Below are positions 1 to 64,000 of a stretch of DNA of 64,000 nucleotides, piece after piece; the first letter of the stretch is position 1; the number at the start of each line of letters is the position of its first letter. This stretch comes from Candidatus Cloacimonadota bacterium (lineage in GTDB: Bacteria; Cloacimonadota; Cloacimonadia; Cloacimonadales; WRIO01). The position numbers and the translations under genes are program-made. Below the pieces are notes generated by a model, which saw only the letters and a list, made by a program, of their open reading frames with translations, was not told where the DNA came from and did no database searches. Location of the stretch: contig WRLO01000003.1 of assembly GCA_009777575.1 (NCBI GenBank), positions 1 through 64,000 of the forward strand, in the 5' to 3' direction.

Positions 1-19
1 TCCTGTCTGGTGTTTGTTA

Positions 20-103
20 AATCCCCCCACCCCCCCCCCCCCCCCCCCCCAAAAGGGGGGGGGGGTTCTCCCCCCATATTGGGGGGGGGGGGGTAGGGGG
101 GGG
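20..103. repeat. Low-complexity poly-C / poly-G element (C6-A-C21, A4-G11, C6, G13-TA-G8)
   Basis: Direct reading of the long C and G homopolymers; resembles the G8-TA-G8 element at 15511-15552. Confidence 0.8.
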
Positions 104-2195
104 ACACAAAGTCCAAATCCTCGATCCTGCTACAGGTACTGGCACTTTCCTTGTAGAAACGATAAAACAGATACACCACAAATTTTCCAGTCAACAAGGG
201 CTTTGGCAAAGTTATGTTTCAGACCATCTACTACCTCGCTTAAACGGTTTTGAAATCCTAATGGCACCATATACAATGGCACATCTAAACTTAAACTGGA
301 CACTTGAAAAAACAGGATTTACTAATGAAAATGAAAAGAGATTGCGGGTATTTCTTACCAACTCTTTGGATGAATTTTCAGAAGGACATCGTGGGCAGGA
401 CAGATTATTTTCTCAAGAAGCTGACGAAGCGGGTACTGTAAAACTTGATACTCCTGTAATGGTAGTTTTGGGAAATCCACCTTACAGTGGAGTTTCATTG
501 AATAAAGACGAGTGGATCTTGAAAAAAATAAACGATTATAAATATACAGAAGGTGTCTATTTTAATGAAAGGAAACATTGGTTAAATGATGATTATGTGA
601 AATTTATTAGGTTAGGGCAAGATTTTGTTGATAAAAACAAATCTGGAGTATTAGCCTATATCACAAATCATAGTTTCTTAGACAATCCGACATTTAGAGC
701 TATGCGTTGGAATTTATTGAAAAGTTTCGACAAAATATATATTATCGATTTACATGGAAGTAGCCTAAAAAAAGAAATCACCCTTGATGGGGCTAAAGAT
801 GAAAATGTGTTTGATATAATGCAAGGTGTATCGATAAATATATTTGTAAAAAGTAAACCGAACTTTTCTTGTCATTGCGATGAACATAGCAATCAGGAAG
901 ACTCGTCAACTAGAAAGTTGACACCACTTGCAGAAATTTTTCACCATGACCTTTATGGAAAGCGAAAAGACAAATTTACTTTTTTATTGAATAACAACCT
1001 TTACACTGTTCCCTTTAAAAAAGTTGAACCACAAGCACCATTTTATTTTTTCACTCCCAAAATATTTGATAATAAATCTGAATATGAAAAAGGGTTTAAA
1101 ATTAATGAACTAATGGAAAAAAATGTTTCTGGGATTGTTACTATGGGTGATGGTTTTATTATCAATAACGATAAAAAGGAGTTATTTAAGAGAATAAATA
1201 AATTAGTTAGAAACGAGTATAATAAACATGATTTAGATACAAAATTTTCCTTAGGTAGAAATTATTCAAAATGGGTTTTGAATAATATTTCTAAAATAAT
1301 TCCAGATGAAAATAAATTAATTCAAATTAATTATCGTCCTTTTGACACAAGATGGGTTTATTTTGAAACTAACACTATTTGGAGAATGCGAGATAATATC
1401 ATGCGCCATTTTATGAATGGTCCAAATGTAGGTCTGATGTTATGCAGGCAACAAAAAGCAGGTGAGTTTCATCATTGTTTTGTTCACAGAAATATTGTAG
1501 AATCAAGCTATGTTTCAAATAATACCTCTGAAATCGGATATTCATTCCCCCTTTACTTTAAACCAGAGAAAGAAAATAAATTCGCACAGCCTAACATGAA
1601 TATGGCTATAGTACAAAAAATAGCAAATCATATAGGTAAACAGAGCGTAACTACAAAACAATTCTTCTCTTACGCAATTTCCGATGAAAATAACGAACTA
1701 ACCCCAATAAATATATTCGATTATATCTACGCTCGCTTACATTCTCCATCATACAGAGAAAAATATAAAGAGTTCCTCAAAATAGATTTTCCAAGAGTTC
1801 CATATCCTGTAAATGCAGATGAGTTTTGGCATTATGTAAAAGTTGGTAGGAGATTACGCAAACTTCATCTGATGGATGGAGTTCAGTCTGACTATCAAAT
1901 AGCGAATTTTAATATTGCTGGTGACAATTCAATCGATAAACCAAAATATATAAACATAGATGACGAAATAGGAAAGGTTTACATCAACGAAACACAATAT
2001 TTCGACAATGTTCCATTGGTAGCTTGGGAGTTTTACATCGGAGGCTACCAACCCGCTCAAAAATGGCTCAAAGACAGGAAAGGAAAAGCATTGTCTTATG
2101 ATGATGTAATTCATTATCAGAAAATAATTCAGGTTTTACAAAAAACAGAGACTATAATGAAAGATATTGATGACATTGAGGGAAAGAAAGTCTAA
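102..2195 (+). CDS. Type ISP/IIG-like DNA methyltransferase / restriction enzyme, 5'-truncated or disrupted
   Basis: Same frame as ORF 261-2195 reads upstream as VQILDPATGTGTFLVETI (motif I), then VVLGNPPYSG (motif IV, NPPY). Frame runs back into the G-tract and meets TAA at 18-20. Confidence 0.75.
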   Translation, partial: GHKVQILDPATGTGTFLVETIKQIHHKFSSQQGLWQSYVSDHLLPRLNGFEILMAPYTMAHLNLNWTLEKTGFTNENEKRLRVFLTNSLDEFSEGHRGQDRLFSQEADEAGTVKLDTPVMVVLGNPPYSGVSLNKDEWILKKINDYKYTEGVYFNERKHWLNDDYVKFIRLGQDFVDKNKSGVLAYITNHSFLDNPTFRAMRWNLLKSFDKIYIIDLHGSSLKKEITLDGAKDENVFDIMQGVSINIFVKSKPNFSCHCDEHSNQEDSSTRKLTPLAEIFHHDLYGKRKDKFTFLLNNNLYTVPFKKVEPQAPFYFFTPKIFDNKSEYEKGFKINELMEKNVSGIVTMGDGFIINNDKKELFKRINKLVRNEYNKHDLDTKFSLGRNYSKWVLNNISKIIPDENKLIQINYRPFDTRWVYFETNTIWRMRDNIMRHFMNGPNVGLMLCRQQKAGEFHHCFVHRNIVESSYVSNNTSEIGYSFPLYFKPEKENKFAQPNMNMAIVQKIANHIGKQSVTTKQFFSYAISDENNELTPINIFDYIYARLHSPSYREKYKEFLKIDFPRVPYPVNADEFWHYVKVGRRLRKLHLMDGVQSDYQIANFNIAGDNSIDKPKYINIDDEIGKVYINETQYFDNVPLVAWEFYIGGYQPAQKWLKDRKGKALSYDDVIHYQKIIQVLQKTETIMKDIDDIEGKKV

Positions 2196-2302
2196 AAATA
2201 AACTTACCTTCGTTCAAAAGTGCCGCAGCGGAATATCTTACTTATATCGCTAATATTGGTGAAAGCGATGTTCAATTTGAGCTACGCTACGAAAAAAAAT
2301 AA
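2195..2302 (+). pseudogene. Remnant resembling the N-terminus of a RhuM-family protein
   Basis: Frame reads KINLPSFKSAAAEYLTYIANIGESDVQFELRYEKK-stop with no start codon; similar to remembered RhuM N-termini (AAEYLTFVA...E.RYEDENIWLTQ). Confidence 0.4.
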
Positions 2303-2332
2303 ATATTTCTTAAAAGAAGTTTATTTTGTGGT

Positions 2333-3181
2333 TTAAATTATAAATTTTTCTTTCAGTTTATCTACTATCAGCTTTGCACTTTCTCTTGCGTCACATTCAT
2401 GAACTTTTCCTGCTGATTTTGCTCCTTTAGTCATAGTTTTTTTTACTTTTGTGGGAGAGGCATTTAAACCTGTTCTTTCTGGTTCGAGTCCGATGTCCTT
2501 GATAGATATTGTTTCAACAGTATTTATCTTATGACTCTCTATATTTGGTTTTTGACAAATGTCAAATATTCTACTGATAGTCATATATCTTGGTTGGTTC
2601 ATTTCTTTTAGAACAGTCAACAAGCAAGGCATTTTAATTCGTATTTTTTGATATTCATCTTCAAATACTTTTTTTACAATCAAATATTTATCTTGCTTTT
2701 CTATCTCAGTTACATAGCTAATCTGAGGGAGCCCCAAATGCTCGGCTATCTGAGGGCCTACCTGAGCTGTATCACCATCAATCGCCTGCCTACCACATAT
2801 TATAAGGTCAAAACAAATTTGAGATTCTTTAATCTCATTTTTACTGATTTTTAATTTGTCACTTTTTATTGCGTATGCTAAAGCTAATGATGTAGCATAA
2901 GTGTCTGAACCAGCAAACGCCCTATCTGTTAATAAAAAGACCTTGTCAGCACCCATTGCATATGCTTCTTTTAACGCTGATTCTGCTTGTGGTGGTCCCA
3001 TAGAGAGTACCGTCACTTGTCCACCATAGATCTCTTTCAATGCTATAGCTGCCTCTATGCCTGCTTTATCATCTGGATTTATTATCACAGGAATGCCTTC
3101 CCTTATCAGTGTTCCTGTTTTGGGGTCTATTTTTACTTCAGTGGTGTCAGGAACTTGCTTTATACAAACAATTATGTTCAT
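2333..3181 (-). CDS. etfB: Electron transfer flavoprotein subunit beta
   Basis: MNIIVCIKQVPDTTEVKIDPKTGTLIREGIPVIINPDDKAGIEAAIALKE; DLIICGRQAIDGDTAQVGPQIAEHLGLPQ. Confidence 0.93.
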   Translation of the reverse strand: MNIIVCIKQVPDTTEVKIDPKTGTLIREGIPVIINPDDKAGIEAAIALKEIYGGQVTVLSMGPPQAESALKEAYAMGADKVFLLTDRAFAGSDTYATSLALAYAIKSDKLKISKNEIKESQICFDLIICGRQAIDGDTAQVGPQIAEHLGLPQISYVTEIEKQDKYLIVKKVFEDEYQKIRIKMPCLLTVLKEMNQPRYMTISRIFDICQKPNIESHKINTVETISIKDIGLEPERTGLNASPTKVKKTMTKGAKSAGKVHECDARESAKLIVDKLKEKFII

Positions 3182-3269
3182 AAATTATTTCTCCATTCTT
3201 CTATTTGTCTATATCCTATATCATTTCTCTTATGATTTGATACAACTCATTACAATGTAAACTGTTATA

Positions 3270-3449
3270 TCAATCTTTGAGTTTTCGAAAAACCAACAGA
3301 GCAAAGGTGTGACCACCTGTTGCTAGGCTATTCATATATTCCCAGCCACTTGATGCCATTTGGTTTATCTTGTTTTCTACAAAAATAGCTTGATTTTGAC
3401 CCTTTGCATCCCGTGGATCATACAACCATGTTTTGTATTCATATTTCAT
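3270..3449 (-). CDS. Small DUF4177-like protein (59 aa)
   Basis: Not in the ORF track; reads MKYEYKTWLYDPRDAKGQNQAIFVENKINQMASSGWEYMNSLATGGHTFALLVFRKLKD. Confidence 0.6.
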   Translation of the reverse strand: MKYEYKTWLYDPRDAKGQNQAIFVENKINQMASSGWEYMNSLATGGHTFALLVFRKLKD

Positions 3450-3504
3450 ATTTTACCTCTCTTTTAAAGTATCTTTTACTGTTTTAAATTCTTTTCCCAA
3501 AACT

Positions 3505-4644
3505 TCATTTCAATATGCTCGCGGCTATCACCATTCTTTGCACTTCTGAAGTTCCCTCGTAAATCTCTGTGATTTTGGCATCTCGCATCATCCTTTCTAC
3601 AGGATATTCTCTTGTATAACCGTAGCCACCGAAGTATTGAACTGCTTTTGTTGTTATTTCCATTGCTGTTTCAGAGGAAAATAACTTTGCTTGAGCTGCT
3701 TCTTTGGAAAACGGTTTTTTTTGGTCTTTAAGCCATGCGGCATGATAAACGAGCCATCTAGCTGCGTCAATCTTGGTTTGCATATCGGCTAGTTGAAATT
3801 GAGTATTCTGGAATGAGGATATAGATTTTCCAAATTGTCTTCGTTCTTTTGTATATTTTATTGTCTCATCCATTGCGCCTTGTGCTATACCTAAAGCCTG
3901 AGATGCTATTCCTATCCTGCCGCCATCAAGGGTTTTCATTGCTATACTAAAACCTTTACCTTCTTGACCGAGTAGATTTTCTATAGGCAATTTAACATTC
4001 TCAAAAATCAACTCGCATGTTGCTGAGCCTCTTATTCCTAATTTCTTTTCTGCTTTACCTATAGTAAAACCCGGCATTCCTTTCTCTACTATAAATGCTG
4101 ATATGCCTCTTGTGCCAACAGTTTTATCTGTCATTGCCATCACTACATATATATCAGCAGGACCAGCATTAGTTATGAAAATTTTTGAACCATTTAGTAA
4201 ATAATGATCTTCCTTTTTTTCTGCAAGAGTTTGTTGTGCTGCTGCATCAGTCCCTGCATTTGGCTCTGTTAGTCCAAATGCACCCAACTTATCGCCTTGA
4301 ACCAATGGTATCAGATATTTTTCTTTTTGCTTAGTTGTTCCAAAATCATAAATTGGAGAGGCACACAAGGAAGTATGAGCAGACACTATCACACCGGTTG
4401 CTGCACATACTTTGGACAATTCTTCAACTGCGATAGCATAACAAAGATTGTCTGCTCCTTGACCTCCGATATCTTTAGGAAAAGGTATACCCAAAAAACC
4501 ATAGCGAGCCAGTTTTGGCAAATTTTCAGTAGGAAATCTTTCCTCTTCATCTATAATTGCTGCTAGAGGTTTTATCTCATTTAATGCGAAATCTCGAAAC
4601 ATCCTTTGAGAAATCTTATGAGCTTCTGATAATTCAAAATGCAT
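3505..4644 (-). CDS. Acyl-CoA dehydrogenase (butyryl-CoA dehydrogenase-like)
   Basis: GAFGLTEPNAGTDAAAQQT, GGRIGIASQALGIAQGAMDET, QYFGGYGYTREYPVERMMRDAKITEIYEGTSEVQR. Confidence 0.93.
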   Translation of the reverse strand: MHFELSEAHKISQRMFRDFALNEIKPLAAIIDEEERFPTENLPKLARYGFLGIPFPKDIGGQGADNLCYAIAVEELSKVCAATGVIVSAHTSLCASPIYDFGTTKQKEKYLIPLVQGDKLGAFGLTEPNAGTDAAAQQTLAEKKEDHYLLNGSKIFITNAGPADIYVVMAMTDKTVGTRGISAFIVEKGMPGFTIGKAEKKLGIRGSATCELIFENVKLPIENLLGQEGKGFSIAMKTLDGGRIGIASQALGIAQGAMDETIKYTKERRQFGKSISSFQNTQFQLADMQTKIDAARWLVYHAAWLKDQKKPFSKEAAQAKLFSSETAMEITTKAVQYFGGYGYTREYPVERMMRDAKITEIYEGTSEVQRMVIAASILK

Positions 4645-4715
4645 TTACATCTCCTTTTTATTAATTCGATAAATCCAGTATAGTTGAATAAAAAATAAAA
4701 TTCTTCATTATTTTA

Positions 4716-5108
4716 TCAGCTCACTTCATATCTTTGTTTATCCTTTGGAACTACGCAAGTTCCAGTTGCGCGACAAACTATTATGGGACTTTCTATCAAT
4801 TCAGCTGCAGAATCATTAATATTTGGTAAAGGTCTTATCACTTTTCTTGCTTCAAAAGACATCTTTCTTGATGTATTACCGACCTTTATTATCTCACCTT
4901 CTGCCTCAATATAATCTCCTGCATAAACTGGGGCAAGAAACTCTATTTTTTCATACCCTACAAACAAACCTTCGTCTCCATCATGTATGATATTCAATTC
5001 TGTAGCTATATCTCCAAAAAGCTGAAGCATTTTAGCCCCGTCAACCAAATTACCGCCATAATGAGCATCGGATGAACTCATCCTAACCCTAATTAAAGAT
5101 TTTTTCAT
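4716..5108 (-). CDS. kal: 3-aminobutyryl-CoA ammonia-lyase (lysine fermentation)
   Basis: [38 protein letters not shown]...[30 protein letters not shown] hot-dog fold; next to acyl-CoA dehydrogenase and etfB. Confidence 0.8.
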
Positions 5109-5364
5109 TTATTCACCTCTGTGAGTTTAATTTTCTTTTTTTTGTCATCAAGTCTGAATTATTTATTCATTTAAATATTTTTTATATCATAGTTACAATT
5201 TTTTTTTTTTATCACATTTGTCAATTGTTTTTTATTTTTACCTATTTCATTAATTACTAAAGTAGATAAAAAAGGTTTTGAATCCAACTTTTATTATATT
5301 TCTTGACAAAATTGGTATTTCTTTTTTTATGGTTAATAAATGATTTTTTTTTAAGGAATTTGAT

Positions 5365-8300
5365 ATGGGTATAACCAAATTGTCTAATATAAATAGGAAA
5401 TTTATCCTAATAATTATATTTTCTTTTATTTGTGTGTCTTTGTATTCACTAGGTGCTTTCAGTCTCTTCAATGGTCGCAATAGAGCAGATTTAAAATGGT
5501 TTGAGGTGAAAACAGAGCAAGTTCGTGTTGTTTACAATGATGGTTTACAAGAAACTGCTCTCAGAGCGATAGCAATAGCAGACTCTACCTACAATGTCTT
5601 GATAAAAACTTTTGATATAATTCCCAGTAAAGAAATCTTGATTTTTCTCTCTGATCAGGATGATATTACAAATGGAGCTGCTTTGCTTGACCATTATATA
5701 TTTATTTGGGCTGATAGTAATGATTTTGTGAAAATGTTTACTGGCGATCAAAAATGGCTTGAAAAAGTCATTCCCCATGAATTGGTGCATTGGTTTGTTA
5801 TGTATACCTTAAATGATTGGCTTTCTATGTTTTTACCAATTTCACAATTGAAATTTCCAATGGAATTACATGAGGGTTATGCTATGTTTTTTAGTGGCGA
5901 GCCTTGGGGGCTAAATAGAGGCGATAAGTTTTTGCGGACTTATTCTTTTTCGCGAAATCAAGGAAGTTCAAATGCCTATTGGGAAGGAAATTTTATGTAT
6001 GCCAGCGGTTTTGCTTTTGTTAAATATCTATCTGAGTTTTATGGAGAAGAAAAACTAATTAAGCTAATAAAATCAAGAGATAAATGGAAATTATTTAATT
6101 TTAGTGAGGCTTTTAAAGAAGTCTACAAAAAATCTTTTGAGGACATCTGGGAAGAATGGTCACGATATATTAATACATGGTATTTTGGGGAGACTTATGT
6201 GCAAAAACTGATGCATACAGATACTTTTTCTGAAGTTTTATCTGTAAATAGTATAACTACCTTGAAAACAAATATGCAGGTTTTAGATTTTGTGATAAAG
6301 ACAGACCAAATACTCGCAGCAGTCAGATTATCTGAAAATCAGAGGTTTACGAGCCTAATACATGGTTCTTTGAATGCTGATAGTCTCGCAGTGGATAAGT
6401 TCCATATAGATAATTGGAGAGTTATAGAAAATGCAGGTTGGTTCAATGAAGCAGATATTAGTCCCAACGGTAGATATGTAGTTTTTACAAGAGTAACTAG
6501 GCATAAATATGGGAGATTAGCTCCATTGGTGACTTTATACGATACAGAAACTAGAAAAAAAATCAGGCTTGGTGAAGGGGCTTTTCCAGTTGTTAATGAT
6601 GAGGGTCTGGTTTATTATCAACACAAAACAGAAAAAGTTAATTCAATCATATCGAGAAATATACAAGGAAATAAAGAAGTTTTCCTCGCCTTGACACCTG
6701 ATAATCAGATTGTGGACTTGAGACTTAGTCCAGATGGCAAATATTTATCAGCTACCATTTTCGATCCAGACAGAGATTTTTTGATAGCGATTTTTGAAAC
6801 AAATTCATCTATCAATAATGAAACCGTGATTCTAAACTCTTTAAACAACCTTGATAACATCAGTTTTATAAACGAGCCTATTGAAATCCTGCAACTTCAT
6901 TCCATGCCGCAAGATGTGCTTTGGATGAACGATAAGAATCTTTCTATAATGATGGAAAATGAAAATATTTTCAAGTTAGAACTTTATCTATATAATATAG
7001 AAACTGAAGAATTTCGTTTTTTTGAGACCCCTCCATATAATATTTTTCCAAGGATTTTGGTTGAACATGAAGAAGGGCTTCAAGCTATAAGCTTAAATGA
7101 AGTTGACAGAGGTAGCGATGTGATAGGTAAAGCATATTTACCAGAAAAAAGAGATTTTGATAATAGAGTTACTGTAGATCCAGTCCATTATTACAATAGA
7201 TGGATATATCGAGAACCTGCCAACAAAATTCCTGATCTGATAGTTCCTTATAACAACTTAATTGAATCGAAATATTCACCCTTGAAAAATATCAGTTATA
7301 GAACGGGATTTGCCTTACCAACTTCCATGGGAGTGGTCGGAACTGTATTATTCTCAGAACCCTTAGGAAAGCATTTATTTCAAGCCGCTGGTTTTTATCC
7401 ATTATGGCACAAAGAAAGTGACCCATATTGGATGATGACTTATGAAAACAATGCCTTTAGACCTTCAATAAGTATGACTGCAATCAACACTAACTGGATT
7501 GCAGGTGTTCACAATGAAGATATAATCTACAATAAATTGAATCTTTATTCGTTATCAGCCTTATTTCGTCAAGATTTTAGGTATCAGAGCTTTTCTCATC
7601 TTTATTACCATGCTAGTTTATCTTATTACAATTTCAGATTGTTAGAACGATCAAAGGAATTTTCTGATATGTTTACTGAAAATGATATTGTTACAGCTGA
7701 ATTAGGCACATATTATTATTATGATTTGCCCTGGATGAATAGTATTTATCACCCAGTTCGATCTTTAGATATAGAATTAAGTTATGAATTTTCGGATGAA
7801 AACCTCGGTATGTTAAGAAATTATTGGCAAATAAAGGCATTTACTGATTTTTCTTATGCACCTTTATTAAATATGAGTAAGAATGAAATAATCAAAACAA
7901 TTGCTCTCCAAAATAGAACTCATTATCGTTTAGCAGGTGGAGAGCCTTTTTCTCAATTTTTACCCGGTGTTGATGATTCTGAGTTTTTTTATTTTGGTGG
8001 TCAACCCATGTTTTCTCGATTGTATCTTAGAGGTTTCAATCAGATGATGTGGGGGAAAGAATTGTTTAATACACAAACAGATTTAAAAATAAAACTACTT
8101 GATGATTTAGACTTTAGTTTAAATTGGGGTATACCTCTGCTCCGAGCAGGCTATTTGGGTGTTTCTGGTTGGTATGATTATACAAGACTTTCACAACATG
8201 TAGTTGTTCGAGAAACTGAGGAAGTTCTCTCTGAGAAAAATAAAACCTTTGAAGCGATGGGATATGAAATACGCTCTGCTTGGGAAATAATGGGTATGCC

Positions 8301-8391
8301 GACTTTACATAGATTTGGTCAGGCTTTTGATAAAAAAGGAAATAAATTGGATTATTATTATATTTTTGAAATCCCATTTTTTCATTTTTAG
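5365..8391 (+). CDS. Secreted gluzincin-like metallopeptidase with TolB-like propeller and C-terminal outer-membrane barrel
   Basis: N-terminal hydrophobic signal, HELVHW (HExxH), PNGRYVVFTR / SPDGKYLSATIFD propeller-like repeats, C-terminus FEIPFFHF ending in aromatic residue. Confidence 0.7.
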   Translation: MGITKLSNINRKFILIIIFSFICVSLYSLGAFSLFNGRNRADLKWFEVKTEQVRVVYNDGLQETALRAIAIADSTYNVLIKTFDIIPSKEILIFLSDQDDITNGAALLDHYIFIWADSNDFVKMFTGDQKWLEKVIPHELVHWFVMYTLNDWLSMFLPISQLKFPMELHEGYAMFFSGEPWGLNRGDKFLRTYSFSRNQGSSNAYWEGNFMYASGFAFVKYLSEFYGEEKLIKLIKSRDKWKLFNFSEAFKEVYKKSFEDIWEEWSRYINTWYFGETYVQKLMHTDTFSEVLSVNSITTLKTNMQVLDFVIKTDQILAAVRLSENQRFTSLIHGSLNADSLAVDKFHIDNWRVIENAGWFNEADISPNGRYVVFTRVTRHKYGRLAPLVTLYDTETRKKIRLGEGAFPVVNDEGLVYYQHKTEKVNSIISRNIQGNKEVFLALTPDNQIVDLRLSPDGKYLSATIFDPDRDFLIAIFETNSSINNETVILNSLNNLDNISFINEPIEILQLHSMPQDVLWMNDKNLSIMMENENIFKLELYLYNIETEEFRFFETPPYNIFPRILVEHEEGLQAISLNEVDRGSDVIGKAYLPEKRDFDNRVTVDPVHYYNRWIYREPANKIPDLIVPYNNLIESKYSPLKNISYRTGFALPTSMGVVGTVLFSEPLGKHLFQAAGFYPLWHKESDPYWMMTYENNAFRPSISMTAINTNWIAGVHNEDIIYNKLNLYSLSALFRQDFRYQSFSHLYYHASLSYYNFRLLERSKEFSDMFTENDIVTAELGTYYYYDLPWMNSIYHPVRSLDIELSYEFSDENLGMLRNYWQIKAFTDFSYAPLLNMSKNEIIKTIALQNRTHYRLAGGEPFSQFLPGVDDSEFFYFGGQPMFSRLYLRGFNQMMWGKELFNTQTDLKIKLLDDLDFSLNWGIPLLRAGYLGVSGWYDYTRLSQHVVVRETEEVLSEKNKTFEAMGYEIRSAWEIMGMPTLHRFGQAFDKKGNKLDYYYIFEIPFFHF

Positions 8392-8442
8392 TTCAAATCA
8401 TTTTAATTATATATATCAAAATAGAGTATAAAAGAGGATATA

Positions 8443-9036
8443 ATGGAGTTAACTAAAAAAATTTTTGGTAAAGGCAATGATAAAGAGAAAACCAATTTTT
8501 ACAATATTTACTGTGAAGACTGTATTTTTATCATGGTTGATATCCAAGAAAAATTTAAAGACATAATTTACAAAATGCAAAATGTTGTAAAGAATGCAGA
8601 TATTTTGAACAAAGTCTCAGAGATTTTGGAAATACCTCTGATTGTCACAGAGCAAAGCCCTGATAAACTGGGTAAATCTATTGAAAATATATATTTACCA
8701 GCATCTCATAAATATTTTCAAAAAACAAAATTTAGTGCAATGACAGATGAAGTAAAAGAATACACTGATGAACTTGACCGTAAAGTATTGATAGTCTACG
8801 GTATTGAAGCTCATGTTTGTATTACCCAAACTTGTCTTGAGGCTTCACAAATAGGATATGATGTGGTTTTAATCTCTGATGCAGTTTCCTCAAGAAAAGC
8901 CTACAGCAAAGAAATCGCTCTCAACTTGCTCGAAAAAAGTAAGATTAATGTGGTCACTACCGAAATGTTACTCTTCAATTTGTTGAATGATGCAAAACAT
9001 CCAAAATTTAGGGATATTTCAAAATTGGTAAAATAA
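8443..9036 (+). CDS. Isochorismatase-family cysteine hydrolase
   Basis: FIMVDIQEKF, VTEQSPDKLG, VLIVYGIEAHVCITQTCLEASQIGYDVVLISDAVSSR. Confidence 0.88.
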   Translation: MELTKKIFGKGNDKEKTNFYNIYCEDCIFIMVDIQEKFKDIIYKMQNVVKNADILNKVSEILEIPLIVTEQSPDKLGKSIENIYLPASHKYFQKTKFSAMTDEVKEYTDELDRKVLIVYGIEAHVCITQTCLEASQIGYDVVLISDAVSSRKAYSKEIALNLLEKSKINVVTTEMLLFNLLNDAKHPKFRDISKLVK

Positions 9037-9058
9037 TATTGTTTTTTATTGAGTTAAT

Positions 9059-12000
9059 ATGCAATCATTAGGAATAAATATTGGTTCTACAAGTCTAAAA
9101 TTAGTGCTTTTAGATGATAATAAATTAGTCTGGAGTGGTTCACTGCCCCACGAAGGTGATTTTGCAACCACTGCGAAAAAATTGCTATTAGATAATAAAG
9201 TACCAGAAGGTATATCCGCCTTTGTTACAGGCAATGAAGGAAGGCTGATATTTAATATCCCCGGCACTTATGAGCCTCTTTGTATCGAAGCAGCTATAAA
9301 AAACTTAAATCTTGATGTAGATGCTGTAGTTTGTATGGGGGGGGAAGATTTAATTGTTTATTCTCTTTCTGAAGGGAAAATTATTAATAATTTTTCTGGT
9401 AGCAAATGTTCTTCCGGAACTGGAGAATTTCTGAAGCAACAGCTTTCTCGTATGAATATGACTCTCGAGGATATTGCGAAAGTTCCAGACACAGCAAATG
9501 TTTATCAATTATCCACCCGTTGCTCGGTTTTTATGAAAAGTGATTGCACTCATAAACTTAACAAACAAGAGGCTACAAAAGACGATATCACCCTTTCGCT
9601 TTGCAATGTCATGGCTGTAAAGGTGATAGATTTTTTAAAAAGAGCCAAAATATTCTCAGGTAGAGTAATATTGACAGGAGGTATAACTTTAAATCGTCAT
9701 ATTATTAGATTTATCAAAGAAAAAGCACCCAAGATAGACTTTATAATACCGGATATATCTCCCATTTTTGAGGCTTATGGAGCTGCATTATTAGCAACAT
9801 CCTTCGGAAGTCCACTGCCACCAATAGAAAAATTAATTAAGAACAAAGAAATTAAATTTGATTCATTATCAGCTTTAAGTAATTGGTATTCAAAGATAAA
9901 AACATTTGATATTCCTACTCAAAATGAAAATAGTGTAGATTTAAATTCCTCTAACAACAATAAATACATACTCGGAGTTGATGGTGGTTCCACCACTACA
10001 AAAGCATGCCTTATTGATGCTGATACTGATGTTATATTGGCAAGTCATTATGCAAGAACTCACGGAGACCCTGTTCGTGCCACAAAAGAATGTTTATTTA
10101 ATATCCAAACACAAGTTATTGAAAAAAAAGGAAATAAAGATATAAATATTATACAGATAGCTACTACAGGGTCAAGCAGAGAAATTTTAGGGGTTTTTTT
10201 GCAAACAAATGCGGTTTATAACGAAATCATTGCTCATTCCATTGGAACTACCTATTTTGACCCAGAAGTTGAAACTATCTTTGAAATAGGCGGTCAGGAT
10301 GCTAAATATGTGCTTTTGAGAAATGGAGTTCCCATAGATTATGCTATGAATGAGGCTTGTTCAGCTGGAACAGGTTCTTTTATTGAGGAAAGTGCTTCAG
10401 GAGATCTTTCTATTCATGAAATTACAGAAATAGGTCCAATTGCATTAAAAGCTGAAGCACCTATAAAATTTGGTGAACATTGTTCTGCTTTTATTAATAG
10501 TGACATAAGAAAGGCTGTTCAACAAGGTGCAAGTCGTGAAAATATCACAGCTGGAATTATTTGTTCTATAGTCGCGAATTATTTAAACAGAGTAGTAGGA
10601 AATAGAACAATCGGTGGAAAGATATTTTTACAAGGCGGTGTTGCCAAAAATCCAGCAGTTCCTCTTGCTTTTGCTATGATGTTAAATCGAGAAATTTTAA
10701 TTCCACCTCTCCCAGAGCTTATGGGTTGTTTTGGAGTTGCATTATTAGCAAAGAAAAAATCTTCAGAATTGAATGCAAGCAACTGGAATATAGATGAGTT
10801 ATTAAATAGAGAAATTATTTATGAAAGTATTTTTACCTGTAAATCATGCGAAAATCTATGTCCTATTCAAGTTTTAAAGGTTAATAACCAAAAATACATG
10901 TTCGGTGGCAGATGTAATAAATATGCAAATATGAGGAAATCAATTCAAGATATTCCTGTTTTTGATTACATTGAAAAAAGACAAAAATTATTATTTGATA
11001 GAGAAAATAATTATCCTGATCAAGATAAACAGATAACTATTGGCTTCCCAAGAGCCTTATCAATCCACACTTTGTATCCTTTATACTACCATTATTTTAG
11101 AGAACTTGGCATAAAAACATATCTTTCTGAAAATATTGTCCAAGAAGGTCTCGCAAGGACAGAGGCAGAATATTGTTTTCCAGCAGAGATAGCACATGGA
11201 ATGGTGCAAGATTGTCTTAACAAAGGAGTTGATTTTATATTTCTTCCTCATTTCAGAGATATGCAGAGTTATGAAGATGATGTTCATGCCAATTTCTGTC
11301 CTATTACTCAAGCTTTACCTTATTATGTTGAAAAAGCATTTCCGGAAGTTGAAAAAAATAAATGGTTACCTTGTGTAGTTAGTTTTAAATTTGGAAATGA
11401 AAAGGCACTTGAACTATTTCAAGTCATGAATCAAAAACTTGAAGTGTCAGAAGAAAATTCACGAAATGCTTTTTTCAAAGCATTAGAAAAGCAAAATGAG
11501 TTTTTTCAATATTCTCGAAAACTTGGTAAAGAGGCGCTCATAGAGGTTCAAAAGTCTGAAAGACCAGTAATTGCTATACTCGGAAGACCATATAACGCAT
11601 TTACTGCTGAAGCAAATATGGGAATCCCGCGTAAATTTACTACTCGTGGTTATTCGGTATTACCTTTTGACATTTTGCCTTTTGAAAATGAGGAAATTTT
11701 CCCCAATATGTATTGGTATTATGGTCAACAAGTTGTAAAAGCGGCAACTTTCATTAAAAATCAGGATAATATTTTTCTGACTTATATTACCAATTTTTCC
11801 TGTGCTCCAGATTCTTTTATTTTGCACTATATCAAATGGATAATGGGTGCAAAACCTTTTTTAATACTTGAACTGGACAATCATTCAGCAGATGCCGGTA
11901 TTGATACTCGTGTTGAAGCTTTTTTAGATATTATTAATAGTTCGATTATTAATCAAAAATCTGTTCTCGACTATCAATTGCCAAAAATAAAAAATACCTC

Positions 12001-13486
12001 TTCTAGATATGAAAACGGTTGGAAATTCGTTTTTGATAAAACAGCTTTAAAAGAAAATAAACTAAGAGTAGACAACCACCTCACTGGTGAAAAAATCAAT
12101 ATAAGGTATAATAAAAAAGTAAAAGTCCTTTTATCAAATATGGGAGCTATTACTACTGAATATTTAGGTGCTGCTCTCAGAAGTCAGGGAATTAATACAG
12201 AAGTTCTTCCTATAGCTACAAACAAGACTATTCAGATTGCTAGAAACCATTCTTCTGGAAAGGAATGTGTGCCAAATCATCTTGTTTTGGGGAGTGCTTT
12301 AGAGTTTATCTGGAGTGATAAATATAGAAAAGATGAGATTTATCTTCTTTTTGTGCCTATCACCGTGGGACCTTGTAGAACTGGACAATATTATGTGTTT
12401 TACGAAAACCTTTTTAGAGATTTAATGCTCGAAAATTTAGTTGTTTTTATTCTCTCTGCTGAAAATTCTTACACGGAATTAGATAACAATTTCGCAAAAC
12501 AATTGTGGAAAGGACTTGTAATTTGTGATTATCTCAAAGATATTCAAAATAGCCTCTTAACAACAGCTGTCAATCCTCAGATTGCTTTGATAGATTTTGA
12601 AAAATTATGGAAAAGATTGATTCATACTGTAGAACACAAACAAAGCTTCTTGTGGAAAGAATTGAAATTAATTGCCAATGAAGTCAAAAAAATACCTCTC
12701 AAGAAAAAAGTGACTGAATGTCCAAAAGTGCTAGTAGTAGGAGAAATATATGTGCGTAGAGACGATTATGCCGTCAGCGAACTCGTCAATCTGATGAGTG
12801 AAAGAGGTATCATAGTAAAAATTGCTGGTGTTTCTGAATGGATACATTATCTTGATTTTGTAAGGGAATATGCTTTAAAAAAATTAATTAATCTTAAAAA
12901 AAGACCTGTTCGCCTTCATAATGGGGGATTAATAGAGGATTTGCAAGGTGGGGGAGAGGAGGATGTTCTCAAGCCTCGTAACACTCATCCTCAAAAGAAA
13001 GACATTTTTTCATTATTTCCTTTCTTCTCAAGACCTTTTTATGACCTAAAAAAATTACATTTAGAAATGTGGTGGAAAAAATCTATTGAAAAAAAAGTCA
13101 TCTCTATCCTTGCGCCGACTGGACTCGTGCCTGAAACAGAACACAATATGAGAGTGATTATGAAATATACAGAAGACTATTTTTTAAATCTCGAATTAAA
13201 TTCAGAAATTGCTGTTTCTGCAGGTTCGGCTGCTGCTGTCATGGAGTCTGGATATTCTGGAATAGTTAACATAGCTCCCTTTGCTTGTCTCATTGGCAGA
13301 GTCATTGAGGGGATATATACTCCTTGGGCTAGAGAGAGGAATTATCCTATTCTTTCTGTTGAAGTTGACGGAAATCAATTACCTCCGAATATAGTCAATA
13401 AACTTAATATTTTTATGGTTAATGTCCTGAGATTTAAAAGTGAAGATGATTTGAGTAGTTTGATAGATAAAGATTTACCTTTATAA
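9059..13486 (+). CDS. Acyl-CoA dehydratase activase (BadF/BadG/BcrA/BcrD ATPase; tandem activase domains plus DUF2229-like region)
   Basis: LGINIGSTSLKLVLLDD and ILGVDGGSTTTKACLIDAD (two ASKHA domains), FEIGGQDAKYVLLRNG, NEACSAGTGSFIEE, IGFPRALSIHTLYPLYYHYFRELG. Confidence 0.9.
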   Translation: MQSLGINIGSTSLKLVLLDDNKLVWSGSLPHEGDFATTAKKLLLDNKVPEGISAFVTGNEGRLIFNIPGTYEPLCIEAAIKNLNLDVDAVVCMGGEDLIVYSLSEGKIINNFSGSKCSSGTGEFLKQQLSRMNMTLEDIAKVPDTANVYQLSTRCSVFMKSDCTHKLNKQEATKDDITLSLCNVMAVKVIDFLKRAKIFSGRVILTGGITLNRHIIRFIKEKAPKIDFIIPDISPIFEAYGAALLATSFGSPLPPIEKLIKNKEIKFDSLSALSNWYSKIKTFDIPTQNENSVDLNSSNNNKYILGVDGGSTTTKACLIDADTDVILASHYARTHGDPVRATKECLFNIQTQVIEKKGNKDINIIQIATTGSSREILGVFLQTNAVYNEIIAHSIGTTYFDPEVETIFEIGGQDAKYVLLRNGVPIDYAMNEACSAGTGSFIEESASGDLSIHEITEIGPIALKAEAPIKFGEHCSAFINSDIRKAVQQGASRENITAGIICSIVANYLNRVVGNRTIGGKIFLQGGVAKNPAVPLAFAMMLNREILIPPLPELMGCFGVALLAKKKSSELNASNWNIDELLNREIIYESIFTCKSCENLCPIQVLKVNNQKYMFGGRCNKYANMRKSIQDIPVFDYIEKRQKLLFDRENNYPDQDKQITIGFPRALSIHTLYPLYYHYFRELGIKTYLSENIVQEGLARTEAEYCFPAEIAHGMVQDCLNKGVDFIFLPHFRDMQSYEDDVHANFCPITQALPYYVEKAFPEVEKNKWLPCVVSFKFGNEKALELFQVMNQKLEVSEENSRNAFFKALEKQNEFFQYSRKLGKEALIEVQKSERPVIAILGRPYNAFTAEANMGIPRKFTTRGYSVLPFDILPFENEEIFPNMYWYYGQQVVKAATFIKNQDNIFLTYITNFSCAPDSFILHYIKWIMGAKPFLILELDNHSADAGIDTRVEAFLDIINSSIINQKSVLDYQLPKIKNTSSRYENGWKFVFDKTALKENKLRVDNHLTGEKINIRYNKKVKVLLSNMGAITTEYLGAALRSQGINTEVLPIATNKTIQIARNHSSGKECVPNHLVLGSALEFIWSDKYRKDEIYLLFVPITVGPCRTGQYYVFYENLFRDLMLENLVVFILSAENSYTELDNNFAKQLWKGLVICDYLKDIQNSLLTTAVNPQIALIDFEKLWKRLIHTVEHKQSFLWKELKLIANEVKKIPLKKKVTECPKVLVVGEIYVRRDDYAVSELVNLMSERGIIVKIAGVSEWIHYLDFVREYALKKLINLKKRPVRLHNGGLIEDLQGGGEEDVLKPRNTHPQKKDIFSLFPFFSRPFYDLKKLHLEMWWKKSIEKKVISILAPTGLVPETEHNMRVIMKYTEDYFLNLELNSEIAVSAGSAAAVMESGYSGIVNIAPFACLIGRVIEGIYTPWARERNYPILSVEVDGNQLPPNIVNKLNIFMVNVLRFKSEDDLSSLIDKDLPL

Positions 13487-13497
13487 GAATTGTATAA

Positions 13498-14136
13498 CTA
13501 CTTAATTCCTATATATTTATGTATTTGCAATTGAAAGCGAACATCTAATCCATCTTTTAATATCTTTTTGGTTATTTTCTCTGGTGTTATCTGAGAAAAA
13601 GCAGTCGAGACCAAAACATGATTGCCAAATAGTTGATATTTTATGATAAAATCTTTAAACCATTTATAATCTTTCATATCAGACAGAACAAATTTCAGAT
13701 TGTCTTTTACAGGATTTATATATTTTAAGTTTGTTAGGAGAAAACTTTCTGGATGACCTGAGGAAGGTGTTTTTATATCTACTATTTTACAAACGAAATC
13801 TGGGACATGACTAATATCTATTGAGCCATTTGTTTCTAAAAGGATTTTAAAATTGTTGTCATGCAGAAGAAACATTAAATCGTAGATATCCTCTTGTAAA
13901 AGTGGTTCTCCGCCAGTTATTTGAACAAGATTGGTATGAGGAAATTTATTAATTTTCTCAATTATCGATTTCATAGATACATTTTTAACAAATATTTTTG
14001 AATTAGAATTAAGTGAGTAACCTGTATCACAATAATTACAATTTAGGTTGCAACCACTAGTTCTTATAAAAACAGTAGGTAAGCCTGAATAAACAGATTC
14101 ACCTTGAATACTAAAGAAAATTTCTGAGATTTGCAT
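13498..14136 (-). CDS. queE: 7-carboxy-7-deazaguanine synthase (radical SAM)
   Basis: ISEIFFSIQGESVYSGLPTVFIRTSGCNLNCNYCDTGYSL ... VQITGGEPLLQ. Confidence 0.9.
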   Translation of the reverse strand: MQISEIFFSIQGESVYSGLPTVFIRTSGCNLNCNYCDTGYSLNSNSKIFVKNVSMKSIIEKINKFPHTNLVQITGGEPLLQEDIYDLMFLLHDNNFKILLETNGSIDISHVPDFVCKIVDIKTPSSGHPESFLLTNLKYINPVKDNLKFVLSDMKDYKWFKDFIIKYQLFGNHVLVSTAFSQITPEKITKKILKDGLDVRFQLQIHKYIGIK

Positions 14137-14160
14137 AATTTATCCCCTCGTTTATTACTT

Positions 14161-14278
14161 CATTTTGGTTCTTCTTCTTTGAATATTCCAAAGGAATTAT
14201 GGCTTGTTAGAAAACTTTTCATTTTGGTTCTTCTTCTTTGAATATTCCAGAGGAATTATGGCTTGGTAGAAAACTCGC
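14161..14278. repeat. 59-bp tandem direct duplication, each with an imperfect hairpin ATTCC-(A/G)-GGAAT
   Basis: cattttggttcttcttctttgaatattccaaaggaattatggcttgttagaaaact at 14161 and a near-identical copy at 14220. Confidence 0.9.
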
Positions 14279-14315
14279 CGAAAAGTCGATTTTAATTAAT
14301 TATTAATATTCCTTA

Positions 14316-14386
14316 CACATCTCGAAGAGATGTGACGCTTAGTAGAAAAAAATCTATAAAAACCTCTCCTACCCTGAAAGGGTAGG
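14316..14386. repeat. Two perfect 8-bp hairpins with GAA triloops
   Basis: CACATCTC-GAA-GAGATGTG (14316-14334) and CCTACCCT-GAA-AGGGTAGG (14368-14386). Confidence 0.85.
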
Positions 14387-14478
14387 TTGTTTAATAGGGT
14401 GGAACGAAAGGAGATATAGAACTTCTTTAGGAAATGCTATTAATCTGCTCGGACTGCAGTCATTTATGTACAACAGAT

Positions 14479-15975
14479 TTATCTTATGAAAAAAGAAATA
14501 ATTTTTTCATACACCGTTTCCACAGAAATCATCTCCATGCAGTTTAAATGACCTTGGGGACATTTTTTACCTCCGTGACTACCACAGGGACGACATCCTA
14601 AATCGACTTCGAATACAAAATCTTTTGCATTGAAAGGAAAATATCCAATATCCTTTACAGTTGGTCCAAAAAATGCAAAAACAGGGGTCTGCATAGCGTT
14701 AGCTATATGTAAAGTCCCACTATCATTACAAACTACTAAATCTACTTTTTCTATCAAGGCTGCGGTGTCAAGCAGACTGAAACTACCTGCAATAGATTGG
14801 ATATTTTTTGCCTCACCCAGCGTCTTTGCGAGGTTACTTACTTGAATTTCCCGCGAAGCAATCTCGGAATGGGGGTGGTTTAATATCTGCTCTGTCAATT
14901 CCCTTTCCTGACTATCGATAGATTGGATATTTTTTGCCTCACCCAGCGTCTTTGCGAGGTTACTTACTTGAATTTCCCGCGAAGCAATCTCGGAATGGGG
15001 AGTATTCAATATCTGCTCTGTCAATTCCCTTTCCGGACTATCGATAGATTGGATATTTTTTGCCTCACCCAGCGTCTTTGCGAGGTTACTTACTTGAACT
15101 TCCCGCGAAGCAATCTCGGAATGGGGGGGGGGCAATATCTGCTCTGTCAATTCCCTTTCCTGACTATCGATAGATTGGATATTTTTTGCCTCATCCAGCG
15201 TCTTTGCGAGGTTACTTACTTGAATTTCCCGCGAAGCAATCTCGGAATGGGGAGTATTCAATATCTGCTCTGTCAATTCCCTTTCCTGACTATTACCTGA
15301 CAGGATGACATTGAAACCTGCCGCAAGTAGTTTTTGAGTTAATAAAGTGTAGTTTTTAAGAGGCCATCTCTTTGTAAACCAAACAGAACCCGGTGCAATT
15401 AAAATTATTTTTTGGTTTTGGGGTAGGCTTTCTAATAAATTTTGTGCTTTTTGATAGTTTTGGATAGTGGGATAGAGATGAGTCCTGTCACTACTATTAA
15501 TACCACACCTTAAATCTCCCCACACATTTATGGGGGGGGTAGGGGGGGGGCAAATCAACTCCAACAACCTCAAATTCTTCAACCTCTTATGCATCCCCTT
15601 AGGATGAGCTATCTTATGTGTCAAAAAAAACTGCTGTATATACCTCTTGAATCCTATTCTTTTTTTTATTCCTGCCAAAAATGGTATCAATCCAGACCTA
15701 AAGGAGCTATGAGGAGAGATAGAAATATCATAGCTTTCTTTTCTGAGGCATTTTATGAAACTCAAAAACTCCCAAAATCCCTTATGTTTCTTATCAAAAC
15801 TGATTATTTTATTGATACTGGGATTGTTTTCGAGTAATTTTGCACATTGAGGGATTACCATGACATCAATACTCGAGTCAGGGTAGAGTTTTTTTAAACT
15901 ATATATCAATGGGGTTACAAGTATCACATCACCAATAAATGCAGTTTGGATGAGGAGAATTTTGGTTATATTCAT
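14479..15975 (-). CDS. GT9 glycosyltransferase (ADP-heptose:LPS heptosyltransferase-like) with internal in-frame tandem repeats
   Basis: ILLIQTAFIGDVILVTPLIYSLKKLYPDSSIDVMV; IILIAPGSVWFTKRWP; DLVVCNDSGTLHIANAMQTPVFAFFGPT. Confidence 0.88.
   Translation of the reverse strand: MNITKILLIQTAFIGDVILVTPLIYSLKKLYPDSSIDVMVIPQCAKLLENNPSINKIISFDKKHKGFWEFLSFIKCLRKESYDISISPHSSFRSGLIPFLAGIKKRIGFKRYIQQFFLTHKIAHPKGMHKRLKNLRLLELICPPPTPPINVWGDLRCGINSSDRTHLYPTIQNYQKAQNLLESLPQNQKIILIAPGSVWFTKRWPLKNYTLLTQKLLAAGFNVILSGNSQERELTEQILNTPHSEIASREIQVSNLAKTLDEAKNIQSIDSQERELTEQILPPPHSEIASREVQVSNLAKTLGEAKNIQSIDSPERELTEQILNTPHSEIASREIQVSNLAKTLGEAKNIQSIDSQERELTEQILNHPHSEIASREIQVSNLAKTLGEAKNIQSIAGSFSLLDTAALIEKVDLVVCNDSGTLHIANAMQTPVFAFFGPTVKDIGYFPFNAKDFVFEVDLGCRPCGSHGGKKCPQGHLNCMEMISVETVYEKIISFFIR
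14795..15298. repeat. Four contiguous 126-bp tandem repeats (42 aa each) inside the GT9 CDS
   Basis: gattggatattttttgcctca starts at 14795, 14921, 15047 and 15173, exactly 126 bp apart. Confidence 0.95.
15511..15552. repeat. G-rich dispersed element (G8-TA-G8) inside the GT9 CDS
   Basis: taaatctccccacacatttatggggggggtagggggggg, similar to the element at 18-103. Confidence 0.65.
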
Positions 15976-15990
15976 TTGATTCCTAAAATA

Positions 15991-16995
15991 TCATTTTGTT
16001 TCATAAGGAATAAAACGCTTTTTCAATTTTTTATTTAGTAATTTATGGCAATATCTTTCGAGTTTAAAAACTATACGATAATATATCAAAGGACTCAATA
16101 AAAATACAAAAAGAGAAAATCTGTCTCCTTTAGTAACTGCATTTCTTTTCAAAAAATGTACATCTACCAAATGATTACTTTCTTTCTTATATAGTTGACC
16201 CATCTTTATAGCGTCAAGATATCTAATAAAAAGTAGATATTTAGATAAAACTTTTTTTTCTTTCTCTTCGATATTATTAAATAGATTTTCATGCTCTTTA
16301 CATATTTGAAGAATATCTAAAGCTCGATTTTTTCTATTTATATGTGAAGCTGATGTTTTAACACTAAAATTGAAATAATGAAAAAAATCAGAAATATATA
16401 CATTTTTAACCAATAGAAGCATTTTAGGTGTCCATTCAATATCTTCAACAAGATTTTTAAAGTATAAACTATTCATGAGTATAAAATCTCTTTTAACAAT
16501 ATATAGCCACGGAGCTACATCAAAACATCTTTTTAGTAAATTGATTGTTAAAAAATCTATCCCACTTATCAATTTTTTATCTATATTTTTATTTTTTATT
16601 CTAAAAAAACACTTATCATTAATAACACTATAATGGTTTCCGACTATCGCTTCTACATCTGGATTTTCTTGAATAATCTTCCAAAATACCTCTGTAGACT
16701 TTTTTTCTAAAATGTCATCATTATCTACAAAAATTATAAAGTCTCCAATAGCGATTCTAATTCCTACATTTCTAGTTTCTGCTATACCTTGATTTTTTTG
16801 ATGGATGACCTTAATTCTATCGTCTTTGCTTGCATATTCATCACAAATAGAGCCTGATTTATCTGTTGATCCATCATTGACAAGGATTATTTCTATATCG
16901 CTGTAAGTTTGCTTTATCAGACTATCTATGCATCTATCTATATATTTTTCTGCATTATAAACTGGGACGATGATGGAAAAAGATGGGTTTTTCAT
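15991..16995 (-). CDS. Glycosyltransferase family 2
   Basis: FSIIVPVYNAEKYIDRCIDSLIKQTYSDIEIILVNDGSTDKSGSICDEYA; DNDD. Confidence 0.92.
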   Translation of the reverse strand: MKNPSFSIIVPVYNAEKYIDRCIDSLIKQTYSDIEIILVNDGSTDKSGSICDEYASKDDRIKVIHQKNQGIAETRNVGIRIAIGDFIIFVDNDDILEKKSTEVFWKIIQENPDVEAIVGNHYSVINDKCFFRIKNKNIDKKLISGIDFLTINLLKRCFDVAPWLYIVKRDFILMNSLYFKNLVEDIEWTPKMLLLVKNVYISDFFHYFNFSVKTSASHINRKNRALDILQICKEHENLFNNIEEKEKKVLSKYLLFIRYLDAIKMGQLYKKESNHLVDVHFLKRNAVTKGDRFSLFVFLLSPLIYYRIVFKLERYCHKLLNKKLKKRFIPYETK

Positions 16996-17010
16996 TATGC
17001 ATTACTTCCT

Positions 17011-17944
17011 TTAAATTGGGTAATTAGGTTTAAAATCACTGTTATATAGTTTACTAAAAGTAGAGCTATGGTTTGATGTTTCAAGATATTGTTCAGTTTC
17101 TTTATCAACTTCATCTATGTACCATGGTAAATGTAGTGCAGTATAAATATCTGCGACTCTAAGAGCATTATATGTGTGCCTTATATCTCTTCTAGGCTTA
17201 TATAATGCAAAAGTAGTATCTAAATTTGAATGATAAATTTTAAAACCTAAAGAATTTACTATAATATTTTCATCAGCCCAAAACTGTTTTTCCCAATTTT
17301 CCACCCACTTTCCATATTTTGTCTTTGGAAGATCATTTATTTTTAAGGCAGGACCTACTTTGTCAATAAAAGGATATGTGTGTAAAATTTTCATAAAATC
17401 CAACAAAAAATCTTTGGGACAACAGTCTAAAAAATATTATATCTGGGTCGCTCAGAACATAATAATCTTTTCTTATAATGTCATCAAAATACCCACTGTT
17501 AGTAAAAACTTTATAGCCATAGTTCTTGTCCATTCTATGAACTGTATGTTTTGTTTTTTGAAGATAATTTAATAAAGGCTGATATGTACTGGCATTATCA
17601 ATAAAGTGAATATTATGATATCCTAATTTTTCTAAATTATTTATCTGAATTTCAAGAAAATTTAATTGGTTATAAACAATAATGTAGATAGGAATATCAA
17701 AATGATCAATATTTATAGGATTTTTTTTACTTGAGATTGTCTTTTCTATATATAATCTCATTTTTTTACGCTTATTCGAACAGATTGGATGTTTTATAAA
17801 AGGAATTATTTTTTTTTTATTCAAGATACTATCGACAAAAATAAAAAAAAATTTCTTGATGTATCTTTTCCATTTTTTATTTGGCACCAATGCACAAAGC
17901 AAATGGATAAAAGTCTTTTCTATAGTTTTATTTTTTTCTTTCAT
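17011..17944 (-). pseudogene. Glycosyltransferase-like gene split by a one-base frameshift (ORFs 17363-17944 and 17011-17406)
   Basis: Removing one base from the A6 run at 17429-17434 restores ...YYVLSDPDIIFLDCCPKDFLLDFMKILHTYPFIDKVGPALKINDLP... Confidence 0.7.
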
Positions 17945-17960
17945 TTTATTTCCTTAAATA
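17711..17960. repeat. ~250-bp direct repeat, copy A (5' end of the frameshifted glycosyltransferase gene)
   Basis: atttataggattt...ttatttggcaccaatg...tttcattttatttccttaaata, closely similar to 18907-19158. Confidence 0.85.
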
Positions 17961-18019
17961 AGATTGAAGATTTGTTTAATTCAAAACATACTTATTCTAG
18001 AAGCTTTTTGCTTGATTTT

Positions 18020-18880
18020 TCATATCATAGCATAAAGAACCGTATCACCTACAAAATGGTATTGTCGAATAAACAATTTATATTCTGGGACTATGTTATG
18101 AATATATTCTGGTATTTTTACCATATCTTCGCAGCTATGATAAATGCAAATCGCGAGTTTGGGTTTATCCCGGATTATGGTATTTTCTGCACCTTTCAAG
18201 GCTTGTAGTTCAGCTCCCTCAACATCCATTTTGATAAAAGTCACCTTTTTTAGCTCTAAATTATCAATGGTTTGAGTCTTTATTTCAATACTATCACTAT
18301 GTAAAGCATTATCTATGATTTTATTCTCAAAAAATGATAATTCACATTCACTATCATAAACACCTTTATTCAGTAATGTTATTTTAGGATTACCTCCATG
18401 TCTCACAACTAATCTTTCATAATCTTTTAAAACAGGTTCAAACGCCAAAATTTGTTTATATCGAGGACAATGTTTGATGAAAGTATCAATTGTGATACCA
18501 CTTGCACCACAATCGATGAATACTTCGTCTTTTGTAAACTTCATTTTTTTTAGGAAATATTGATATTCTTTCACAAAATGAAATGGGTAGTCCTTTGCAT
18601 TTCTTGTTTGACGAAGATTTATCATACCTTGATAAATCATTTTACTTCGCTCATCAGCAAGGATATTTTTAATTTCTTCTATTCTATGCAGATTATTTTT
18701 CAAAAAGTTATCCTTATCAAACAATGTCCAACCAAATTTTGTATGGTAATAATCAGTCTGATTATGGTAGCGATAAAATTTTCTTAAATGCTTAATTATT
18801 CGAAAGTTATTGTATAATGGACTTTCTTTTAGTATCCTATGACAAGTATGTAATTTTGGAAATTTTTTTAAGATTGACAT
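18020..18880 (-). CDS. FkbM-family methyltransferase
   Basis: FTKDEVFIDCGASGITIDTFIKHCPRYKQILAFEPVLKDYERL; TFIKMDVEGAELQALKGAENTI. Confidence 0.88.
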   Translation of the reverse strand: MSILKKFPKLHTCHRILKESPLYNNFRIIKHLRKFYRYHNQTDYYHTKFGWTLFDKDNFLKNNLHRIEEIKNILADERSKMIYQGMINLRQTRNAKDYPFHFVKEYQYFLKKMKFTKDEVFIDCGASGITIDTFIKHCPRYKQILAFEPVLKDYERLVVRHGGNPKITLLNKGVYDSECELSFFENKIIDNALHSDSIEIKTQTIDNLELKKVTFIKMDVEGAELQALKGAENTIIRDKPKLAICIYHSCEDMVKIPEYIHNIVPEYKLFIRQYHFVGDTVLYAMI

Positions 18881-18906
18881 AACTGCTCCGTTTTCATTTT
18901 CTCTAT

Positions 18907-19158
18907 ATTTATAGGATTTTGTTTACTTGAGATTGTCTTTTCTATACATAATCTCATTTTTTTACACCTATTCGAACAGGTTGGATGTTTTATAAAAGGA
19001 ATTATTTTTTTTTATTCATGATATTATCGATAAAAATAAATAAATATTTTTTGATGTATATTTTCCATTTTTTATTTGGCACCAATGTATAAAACATATT
19101 AATAGAAAATTTTTCAATAGTTTTATCTTTTTTCCCTTTCATTTTATTTCCTTAAATA
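18907..19158 (-). pseudogene. Decayed duplicate of the glycosyltransferase 5' end (direct repeat copy B)
   Basis: Reads MKGKKDKTIEKFSINMFYTLVPNKKWKIYIKKYLFIFIDNIMNKKK then stops and shifts; compare MKEKNKTIEKTFIHLLCALVPNKKWKRYIKKFFFIFVDSILNKKK. Confidence 0.8.
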
Positions 19159-19250
19159 TGATCGAATTATCTTTTCTATTTGATAAAGTTATTTTCTTAA
19201 TACCTCATTATACATTTAACTATAATCAATGGTTTCATAAAAAAATAACA

Positions 19251-20117
19251 CTATTTATTAAAAATAATCCAAAATCTTTTTAATTTGCATAAAAATTTTT
19301 TCCACAAAAAACGAGAATCATTTTTAGGCTCTGTCAGTTGATGATATGGTTCACCCATTCGTAAATAATAACTATAAAAAGCGCGAGCCGATATACCCCA
19401 TTTTTTTAGAAATAAATGGTTTCCTTTTTTTGAGTTTCTATTTTTCAAACGTTTAGTAGATGATTCAAAAAAATGATATACTCTACTACCAGAAATGCCT
19501 TTAAATCTTCTAACATCATGCTGCCATAATTTCATTGAAAAGTCTGGATCAGAATAAAATCCGGGTGAAAATTCAATACTATATCCACCAACAATATCCC
19601 ACATTTTGCGATGTACAACAGCTGGGGGCCATGATGATCCACACCAATTATCAAAATGAAAATCTTGAAACTCTGCTAGTAATCTCTCTTCATCAAAATC
19701 ACTAGGTGTGATACCATATGAATAAGGAGCGATAGCTACTTTTTTTCCAACATCAACAGGTTCTATTGCTGTAGAAGATAAATAAAATTTTTCATCTGGT
19801 TGTGTCAGAATTTCGTTATACAATGCTTCATCCCATCCTGGACAAACATACATATCATCGTTGATATATAGAATATATTCCGATAAAGCCTTTTTATATG
19901 ATGCATTTAAAGCATTACACACGCCTATGTTTTCCTCGCTATATGTGTAGTCAAATCTTTGTTCTTTGACCCATTGCAATGTTCCGTCTGCACCTTGGTT
20001 GACATGAATAATCAGTTGATGAGGATATTTGCTATTTTTAAGAATACTTTCTACACACAAACGAAGGAAAGAAAGATTATTCCAAGTAGGAATTAGAATT
20101 GAAAAGAGATATTTCAT
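19251..20117 (-). CDS. Glycosyltransferase family 2
   Basis: FSILIPTWNNLSFLRLCVESILKNSKYPHQLIIHVNQGADGT; YILYINDDMYVCPGWDEAL. Confidence 0.88.
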   Translation of the reverse strand: MKYLFSILIPTWNNLSFLRLCVESILKNSKYPHQLIIHVNQGADGTLQWVKEQRFDYTYSEENIGVCNALNASYKKALSEYILYINDDMYVCPGWDEALYNEILTQPDEKFYLSSTAIEPVDVGKKVAIAPYSYGITPSDFDEERLLAEFQDFHFDNWCGSSWPPAVVHRKMWDIVGGYSIEFSPGFYSDPDFSMKLWQHDVRRFKGISGSRVYHFFESSTKRLKNRNSKKGNHLFLKKWGISARAFYSYYLRMGEPYHQLTEPKNDSRFLWKKFLCKLKRFWIIFNK

Positions 20118-20126
20118 ATTAACTTA

Positions 20127-20906
20127 TTACCCTTTTTTACCATTTTCTTTTTTCTTTTTACACAAATCTGATAAATAGACATATTTCATCCATGTTCCAA
20201 ATCCAGAATTAACTGCTAAAATCAAGCCAATTTTACCATCTAGAAAACCAAGTTTTAAGATATACATAGATAAGAATTTATAAAACCCTCTAAATAGTGC
20301 TGTTATAATATTGGCGGTTTTTCCTTTCTTAAAAGCATCATTTGCACCTTCTTCCATGTTATAAATCATCTGGTTTACTTGTTCGCTAATGTCAGAAAAA
20401 GTATAATGCAAGAGTTCTGCGTTGATTTTAGCTACCTTGCAATTCATAATAGGTTTTTCATGAATTTTATTCAAATTGTAATTCCCGTATTGTCGATTAA
20501 AAAAACGGATTTTATATTGATTATTCCAACCTGAGAATCTTATTTTTTTCTTTGCCACAAAATTTACATATTTAACTCTATAAGCGAATATTTCATTGTG
20601 ATCATTTTGTTCAAGAATAGCTATTATCTTTTTTTGTAAATCAATTGATACTCTCTCATCTGCATCAATCATGTATACCCAGTCATATTTTGCGAGATTT
20701 ACAGCATCAAATCTTGCTTTTCCAAACCATTCCCATTTTAAACAGTGGTATATTGAGGATGTATATTCTTTACAAATATCCAATGTTTTATCTGTGGAGC
20801 CACTATCATATACGACAATTTCATCAGCCCATTTGACAGATTCAAGACAATCCCTAATATCATGTTCTTCATTTTTACAGATTATTACTGCACTGACTTT
20901 ATTCAT
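20127..20906 (-). CDS. Glycosyltransferase family 2 (LPS core WaaE/KdtX-like)
   Basis: KVSAVIICKNEEHDIRDCLESVKWADEIVVYDSGSTDKTLDICKEY; DWVYMIDADERVS. Confidence 0.9.
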   Translation of the reverse strand: MNKVSAVIICKNEEHDIRDCLESVKWADEIVVYDSGSTDKTLDICKEYTSSIYHCLKWEWFGKARFDAVNLAKYDWVYMIDADERVSIDLQKKIIAILEQNDHNEIFAYRVKYVNFVAKKKIRFSGWNNQYKIRFFNRQYGNYNLNKIHEKPIMNCKVAKINAELLHYTFSDISEQVNQMIYNMEEGANDAFKKGKTANIITALFRGFYKFLSMYILKLGFLDGKIGLILAVNSGFGTWMKYVYLSDLCKKKKENGKKG

Positions 20907-21933
20907 TTAAAAATACCTCACTTATTTTACTTAATACTTCTTCTGGAGAAATTCCAAAGCTATTGTCTTCCAGTGATGGAAAACCTGGCTTATATAGATG
21001 ATGATGGCTTTTAAAAAAAGGTGCTGGTGACCAAAAAATAGGCATATTGGTTCCAAACACAGCTATTGTGGTTGTATCTGTTGCACAGGCGAGATGATTT
21101 AATCCTCCATCATTACAGACCAATAGTTTAGTTTTTTTCAAAAGCGCTGATGCCTGATTTAAATCGGTATCTGGAGCCATTAAGGGTTTATATTTCATTT
21201 CCTCAAAGATGATTTTGCAATCTGAATACTCATTTTTTGCCCATAATAAAACTATAGGCAGACCAAATTTCTCTGAAATTAAATCTCCGAGTTTTGCATA
21301 ATGACTTGATTTCCATTTCTTTCTCACTACTGGACTTCCGGGAGAAAAAACCACAAAATCTTTATCATGAAGATTGACGCTTGTCAACCATTCTTTTATG
21401 TAGTTTTGTGAGTTCTCAGTAATATGATAATGAAATCTTAATGCTTCATCTTTAATCTCTAAAGGAAGTAATAAATCTTGTTTTTGGCTCGCAGAGTATT
21501 TATCAATGCTTTTTTTTACTTTGACATTATACATGAAAGCATATTGACCGTTTTCGTATCCTATACGATATTTTGCGCCACTAATAAAAGAAATCACTTG
21601 TGAAGTAGGACCGTTTTGCTGGTCAATCACTAAATCAAATTTTAATTCTCTGATTTGCTTTAGAGTATTAATTCGATTTATCAGGTATCTCATTCCTTTC
21701 CCTTTAGGAGTTGATATTATCTGGTTGAGATAGGGATGATTTAAAATAGAGATTTGATAGGGATGATAAACTAAAAAGCTTATCTCAGAGTTTGGGAAAT
21801 GCTTTTTGAGTGGTTCAAGAGTTGAACTTGCCAGAAAGACATCACCAAAAGGTTTTAGCTGAATCACTAATATTTTTTTTATCAACTTTTTATCAATCTT
21901 TATTTTTGTAGTCCACATACTCCTTTTCCTCAA
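20899..21933 (-). CDS. GT9 glycosyltransferase (heptosyltransferase-like)
   Basis: KKILVIQLKPFGDVFLASSTLEPLKKHFPNSEISFLVYH; VVFSPGSPVVRKKW; LLVCNDGGLNHLACATDT. Confidence 0.88.
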   Translation of the reverse strand: MRKRSMWTTKIKIDKKLIKKILVIQLKPFGDVFLASSTLEPLKKHFPNSEISFLVYHPYQISILNHPYLNQIISTPKGKGMRYLINRINTLKQIRELKFDLVIDQQNGPTSQVISFISGAKYRIGYENGQYAFMYNVKVKKSIDKYSASQKQDLLLPLEIKDEALRFHYHITENSQNYIKEWLTSVNLHDKDFVVFSPGSPVVRKKWKSSHYAKLGDLISEKFGLPIVLLWAKNEYSDCKIIFEEMKYKPLMAPDTDLNQASALLKKTKLLVCNDGGLNHLACATDTTTIAVFGTNMPIFWSPAPFFKSHHHLYKPGFPSLEDNSFGISPEEVLSKISEVFLNE

Positions 21934-22279
21934 AGAGAGACGATCCTGAAAGGTGATTTATCTCTTTTTTGACTTCTGCACGCTCATCATTGGTAAAATA
22001 TACCGACCTTGCAAGTTCGATAAAATCATTATCAAATTCTTTTTTTTGTTCTTTGATTCGAAGTAGGTCTTCAATATCCCAAAGTTTGAGGTTGATGCTT
22101 TTCAATTTTTGATATAGAACATGGTTATTATCTAGCCCTAACTCAGCAAAATGTTTTGTTAAAAGCTCATATTCTACTTTCACATTTTGTAGTTTTTCTG
22201 GGTTTTGGATTTTTTCCAGTTTTATCTCTAAAATAGAAATTTTGTCGATAATCTCTCCATTCGATACTTCTATCTTCAT
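21893..22279 (-). CDS. DUF6165-like small protein
   Basis: MKIEVSNGEIIDKISILEIKLEKIQNPEKLQNVKVEYELL...LKLWDIEDLLRIKEQ; sits among glycosyltransferases. Confidence 0.7.
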   Translation of the reverse strand: MKIEVSNGEIIDKISILEIKLEKIQNPEKLQNVKVEYELLTKHFAELGLDNNHVLYQKLKSINLKLWDIEDLLRIKEQKKEFDNDFIELARSVYFTNDERAEVKKEINHLSGSSLFEEKEYVDYKNKD

Positions 22280-23373
22280 GTTTTACTCCTTTTTATGTAT
22301 TCATTAAATATTTCTAACAATTGAGATATAAACCTATCTATTGTATATATTTTTGCTGTTTCGGAAGCATTTACAGCTATTTTTTGAGCTATTTCAGGTT
22401 TTATTAATACAGTTTCAATATGATGACATAGTGTGTCTAAATCGCCCGGTTCATATAAAAGGCAGTCGTGTTCATGTTTGACTACTTCAGGAATACCGCC
22501 TACTTTAGAAATAATGATTGGTTTTTGAACAGTTAAATATTCATACAAGACATTGGGAATACCCTCTGAGTGTGAGGTATGTAAACATATATCGTAAGCT
22601 GCTGCATGAAGCTGTGGTGTTTTAGTAAATCCAGTAAAGAAAATTTTATCATTGAGTTGCAAATCATTTGTCATCTGTAAAAGATACTCTTTTTCATTGC
22701 CATCTCCAGTGATTACTAATTTTAAATTAGTATGAATCTTTATTAGTCGAGAAAACACATTAATTAGATCTGGAATTGCCTTTATTTTGGCGAGCTGACA
22801 AGTGATTCCGAGAACTTTTTCACCTTCTTTAATTCCCCATGATTTTTTCAACTCCTCAATTTCTTTTAGATCATAAAAAATCGGAGTTTTGCCTGTGTAA
22901 ACAGGAATATAATTTTTTTTATCTATCTTTTTATTTGTTTGATAAGCTTGATCAAAGACAGATTGAGACGGCATGAGGTTGATAGTTATTAGTTTTTTTT
23001 CCATTATAGTAAAAAATCGTCTTTGGTCACTAAGATCATCAGATGAACCAGCCCTACGAATATTGGGAATACCACATATTTTCGCAGCCACACCAGCAAT
23101 GGAAATCTCTTTATCTGTATTAGTAATTACTAAGTCTATTTTTTGCTTTTTGATTATTTTTATTACTTTAAGAATAGATATTAGGTTGAAATACGCTCCT
23201 GGTTTAAATGTAATAAACTTATCTTTGAACGCTGATTGTAAAGCAAATTTTGCTTTGGGTCTTGCTACAACAATAACTACATGACCAAGCCTCTTAAACT
23301 CGCGAATGATAATCTCATCTTCTGTAGTGATACCACCCCAATTGTGTTTGATATTGAATATCAATATATTCAT
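22276..23373 (-). CDS. Glycosyltransferase family 4
   Basis: KVLGITCQLAKIKAIPDLINVFSRL; LVITGDGNEKEYL; CLHTSHSEGIPNVLYEYLTVQKPIIISKVGGIPEVV. Confidence 0.9.
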   Translation of the reverse strand: MNILIFNIKHNWGGITTEDEIIIREFKRLGHVVIVVARPKAKFALQSAFKDKFITFKPGAYFNLISILKVIKIIKKQKIDLVITNTDKEISIAGVAAKICGIPNIRRAGSSDDLSDQRRFFTIMEKKLITINLMPSQSVFDQAYQTNKKIDKKNYIPVYTGKTPIFYDLKEIEELKKSWGIKEGEKVLGITCQLAKIKAIPDLINVFSRLIKIHTNLKLVITGDGNEKEYLLQMTNDLQLNDKIFFTGFTKTPQLHAAAYDICLHTSHSEGIPNVLYEYLTVQKPIIISKVGGIPEVVKHEHDCLLYEPGDLDTLCHHIETVLIKPEIAQKIAVNASETAKIYTIDRFISQLLEIFNEYIKRSKT

Positions 23374-23556
23374 CTATACCTCAATAATATTTCTTATAAA
23401 TAATGATTAACTATATATAAAATATATAGTAATGAAAATTTATATTTATAATTTTACTCAATGTAATCCAAGAAATATTTTTTGCCATTTTTGTCAATAG
23501 AAAACTTTGATCACTTTTTTTTCATTACTACAATCGCCGATTTGATTAATTAAATA

Positions 23557-23729
23557 TGTGGATAAAGTGTGGATAACTTGTGGATATGTGAAAAAAAACG
23601 CATCTGTATCTATTGGATTTTCAATATTATACCTATCTTTACTCTTCCTTTCCTCTATCCTTCCTCTTTGTTCCCCTTATAAAATCTTGAAAATTAATGG
23701 CTTACAAAGAGTATTTTTTATGTGGATAA
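23557..23729 (-). promoter_or_regulatory. DnaA-box cluster (candidate oriC)
   Basis: TGTGGATAA 23557-23565, TGTGGATAA 23568-23576, TGTGGATAT 23579-23587, TGTGGATAA 23721-23729; intergenic, AT-rich flank. Confidence 0.65.
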
Positions 23730-23874
23730 CTTTTTTAAATCGGGTAAAGAATATGAAAATCATTTATTCTTTTAACAAAAAAATCAAAAAACAAACCCAG
23801 TTTTTACATTTAGTATTGACATTTTTGACATAAGTATTTTTTTGGCATTTAAAGAAATTTATTGGAGGATATTC

Positions 23875-26800
23875 ATGAATATTTTCAAAAACATTTTGCT
23901 TTATTTACTAATGTTTTTACTTGTTACGACTAATTTTTTATTTGCTCAGACTGTTGTGAGAATAGACTTAAGTTCTGATTCAAATAAGGATTTGTTGGAA
24001 AGTTTGAATTTGAATTTATGCTTTGAAATGGAAGATTTTATTGTGGTAGCTGTTGAATCTACTGCTGTCTTGGAAACAAGAAATATTCCATTTACATTAC
24101 TCACAAGAGATATTGAGGCAGAACCTCTTTTTATTGTGACAAAAGGAATGAGAGTTCCTTTGGAATCGAGAAGTTATGTAGGTGAGATTGTTATCAATGA
24201 AGGTTCTTTTCGCGTTGAAAGAGTTCTAGCAGAGAATATAGGTCAGACTACCAACTCGATAGAGCATGGTGAATCGCTTCGACTAACTCCTGTAAAAGTC
24301 AACGATAAAGTGTTTTATAGGAATAGAATAACTCAATCAAACTTTCAAAATCGAGGTGTTAACTATAGAAATATACTAAACCAAGTCAATGGTGATTCCA
24401 TAGCTTGGTTTATGCAAAATTTAGAAGATTTTCATTCTCGTCACGCTTTCAATGCGAATAGATGGGATTTATCACAATGGATTGCTGACCAATTTATCAG
24501 ATTTGGTTTTAATGATGTTGTCCAAGATACTTTTTTTGCTTCTTCATGGAACGGAAGCTCTTGGCAATCAAATGTAGTGGCTACAATGGTTGGTTCCACT
24601 TATCCGGATAGCTATGTGATTATAGGAGCTCATCATGATTCTATAACCAATGCACAAATGTCAAATCCCAATGCTTTTGCACCGGGTTCAAACGATAATG
24701 CAAGCGGTGTAGCCGCTGTCCTGGAAATTGCTCGTATCCTTAGTTTGCACCCCGGACAACCACAATATAGCATTCGTTTTGTAACCTTGGCTAAAGAAGA
24801 ATTTGGTTTACATGGAGCTTATCATGATGCCAACAAAATGATTTCTGAAGGAAAAAATGTCATTGCTATGTTAAATAGCGACATGATTTCTTATTCTGCC
24901 ATACCAAACTGGCAATTTCGTTTAATTCGTTATCCGGGTTCTGAATTTTTAACAAACCTTGGTATGGAACTAGGACAAGAGCTGGGTATGAGCATGTCTA
25001 ATACTACCCAATGGAATCAACAATCTGACAGCTGGGCATATCATAGCGTAGGAATACCTTCAATTTTCTTTCATATTGGAGATGATGACCCATATTATCA
25101 CACTACCAATGATCTGTTTATTCATCAGAATATACCTTATACAGAACAGTATGTAAAGCTGATAACACTAATGTCGATGATCGTCAGTGAAGTTAATACT
25201 TTTGAATATGACTTAGAGGCTACAACTATATCTGGACTAGTTGGAATGCCTATTAATTCTCCAGCTACTTTTACGATAGGTCTGAAAAATAATGGGTTAA
25301 ATCCCGCTGATGGATATAATGTCCAATTGATGCAGCTTGGAAATAATATACCTCTTGCAACTGCGCCGGGGATTTTTATCCTTCCAGAAGAATCTGATTT
25401 TATTACAATAAATTGGACACCAACAAGTTTGGGTGAATATAAACTTTTTGGAAGAATCGATTGGGAACTAGATGAAGGTCAGAACAATAATGATACCGAT
25501 GTTTTTACAGTTAGAGTCATCCCTGAAGGAACCGCAGAAGCTTATATAGGAAACCCCAATAGTAATGCAGCTTTGAATAATTCCTTTGTGAATTTCAATT
25601 CACGCGATAGTATCACTCAAACTATTTATTATCAAAATGAATTACCTTTTGGCAATATTTACCAGATGACAGTTCGCTTTACAGGAGCTAAAACTCTCGT
25701 ATTCCCCGGATGTGAAATCAATATTTACATGGCTACGACAGATAAAATGACATTCACGAGCAATTCAGATTGGATTCCCTCAAATCATTTCACTTTAGTT
25801 TACTCGGGAGATTTAGCTGTATATGAAGAGGGAACTTATGAAATCGAGATTGTTCTTGATACTCCATATCGTTATGATAATGGAAATCTTGTAGTGATGG
25901 CAGTAAAAGATGGTGAAATTATTTATGGTAGTGAAAATGCTTTTCAATTTACACCGATAGAAGAACAAGCAAGAACAATTTGGTGGCGGTCAAACATGTC
26001 AGGACCACCTATTATAGCCCCTTTGCCCACAGCAATTGGGCTATTGAATGGCGTCACCAATGCAAGATTTGCCCTTTATACACATCCACTACAACCACCG
26101 ACTAATCTTAGTATAATAGCCCAAAATGGAGTTGTGACTTTGAATTGGGAACATCCTATGCCAAGACCAAACTCATATAAAATATTTCGTGATGATGTTT
26201 TTATTAACGAAATCACGGAGGATTATTACATAGATGAAGATATATTACCAGATAGTTTTTATTATTATGGAGTAAAAGCTATTTATGAAAATGGTGAATC
26301 TGAAATCTCAATGATTTCGGTGATTGTTCCTGTTTTTAATCCACCCATAAATTTAGAAGTAGACGAAAAAGTAGGTGAAATTGTTTTATCATGGGAAGCA
26401 CCCCAACCTCAAAAATTTGGTTCATTAATGAGTTTTATGGTATACAGAGATGATGAACCTTTTGAGGTAGTAGTTCTTAATTCGGCAAATATTTTGAATC
26501 AGAAGTCTTCAGAATATCTCTCAGAAAATGGAGAAAATGATAAATTTTCTTTTATAGATAATGATATCATTTACTACACACAATATACATATTTTGTCAC
26601 TGCTATCTGGGGAGATGAAATAAATGGAGAATCAGATCCTTCAAATATTGTGACTGTCACTCCAGAGCCTTCTTCTGACTATGAACAAAACAATTTACCA
26701 CTCAGGACAGAGTTACTTGGAAATATTCCTAATCCCTTCAATCCAGACACATTGATCAGTTTTACTTTAGAAACTGATTCAATTGTTCAGTTAGAAGTAT

Positions 26801-26979
26801 TTAACATCAGAGGTCAAAAAATTAAAACCTTGTTGAATACAAATTTAGAAAGAGGGATTCATCATATAACATGGAATGGCACTGATGAAAATGGGATAAA
26901 TGTAGGTAGTGGAATCTACTTTTACAGAATGCAAACAAATGAGTTTTCTGATATAAAAAGAATGGTATTACTAAAATAG
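23875..26979 (+). CDS. Secreted M28-family peptidase with FlgD/T9SS-like C-terminal sorting segment
   Basis: YVIIGAHHDSI...APGSNDNASGVAAVLEIARIL, FVTLAKEEFGLHGA; C-term NIPNPFNPDTLISFTLETDSIVQLEVFNIRGQKIKTL...GSGIYFYRMQT. Start moved to 23875 after GGAGG. Confidence 0.88.
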   Translation: MNIFKNILLYLLMFLLVTTNFLFAQTVVRIDLSSDSNKDLLESLNLNLCFEMEDFIVVAVESTAVLETRNIPFTLLTRDIEAEPLFIVTKGMRVPLESRSYVGEIVINEGSFRVERVLAENIGQTTNSIEHGESLRLTPVKVNDKVFYRNRITQSNFQNRGVNYRNILNQVNGDSIAWFMQNLEDFHSRHAFNANRWDLSQWIADQFIRFGFNDVVQDTFFASSWNGSSWQSNVVATMVGSTYPDSYVIIGAHHDSITNAQMSNPNAFAPGSNDNASGVAAVLEIARILSLHPGQPQYSIRFVTLAKEEFGLHGAYHDANKMISEGKNVIAMLNSDMISYSAIPNWQFRLIRYPGSEFLTNLGMELGQELGMSMSNTTQWNQQSDSWAYHSVGIPSIFFHIGDDDPYYHTTNDLFIHQNIPYTEQYVKLITLMSMIVSEVNTFEYDLEATTISGLVGMPINSPATFTIGLKNNGLNPADGYNVQLMQLGNNIPLATAPGIFILPEESDFITINWTPTSLGEYKLFGRIDWELDEGQNNNDTDVFTVRVIPEGTAEAYIGNPNSNAALNNSFVNFNSRDSITQTIYYQNELPFGNIYQMTVRFTGAKTLVFPGCEINIYMATTDKMTFTSNSDWIPSNHFTLVYSGDLAVYEEGTYEIEIVLDTPYRYDNGNLVVMAVKDGEIIYGSENAFQFTPIEEQARTIWWRSNMSGPPIIAPLPTAIGLLNGVTNARFALYTHPLQPPTNLSIIAQNGVVTLNWEHPMPRPNSYKIFRDDVFINEITEDYYIDEDILPDSFYYYGVKAIYENGESEISMISVIVPVFNPPINLEVDEKVGEIVLSWEAPQPQKFGSLMSFMVYRDDEPFEVVVLNSANILNQKSSEYLSENGENDKFSFIDNDIIYYTQYTYFVTAIWGDEINGESDPSNIVTVTPEPSSDYEQNNLPLRTELLGNIPNPFNPDTLISFTLETDSIVQLEVFNIRGQKIKTLLNTNLERGIHHITWNGTDENGINVGSGIYFYRMQTNEFSDIKRMVLLK

Positions 26980-26986
26980 GAGTTTT

Positions 26987-29047
26987 ATGAAAGACATTTT
27001 AAAACCTATCATTTCTATTGAAAAATTGCAAACACTTTCCAATGAAGCCAAAGCAAGTATTTTGGCTATGACTACTCTCGCAAAATCTGGACATCCGGGT
27101 GGTTCTATGTCATCACTTGATTTATTGCTGGCTTTGTATCATTGCATAAACATTGACCCTAAAGAACCGTTTAAACATGATCGCGACCGAGTAGTGATAA
27201 GTCATGGACACATATCTCCAGCAGTTTATTCAGTTCTTGCAATGCGTGGATATTTTGATTTATATGATGCAATTACCCAATTTAGGCTTGCCGGTAGTCC
27301 ATTTGAAGGTCATGTAGAGCCTTTAGTCCCCGGTGTTGAATGGACAACCGGAAATTTAGGTCAGGGGTTGTCAGCTGCCTGTGGTTTTGCTTTAGAATGT
27401 AGACTAAAGTCTATATCAAATCATATCTACTGTATAATGGGTGATGGAGAACAACAAAAAGGCCAAATAAGCGAGGCAAGAAGATTTGCTGTAAAATACG
27501 GTTTGAATAATCTCACCGCAATTGTTGATTACAATAAAATTCAAATTTGTGGAAATGTAACTGAAATCATGCCTCAAAATATCAAAGCAAATTATGAATC
27601 AGATGGTTGGGGGGTTATACAAATAAATGGGCATGATTATAGAGAAATATTTGAAGCTTTGAATAAAGCTCAAAATATTGATGCACCTGTATTGATTTTG
27701 GCAAAAACTATCATGGGTAAAGGTGTTTCCTTTATGGAAAACAAAGAAAAATATCATGGTATGGCTTTGACAGATGAGGAATTAATGTTTGCTTTTAAAG
27801 ATTTAAACTATATTATCGAATCTGAAAATGAAAAGGACATCAACAAAACATCACCTACAATGCCAGATATTATGGTTGGAAAAGAGAAAAAAACTCATAC
27901 TTTGACGGAACCTGAATATAGAGACAACGGAATAATGCATCGAGAAAAAAGGAAATCTATCAAAGAAAATAAATTGTTTGCGACTTATAATCTTAACCCC
28001 GAGCAGTATATTTTTGATTTTCAAGTAAATAAGGAAAAATACTATGAAAAATCTACCGACAATAGGTCTGCGTGGGGTGACGCTTTAGCTGATATAGCAA
28101 GAAAAAATAAGGACACTAAACGAAATATAGCTGTTTTTGACTGTGATTTGATGGGAAGTGTAAAAACAAGTGAATTTAATAAAATTTTGCCTGAAAACTT
28201 CTTTCAAGCCGGTATTGCAGAGCATCATACCGCAGTATGTGCAGGAGCAATTTCAAAATATGGGATTCAGACTTTTTTTGCAGGTTTTGGGATGTTTGGG
28301 TTGACTGAAGTTTACAACCAACATAGATTGAATGATATAAATTTTACAAATTTGAAAGTAGTTTTAACTCATGTTGGTTTAGATGTAGGAGAAGACGGAA
28401 AAACTCATCATTGTGTTGATTATATTGGTTTAGTTAACAATATGTTTGGTTTTAAACTGATTATACCAGCTGATCCTAATCAGACATATAAAGCTATAAA
28501 CTATGTAGTCAATCAGAAAGGTAATTGGTTGATAGCTATGGGGCGTTCAAAACTTGATATAATCAGAAATGATAATGATGAAGTATTTTTTGGAAAAGAT
28601 TATCTGTTTGAATATGGCAAAGTTGATGTTTTAAAAGACGGTAATGCTGGAACATTATATGTTACAGGCACTTTAGTCAACACTGCGATTAAGGTAGTAA
28701 AAAGACTATCTCTTGAAGGTCTTAATCTCAGATTAGTAAACATACCCTCTCCGCTAGAAATTGACACAGAAGAGATATTAAGAGCTTATAAAACAGGAAT
28801 GATTTTTACTCTTGAAGACCACAATGTTAAGACTGGTTTAGGTGATTTAATTGCTCAAAAAATTGTGGAAGCCATTGGGACACAAAGCTCTAAAAAAGAC
28901 ACTGAGAATATAAACCCAAAAAGAAATTTCAAACTTATCAAATTTGGTGTGGAAAATTATGCTTTTTCTGGTTCAGCTGAAGATGTGTATAAAACTATGG
29001 GACTTGATGAAGAAAGTTTGATAGCGAGAATAAAAAAGGAATTTTGA
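26987..29047 (+). CDS. Transketolase
   Basis: KSGHPGGSMSSLDLLLALYHC, DRVVISHGHISPAVYSVLAMRG, CIMGDGEQQKGQISEARRFAV, FGMFGLTEVYNQHRLND. Confidence 0.92.
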   Translation: MKDILKPIISIEKLQTLSNEAKASILAMTTLAKSGHPGGSMSSLDLLLALYHCINIDPKEPFKHDRDRVVISHGHISPAVYSVLAMRGYFDLYDAITQFRLAGSPFEGHVEPLVPGVEWTTGNLGQGLSAACGFALECRLKSISNHIYCIMGDGEQQKGQISEARRFAVKYGLNNLTAIVDYNKIQICGNVTEIMPQNIKANYESDGWGVIQINGHDYREIFEALNKAQNIDAPVLILAKTIMGKGVSFMENKEKYHGMALTDEELMFAFKDLNYIIESENEKDINKTSPTMPDIMVGKEKKTHTLTEPEYRDNGIMHREKRKSIKENKLFATYNLNPEQYIFDFQVNKEKYYEKSTDNRSAWGDALADIARKNKDTKRNIAVFDCDLMGSVKTSEFNKILPENFFQAGIAEHHTAVCAGAISKYGIQTFFAGFGMFGLTEVYNQHRLNDINFTNLKVVLTHVGLDVGEDGKTHHCVDYIGLVNNMFGFKLIIPADPNQTYKAINYVVNQKGNWLIAMGRSKLDIIRNDNDEVFFGKDYLFEYGKVDVLKDGNAGTLYVTGTLVNTAIKVVKRLSLEGLNLRLVNIPSPLEIDTEEILRAYKTGMIFTLEDHNVKTGLGDLIAQKIVEAIGTQSSKKDTENINPKRNFKLIKFGVENYAFSGSAEDVYKTMGLDEESLIARIKKEF

Positions 29048-29080
29048 GATAATTTTTCTCGAAACATAAATAAACTATAA

Positions 29081-30997
<1,917 letters not shown>

Positions 30998-31013
30998 ACT
31001 TGGAGATTGAGTT

Positions 31014-31571
31014 TTGAAAACCTTTTTTTTAGTAGCTGGGGCAAATGGTTCTGGAAAGACGACCTTGATTAAAGAATTGTTATACAATTTGCCAGATTTT
31101 TATTTTTTGAACTCGGATGAGATAGCTTATGAGATAGGTGATGATATTGGCATCAGAGCTGGTAAAATTATGTTACAAAAATTTGAGGATTATGTCGCTG
31201 AGGAAAAATCAATTATCATGGAATCAACTATTTCTGGTCGTTTTCATAATAAAATACTAGAAAAAGTGAGTAAGGAGGGTTATAAATCGACATTATACTA
31301 TGTATTTCTTGATTTGGTTGATTTGAATATTCGCAGAGTCGAAAACAGGGTGTTGCTTGGTGGTCATAATGTTCCTATAGATGATATTTATCGTAGATAT
31401 GATAGGAGTTTAAAAAATTTTTGGTCAGTTATGAAAGTAGTGGATAACTGGGAATTGAGATACAGTTTTCAAAATGGATTTGATTTGATAGCTTTTGGAA
31501 ATGACAAAAATGAAGTTATAAATCCTCTAATCTATAAAAAATTTAAGGAGATAAGTCATGCGGACTCTTGA
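31014..31571 (+). CDS. Zeta-toxin-like P-loop kinase
   Basis: FFLVAGANGSGKTTLIKEL (Walker A), LNSDEIA, IMESTISG, RVENRVLLGGHNVPIDDIYRRYDRSLKNF; TTG start. Confidence 0.75.
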   Translation: MKTFFLVAGANGSGKTTLIKELLYNLPDFYFLNSDEIAYEIGDDIGIRAGKIMLQKFEDYVAEEKSIIMESTISGRFHNKILEKVSKEGYKSTLYYVFLDLVDLNIRRVENRVLLGGHNVPIDDIYRRYDRSLKNFWSVMKVVDNWELRYSFQNGFDLIAFGNDKNEVINPLIYKKFKEISHADS

Positions 31572-31797
31572 AGAATACCAATTTTCAGAAAAAATTCAAA
31601 AAATAGGGAATGAAGCGGTAAGAAAGGCAAAAGAAGAAGCACAAAAAGCAGGATTACCCATAGCTTATTCTTTAAATGGTAGATTAGTTTTCCAGTTAAC
31701 AGATGGGAGTGTAACAGATGATGTAGAAAAAGTAGATAAAATATATGAGGAGATAAGAAAAAAGTTACAAAATGGAACTACCAGAAAATGTGAGTGA
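31558..31797 (+). CDS. Small protein overlapping the zeta-like gene; possible cognate partner
   Basis: Starts inside the upstream gene (14-bp overlap); MRTLEEYQFSEKIQKIGNEAVRKAKEEAQKAGLPIAYSLNGRLVFQLTDG. Confidence 0.6.
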   Translation: MRTLEEYQFSEKIQKIGNEAVRKAKEEAQKAGLPIAYSLNGRLVFQLTDGSVTDDVEKVDKIYEEIRKKLQNGTTRKCE

Positions 31798-31971
31798 ATA
31801 TCTAAAATATTTTGTTAATTATGAATATTTTTATCACTATCCCCCTCTCCCTTCGTTGCTGGTTCCTCACTTGAAATTCCCCCGAAACAATTCAATTGTT
31901 TGTAAACGGAGCCTCCGCTACTTGAAGGTAGCAACCTCCAATCATAAACCAGTATTGTATTATTTGCTTTT

Positions 31972-32130
31972 ATAACAGATGATGCCATACAAAAGTTTTC
32001 CAAGCTACAAGGCAAACGAAGAGCAGAAAATGAATATTTAGCTTACGACAATACTTCTATATCAAGCTTTTCTGAAATTCTAACAAGAAATCTGAAGCAA
32101 GCATGCTATTTTCATTCTTTGTGGCGATGA
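31972..32130 (+). pseudogene. Transposase remnant (IS1634/IS4-like)
   Basis: Frame reads ITDDAIQKFSKLQGKRRAENEYLAYDNTSISSFSEILTRNLKQ then stop; YD-TSISS motif recalled from IS1634-type transposases. Confidence 0.55.
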
Positions 32131-32334
32131 GGTATGATGAACGATTCAGAGAGTAGCGTAGAATTTGTAAATTTAAATATTGCATTGGATCTAAGATTAT
32201 TCACTTTTTCAGAATGACAAAATATTATTTTATGCGACAGACTCAATTTGTATTTGTATGTTGAGAGAAGATTTAAACACACCACGCGGTTTTGTATGGC
32301 AAGAACTATATAGAAGTTATAGATGAAATATTGT

Positions 32335-32931
32335 TTATCTATTTGTTTTATTCCTATAAACTATGAAACCAGCTTCATTGGGTAAATCATAGACTAGGTC
32401 TTTCCCTCTCTCTTTTCCTAGTTTCAAGAGGAAACAAAAATCACCAAAACCAGCAACAATCATAAGAATTCCCCATGTTAACAGGACATTATTTCCTATT
32501 AATAAAGAAATTGCAACAGGAATAATCCCTAAAACAAACATAGGCATGAAAGCACCAATTCGATAATGTTTGATTTTAAGTAATTCTTTACAGTGACAAT
32601 AAGGGGTAAATAATTTTTCTTTAGGCATCATACCAATTTTAACTGATTTAAATTTATTATCTGCAAAGTAAGCAAATGATAAAGCATGAATAGCCTCGTG
32701 AGAAAAGGCTAATATTATGAAAATAATCAAAAATAAATAAGCAGGAAAATAACCTAAATTAAGAATTGATATAAAACTTACTTTCCATATTAATTGATAT
32801 AAAATCACAAATACAGCTCCAACGAGAATACAAAAGACAGCGGCTCCTATATTTAACCAAATTATATTGAAAACTATCTTTTCTTGGTCATAATTATTTA
32901 CTTGTGAAAACTCTGGTATTTCATTTTCCAT
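32335..32931 (-). CDS. DUF3267-like membrane protein with HExxH-type motif
   Basis: LAFSHEAIHALSFAYFADNKFKSVKIGMMPKEKLFTPYCHCKELLKIKHYRIGAFMP. Confidence 0.7.
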   Translation of the reverse strand: MENEIPEFSQVNNYDQEKIVFNIIWLNIGAAVFCILVGAVFVILYQLIWKVSFISILNLGYFPAYLFLIIFIILAFSHEAIHALSFAYFADNKFKSVKIGMMPKEKLFTPYCHCKELLKIKHYRIGAFMPMFVLGIIPVAISLLIGNNVLLTWGILMIVAGFGDFCFLLKLGKERGKDLVYDLPNEAGFIVYRNKTNR

Positions 32932-32950
32932 GATTATCTCTATAAAAATT

Positions 32951-35779
32951 CTATATTAACTTTTTCTTCAGATATTTTCCAGTAGCAGATTTCTTTTCCA
33001 GAATTATCTCTTCTGGAGTTCCTTTTGCTATTATATATCCGCCTTTGTCACCACCCTCAGGACCAAGATCAATAATATAATCTGCACATTTGACCACATC
33101 AAGGTTGTGTTCAATCACAATGATAGTATTTCCCATATCAACCAATCTTTGTAACACCGTGAGGAGCTTGTTTATATCATCAAAATGTAAACCAGTAGTT
33201 GGCTCATCAAGTATATAAAGAGTTTTTCCAGTGCTTGTTTTCGATAATTCTCTAGCTAATTTTACTCTTTGAGCTTCTCCTCCAGAGAGTGTGGTTGCAG
33301 ATTGACCAAGTTTTATATAATCCAACCCTACATCCAGCAATGTTTGTAGCTTTTTAGATATAGTGGGTATATTTTCAAAGATTTTATGTGCTTGAGAAAC
33401 ATCCAGACCAAGAATATCAGCTATGGAATGGTCTTTATATAAAACTTGAAGTGTTTCTTGATTATATCTTTTTCCTTTACAGATTTCACATGTAACATAA
33501 ACATCAGGTAAAAAATGCATTTCTATAAGTTTTACTCCAGCTCCTTCACAAGATTCACACCGACCTCCTTTTACATTGAAGGAAAATCTACCCGGGGTAT
33601 ATCCTCTAAGCTTTGCAGCTGGTAGCTCTGCAAATAGATTTCGAATAACATCATAAAGTTTTATATAGGTTGCAGGGTTTGAGCGTGGTGTCCTACCAAT
33701 AGGTTGTTGATCAATAGCAATCACTTTGTCAAGTTTTTCAAGTCCTAAGATTTTATCAACCTTACCCGGTTTAACTGTCGCTTTATTCAAATTTGACACT
33801 GCAACTGGCAGTAAAACTTGATTAATCAGAGAGCTTTTCCCTGAACCAGAAACACCCGTTACACAGGTAAATAAACCTACAGGTATATCAATATTGATAT
33901 TTTTTAAATTGTTTTGCTTTGCTCCTACGATTTTGATGAAATCTTTAGATGGGTTTCTTCTATCGTCTGAAAAGTCTATTTTTAACTTTCCTGATAAATA
34001 CATGCCTGTTAATGAGTTTTCACATTTTTGTATATAATTTATGTCTCCATAAGCTATTATCTCACCACCATTTATGCCTGCTCTTGGCCCGAAATCAACT
34101 ATTTTATTGGCAGATTTCATCATGTCTTCGTCATGTTCTACGACAATTATGGTATTTCCTATATCTCGCAAGTGTATCAAGGTATCGATGAGTTTAGAAT
34201 TGTCTCTCTGATGTAGTCCAATGCTAGGCTCATCTAAAATATACATGACTCCTACTAGTCCACTACCAATTTGAGAAGCAAGTCTTATTCTTTGCGATTC
34301 TCCCCCAGAAAGTGTTGGTGATCTTCTATCAAGTGTGAGATAATGTAATCCAACATTTTCGAGAAACCTTAATCTTGCAACAATTTCTTTTAATAAATCA
34401 AAGGCAATTATTTTTTTATTACCAGACAGTTTTAATTGATGAAAAAATTCTAAAGCCTCACTGATTGACTTTTTTGAAATGGATACTATAGTTTCTGTAT
34501 CAATCTTTACTGACACAACTTCTTTTTTTAGTCTTGTGCCATCACATTCATGACACGGTTTGTCAGATATGTATCTTAAATACCACTGTTTCATGTTTTC
34601 TGATGATGTCTCTTTCATTCTTCTTTCTAAAACAGGTATGATCCCTTCCATTTTAGTATTGAATTGGTAGGAAGATCCATCTTTGCTTTCATAATTAACC
34701 TTAAAAGACCTACCCCTTGCACCATATAGTAGCATTTTCTGAACATTTTCATTTAGATCCTGCCAAGGAGTATCAAGTGAAAAATTAAAATTCTGCCCTG
34801 CTGACAGTATTTTTTGATTTGTCCAACCACTTTTTTTGTCACCTAACTTTCCCCAAGGGTCTACTGCACCTTCATTAATTGACAGAGTGGGGTCGATGAT
34901 TATTTTATCAGGATCAAATTCGAGCTTAGTTCCTAACCCATTACAGTTTGAACACATGCCTAATGGTGAGTTGTATGAAAAGTTTTGAGGTATCAAATCT
35001 GGATAACTAATTCCACATTTAGCACAAGCATTGTGTTCAGAAATAATTTCTTGTCTTTTTTCGTCTGTAAAGTCAATTTTCACAAGCCCGTTAGTGAGTC
35101 TTAAACATGTTTCTATTGAATCAGTTAGTCTTGTATGGATATTCTCTTTTATCACTATTCTATCGACAATCACATCGATATTGTGTTTATATTTTTTATC
35201 TAAACTTATATCCTCTGTCAAATCACGAACTTGACCATTTACTATGACACGAGAAAAACCATCCTTACGAAGTTTTTCAAATTCATCACGATGTTCTCCT
35301 TTCCTGCTTTGAATAAGAGGTGCCAATATTTGTATTTTTGTTTTTTCTGGAAGTTCCATTAAATTTGAAACTATCTGGTCAATACTCTGTGAAGCCACTT
35401 CGTCTCCGCATTGATAACAATGTTGAACTCCAATACGAGCAAAAAGTATTCTTAAATAATCATAAATTTCTGTGACGGTTCCGACTGTTGAGCGAGGATT
35501 TTTGCTAGCTGACTTCTGATCAATAGATATAGCGGGGGACAAACCCTCTATGTAGTCTACTTTAGGTTTTTCCATCAAACCTAAAAATTGTCTAGCGTAA
35601 CTAGACAAAGATTCCACATATCTTCTTTGACCTTCAGCATATAATGTATCAAATGCTAAAGATGTCTTTCCAGAACCGGACACACCAGTGAAAATTATTA
35701 ATTCGTTGCGTGGTAATTCTAAATCTATATTTTTTAGGTTATGCTCTGAGGCACCTTTGATGATAATTGAATTCTTCAT
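32951..35779 (-). CDS. uvrA: Excinuclease ABC subunit A
   Basis: IIIKGASEHNLKNIDLELPRNELIIFTGVSGSGKTSLAFDTLYAEGQRRYVESLSSYARQFL; two ABC signatures, Zn fingers. Confidence 0.97.
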   Translation of the reverse strand: MKNSIIIKGASEHNLKNIDLELPRNELIIFTGVSGSGKTSLAFDTLYAEGQRRYVESLSSYARQFLGLMEKPKVDYIEGLSPAISIDQKSASKNPRSTVGTVTEIYDYLRILFARIGVQHCYQCGDEVASQSIDQIVSNLMELPEKTKIQILAPLIQSRKGEHRDEFEKLRKDGFSRVIVNGQVRDLTEDISLDKKYKHNIDVIVDRIVIKENIHTRLTDSIETCLRLTNGLVKIDFTDEKRQEIISEHNACAKCGISYPDLIPQNFSYNSPLGMCSNCNGLGTKLEFDPDKIIIDPTLSINEGAVDPWGKLGDKKSGWTNQKILSAGQNFNFSLDTPWQDLNENVQKMLLYGARGRSFKVNYESKDGSSYQFNTKMEGIIPVLERRMKETSSENMKQWYLRYISDKPCHECDGTRLKKEVVSVKIDTETIVSISKKSISEALEFFHQLKLSGNKKIIAFDLLKEIVARLRFLENVGLHYLTLDRRSPTLSGGESQRIRLASQIGSGLVGVMYILDEPSIGLHQRDNSKLIDTLIHLRDIGNTIIVVEHDEDMMKSANKIVDFGPRAGINGGEIIAYGDINYIQKCENSLTGMYLSGKLKIDFSDDRRNPSKDFIKIVGAKQNNLKNINIDIPVGLFTCVTGVSGSGKSSLINQVLLPVAVSNLNKATVKPGKVDKILGLEKLDKVIAIDQQPIGRTPRSNPATYIKLYDVIRNLFAELPAAKLRGYTPGRFSFNVKGGRCESCEGAGVKLIEMHFLPDVYVTCEICKGKRYNQETLQVLYKDHSIADILGLDVSQAHKIFENIPTISKKLQTLLDVGLDYIKLGQSATTLSGGEAQRVKLARELSKTSTGKTLYILDEPTTGLHFDDINKLLTVLQRLVDMGNTIIVIEHNLDVVKCADYIIDLGPEGGDKGGYIIAKGTPEEIILEKKSATGKYLKKKLI

Positions 35780-35871
35780 TCTTTCCTATATTTTTGTGTG
35801 TATTCGTTTCTATTGTAAAATAAACAGAAATTATGTTTTTTCGTAACTCATTATAAAATAACAAAATAAAA

Positions 35872-35949
35872 TGGTCGGGATGACTGGATTTGAACCAGCG
35901 ACCACTTGAACCCCATTCAAGTACGCTATCCGGACTGCGCTACATCCCG
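35872..35949 (-). tRNA. tRNA-Pro (anticodon GGG)
   Basis: CGGGATGTAGCGCAGTCCGGATAGCGTACTTGAATGGGGTTCAAGTGGTCGCTGGTTCAAATCCAGTCATCCCGACCA; stem CTTGA/TCAAG, loop ATGGGGT, encoded CCA. Confidence 0.93.
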
Positions 35950-36112
35950 ACTCATAGTGTCATAAAAAAAATTAAGCTATTTTTGGCAAGATATATTTTT
36001 GATTTTAATTTTGAGAATAAATTAAAATTTGTATAAAATATCTGTCAAATCTTTAAACTATTCAATATCTTGCTTAAATTTGGTTATAGTTTTGAACTAT
36101 CCTAAGTATCAG

Positions 36113-36304
36113 TTAAACAACCTTCTTTATTTTGTTTGTTTTCAAACATGATGTACATATCTTTATACCTCTAATAACACCATGAATTTCTGCTCTCATC
36201 TTTTGTAAATTTGGATAATATTTACGTTTTGTGGCATTCATTGCATGGCTTCTATAATTTCCATTAAGAGGTCCTTTTCCGCATATATCGCATATTCTTG
36301 ACAT
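36113..36304 (-). CDS. rpmB: 50S ribosomal protein L28
   Basis: MSRICDICGKGPLNGNYRSHAMNATKRKYYPNLQKMRAEIHGVIRGIKICTSCLK. Confidence 0.93.
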   Translation of the reverse strand: MSRICDICGKGPLNGNYRSHAMNATKRKYYPNLQKMRAEIHGVIRGIKICTSCLKTNKIKKVV

Positions 36305-37259
36305 TTTTTACCGTCCTTTCAAATTCTTCAAAGAACCATAAAAAAAAAAGAGGTTATTTTGACAAGATTTTTTTTAAAATCAATATATATTTTTTTCATA
36401 ATGATGTTTTCAGAAATATTGCCAAAGTGGTTAGTTTGAGTATATATATATAGCGTAAGTATTTTAAAATATAGAGTTATGGTAGATTTCAGTCTTCGAA
36501 AAAGTTAAAGTGTTCAAGATACCAATCTTTTTTTATGTATTAAATTTACCCTTCTAGGTTCATTAGCAAAAAACTATTGCTAGTGATTTTATCTGTTAAG
36601 ATAATAAGGTCATACAGACCATGCATGTAGGGAGTTATTTTTAGATTGATTATAGTTGAAAAACTCAATCTTATGCATTTTGTCTAACCACAGCTATATT
36701 TTCGATCTCGATTATTTAAATATAATTTACCAATCAATGAAAGTAAATCTATCGATAAACCATTAATTAGTTAGATTAATGATGAAATTTATAGTTGTCA
36801 TCTTTTAATAATTCCAGAATACGATGGAAACATTCCTGCGCCACTTGTCTTTACCGATACATTCATGCACATAGTTTAGATTAATGTCAATCCCAAATCT
36901 ATCAGCACCAGCATGACAGTATTGGTTGATTATCAGCTTGCTTTCTTGGTCATTAAATTACAAATTGTTAATTCAAAATAAAAATTCTGGATCTTTTATG
37001 CCATTTTTATTTAGATGTATAATAGAGGCTGTCGCAGAGTGAAAAAATTCTGTCATTCTCAACGGAGCGAAGGATTTCAATTACTTTGAAATTTATAGAG
37101 TTATAATATCTTTGCTTCGTTCAAAACAACAAGGAATACCTGTTATATGACGATCTATAGAATGATAATATTTGATTTTTAAATTTTTATTGACAAAAAA
37201 ACTTAAAATAAAATTGTTGAAATAAATTAAATTACACAAGAAGAAACAAGGAGTAAACC

Positions 37260-38351
37260 ATGAGTAAACAAAAACTGTTTTATGTGTTGATTTTGAGCTT
37301 ATTGCTTATTTCAACAGAGGTGTTCGGACTGGATATGTCTGTAGCAGATTCGTTATTGAGCCATAACAACATTGACTATGTCCGAGCTGGACAAGCTGCA
37401 TTCAGAGAAGGCGATTATGAAGAGGCTATTGAGCAATTCTTCAATTATTGGCAAACACAAAGAGACGATTACAATGCTCTTTTACAAATTGCAATAGCTT
37501 ATAGTCAACTGAACAACCCAGAACTAGCTGGTAGGTTTCTTCAAGAAGCTCAAAAAAGAACCATAATCCAGTTTAGTAGAGAGATTACTGAAAGGCATTT
37601 TGAAACTGTATATGAAAATGAAATTTTTCAGAATTATCTGCATGAGGTTTATGAAACAATTGATGAACAAGAAAAGCAAAGAGGCTTTATTTCATATATA
37701 GAAACACCTACAAAAATGAGATATAGAACCATACTTCCTGAAAATTTTGACCCTGAAAAAGAGTATCCTGTTATGATTTATATGCACGGATATGGTGGTA
37801 ATCCTCATAATATCTTTTATGTGTCTGATTTATTGATAGAAAACGATTTTATCTTTGTTTTACCTTATGCACCTTACCCTTTTGAAATATCGTCTCGAGA
37901 GTTTACGAGCCTAAGCTGGGGGATATTTGACTATGATGAGGGTGAATTTAATGACAGTCATAGCGGTATGCTGACTAGAAACTACATCCTAAAACTAAAT
38001 TATGAACTCAGGCAGAATTACAATGTGAAATCACTCTTTTTATCTGGCTTTTCTCAAGGTGGTTTTAATACTCTCGGTATTGGATTGACAAATCAAGAAA
38101 TGTTTGAAGGTCTGATATGCTTTGGTGGTGCTTTGTTTTTGGATGATGAGGATTTTATCGACAATGGAAACATCCCTGTCCTGATAGTGCACGGTGAAAG
38201 TGATATGGCAGTCAGATATGAAAGTGGGGTAGAAGCCTTTGAAAGACTCAAAAATAGAGGATATGATGTAGAGCTATACTCTTTTGACGGTGCTCATGTA
38301 ATGAATCATGAGATTGTAACGAAAGCGATTGAGTGGATGAAGAGTAGGTAG
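37260..38351 (+). CDS. Secreted alpha/beta hydrolase (esterase) with TPR-like N-terminus, paralog 1
   Basis: Signal peptide; YPVMIYMHGYGGNPHN; LFLSGFSQGGFNTLGI; PVLIVHGESDMAVRYESGVEAFERLKNRGYDVELYSFDGAH. Confidence 0.85.
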   Translation: MSKQKLFYVLILSLLLISTEVFGLDMSVADSLLSHNNIDYVRAGQAAFREGDYEEAIEQFFNYWQTQRDDYNALLQIAIAYSQLNNPELAGRFLQEAQKRTIIQFSREITERHFETVYENEIFQNYLHEVYETIDEQEKQRGFISYIETPTKMRYRTILPENFDPEKEYPVMIYMHGYGGNPHNIFYVSDLLIENDFIFVLPYAPYPFEISSREFTSLSWGIFDYDEGEFNDSHSGMLTRNYILKLNYELRQNYNVKSLFLSGFSQGGFNTLGIGLTNQEMFEGLICFGGALFLDDEDFIDNGNIPVLIVHGESDMAVRYESGVEAFERLKNRGYDVELYSFDGAHVMNHEIVTKAIEWMKSR

Positions 38352-38384
38352 GACTGATTTAAAGATTATGAGAAAAGATATTAT

Positions 38385-39971
38385 ATGACAGAAACTAGCT
38401 TATTATCAATCAAACAAGCCAGTGAATGGGCATCAAAGCATCTGGGAAAAAATGTTACCACATCAAATATTTCTTATTTAATCCAATATGGCATCATCAA
38501 GAAGATAGGTGAAAACGGGTTTACACGGATAGATTTGAAAGAGTTGAAGCATTATTATCAATCCTACAAAGGTTCAAGAGAATCAACCTATAAAAATAAT
38601 CTCGGAGAAGACTTGAATTGGAAACTATCCTTTGAGCAATATAAAGAGGCAGAGACGACAAAGCATGTTCATAGACTACATCCTTATAAAGGAAAGTTCA
38701 TCCCTCAGCTTGTAGAGTATTTTTTGGGCGACCATATTGACAATTTTAAAAAAGAAGTATTTTTTAGGAGAGGTGATATTGTACTTGACCCCTTTTCTGG
38801 TAGTGGAACGACGATGGTGCAAGCCTCAGAGCTGGGTATTCATGCTATAGGAGTTGATGTTTCCGCATTTAATACTTTGATTGGGAATTGTAAGGTTTCG
38901 CGGTATGACTTTGCTGATATTCAAAAAGAAATCAATAGAATCACTATAAACCTTGAAATTATGATAAAGAACTCCAAAATCAATGATTTTGAAGAAAAGC
39001 TGGTAAAAGAGCTATATATCTATAATAATAAATATTTCCCCGTTCCAGACTTCAAGTATCGACTACGAAGAGGTGAAATAGTTGAAAATGAATATGGAGC
39101 TGAAAAGGAAATAGGGTTTTTGCCTATCTATGAAGACTTGGTCAAAAAACATGAAATTGGGCTACTTCTGAGCGATAAAAATACTTTTTTGGATAAATGG
39201 TATACCCCACAAATTCGAGCTGAAATTGACCTTGTTTTTGAGCAAATAAAAGAGATAGAAAATGTGAGAACAAAAAAAATCATAGCTGTCATTTTAAGCA
39301 GAACTATCCGTAGCTGTCGGGCAACAACCCATGCCGACTTAGCGACACTAATAGAGCCTGTTACAACCATTTATTATTGTAGCAAGCATGGTAAAATATG
39401 TAAACCACTCTTTTCTATCCATAAATGGTGGAAAACTTATGCAAAAGACACTATTAATAGACTAAAACAATTTGATAGACTCAGGACAGACACTTTCCAA
39501 TTATGTTTGACAGGGGATAGTCGTAACATTGATATTTTTGAGGAAATAAAAAAGAAGCAAAATGATTTTGGAGCAACTCTTGAAAAACAAAAAATCAAAG
39601 GTATTTTTTCCTCACCACCTTATGTAGGCTTGATTGACTACCATGAGCAACATGCTTATGCTTATGATTTATTTGGATTTGAGCGGAGAGACGACTTGGA
39701 AATTGGTCCGCTCTTTAAAGGGTAAACAAAAGATGCTCAAACAAGCTATATTAAAGGCATTTCTGAAGTTTTGAACAATTGTAAAAGATTTTTGACAGAT
39801 GACTTCGATGTGTTCCTCGTAGCAAATGATAAATACAATATGTATCCCAAAATCGCTGAAAATGCTGGGATGGTGATAGTGAACCAATTCAAAAGACCTG
39901 TCTTGAATAGAACAGAAAAAGATAAAAGAGCTTATGCAGAGACGATTTTTCATTTAAAAGGAGGGAGATAA
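38385..39971 (+). pseudogene. R-M DNA methyltransferase (N4/N6-type) with HTH-like N-terminus, interrupted by an in-frame TAA at 39723-39725
   Basis: VLDPFSGSGTTMVQASELGIHAIGVDVS; FSSPPYVGLIDYHEQHAYAYDLFG; after TAA same frame continues TKDAQTSYIKGISEVLNNCKRFLTDDFDVFLVANDKYNMYPKIAENAG... Confidence 0.8.
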
Positions 39972-40801
39972 TGCCTATCCCCCTTATAAAACTCGGAGAT
40001 TGTCTCGACATCCTAAAAGAGTTTCCAGACAATCATATAGACTTGATTTTTACATCACCGCCTTATGCAGATAGACGAAAGACCACTTATGGAGGTGTAT
40101 CTCCAGACAAATATGTCGAGTGGTTTTTGCCTATCAGCATGGAGCTACTCCGAGTTTTAAAACCTGACGGGACATTTATTTTGAACATCAGGGAAAAAGC
40201 CGAAAATGGTGAACTCTCTACTTATGTCTTGGAATTGGTTTTAGCATTGCGAAAACAGGGTTGGCTCTGGACAGAAGAGTTTATCTGGCATAAGAAAAAC
40301 TCTTATCCTGGAAAATGGCCTAATCGTTTTAGGAATGCTTGGGAAAGACTTTTACAATTTAACAAGAATAAACATTTTAATATGTATCAAGATGAGGTAA
40401 AAATTCCTATTGGTAATTGGGCAACAGGTCGTCTAAAAAATCTAAGCGAGACTGATAAAATCAGAGATAATGCAAAAAATGGAAGTGGATTTGGGAAAAA
40501 CATCTCAAATTGGGTTGGAAAAGAGAGTGTTTATCCAGACAATGTGCTTTATCTGTCAACAGAATGCAGCAATAAAAACCACAGCGCAGCCTTTCCTGAT
40601 GCTTTGCCAGAGTGGTTTATAAGACTATTTACAAAAGAAGGTGATACCGTGCTTGACCCTTTTATGGGCAGTGGGACAACCGTTTTTGTAGCTAATAAGA
40701 TGAATAGAAATGCTATTGGCATAGAAATAAAACCCGAATATTTTGAGATGGTAAAAATGGGAATGGAAAAACCAAATCAAATAATATTTAATTGGAGTTA
40801 A
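39971..40801 (+). CDS. DNA methyltransferase (N4/N6, motif IV before motif I)
   Basis: IDLIFTSPPYADRRKTTYGG; DTVLDPFMGSGTTVFVANKMNRNAIGIEIKPEYF; ATG overlaps preceding stop. Confidence 0.92.
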   Translation: MPIPLIKLGDCLDILKEFPDNHIDLIFTSPPYADRRKTTYGGVSPDKYVEWFLPISMELLRVLKPDGTFILNIREKAENGELSTYVLELVLALRKQGWLWTEEFIWHKKNSYPGKWPNRFRNAWERLLQFNKNKHFNMYQDEVKIPIGNWATGRLKNLSETDKIRDNAKNGSGFGKNISNWVGKESVYPDNVLYLSTECSNKNHSAAFPDALPEWFIRLFTKEGDTVLDPFMGSGTTVFVANKMNRNAIGIEIKPEYFEMVKMGMEKPNQIIFNWS

Positions 40802-40805
40802 ATAC

Positions 40806-41546
40806 ATGAGAGAACTAAAGATGAGTGATGTCATAAAATATGTAGAAGATAACATAGTATTATTTCACGAAAAAAAGCTGAAGAGCTTAGATAAACTAAA
40901 ATTGTCTGATGTTTTGAAAAGGAAAAATCCTTACTTATTTAAGGCTAAGAACACTGAAACTACAGAACAGATTGTAAGAGGCATATTGGATGCTCATATC
41001 TCATCAAATGAAGAGACTATTTTTGGGGACTGGCTTGAGAATTTAGCTATTTTCATTAATAACAATGTGTATGGTGGTTGGAAATCAGGGATTCCCAATA
41101 TTGACCTTGAAATTGATTATAACAACATTCGATACATCGTAACAATAAAATCCAGTAAAAATTGGGGAAATAGCAGTCAGATAAAAAAACTAAAAACTGA
41201 TTTTAAAACTGCAAAAAAAACACTAAGGACAAGTAATTCAAATCTTATTATCGTTGCAGTTAATGGATGTTGCTACGGAATAGATAACAAGCCAGATAAA
41301 GGAGATTATTTTAAATATTGTGGTCAAAGGTTTTGGTCTTTTATATCTGGAAAAGAAAATCTGTATTTAGATATCATAGAACCACTTGGACACCTAGCAA
41401 AAGAAAGAAATGATGATTTTCAGGACTCTTATGTAAAGGTTATTAATCTCTTTACAAAACAATTTTCTAATGATTTTTGTAATGAGAAAGGTGAAATAGA
41501 CTGGATTAAACTAGTGAGATATAATTCTGAAAAGAATGATAAATAA
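40806..41546 (+). CDS. Type II restriction endonuclease (PmeII-family-like)
   Basis: LKRKNPYLFKAKNTETTEQIVRGILDAHISSNEETIFGDWLENLAIFINNNVYGGWKSGIPNIDLEIDYNNIRYIVTIKSSKNWGNSSQ; follows two methyltransferases. Confidence 0.78.
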   Translation: MRELKMSDVIKYVEDNIVLFHEKKLKSLDKLKLSDVLKRKNPYLFKAKNTETTEQIVRGILDAHISSNEETIFGDWLENLAIFINNNVYGGWKSGIPNIDLEIDYNNIRYIVTIKSSKNWGNSSQIKKLKTDFKTAKKTLRTSNSNLIIVAVNGCCYGIDNKPDKGDYFKYCGQRFWSFISGKENLYLDIIEPLGHLAKERNDDFQDSYVKVINLFTKQFSNDFCNEKGEIDWIKLVRYNSEKNDK

Positions 41547-41569
41547 AAAATAAATTCCACGGAGGAAAC

Positions 41570-42661
41570 ATGAGTAGAAAAAAACTCTTTTTAATGTTGA
41601 TTTTAGGTCTATTTCTAATATCAACGAATGTAATCTCAATCGAGATAGAAACTGCAGAAAGACTCTTGAATGAAGACAATCAGGATATTTTGCAACGAGG
41701 GTATGCGGCTTATAGTGAAGAAAACTTTGCAAAGGCATTGGAATATTTCTTTGATTATTGGCAGACGCAGAGAGATGATTACAATGCTTTGTATTTTATG
41801 GCATTGTGTTATAACCAGCTTAACAATCCAGAACTAGCTGGCAGATTTTTTTTGGAAGCGAAGAAAAGAACCAGAACTCAGTTTAGTAAAGAAAACTCTG
41901 AGAGAAATTTTTCAAATGTCTGGGAAGAAGAGGCTTTTCAGGTTTATCGAGATGAAGTTTTCGAGATTATAGACAGCCGAGAACGAGAACGCGGCTTTAT
42001 GTCATACCACGAAATCACCTCAAAAATCAGGTATAGAACTATACTGCCTGATGATTTTGACCCTGAAAAAGAGTATCCTGTGATGATTTTTTTGCATGGT
42101 CATGGTGGAAGTCCTTTAAATAGCTCGACACTTTCAGAAGCATTTAGAGAAAATGATATTATTTTTATCATGCCTCAAGCTCCATATCCATGGGAAATAA
42201 CAATCAGAAGGACTACAAATTTTAGCTGGATGATTGTTGATTTTGACGAAGGTGATTACAATGACAGCCATAGTATAGTCCTGACTCAGAACTATATCAC
42301 AAGCTTAAATCACAGCCTCAGAGAGCAATACAATGTCTCATCATTTTATTTGAGTGGCTTTTCTCAAGGTGGCTATCAAACACTGAGTATCGGACTACAA
42401 AATCAAGATATTTTTGATGCTTTGATTTGTTTTGGTGGTGGATTGGCTCTCCCAGAGTTTTTAATCCCCGAAAATGGAGAAATACCTGTTTTGATAGTTC
42501 ATGGCGAAAGTGATATGGTAGTCACTTTTGAGACAGGTGTTGATGCTTATGAGAGGTTGAAAGCTATGGGGTATAATATCGAGCTGTTTCCTTTTGATGG
42601 TGCTCATGAAATGAGTCATGAGATTATTGAGAAAGCTATTGAGTGGATGATGTTTAGATAG
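41570..42661 (+). CDS. Secreted alpha/beta hydrolase (esterase), paralog 2
   Basis: Same length (363 aa) and layout as 37260-38351: YPVMIFLHGHGGSP; FYLSGFSQGGYQTLSI; PVLIVHGESDMVVTFETGVDAYERLKAMGYNIELFPFDGAHEM. Confidence 0.85.
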   Translation: MSRKKLFLMLILGLFLISTNVISIEIETAERLLNEDNQDILQRGYAAYSEENFAKALEYFFDYWQTQRDDYNALYFMALCYNQLNNPELAGRFFLEAKKRTRTQFSKENSERNFSNVWEEEAFQVYRDEVFEIIDSRERERGFMSYHEITSKIRYRTILPDDFDPEKEYPVMIFLHGHGGSPLNSSTLSEAFRENDIIFIMPQAPYPWEITIRRTTNFSWMIVDFDEGDYNDSHSIVLTQNYITSLNHSLREQYNVSSFYLSGFSQGGYQTLSIGLQNQDIFDALICFGGGLALPEFLIPENGEIPVLIVHGESDMVVTFETGVDAYERLKAMGYNIELFPFDGAHEMSHEIIEKAIEWMMFR

Positions 42662-42734
42662 TAAATCAAAACTTGAAACAAAATCAAAAAAATATAGTTA
42701 AATTTATAAAAACAACTATACAGAGGTATAAATT

Positions 42735-45575
42735 ATGAAACACAAGAAAATTTATCTATGGTTAGTAACCTTATTTTGCATTTTTAGTCTATGTGCAAAC
42801 CAGCTCCAACTAGACTCAAGGTTACCTATCGATGAAAATGTAACGATAGGGCATTTAGAAAACGGATTAACTTATTATATCCGTCAAAACTCAACACCAT
42901 TAAACTTTGCTGAACTAAGACTTGTTCTCAGTGTAGGCTCTTCTATGGAAGATGATGACCAGCGTGGAATGGCTCATTTTGTAGAGCATTCTGCTTTCAA
43001 TGGTACAGAATCCTTTCCGGGCGATTCGCTACGAACATATCAAAGCTCAATAGGACTTGGTCTTGGTGGAGGTGGACTAAATGCTATGACCTCAATAGAA
43101 TTTACAAGCTATGTTTTACCTAGTAGAACAGACAACAAAGAAGAACTCGATACAGCATTTCTTGTTCTCAGTGAATGGGCATCAAAGGTCACTCTCGACC
43201 ATGAAGCCATAGATAGAGAACGTCTCATCGTTATGGAAGAATGGAGAATGAGTCAAAGCGGTAGGGGACGAATGATGGACAAACGAAATGAAGTTCTTTA
43301 TGCAGGTTCTTTATATGCTCAACGGATGCCCATTGGGACAGCCGAAGTCATAGAAAACATACCTTATCAAAGGATAAAGGATTTTTATAATGATTGGTAT
43401 CGTCCTGATTTAATGGCTGTGATAGCTGTCGGTGATTTTGAGATAGAAGAGATAAGGACACTTATTTATAAACATTTCAACGATATTCCAACTCGTGAAA
43501 ACCCTAGAGAAAAGCATGAAATACTCATCCCCTTTCATGAAGAGACATTGATTGCTATCGGAAATGACCCCGAAGTGACTGATGTAAATTTTGAAATTAT
43601 GTATAAACTACCTAGACTTGATATAGAAACTATGGCAGATTATAGAGATAATTTGATTTTGAGACTGATAAATACGATGATGAACAATAGATTTACAGAG
43701 ATTTCTAGAAATCCTGATTCACCTATTACTGAAGCGTGGTCTTATGGGGGACAAAATTTATCTAATATCAGATCAAATTTTGTAGCAGCAGATTTAGATG
43801 AAGACCAAATTATTGAAGGCATTATCACTATAATTACCGAAATAGAAAGAGTAAAACAACATGCTTTTTACCAGTCTGAACTTAATAGAGCAAAGGATAT
43901 GCTCACAGTCGGTTTTGAAAGAGCTTATCTTGGTAGAGAGACAATCCAATCAAGAGCTTTGATATGGAGATACCAAGGTCATTTTCTCTATAATTCTCCT
44001 GCTCTGAGTGAACAATTTGAACATGAAATAGCAAATATCATACTTGATTCTATCACATTAGAAGATATCGCGAACAGTTTAATTCGTTCAGAAAACACAG
44101 AATTATCTAGTTCCATTTTCGCAGACCAAAACCGCTCCGTTCTTTTATTTGCTCCGGAAAGCGTCAAAGACCAGATGCCTACAGAAGAATATATCCTTTC
44201 TTTATTTGAAACTATAGCAAATACGGAGTTAGAACTTTATCCTGAAATGGTTCTTGAAGAAGAACTTATGGCATCAATACCTAGAAGCATCAGAATCAGA
44301 AGACCAAAATACAATAGACAGCTTGATATGTGGACATGGACACTTAGAAATGGAGCAAGAGTTCATCTAAAACAAACCGATTTTAGAAATAATGAGATAT
44401 TATTCAGAGCCACTCGAACTGGTGGAAATTTACTGATAGACGATGAATTATTTTTATCTGCGTTGTATTCAGAACATATCATGGCAGAATCTGGCATTGG
44501 TCCTTTCAATAGAAACATGCTCGAAAGATATTTATCAGGAAAAGATTTGAGTTTTAATGTTTCTATCGGTAACTGGGTAGAAAATATCAATGGTAGAAGC
44601 TCTATCAATGACTTAGAAACAGGAATGAAACTTTTATGGTTGCAATTCAATGAGTTGAGATATGACGAAGATGCCTTTGAAACATGGAGAAGAAAAGGGG
44701 AGTTGACAATCAGAAATGAATTAAATGATCCTCAGATGGCACATTCAGCAAAAACTATAAATGTTTTATTCAATGACCACCCTCGTTCAAGAGGTATTTT
44801 TATGACTCATGACGACTTGATGTCTATCGACCACAAAACTGCCTTCGATTTTTATCAAAGTAGGTTTGATTCTGCCAATGGTTTTGATTTTATTTTTGTA
44901 GGTGATATAAACAAAGATGATTTACATAGATACATTGCTGCTTATATAGCTACTTTACCAAGTCAAAGAGTTGATACTCGAATCATTGACAGAAATTTAA
45001 GATTCAATCAGACTTCTACCATTGAAAATATCTATCTCGGTAGTCAACAAAGCATTGTTAGACTTGCGTTTTCTAGCGATTTTACACAAAGTTTCGAAGA
45101 AAACCAGAAATACCGTGCTACCGTCGGATTACTATCTCTACTCTTACACGAATATGTTCGAGAACAGATAGGTGGAGTTTATTATATCACAGCAATACCT
45201 TTTGTGACTACAAAACCACATTCAGAGCTATCTACAAATATCCATCTCTTTTGTGACCCTGAAAGAGTTGAAGAAATCATTGAAGAAATCCTTAATGTAA
45301 TCGCCACAATGAAAAATAACACCTTTGAAGATAGATATCTTGAATCTTACAAAGAAACAACTAGACAAAGAAGAATAAATGACAGCAGAACAAATAATTT
45401 CTGGCTTACAAATATAAATGATATGTTTTTGGAAGGTTATTCTCCAGAGCAAATTCTAGGAGCACAAAAACTGATTGATAATCTAACCAGAGAGGATATA
45501 GCTGAAATTGCAAATAAATACATCGATTTTGATAAGCAGCTGAGGATTATTCTTTTTCCAGAGATACATGAATAA
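42735..45575 (+). CDS. M16-family zinc metallopeptidase
   Basis: NGLTYYIRQNSTPLNFAELRLVLSVGSSMEDDDQRGMAHFVEHSAFNGTESFPG (HxxEH). Confidence 0.92.
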   Translation: MKHKKIYLWLVTLFCIFSLCANQLQLDSRLPIDENVTIGHLENGLTYYIRQNSTPLNFAELRLVLSVGSSMEDDDQRGMAHFVEHSAFNGTESFPGDSLRTYQSSIGLGLGGGGLNAMTSIEFTSYVLPSRTDNKEELDTAFLVLSEWASKVTLDHEAIDRERLIVMEEWRMSQSGRGRMMDKRNEVLYAGSLYAQRMPIGTAEVIENIPYQRIKDFYNDWYRPDLMAVIAVGDFEIEEIRTLIYKHFNDIPTRENPREKHEILIPFHEETLIAIGNDPEVTDVNFEIMYKLPRLDIETMADYRDNLILRLINTMMNNRFTEISRNPDSPITEAWSYGGQNLSNIRSNFVAADLDEDQIIEGIITIITEIERVKQHAFYQSELNRAKDMLTVGFERAYLGRETIQSRALIWRYQGHFLYNSPALSEQFEHEIANIILDSITLEDIANSLIRSENTELSSSIFADQNRSVLLFAPESVKDQMPTEEYILSLFETIANTELELYPEMVLEEELMASIPRSIRIRRPKYNRQLDMWTWTLRNGARVHLKQTDFRNNEILFRATRTGGNLLIDDELFLSALYSEHIMAESGIGPFNRNMLERYLSGKDLSFNVSIGNWVENINGRSSINDLETGMKLLWLQFNELRYDEDAFETWRRKGELTIRNELNDPQMAHSAKTINVLFNDHPRSRGIFMTHDDLMSIDHKTAFDFYQSRFDSANGFDFIFVGDINKDDLHRYIAAYIATLPSQRVDTRIIDRNLRFNQTSTIENIYLGSQQSIVRLAFSSDFTQSFEENQKYRATVGLLSLLLHEYVREQIGGVYYITAIPFVTTKPHSELSTNIHLFCDPERVEEIIEEILNVIATMKNNTFEDRYLESYKETTRQRRINDSRTNNFWLTNINDMFLEGYSPEQILGAQKLIDNLTREDIAEIANKYIDFDKQLRIILFPEIHE

Positions 45576-45617
45576 AATACATTTCTTAACTCTATCTAAT
45601 CAATAAAGGAGAACAAC

Positions 45618-46223
45618 TTGACAGATACTCTATTGTTTACTTATTTATTTTTTCCTATTATCATCGTCATAGCACGAATTGCTGATGTTTCTTTAGGAAC
45701 CTTGAGAATAATTCTTTTATCAAAAGGATATAAAGGATTGGCTCCTATCATAGGCTTTTTTGAAGTCTTTATTTGGATTTTGGTTGCAAAAAGGATTATC
45801 ACTGATGTACCAGATACTTTTACATTGTCTAGTATCATTGCATATACCGCTTATGCTTTAGGTTATGCACTTGGAACATATATTGGAATTGCAATGGATA
45901 AAAGACTTTCTCTTGGTAAAGTCTTGGTTAGAGTAATACTATCTAAAGAAAACGTCAATCTTGAAACTATACTGAGAGAAAATAAATTCGGACTAACTGC
46001 CGTTGATGCAAGAGGAAAAGACGGGCAGGTTAAAATTCTATTTGTGGTTATAAACAGAACAGAACTAGACCTTGCAATCGATTTGATAAATACTCACAAT
46101 CCAGGAGCTTTTTTCACTATTGAAAGCGTTCAAACAGTAAATGCAGGATATTTCTCAAAATTTGCAGACAATGATGCAGCAAGGTTCAGTAAGATGTTTT
46201 TACCTACTAGGAAGAGTAAATGA
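45618..46223 (+). CDS. UPF0316 / DUF2179-domain membrane protein
   Basis: FFPIIIVIARIADVSLGTLRIILLSKGYKGLAPIIGFFEVFIWILV; FFTIESVQTVNAGYF; TTG start. Confidence 0.85.
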   Translation: MTDTLLFTYLFFPIIIVIARIADVSLGTLRIILLSKGYKGLAPIIGFFEVFIWILVAKRIITDVPDTFTLSSIIAYTAYALGYALGTYIGIAMDKRLSLGKVLVRVILSKENVNLETILRENKFGLTAVDARGKDGQVKILFVVINRTELDLAIDLINTHNPGAFFTIESVQTVNAGYFSKFADNDAARFSKMFLPTRKSK

Positions 46224-46232
46224 CATATTTAG

Positions 46233-46261
46233 ACACAGAGATATAAAAATCTGTGTTTTTT
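46233..46261 (+). terminator. Rho-independent terminator
   Basis: ACACAGA-gatataaaaa-TCTGTGT followed by T-run. Confidence 0.7.
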
Positions 46262-46280
46262 CCTGATTATCGAAAAATAA

Positions 46281-46310
46281 TTGACAAAAAAGCTCTTTTA
46301 AATAAATTTG
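46281..46310 (+). promoter_or_regulatory. Bacteroidetes-like promoter for guaA (TTG-N19-TAAATTTG)
   Basis: TTGACA at 46281, TAAATTTG at 46303-46310, matching TAnnTTTG. Confidence 0.5.
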
Positions 46311-46337
46311 TCTAATCTTTGATTAAGGAACTAAAAA

Positions 46338-47894
46338 ATGTCTGAGATAAATAAAGAAACAATATTAGTTATTGACTTTGGTGGACAATACAAAGAATTG
46401 ATAGCTCGTTCTGTTAGAACAAATGGAGTTTATTCACAGATTGTATCTAGCGATATTTCTTTAGATGAAATAAAACTAATTAATCCTAAAGGGATCATTT
46501 TAACTGGAGGTCCCAAAAGTGTTTATGATGATAACACAATAAAGTGTGATAAGAAAATTTTTGAAATAGGTATACCAGTTTTGGGGATTTGTTATGGGAT
46601 GCAATTAATGAGCTATTGTTTGGGAGGAAAGGTAAAAAAAGGTGCTGTTGGTGAGTATGGTATAGTAAATGTGATTCCAACTGATAATAAAAAATTACCT
46701 AATCCAACCTTAATTTCTTTAGGTAAAGAGTGGGGGAGACCTTTCAGGGCGCTTATGAGTCATAAAGATATAGTCACCCAATGTCCCCCTGGATTTTCCA
46801 TAACTGCTTTTTCTGAAAATAACATAGCCGCAATAGAAAATAATCAAAAGAAACTATATGGAGTTCAATTTCATCCTGAAACCTCACACACAGAATTTGG
46901 CAACGAAATAATGAGGCATTTTTTGTATGTTATCTGCGGAGCAAAAGGAGATTATCACTTAGATGATTATATTGATAGAGAGATTGAAAATATTAAAAAA
47001 GCAGTCGGAAAAAATAGAGTTTTATTAGGACTATCGGGAGGCGTTGATTCGTCTGTTTGTGCTTCTTTACTTTCACGCGCTATACCGAATCAATTGACTT
47101 GTGTTTTTGTAGATCATGGTTTTATGAGACTAGGGGAAGGTCATGAAATTGAGAGAATTTTTTCTAAAAAAAAAATGAATTTTATTCGTGTAAATACTAA
47201 AGAAAGATTTTTATGCAAATTGAAAGGTATTATTGACCCAGAACAAAAAAGAAAAGTAATTGGTGAGGAGTTTATTCGAGTTTTCGAAGAAGAGGCTTTA
47301 AAACTAGGTGACATACCTTTTCTTGCACAAGGAACTATTTATCCAGACATTGTAGAGTCAGGTGATTCTGCTGGTGCCGTGATAAAAAGCCATCATAATG
47401 TAGGTTGTTTACCAAAAAATATGAAATTTTCAAAACTTATCGAGCCTCTGTCCGGTTTGTTTAAAGATGAAGTCCGTATTGTAGGCAGAAAATTGGGATT
47501 GCCAAAATCTTTAGTAGAAAGACAACCATTCCCTGGACCAGGATTAGCTATACGCATCATAGGTGAAATAACAAACGAAAAATTGGATGTTTTGAGCAAA
47601 GTCGATGCCATTGTCAGAGAAGAGATAGGTAGGTTAAAAACTAAACCAAATCAATATTTCGCAGTTTTAACAAACACTCCCTCGGTTGGAGTCAAGGGAG
47701 ATGCTCGGACTTATGACCCTGTTGTAGCTATAAGAGCAGTGATAACCTCAGATTTTATGACTTGTGAATATGCTACTCTTTCTCATAAAGTTTTGGGAAA
47801 AATATCAAACCGCATAACCAGCGAAGTTTCTAGTATAAGTAGAGTTGTTTATGATATAACGGGAAAACCTCCTGCTACTATAGAATGGGAGTAA
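46338..47894 (+). CDS. guaA: GMP synthase (glutamine-hydrolysing)
   Basis: ILVIDFGGQYKELIARSVR, VLGICYGMQLMSYCLGG, VLLGLSGGVDSSVCASLLSRAI, RQPFPGPGLAIRIIGE. Confidence 0.96.
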   Translation: MSEINKETILVIDFGGQYKELIARSVRTNGVYSQIVSSDISLDEIKLINPKGIILTGGPKSVYDDNTIKCDKKIFEIGIPVLGICYGMQLMSYCLGGKVKKGAVGEYGIVNVIPTDNKKLPNPTLISLGKEWGRPFRALMSHKDIVTQCPPGFSITAFSENNIAAIENNQKKLYGVQFHPETSHTEFGNEIMRHFLYVICGAKGDYHLDDYIDREIENIKKAVGKNRVLLGLSGGVDSSVCASLLSRAIPNQLTCVFVDHGFMRLGEGHEIERIFSKKKMNFIRVNTKERFLCKLKGIIDPEQKRKVIGEEFIRVFEEEALKLGDIPFLAQGTIYPDIVESGDSAGAVIKSHHNVGCLPKNMKFSKLIEPLSGLFKDEVRIVGRKLGLPKSLVERQPFPGPGLAIRIIGEITNEKLDVLSKVDAIVREEIGRLKTKPNQYFAVLTNTPSVGVKGDARTYDPVVAIRAVITSDFMTCEYATLSHKVLGKISNRITSEVSSISRVVYDITGKPPATIEWE

Positions 47895-47948
47895 AGATAA
47901 TCTATATTTGTGTAATAGACCATAAATAAAAACAGTTAGGAGTAAATT

Positions 47949-48515
47949 ATGAGATTATTTATAATGCTTTTTTTACTTATTTTGTTGAGTTTGTCTTTGA
48001 GTTGTGTCTCAAGATATATGCCAGTAGCCCAGAATAACATCGAAGTATCAGATGAATTTGCAATATTGAGAACAGATGATGAATTAATGGCAATCAGAGT
48101 TGATTTGTGGAATGGAGAACCCCAGTATTTAACAGAGTATTTCTCATCAATGTTTGTCCGGATACAAAACAGATCAAGTTATCCAATTAGAATAATACCA
48201 ACTGATTTTGCTATGATAAACGAAAATCAAATGCAATATGACTTAGTTCCCAGTGATATAGTTCTTGAAATAGCGCTTTCACACCCTTCTTTAGTTCCAG
48301 AATGGTTTTCAATTTCAGCTGAAACACAAAGAGAAAATTTAAATCGAGTAAATACTATCCGTAGAAACATTATGACTAGAGCTTTTGCTTTTGGCGAGAT
48401 ACATCCGGGAGCTATTAAAGAGGGAATTTTATTTTTTCCAAACCTTGATAATAAAAACCAAGAATTTACTATTTTATATAGACACAATGAGATTTTGTTT
48501 AGGAAAAATAGATAA
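47949..48515 (+). CDS. Putative lipoprotein
   Basis: LFLLILLSLSLSCVSRY lipobox-like signal. Confidence 0.65.
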   Translation: MRLFIMLFLLILLSLSLSCVSRYMPVAQNNIEVSDEFAILRTDDELMAIRVDLWNGEPQYLTEYFSSMFVRIQNRSSYPIRIIPTDFAMINENQMQYDLVPSDIVLEIALSHPSLVPEWFSISAETQRENLNRVNTIRRNIMTRAFAFGEIHPGAIKEGILFFPNLDNKNQEFTILYRHNEILFRKNR

Positions 48516-48607
48516 TGTCTCTCCTTGTCACCTTGAACGAAGTGAAAGGTCTCATGAATGACACGAACTAAATTTGAAGTTATATATCAGATAAAAAAGA
48601 GGTAAAT

Positions 48608-50422
48608 ATGATTGAAATTTTAGGTGATTTTAAAAGAACCCACTATTGTGGGGATTTAAACAGCTCATTCAACGGAACTGAAGTTACATTAATGGGTTGG
48701 GTTAATAAAAGACGTGATCTAGGTGGTTTGATATTTATTGATCTGCGTGATATAAAAGGGATAGTGCAATGTGTTTTTCATCCTCCAGCTACTTCCCAAG
48801 AGAATCCAAATGATATAAAAAATGAGATTGATATTTATGAAAAAGCAAAGGATGTCCGCAATGAATATGTACTTGCTATCAGAGGAAAGGTAGCGCCGCG
48901 AGACACAAAAAATCTTAATAAAAATATGCCTACTGGTGAAATAGAGGTCATTGTCAATGCAATAAAAATCTTAAATGTCTCAGAACCTATGCCTATCCAA
49001 CTTAATGAAAATGTCATGGCTGAAGAAGATTTGAGACTTCAGTATAGGTATTTAGACCTAAGAAGAGAAAAACTTCAAAAAAATCTTATCATTAGACATA
49101 AAATGGTCTACAAAATAAGAGAGTTCCTTTATCAAAAAGATTTTTCTGAAATTGAGACACCCATCCTCATGAAAAGCACTCCTGAAGGTGCTAGAGATTA
49201 TTTAGTTCCAAGTCGTGTCCATCCAGGGAAGTTTTTTGCTTTACCTCAATCACCTCAGATTTATAAACAATTATTAATGATAGGTGGCATGGATAGGTAT
49301 TTTCAGATAGCTCGCTGTTTCAGAGATGAAGATTTGAGAGCAGATAGACAACCTGAATTTACTCAATTGGATATCGAGATGAGTTATGTAAATCAAGAGG
49401 ACATATTAAACATTATGGAAGAGCTTTTTAGATATGTGTGGAAAGAAACTATTAATGTAGAAATCCCTATTCCTTTTCCGAGATTTACTTATCAAGAAGC
49501 AATGAATAAATACGGCAGTGATAAACCAGATATACGTTTTGGTTTAGAACTTCATAACATCACCCATCTATTTGATAAAACAGAGTTTGAGGTATTTAAA
49601 AAAGCTATCGAAAATAAATTTTCTATTCGTTGCATCGTGGTTCCAAATTGTGCTAATTTTACAAGAAAGCAAATAGACGGTTTAACAGATTTAGCCAAAC
49701 ATCTCGGTGCAAAGGGACTTGCTTATACAAAGATATTGAATAATACTCTCGATTCAGGTATTGCAAAATTCCTTTCTGAAGATGAAAAAAATCAAATTAT
49801 CAAATTTTTAAATGTTTCAGAAGGTGATCTCATTCTTTATGCAGCTGACTCAGATAAACTATCTTTTAAAGTCCTTGCCGGTATCAGAAATCAAATAGCC
49901 AAAGATTTAAATCTTATCAACAACAACGATTTTGCTTTTTGCTGGATTACAGATTTTCCTTTATTTGACTACAATGCAGAAGAAAATAGATGGGAGCCAG
50001 CCCACCACATGTTCACATTACCCAAGGATGAGCATTTATGCTTTCTTGACGAACCAACAAAATATGGAGAAATTCAGGGACAACTATATGATATGGTTTG
50101 CAATGGTATGGAGTTATCATCTGGTAGCATTAGATGCCATTCTCTTGATATTCAAAAGAAAATATTTAATGTTCTTGGTTTTGAAGAAAAAGACTTACAT
50201 GATAGATTTGGATTTTTCTTAAATGCCTTAAAATATGGGACACCGCCACATGGAGGAATAGCTCCCGGTATTGATAGAATGGTTATGCTTTTGACCCAAG
50301 CTGAGTCGATTAGAGATGTTATTGCCTTTCCCAAAACTTTAAAGGCTGTTGACTTAATGAGTCAAGCACCAGCAGAGGTCTCAGAAAGACAGATGCAGGA
50401 ACTAGGGCTGAAATTTAGATAA
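48608..50422 (+). CDS. aspS: Aspartyl-tRNA synthetase
   Basis: [82 protein letters not shown]. Confidence 0.96.
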
Positions 50423-51003
50423 TGAGAAAAATAGCTATACTTTCTAGTGGTAAAAGCAGAGGATCAAATTTTCTTGCGATTTATGACTATATAAAGATAA
50501 AAAGTCTGCCAATATCTATTGAATATCTCATTGTTACAGACAAATCTGCACCTATTGTTAAAATTGCTTTAGACAGAGGAATTGCAATAAAATATTTTGA
50601 AGAATCAAAGAAAAAAATAAATGATTTCTTGTTAGATATTATTACTCAAAACCCTGTAGATTTGATAGTTTTAGCTGGTTTTATGAGAAAACTTAGTTCG
50701 GCTTTTTTTCAAAATATAAAAATTGTCGTCATTAATGTTCATCCTGCTTTACTACCAAAATATGGTGGAAAAGGGATGTATGGCATGAATGTTCATAAAG
50801 CAGTATTTGAGGCAGAAGAAAAAGTCTCAGGAGCTACTATTCATATTGTTGATGAACTTTATGACAATGGCTTTATTCTTTGTCAAAAAGAATGTGATAT
50901 TTCAATGTGTAAATCTCCAGATGATATCGCTAAGATTGTTTTAAGGATAGAACACGAGATTTATCCAAAAACTATTGAAAAAATTCTTTTTTCTGAAATT
51001 TAA
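50422..51003 (+). CDS. purN: Phosphoribosylglycinamide formyltransferase
   Basis: IAILSSGKSRGSNFLAIYDYIK; VDLIVLAGFMRKLSSAF; VINVHPALLPKYGGKGMYG; ATIHIVDELYDNG. Confidence 0.92.
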   Translation: MRKIAILSSGKSRGSNFLAIYDYIKIKSLPISIEYLIVTDKSAPIVKIALDRGIAIKYFEESKKKINDFLLDIITQNPVDLIVLAGFMRKLSSAFFQNIKIVVINVHPALLPKYGGKGMYGMNVHKAVFEAEEKVSGATIHIVDELYDNGFILCQKECDISMCKSPDDIAKIVLRIEHEIYPKTIEKILFSEI

Positions 51004-51017
51004 AGGTAAGTGTTTAA

Positions 51018-52025
51018 ATGCCAACTACAAAAAAGAGAATACTTGTCATAACCACGGGTGGAACAATAGCTATGAAATACGAAAAAGATACGGGTGTTGT
51101 TCCTTGCAATGAATTAATGGAGTTTTTAAAATCCTTTTCTCAATTGAGCGAGGTTGCAGATATTGATGTATATGAGTTTTCCAATATTCCTAGTCCTCAT
51201 ATGACACCAGAAATGATGTTTAATTTAGCTAAATATCTTGATGATATCATTGAATCATCTAATGGAGATACACAGTCTCTTCAAATTTCTGACTATGATG
51301 GAGCTGTCATTACACATGGTACTGACACCCTTGAAGAAACTGCTTTTTTGCTTGATTTAGTATTAACTACTAGAAAACCTGTAGTCTTAACTGCAGCTAT
51401 GAGAAGTGGCAATGACATTGGTTTGGATGGACCAAGAAATATTATTGGTGCTGTCAGAGTTGCAGCTCATGCAAACTCTATAGATAAAGGTGTGTTAGTT
51501 GTTATGAATGACGAAATTCATACTGCTCGCGATGTATTAAAAGCTGACACTGGAAGAGTAAATTCTTTTGAATCGCCCGGATATGGTGCTATTGGATATG
51601 TTGATACTGACGATGTGATCTATCATCGACAGATTTTGGTTAGAGAAAATGTTTGGACAGATAAAATTAATTCAAATGTTGACTTGATAAAAGCCACTTC
51701 TGGAATTGATGACAGATATATTCGTTCTTCTATTGAAAATGGTGCCGCTGGTATAGTTATTGAGGCTTTTGGTAAGGGAAATTTACCACCTAACATGATT
51801 CCGTCAATCCAAAAAGCGATTTCATTAAATATTGTTGTTGTTGTTGTTTCAAGAGTGAATACTGGAAGAGTTTTACCTGAATATGGATATTTAGGGGGGG
51901 GGAAAGATTTAGAAAATTATGGGGTGATTTTAGGGGGAGATCTAAAGGGACCAAAAGCTCGTATCAAACTAATGTGCCTATTAGGAAAATATGATGATGT
52001 TGATAAGATAAAAAAATTCTTTTAG
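51018..52025 (+). CDS. L-asparaginase
   Basis: RILVITTGGTIAMKYEKDTG; DGAVITHGTDTLEETAFLLDL; GYLGGGKDLENYGVILGGDLKGPKARIKLM. Confidence 0.92.
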   Translation: MPTTKKRILVITTGGTIAMKYEKDTGVVPCNELMEFLKSFSQLSEVADIDVYEFSNIPSPHMTPEMMFNLAKYLDDIIESSNGDTQSLQISDYDGAVITHGTDTLEETAFLLDLVLTTRKPVVLTAAMRSGNDIGLDGPRNIIGAVRVAAHANSIDKGVLVVMNDEIHTARDVLKADTGRVNSFESPGYGAIGYVDTDDVIYHRQILVRENVWTDKINSNVDLIKATSGIDDRYIRSSIENGAAGIVIEAFGKGNLPPNMIPSIQKAISLNIVVVVVSRVNTGRVLPEYGYLGGGKDLENYGVILGGDLKGPKARIKLMCLLGKYDDVDKIKKFF

Positions 52026-52040
52026 GATTTGTCACCCTTT

Positions 52041-52160
52041 GTTAGGGGGGGCAGGGGGTAATGCTTGCAACTTAGCGGGATTTTATTTCTTAGTGCCAAT
52101 CTCCGATTGGCTTTTTATACGAGTTTATGGCAATCGGAGATTGCAACTACAGGTTTTTAA
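52041..52160. repeat. Dispersed REP-like element with paired hairpins and G8-CA-G5 tract
   Basis: CAATCTCCGATTG (52097-52109) and its reverse complement CAATCGGAGATTG (52131-52143); G8-CA-G5 at 52045-52058. Confidence 0.75.
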
Positions 52161-52337
52161 ACAACTTAAGTTGATAGCATTGGAGCAGGGTGAGAATTTT
52201 GAAGTTACAGGTTACCATGATAAATCGATACTTTTAATAAAATTTTCCATAAAAAATAAGGGGATTACATATTTTGCTTGACAGATAAGCTTTTTTATTT
52301 TTTTTGGTAAAATCAATAAAAAAAATCAATATTTGGA

Positions 52338-54335
52338 GTGAAAATGGTTAATAAAAAACGATCAATTTACTTTTTTTTAATGCTTTTTGTAGCATTATTT
52401 GTCAGTTCGTGTAGTACAGACAAATCGACAGAGTTGCCCCCGGAGACAGCTGCGGTGACGATACTTTTGTCCACATCAGATGGAGGTTCAGCTATCGGGG
52501 CTACGGTTTTATTGGAAAATCACAACGCAGTGGATAGATATCAGCTAACTGCTACATCGTCAGAGGTTGTATTTCCGGAAATAGTTTATGGGACATATAA
52601 TTTGATAATTCGTCATATAGGTTATGTAGATTATATCCAAGGTCCTTTTGCAGTCCAGTCAAATTCTACTACCCGTTATACAACTCTTATGTCTAACGAA
52701 GGTGATTTACTAACTGGGACATTAAGCATTGCTCTATCAACTGACAATCAAGGCTCAGTTGTTGGCGCAGCAGTGCGTTTGAATCATCAAAATGGTGTAA
52801 ATAATTACTTCCAAACTGCTACAGGTAATACAGTAGTATTCTCTGAAGTAACATATGGAATTTATGAAGTAGTGGTCGAACATATTGGCTATAAAAATTT
52901 TGTTTATAGCCCTATACTAGTTCAAACCACCTCAGTAAATCATGCAATTGAGCTGATTTCAGACGGAACAGAACCACCTCCTCATACAGCTATTGTCAAC
53001 ATCAATCTTTCAACAAATGATGGAGGTTCTGTTATAGGTTCGATCATATTACTGGAAAACCATGACGGCGTGACCTCATACCACCAGTCTGCTGCTGGTT
53101 CAGATGTTGTCTTTACAGGAGTAAATTATGGAACCTATAGCGTTATTATACGACATACAGGTTACAACGACTATATCCATAGTCCTTTTCTAATCCAATC
53201 AAGCACAGTAAATCATGCAGCAATCCTAGTTTCTGCTGGTGATTTAACATCAACAGTAACTATACATCTATCAACTGATGATGGAGGTTCAGTTATGTGG
53301 GCATTAGTCATATTAGAAAACCATAATGGCATAAATACATACACGAGAACAGCTACTAGCGATGTATTAACATTCGTGGACATTCCTTTTGGAATTTATA
53401 CTTTGATAGTCAATCATACCGGTTATGAGAGCTATTCATTTAATCCTCTAAATGTAGATTCAAGTAGTATCAGCCATTCATTAACCCTAATCTCAGAAGG
53501 TGGTGGTGATTTAACGGCAAGTGTTAGAATAAATCTCTCCACAAGCGATGGAGGTTCTATATTTGGTGCTAATGTAAAGTTAGAAAATCAAAACGGAACA
53601 GAGATTTATCAACAAACCGCCACAAATTCAGAAGTACTCTTCTCTGAAGTAGTTTATGGCACTTATAAAGTGAATGTTTTACATACAGGTTATCAAGAAT
53701 ATACTCATAACAATCTGATTGTTGAGTCAGAATCTGTAGAACATGAAGTATATCTTGTATCAACCAGCATAGGTATTGGTGATAAAATCACTTTTGGAAT
53801 TTATGATTGGGTTGTCCTTGATATACAAGATGGTAAGGCATTGATAATGTGTGAAAATCTCACAGAACAGCGTCTTTATCACCATACCAATACTGAGGTT
53901 ACATGGGAAAGTAGTAGCCTTCGCGCGTATTTAAATGGAGAATTTTTTAATTCTGCTGCTTTCAGTAATAACGATAGATCTCGTATAGTTGAAGTAAACA
54001 ATATAAATGGAAACAATCAATGGTATGGGACAAATGGCGGTGCCAATACAAACGACAGGATTTTCATTCTGAGTGTAGCTCAGGTAGTTCATTATTTTGG
54101 AGATAGTGGACAATTGGATGACAGGCCTTTGGGTGTATGGTATATTGATGATCAATTTAGCCAGAATCGTATAGCGACATTAAATGCCACCCCGGCCTCA
54201 TGGTGGTTGCGTTCACCTGGCGATAATCAGCTTCGAGCTATATATGTGCACCATGCAGGCAATATTTTTATGGATGGTTATAATGTAAGTAGCGAAAGCC
54301 TCGGGGTTCGCCCAGCATTATGGTTGGAATGGTAG
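52338..54335 (+). CDS. Lipoprotein with five tandem beta-sandwich-like repeats and a C-terminal DUF6273-like domain
   Basis: FLMLFVALFVSSCSTD lipobox; five copies of (I)xLSTxDGGSxxGAxVxLENHNGVxxYxxTAT...VxYGTYxVxIxHxGYxxYxxxP; C-term GDKITFGIYDWVVLDIQDGKALIM...WWLRSPGDNQLRAIYV...GVRPALWLEW. Confidence 0.8.
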   Translation: MKMVNKKRSIYFFLMLFVALFVSSCSTDKSTELPPETAAVTILLSTSDGGSAIGATVLLENHNAVDRYQLTATSSEVVFPEIVYGTYNLIIRHIGYVDYIQGPFAVQSNSTTRYTTLMSNEGDLLTGTLSIALSTDNQGSVVGAAVRLNHQNGVNNYFQTATGNTVVFSEVTYGIYEVVVEHIGYKNFVYSPILVQTTSVNHAIELISDGTEPPPHTAIVNINLSTNDGGSVIGSIILLENHDGVTSYHQSAAGSDVVFTGVNYGTYSVIIRHTGYNDYIHSPFLIQSSTVNHAAILVSAGDLTSTVTIHLSTDDGGSVMWALVILENHNGINTYTRTATSDVLTFVDIPFGIYTLIVNHTGYESYSFNPLNVDSSSISHSLTLISEGGGDLTASVRINLSTSDGGSIFGANVKLENQNGTEIYQQTATNSEVLFSEVVYGTYKVNVLHTGYQEYTHNNLIVESESVEHEVYLVSTSIGIGDKITFGIYDWVVLDIQDGKALIMCENLTEQRLYHHTNTEVTWESSSLRAYLNGEFFNSAAFSNNDRSRIVEVNNINGNNQWYGTNGGANTNDRIFILSVAQVVHYFGDSGQLDDRPLGVWYIDDQFSQNRIATLNATPASWWLRSPGDNQLRAIYVHHAGNIFMDGYNVSSESLGVRPALWLEW

Positions 54336-54501
54336 TTTTTTATCTAATTTGCACTATAAATAATTATTTTTTCAGATTTTTTAAAAAGCTGTATATAAGT
54401 AGTTTTCAGACTTTTTTAGTCGATTTTTTAAAAAATAATTGACAAAAAAGAGAAAAAAAAATTATTTGTTCAAGATTAATTTTAATAGAAAGGAGTAGAG
54501 G

Positions 54502-54930
54502 ATGAAAACTCTGACACCAAAACCTTGTGATATCAAGCGGGGTTGGTATTTGATCGATGCTTCAGAGCAGACTTTGGGTAGATTATCAACAAAGGTTGCT
54601 CACATACTTAAAGGGAAAAACAAGACCTATTATGTTCCGCATTTGGATTGTGGAGATTTTGTCATTATAATCAATGCAGACAAGGTAGTTTTGACAGGTA
54701 GTAAAGAGCTTCAAAAAGAATATCAAAGTTATAGCGGTTATCCAGGTGGTTTGAAAAGGATCCCATATAAGCGGATGTTATCAGAACGACCTGAAAATGT
54801 GATATTCAAGGCAGTTAAAGGTATGTTGCCCAAGAATTCATTGGGACGACAAATGATTAAGAAACTAAAAATTTATATTGAGGACACACATCCACATAGT
54901 GCTCAAAAGCCGGAAATGTTGTCTGTATAG
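54502..54930 (+). CDS. rplM: 50S ribosomal protein L13
   Basis: RGWYLIDASEQTLGRLSTKVAHILKGKNKTYYVPHLDCGDFVIIINADKVVLTGSK. Confidence 0.96.
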   Translation: MKTLTPKPCDIKRGWYLIDASEQTLGRLSTKVAHILKGKNKTYYVPHLDCGDFVIIINADKVVLTGSKELQKEYQSYSGYPGGLKRIPYKRMLSERPENVIFKAVKGMLPKNSLGRQMIKKLKIYIEDTHPHSAQKPEMLSV

Positions 54931-54941
54931 GAGGAAATTGA

Positions 54942-55328
54942 ATGCTATTTTTTGATGCCGTAGGAAGAAGAAAGACTTCCGTAGCAAGAGTGATAATCAC
55001 TCCTGGAACTGGAAAACGTATCATCAATACATTGCCTATGAAAAAATATCTTGCCAGAGAAATATTGGAAATGGTTGTTGAACAGCCTTTTGAGATAGTT
55101 CAAATGGGTGATAAATTTGACTTAAAAGTCAATGTATTTGGTGGTGGTTTATCAAGTCAAGCAGGTGCTATCCGTCATGGAATAAGCAGAGCTTTGGTTA
55201 AATTTGATGAAACTCTTAAACCAGCTTTAAAAGCGAGAGGTCTATTAACTCGTGATCCAAGAATGGTTGAAAGAAAGAAACCAGGAAGACCTAAAGCTCG
55301 TAAAAGATTCCAATTCTCAAAACGTTAA
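54942..55328 (+). CDS. rpsI: 30S ribosomal protein S9
   Basis: AVGRRKTSVARVIITPGTGKRIIN; LTRDPRMVERKKPGRPKARKRFQFSKR. Confidence 0.96.
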   Translation: MLFFDAVGRRKTSVARVIITPGTGKRIINTLPMKKYLAREILEMVVEQPFEIVQMGDKFDLKVNVFGGGLSSQAGAIRHGISRALVKFDETLKPALKARGLLTRDPRMVERKKPGRPKARKRFQFSKR

Positions 55329-55647
55329 TTTAGAGTGAGAAATGTGACAATCGTCCATAATAAATCCCGAAAAAATAGGGAGTACAATGCAATGCGGAGT
55401 TGCAAGGCGGTGTTTTCAAAAGAAATTCACTATGTCGTTTTATATATTTGCTAACTATTTATGGTTACTGCTAGATATTTAACCCCACAGAAGATAGAAT
55501 TATGAAAACTGAATTGCGTATATCTGCATTGTTAAAAAAAACCGTAAACATGATAATTTTGGTAGAAAGTGATAAATTTGAATTTTCGGATAAAACACTG
55601 AGGAAAAAAAAAATTAACTCTACCAACCTTAGAAGGAGATTATTTTT

Positions 55648-56466
55648 ATGTCAGTAGTGACAATGAAACAATTGCTTGAAGCAGGGGTTCATTTCGGTCA
55701 TCAGACCCATAAATGGAATCCCAAGATGAAAAAATATATATTTATCAAGAGAAATGGTATTCATATTCTTGATTTAAAACAAACCGTTGATGCTATCAAT
55801 ACAGCATACAATCAGGTTAAAATAGTTGCCGGTAGAGGAGAACAAGTTCTCTTCGTTGGAACAAAAAAGCAAGCACAAGAAGCTGTGAAAGAAGCTGCAA
55901 TCAAATCAAATTCAAACTATGTGAATTTTCGTTGGTATGGTGGAATGCTCACAAATATGTCAACAATCCGCCGAACAGTAGAAAAAATGACATATTACGA
56001 ACAAATAGTCGAAGACGGAACGATAAATTCCTACACAAAACTCGAGCAAATCAAGATGAGAAGAGAATATATCAAGATAGAACGTTCTTTAGGTGGAATC
56101 AGAAAAATGGATTCTTTACCGGGTGTAGTTGTTGTAGTAGACACAAATTATGAGCATATAGCAGTGCATGAGGCCCGTCTCTTAGGTATTCCAATCATAG
56201 GCATGGTAGACACAAATTGCAACCCTGATGTAGCCGACTTTGTAATTCCTTCAAACGATGATGCTATCCGAGCAATCGATTTGATAATAGGAATAATGGC
56301 TCAAGCAGTAGTTGATGGTAGACAAACCTTGATGGAAGGTGCTTATGATTATGTAGACAAGACCATTCCTATAATGGATGTTGCTATTGGAGAAGCTTAC
56401 CATATCGAAGAAGAGATAGATATCGAGAGTTTAATTAAAGACATAAATCTAGAAACAAAGGATTAA
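55648..56466 (+). CDS. rpsB: 30S ribosomal protein S2
   Basis: MKQLLEAGVHFGHQTHKWNPKMKKYIFIKRNGIHILDLKQTV. Confidence 0.97.
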   Translation: MSVVTMKQLLEAGVHFGHQTHKWNPKMKKYIFIKRNGIHILDLKQTVDAINTAYNQVKIVAGRGEQVLFVGTKKQAQEAVKEAAIKSNSNYVNFRWYGGMLTNMSTIRRTVEKMTYYEQIVEDGTINSYTKLEQIKMRREYIKIERSLGGIRKMDSLPGVVVVVDTNYEHIAVHEARLLGIPIIGMVDTNCNPDVADFVIPSNDDAIRAIDLIIGIMAQAVVDGRQTLMEGAYDYVDKTIPIMDVAIGEAYHIEEEIDIESLIKDINLETKD

Positions 56467-56535
56467 ATGTTTTAATTTTGATGAATAACAAAATTATAAA
56501 CAATCCACAACTTATTTCAAAATAAGGAGAAATTA

Positions 56536-57132
56536 ATGGAAATTAACGCAAAATTAGTTAAAGAACTAAGAGATAAAACTGGTGCAGGGATGATGGACTG
56601 CAAAAAGGCATTACAACAATGTGAAGGCGATTTAGAGAAAGCGACAAATTGGCTTCGAGAAAAAGGAATAGCAAAGGCTATATCAAAATCAGATAGAGAT
56701 ACAAAAGAAGGCAGGATTTACTCATATATTCACACCAATTATAAAATAGGTGTGCTTGTAGAAGTCAATTGTGAAACAGACTTTGTGGCAAAAAATGAAC
56801 AATTTGAGGCTTTATGCAAGGATATAGCAATGCACATAGCTGCTTCAAACCCACTGGCAATTAAACCAGAGGACCTTTGTCAAACCTTTATTGAAAATGA
56901 AAAAGAGGTTTTCAGAAATAAAGCTATTAATGAAGGCAAACCGGATTCTGTAGTTCAAAAAATAGTTGATGGACAAGTCCAAAAATTATATAAAGAAAAT
57001 TGCTTGATGATGCAGGAATTTGTTAAAGATCCAAATAAAACAGTCCAAGAAATGATAGCAGAGGCAATAGCGACTATCGGAGAAAACATCCAGATAGCTC
57101 GTTTTACAAGATACATGCTTGGAGAAAATTAA
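56536..57132 (+). CDS. tsf: Elongation factor Ts
   Basis: INAKLVKELRDKTGAGMMDCKKALQQCEGDLEKATNWLREKGIAKA. Confidence 0.97.
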   Translation: MEINAKLVKELRDKTGAGMMDCKKALQQCEGDLEKATNWLREKGIAKAISKSDRDTKEGRIYSYIHTNYKIGVLVEVNCETDFVAKNEQFEALCKDIAMHIAASNPLAIKPEDLCQTFIENEKEVFRNKAINEGKPDSVVQKIVDGQVQKLYKENCLMMQEFVKDPNKTVQEMIAEAIATIGENIQIARFTRYMLGEN

Positions 57133-57145
57133 ACATACCATCACT

Positions 57146-57188
57146 TCCCACCACCTCACACACCGCTAGCGGTATGTGAGTGGTGGGA
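57146..57188. terminator. Long stem-loop between tsf and pyrH (terminator or attenuator-like)
   Basis: TCCCACCA...CTCACA.ACCGCTAGCGGT.TGTGAG.TGGTGGGA. Confidence 0.6.
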
Positions 57189-57232
57189 GCGGGTGGTTTT
57201 TGAAATCTGTTTACATATATCGTATTTCTAAT

Positions 57233-57283
57233 AGCAAACTTTTGAACCTCTCTAACAAAGAGAGGTAAAGTTAAGAGTTTGCT
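57233..57283. ncRNA. Structured leader upstream of pyrH (two nested perfect 8-bp stems)
   Basis: AGCAAACT (57233-57240)/AGTTTGCT (57276-57283) enclosing ACCTCTCT (57246-57253)/AGAGAGGT (57259-57266). Confidence 0.5.
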
Positions 57284-57339
57284 TCCATGAGAGCAGCAAG
57301 AAGTGACCTCAAAAAAACGCTTAGGAGGACATAGTTTCA

Positions 57340-58032
57340 ATGCGTTTGATTTTAAAGTTGAGTGGCGAGTTTTTGTCAGGCGATAAAGGTTTTGGTTTTG
57401 ATGATGCTATCCTTGACCAGCTGACAGATGATATAATCGAAGTTGAAAACTTGGGTTATGAGATTGGAATAGTTCTCGGAGGTGGCAATTTTTTTCGTGG
57501 AAAAGAACTTGCGATGATAGATAGAGCAGCAGCAGACAATGTAGGAATGTTGGCAACAATCCAAAATGCTCTTGTAGTATCAGAAGTTTTGAGACAGAAA
57601 AATCGACAAGTTGAAGTTTATTCTGCCTTTCCCATAGATAAAATTGCTAAATATTTTACATATCAGAGCGCCGAAAAAGCATTAAAAATAAAAAAAATAT
57701 GTTTTTTTAGCGGTGGAACAGGAAACCCTTTTTTCACTACTGATACTGCTGCAATTCTCAAAGCTATCGAATTAAATTGTGATATTGTCTTGAAAGGGAC
57801 AAAAGTTGATGGTGTCTATTCTGATGACCCCAAAATAAATCATAAGGCAGTTTTTATACCTAAAATATCCTATATTGAAGTTTTACAAAAACAATTAAAT
57901 ATAATGGATATGACTGCTTTTTCTCTTGCACGAGATTATAAAATCCCGATAAGGATTTTTAATGTTACTAAAAAAGGTAATATAAAAAAGTCGCTGTTAG
58001 AAAGCGGTGTAGGAACAAATGTGTGCGAATAA
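57340..58032 (+). CDS. pyrH: UMP kinase
   Basis: LILKLSGEFLSGDKGFGFD; IGIVLGGGNFFRGKEL; FFSGGTGNPFFTTDTAAILKAIE. Confidence 0.95.
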   Translation: MRLILKLSGEFLSGDKGFGFDDAILDQLTDDIIEVENLGYEIGIVLGGGNFFRGKELAMIDRAAADNVGMLATIQNALVVSEVLRQKNRQVEVYSAFPIDKIAKYFTYQSAEKALKIKKICFFSGGTGNPFFTTDTAAILKAIELNCDIVLKGTKVDGVYSDDPKINHKAVFIPKISYIEVLQKQLNIMDMTAFSLARDYKIPIRIFNVTKKGNIKKSLLESGVGTNVCE

Positions 58033-58050
58033 AATATAAAGGAGACATTA

Positions 58051-58605
58051 ATGACAGAAGTTTTAAAACAAATTGAAGAAAAAATGGAAAAATCGTTTGA
58101 ATCAATGATTCATCTGTTTAGTAAAACAAGAACTGGGAGAGCTAGTGCTTCAGTGTTGGACGATATAAAAGTAAATTATTATGGTGCTCCAACTCCAGTT
58201 AAACAACTATCAAATGTGAATATTCCGGAACCAAGAATGATTACTATACAACCATATGATAAAACAACCCTTGGGGAAATCGAAAAGGCAATATTAGCTG
58301 CAAATCTTGGTATCACTCCTGAAAACGATGGTAATATAATCAGGCTTCCTTTTCCAGCTCTTACCGAAGAAAAAAGAAAAGATATCGTAAAACAAGTAAA
58401 AAAACTAGCTGAAGACACGAAAGTAGCAATTCGAAACATCAGAAGAGACCAAAATGAAATAGTCAAAAAAATGAAAAAGGATAGCGAAATAACTGAAGAT
58501 CAAGAAAAAAAAGCATTAGACGAAATCCAAAAATCAACTGATAAATGGATTACCAAAATTGATGAGGTTACTAAAAATAAGGAAAAAGAGATTTTAGAAG
58601 TTTAG
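58051..58605 (+). CDS. frr: Ribosome recycling factor
   Basis: FSKTRTGRASASVLDDIKVNYYGAPTPVKQLSNVNIPEPRMITIQPYD. Confidence 0.96.
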   Translation: MTEVLKQIEEKMEKSFESMIHLFSKTRTGRASASVLDDIKVNYYGAPTPVKQLSNVNIPEPRMITIQPYDKTTLGEIEKAILAANLGITPENDGNIIRLPFPALTEEKRKDIVKQVKKLAEDTKVAIRNIRRDQNEIVKKMKKDSEITEDQEKKALDEIQKSTDKWITKIDEVTKNKEKEILEV

Positions 58606-58611
58606 GTAGTC

Positions 58612-58926
58612 ATGATGTTTTCAAACAATATACGCATAATTTATATGTATACAGTGTGTTTTATCACCTTAATGATGGCAATAGGTGGTATCATAGCCAC
58701 AGTAAGTAGCTTGGCAAATCTTTATTTTCCTGATGTTCCGATTCATTATCAGATGTCCGAGCCAGAAGAGTTTAGGTTGGCTGAAGCGAGAATAGAAAAT
58801 CAACGGATCAGAAGCATAAGAAATATTTTTAACTCTTCAATAGTATGGATAATAGCGATTCCTGTATTTACATTACACTGGAAGCAGATACCCAAGGATG
58901 AGATTACCCTTGATTGCAATGATTAG
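58612..58926 (+). CDS. Small two-TM membrane protein (paralog of next ORF)
   Basis: IRIIYMYTVCFITLMMAIGGIIATVSSLANLYFPD. Confidence 0.65.
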   Translation: MMFSNNIRIIYMYTVCFITLMMAIGGIIATVSSLANLYFPDVPIHYQMSEPEEFRLAEARIENQRIRSIRNIFNSSIVWIIAIPVFTLHWKQIPKDEITLDCND

Positions 58927-59272
58927 TATTATTTTCTTTTTAGTTTTTATTATATTAATAATTTTACTAATATCGAAAATATTTAGAAGAAACAAAGATA
59001 ATTTTGCTAGATCTATCAGATTGTTTTACATGTATTCAGTCCTTTGCATAACATTATTTCTAAGTATTGGAGGAATGATTTTTGCGTGGACAAATATAGT
59101 AAATATAATGTTGCCAGAACAAAATATTTCTTCTTATTCTCCTATCAACAAAGATTTACATTTAATTAATCAAAGAAATTCTTCAATACGGGGTTTAATC
59201 ACATCTCTTACATCAGTAGCTGTTGGAATGTCTGTTTTTTACTATTACAAGAAAAAAGTGAAACGAAAATAA
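58898..59272 (+). CDS. Small membrane protein (paralog of preceding ORF)
   Basis: IRLFYMYSVLCITLFLSIGGMIFAWTNIVNIMLPE, aligned to 58612-58926; overlaps it by 29 bp. Confidence 0.6.
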   Translation: MRLPLIAMISIIFFLVFIILIILLISKIFRRNKDNFARSIRLFYMYSVLCITLFLSIGGMIFAWTNIVNIMLPEQNISSYSPINKDLHLINQRNSSIRGLITSLTSVAVGMSVFYYYKKKVKRK

Positions 59273-59413
59273 GGCATTTATTATGATGCATATGTAGTTT
59301 TTAACATAGAGATACTGAGAACCTAGTGCATACCAGCAAAGTGAAAACTACAAAAAATATCTACATTTCCCCGTGTGTTCTCAAAATCTTTTCTATAACT
59401 GCTTTTAAAGTGA

Positions 59414-61588
<2,175 letters not shown>

Positions 61589-61618
61589 AATATACTAAAA
61601 TCTACATAAAATTAGATA

Positions 61619-63292
61619 ATGATACCTCCTGATATACTTATCCGAATAATCGGAATTTTGATAGGAATTTTTTTAGGTTTTTTAATTAAATCAAAGATCC
61701 TTGAAAGATATTTTTTATGGGAAACTATCAAACCATTTTTATTATGTCTGTTTGTCATAACATTTATTATGATGCTCGATAGATTGATGGATTTGATGAA
61801 CTTAATACTTGAAAAACAACTTGATATTATTACGATCATCAATTTATTCGCTTTGAGTTTTCCATTTATTTTTGCTTTGTCAGTACCAATGGCAGTCTTG
61901 ACATCTACAATCATGGCGTTTGGTAGGATGTCAGTCGACAAGGAATTGACCGCTACAAAATCAACGGGTATCAATGTTTTGAGAATGACAGGTTTATTAA
62001 TGATATTTATGATGATTATAGCGGTGGGAATGGCTTATTTCAACGATTATATCCTACCTGAGACAAATCATTTACTTAAAAATGTATTGATCAAAGTTAG
62101 TTATAGAAAGCCAATAACTGCAATAAAACCGGGTACATTTACAACGATGAACAATCTAACAATTTTTGCTCGTGAAAGAACTGATGAAGCTCTTTATGAT
62201 TTATTGATATTCAATTTAGAAAATGTTCGCTTTCCGCAGACAATATTTGCTAGGCGCGGAGAAATTTACTTAGATCCGCAGACAGATAGACTCCAAGTCA
62301 TTTTATATGATGGTGAAATGCATGAGCGTGATGTTGCAGAAGCTGAACAGTACCAAATAGGCACTTTTCAGAGATACACACTTTTTTTAGAAAATATGGG
62401 TTTTGGCGAGGATGACACCTCAACTGATTACAGAGGTGATAGAGAAATGACCTCATTACAAATGAGAGCTTTGTATAATGAAAGAAAACAAGATGTTGAA
62501 AACCTAAATAATGAGATAGCAAATTTTCAAAAAATTTTGGATGAATTGCAATCTGGTGAGGGAGAATTGCCTACAGAAGAAATATCAGAACGAGTCTTAG
62601 GTGACGATTTTCATAGATTGTTGATTCAGGATAGCTTAGATAATGCCGAAGCTCTCCCTTTGGTTCATAATATTCAAGAGATGGGAGAAGAAACTGAGTC
62701 ACAAAACAAGGGAGAGATTGCTCATTTGGGCTGGTATGAAGGTATGGACAATGTAGAATTTCATTTAGGAAGAAATGTTACTCAGCAATCTTCAATAGGT
62801 TCCAGAAGGTCCCAAACAACTCCTCCGAGAAACAGAAATGAAGAAATTAGAAGATATACAGTTATGATAAACCTTAGGCAGTCGCAAAAATCTGAAATAG
62901 AAAGACAAATGCGAAGATATCAGGTCGAAATGCACAAAAAATATTCATTGGGAGCAGCCTGCTTTGTAATGATGTTAGTTGGAGTGGCAATAGGGATAAT
63001 GACAAAAACAAGTGGTTTAGGGGTATCGTTTTCCTTTAGTTCTTTAATATTTGTAATATATTACATATTTCTTGTTATGGGAGAAGAATTTGGCAATAAA
63101 GGAACAATAAACCCAATATTTTCAATGTGGTTTCCGAGTTTATTTTTCTTCTTCGTAGGTTTATTTTTGCTTTATATAGCGAAAAGAGAAAAGAGATTTG
63201 ATGTGATGATGATATGGATTTGGATAAAAACATTTTACAGCAAAAAAATCAAAAATAAATTTAAAAGAAAAAAGAAAGAGTTGATTAGATAG
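61619..63292 (+). CDS. LptF/LptG-family LPS export permease
   Basis: ILERYFLWETIKPFLLCLFVITFIMMLDRLMDLMNLILEKQ; ALSVPMAVLTSTIMAFGRMSVDKELTATKSTGINVLRM. Confidence 0.88.
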   Translation: MIPPDILIRIIGILIGIFLGFLIKSKILERYFLWETIKPFLLCLFVITFIMMLDRLMDLMNLILEKQLDIITIINLFALSFPFIFALSVPMAVLTSTIMAFGRMSVDKELTATKSTGINVLRMTGLLMIFMMIIAVGMAYFNDYILPETNHLLKNVLIKVSYRKPITAIKPGTFTTMNNLTIFARERTDEALYDLLIFNLENVRFPQTIFARRGEIYLDPQTDRLQVILYDGEMHERDVAEAEQYQIGTFQRYTLFLENMGFGEDDTSTDYRGDREMTSLQMRALYNERKQDVENLNNEIANFQKILDELQSGEGELPTEEISERVLGDDFHRLLIQDSLDNAEALPLVHNIQEMGEETESQNKGEIAHLGWYEGMDNVEFHLGRNVTQQSSIGSRRSQTTPPRNRNEEIRRYTVMINLRQSQKSEIERQMRRYQVEMHKKYSLGAACFVMMLVGVAIGIMTKTSGLGVSFSFSSLIFVIYYIFLVMGEEFGNKGTINPIFSMWFPSLFFFFVGLFLLYIAKREKRFDVMMIWIWIKTFYSKKIKNKFKRKKKELIR

Positions 63293-63300
63293 GAGCAAAA

Positions 63301-64000
63301 ATGCGTGTTTTAGATAAATATATAGTTCGACAATATATTACGAGTTATTTAATAATTTTAATATCATTTTCTGTTTTATTTATTGTGATCGAAGTATTTG
63401 ATAGATTACCGAGAGTTTTGCGCCATACTTCAGATTTTTGGTTGATAGCTCAATATTTTTTATTAAGAGTTCCCTATTTATTTGTTCTAACATCACCAGT
63501 AAATGTTTTACTAGCAGGTCTGTTTTTAATGAATAGTTTATCAAAATACAACGAGTCTATAGCTATCAGAGCTGCAGGGATAAGTATTTTTAGGATGATA
63601 ACGCCGTTATTAATTATCGGAATTTTTATAAGTGCTATAGTAGCGCTTTTTGGAGAATATGTCATGCCCAAAGCTAATACTCGTCAGAACTACATTTACA
63701 ATGTTGAGATGAGACAGCGTGAGGTAGAAGATATCCGAATTAGGTCAAACATATATTATTCAGACGATAGGTTTATTTATTTCATAGGATTCTTTGATGG
63801 GTTTCAAAATAGAAAACGGATTATTGATATAACTCAGCTTGATTCTGACAATAGAATTATAAGAAAGATACAAGCCAATGAAGCAATCTGGAATGGAGAA
63901 GATTGGGAATTTGTAAATACTCATATCCGTGATTTTGATGATTCTGAACTGATAAATTATGCTTTTTTTCAGAACATAGTTTTACCTTATATCTCAGTCA
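63301..64000 (+). CDS. LptF/LptG-family permease, truncated by window end
   Basis: MRVLDKYIVRQYITSYLIILISFSVLFIVIEVFDRLPRVL...LTSPVNVLLAGLFLMNSLSKYNESIAIRAAGISIFRM. Confidence 0.88.
   Translation, partial: MRVLDKYIVRQYITSYLIILISFSVLFIVIEVFDRLPRVLRHTSDFWLIAQYFLLRVPYLFVLTSPVNVLLAGLFLMNSLSKYNESIAIRAAGISIFRMITPLLIIGIFISAIVALFGEYVMPKANTRQNYIYNVEMRQREVEDIRIRSNIYYSDDRFIYFIGFFDGFQNRKRIIDITQLDSDNRIIRKIQANEAIWNGEDWEFVNTHIRDFDDSELINYAFFQNIVLPYISV

Follow-up and report, generated by a model that had tools for sequence, protein, structure and literature searches.

A dispersed palindromic repeat inserted in frame, and probably then amplified in tandem, within a putative heptosyltransferase gene of a Cloacimonadota bacterium

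Introduction

What is known of palindromic repeats that code for protein comes mainly from Rickettsia and Wolbachia. Those described there as RPE and WPE form in-frame fusions with conserved enzymes, and the sites examined are exposed to solvent (PMC2229807; also PMC3767692, PMC4224334), and a guanylate kinase bearing an RPE has been reported to be active (reviewed in PMC2229807). Similar in-frame inserts occur in recombination genes of Wolbachia. A second group, the CGTC-tagged REPs, consists of high-copy, dispersed repeats that also lie in frame within ORFs, including DNA-repair ones such as those of UvrD/REP helicases; in Thauera and R. conorii, clusters of them code for 43-82 aa. The published families have stems of 8-9 bp and loops of 4-5 bp, and are arranged mainly as head-to-head dimers, head-to-tail arrangements being negligible (Di Nocera, De Gregorio and Rocco 2013, PMC3733652).

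Here we analyse a window of 64,000 nucleotides from the genome of an uncultured Candidatus Cloacimonadota bacterium (a MAG-like draft of 3.76 Mb, 91% complete and split into 198 contigs), in which two unrelated palindrome families are carried by many genes and both lie in a single glycosyltransferase gene. The case is one of intragenic insertion of the REP/RPE type, a known process; judged from the sequence, the tandem amplification of a hybrid unit and the double insertion would be its new points, and a limited literature search found no account of either the amplification of an element together with native enzyme flank or of two families in one gene. The locus thus represents a striking extreme of a known route by which dispersed DNA repeats enter proteins, and a step beyond insertion appears to be visible in it, namely the amplification of element plus native flank as a protein repeat. 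It provides a concrete case of a new repeat segment arising in an enzyme from dispersed DNA repeats, and makes the tolerance of such inserts testable.

Results and discussion

The gene at 14479-15975 (minus strand) encodes a protein of 498 aa that matches Pfam Glyco_transf_9 (PF01075, E 1.4e-33) and scores 160.9 bits against the NCBIfam model for heptosyltransferase II (TIGR02195), above the cut-off of 134.6. The top solved structure found by Foldseek for the predicted model is 1psw, heptosyltransferase II of E. coli (E 2e-21, TM by target 0.80), and the model adopts a GT-B fold like that of WaaF/WaaC. By model score and predicted fold, the product is a putative heptosyltransferase II-type GT9 enzyme. 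It was aligned with 29 relatives belonging to the order and with 32 taken from named records. In a profile search, the best 20 named matches are mostly from Cloacimonadota, the others including one from Delongbacteria and one from Calditrichota; this one protein thus points to Cloacimonadota as the likely phylum. One relative (L123) that at first seemed longer has a second GT9-like frame beside it.

Within this gene, four in-frame units of 42 codons each follow one another head-to-tail over 14788-15291 in the coding register. TRF delimits the array as 14792-15293, with a period of 126, 4.0 copies, 94% matches and zero indels, and identity at a lag of 126 is 356/378 in the array vs a mean of 113/378 in random stretches of the window. 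The first-pass annotation had placed the motif gattggatattttttgcctca at 14795, 14921, 15047 and 15173 and had read from it a 126-bp spacing and four in-frame units; the motif lies at all of these positions, the spacing and frame are borne out by TRF, unit alignment and lag identity, and the consensus peptide first given for the unit is correct. On the minus strand, unit 1 (15166-15291, first in the protein, delimited by TRF and unit comparison) reads SQERELTEQILNTPHSEIASREIQVSNLAKTLDEAKNIQSID, unit 2 (15040-15165) has the variant PPPHSEIASREVQ, unit 3 (14914-15039) has the variant SPERELTEQIL, and unit 4 (14788-14913), placed by unit comparison, alignment and junctions, continues into the native GT9 sequence KNIQSIAGSFSLLDTAAL. 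Pairwise, the units differ at 2-9 of 126 positions; most of the differences, like the run of ten C in unit 2, fall in a stretch of 7 bp that borders the palindromic element (described below) on its 5' side. The substitutions are mostly non-synonymous.

Private variants are present in every unit, and the array is internal to its contig. These features, together with the fact that assemblers normally collapse such arrays and do not invent variants, make it very unlikely that the assembler generated the array from one or two units, even though draft contigs here end in G/C runs and the 504-bp array exceeds usual short reads; a single insert would hold regardless. Four may nevertheless not be the true copy number in a draft of this kind, though every unit has its own variant.

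In the relatives, a few residues connect the helix (EERELCQRIL, for example) with the following strand (NAINLAG), and helix and strand each occur once. In the window protein, by comparison, SQERELTEQILN is followed by about 20 element-encoded residues and KNIQSIAG, and the entire block is repeated. The array segment was found in 0/29 relatives from the order and 0/32 named relatives aligned, the loop being short in both sets, so that the earlier proposal of an in-frame insertion into a GT9 loop stands. Each unit thus consists of the helix of the GT9 loop, the element (about 20 aa) and the start of the next strand, and about half of it is native GT9 sequence. This composition suggests that insertion came first and that amplification of the block followed. 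The junctions after units 1-3 share one sequence, which is not that of the outer edge, native sequence following unit 4 only, as is expected of one duplication that was later amplified; this agrees with the first-pass view that an enlarged block with its native flanks had been multiplied. Separately, CTATCGATAG is the sequence at the unit junctions (15164-15173, 15038-15047 and 14912-14921); it is a perfect palindrome of 10 bp, and its central CG is present in neither native edge.

The history that we favour, with a probability of about 0.87, is therefore one of in-frame insertion of an element into the GT9 loop, then tandem amplification of element and native flanks to four units, the element likely being tolerated. 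A genome-wide, largely stop-free palindromic repeat has inserted in frame in the C-terminal Rossmann domain of the heptosyltransferase, into the surface loop that leads from the helix SQERELTEQIL to the strand NIQSIAG, adding about 20 residues apparently without breaking the enzyme. The 42-codon block of element and native flanks would then have undergone tandem duplication and further amplification, up to four copies, probably through replication slippage and unequal recombination.

The first-pass annotation had taken the central part of the unit for a dispersed palindromic repeat, and the genome contains at least 292 copies of it. The core of this family-1 element is an imperfect palindrome, TTGCGAGG-N15-40-GAAGCAATC, with 142 + 150 matches in the genome and 0 for the reversed pattern. 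In the array it lies on the plus strand, antisense to the gene and with its CGTC end first, at 15199-15252 in unit 1 (core pattern 15204-15241), 15073-15126 in unit 2 (core 15078-15115), 14947-15000 in unit 3 (core 14952-14989) and 14821-14874 in unit 4 (core 14826-14863). The element is about 51-65 bp long. Its inverted arms, GAGGTNNCTTC and GAAGCAATCTC, are 11 bp each and 13-15 nt apart, and on average 8.6/11 positions pair vs 4.3-5.6 when the arms are slid. Shuffled sequences fold just as well as the 126-bp unit (folding energy z -0.03; RNA and DNA folding), which indicates that the palindrome is imperfect in this GT9 copy. The nearest other copy, on contig C26, is alike across 70 bp, including 15 bp past the CGTC end, and the inserted module may thus be somewhat longer than the palindrome. 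The pattern is absent from three other genomes of the same family and from most of the order, while some genomes of one other family hold family-1-like copies, at most 26 in a genome, whose middles differ.

The genomic context was read from a sample of 752 kb, which is biased, consisting of 40 stretches picked for known element matches plus the window. With two mismatches allowed, it contains 226 family-1 copies, grouped into 63 clusters; at least two copies are present in 36 of these. Neighbouring pairs have the same orientation in 159/163 cases, mostly forming head-to-tail arrays with a usual period of 63-67 bp. The family consensus opens with CCGTC, and GTC lies one base ahead of the core in 206/223 sampled copies. 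Family 1 therefore resembles the CGTC-tagged REPs in its CGTC end, its high copy number and its in-frame location in ORFs (a DNA-repair-type helicase is also hit here, by family 2), but differs from their families 1-4 in its arms of about 11 bp and loop of about 13-15 nt, from their dimeric arrangement in its head-to-tail neighbours, and from all of them in that the amplified GT9 unit includes host-gene sequence. It is also unlike the GTAG REPs mobilised by RAYTs, GTAG occurring in just 2/223 copies. As to a possible mover, four Y1_Tnp genes score over the cut-off; the examined flanks of three have no family-1 copy and the fourth locus has a single degenerate copy at its edge, so that no association with Y1 transposases was found. 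With the RPE the element shares stop-free, in-frame insertion in genes for conserved proteins (GT9, PKD, T9SS-tail proteins and others), and is set apart by length and host, RPE being about 100-150 bp long and found in other hosts. The likeness to Rickettsia palindromic elements initially drawn holds as a mode of action, but the element itself would fall outside the named RPE and CGTC-REP families. PARCEL repeats, which vary in number, offer a further parallel, being likewise repeated in tandem in the protein and showing dyad symmetry at the DNA level; they differ, however, in having a 25-residue amphipathic motif in ORFs without an assigned function, many of which are membrane-targeted, whereas the present 42-residue unit lies inside a known enzyme. 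Rfam holds no family for the element, the sole match being a weak one to snoU25 far below the gathering score, and a text search with the motif letters returned unrelated sequences only, such as primers.

AlphaFold, run with 32 sequences, gives a mean pLDDT of 80, the core being mostly above 90, while the array residues 281-388 are at about 37-54 and the helices drawn there are not trustworthy. The GT-B core is thus predicted to be intact, and the array leaves it as a segment modelled with low confidence. All alignment-wide invariant columns are retained, including D16, K202, N417 and D418; given this and the intact core in AlphaFold and Foldseek, the inserts lie outside a core that has kept every invariant residue. 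Long helices run through the array in the model, the first at pLDDT 70-79, and all units are stop-free and in frame with few changes per unit, as might be expected of a selected variable-number repeat, for instance a helical stalk for oligomerisation or membrane contact that is kept or tuned by selection. We consider this very unlikely, since the changes between units are mostly non-synonymous, the rest of the array is of low confidence, no aligned relative has it and the same elements are lodged in many unrelated proteins. Most likely, the inserts are tolerated, near-neutral mobile DNA rather than a selected part of the enzyme.

A second in-frame insert in the same gene, overlooked by the first-pass annotation, encodes 15 aa, PPPTPPINVWGDLRC, at 15505-15549 (minus strand; palindrome core 15518-15538). 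Its position is a gap in 28/29 relatives from the order, the remaining one having unrelated residues, and in 32/32 named relatives. The insert belongs to a second palindrome family, CCCCCCCATAAATGTGGGGGG, which is unrelated to family 1 and has 55 genome copies at no more than one mismatch; no exact match to its pattern was found in the other 98 genomes searched. Its peptide PPPTPPINVGG, or the other-strand form PPTFMGG, recurs in a UvrD-type helicase, EpsG, AAA ATPases and a PKD protein, and alignment of the UvrD-type helicase with its relatives shows an insert of ~22 aa at the family-2 peptide. Two independent inserts in one gene, and unit differences that are mostly non-synonymous, could also mark a decaying pseudogene that has yet to acquire a stop. 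Such decay is very unlikely for a frame of 498 codons that is open, keeps its invariant residues, retains up to 50% identity with relatives outside the inserts and is adjoined on the same strand by further glycosyltransferase-like genes (names read off translations).

Both families also occur translated, in several frames, in other genes, including those of secreted proteins, the inserts surveyed being in-frame ones. For family 1, each of the three antisense frames is used, as is one sense frame: the element is found in T9SS-tail proteins (LRDCFVGNSSKEPRND), in PKD proteins (RLLRGENSSGKPRNDD), in sense orientation in an AAA protein (SLRGSSLEYPSEAIS), and as 17 in-frame copies (SRLLRGEFQGSDLATTG), some in 51-bp tandem, in an ORF of 5829 aa (L090:2466-19952, minus strand). 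It could be speculated that this lineage keeps palindromic repeats stop-free in several frames, seeding in-frame tandem amplifications that yield length-variable enzyme loops, and that the heptosyltransferase array, were its copy number to vary today, would act as a contingency-like modulator of surface glycans; we regard this as unlikely.

Several further features were noted. By eye, the 5829-aa ORF has leucine-rich BspA-like and fibronectin-like parts. In L093, L101 and L107, protein-coded runs of the NGEWRMEN and ILHFVQND types probably represent two further dispersed repeat families in frame. At the left end of the window, a type ISP/Eco57I-like methylase fragment (21-1502, plus strand) contains another insert missed at first, PPPPPPPPPKRGGGFSPHIGGGGVGGG, just ahead of the DPATGTG motif on its N-terminal side; it derives from C/G runs resembling family 2 and, lying at the contig end, is possibly an assembly flaw. 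Farther along the same fragment, CHCDEHSNQEDSS looks REP-like. Downstream of the GT9 gene, 14159-14275 holds two 59-bp direct repeats with the palindromic core TTGAATATTCCAAAGGAAT, which occurs 18 times in the genome, and 14316-14339 is a palindrome, CACATCTCGAAGAGATGTGACGCT, with 15 genome copies at up to 3 mismatches.
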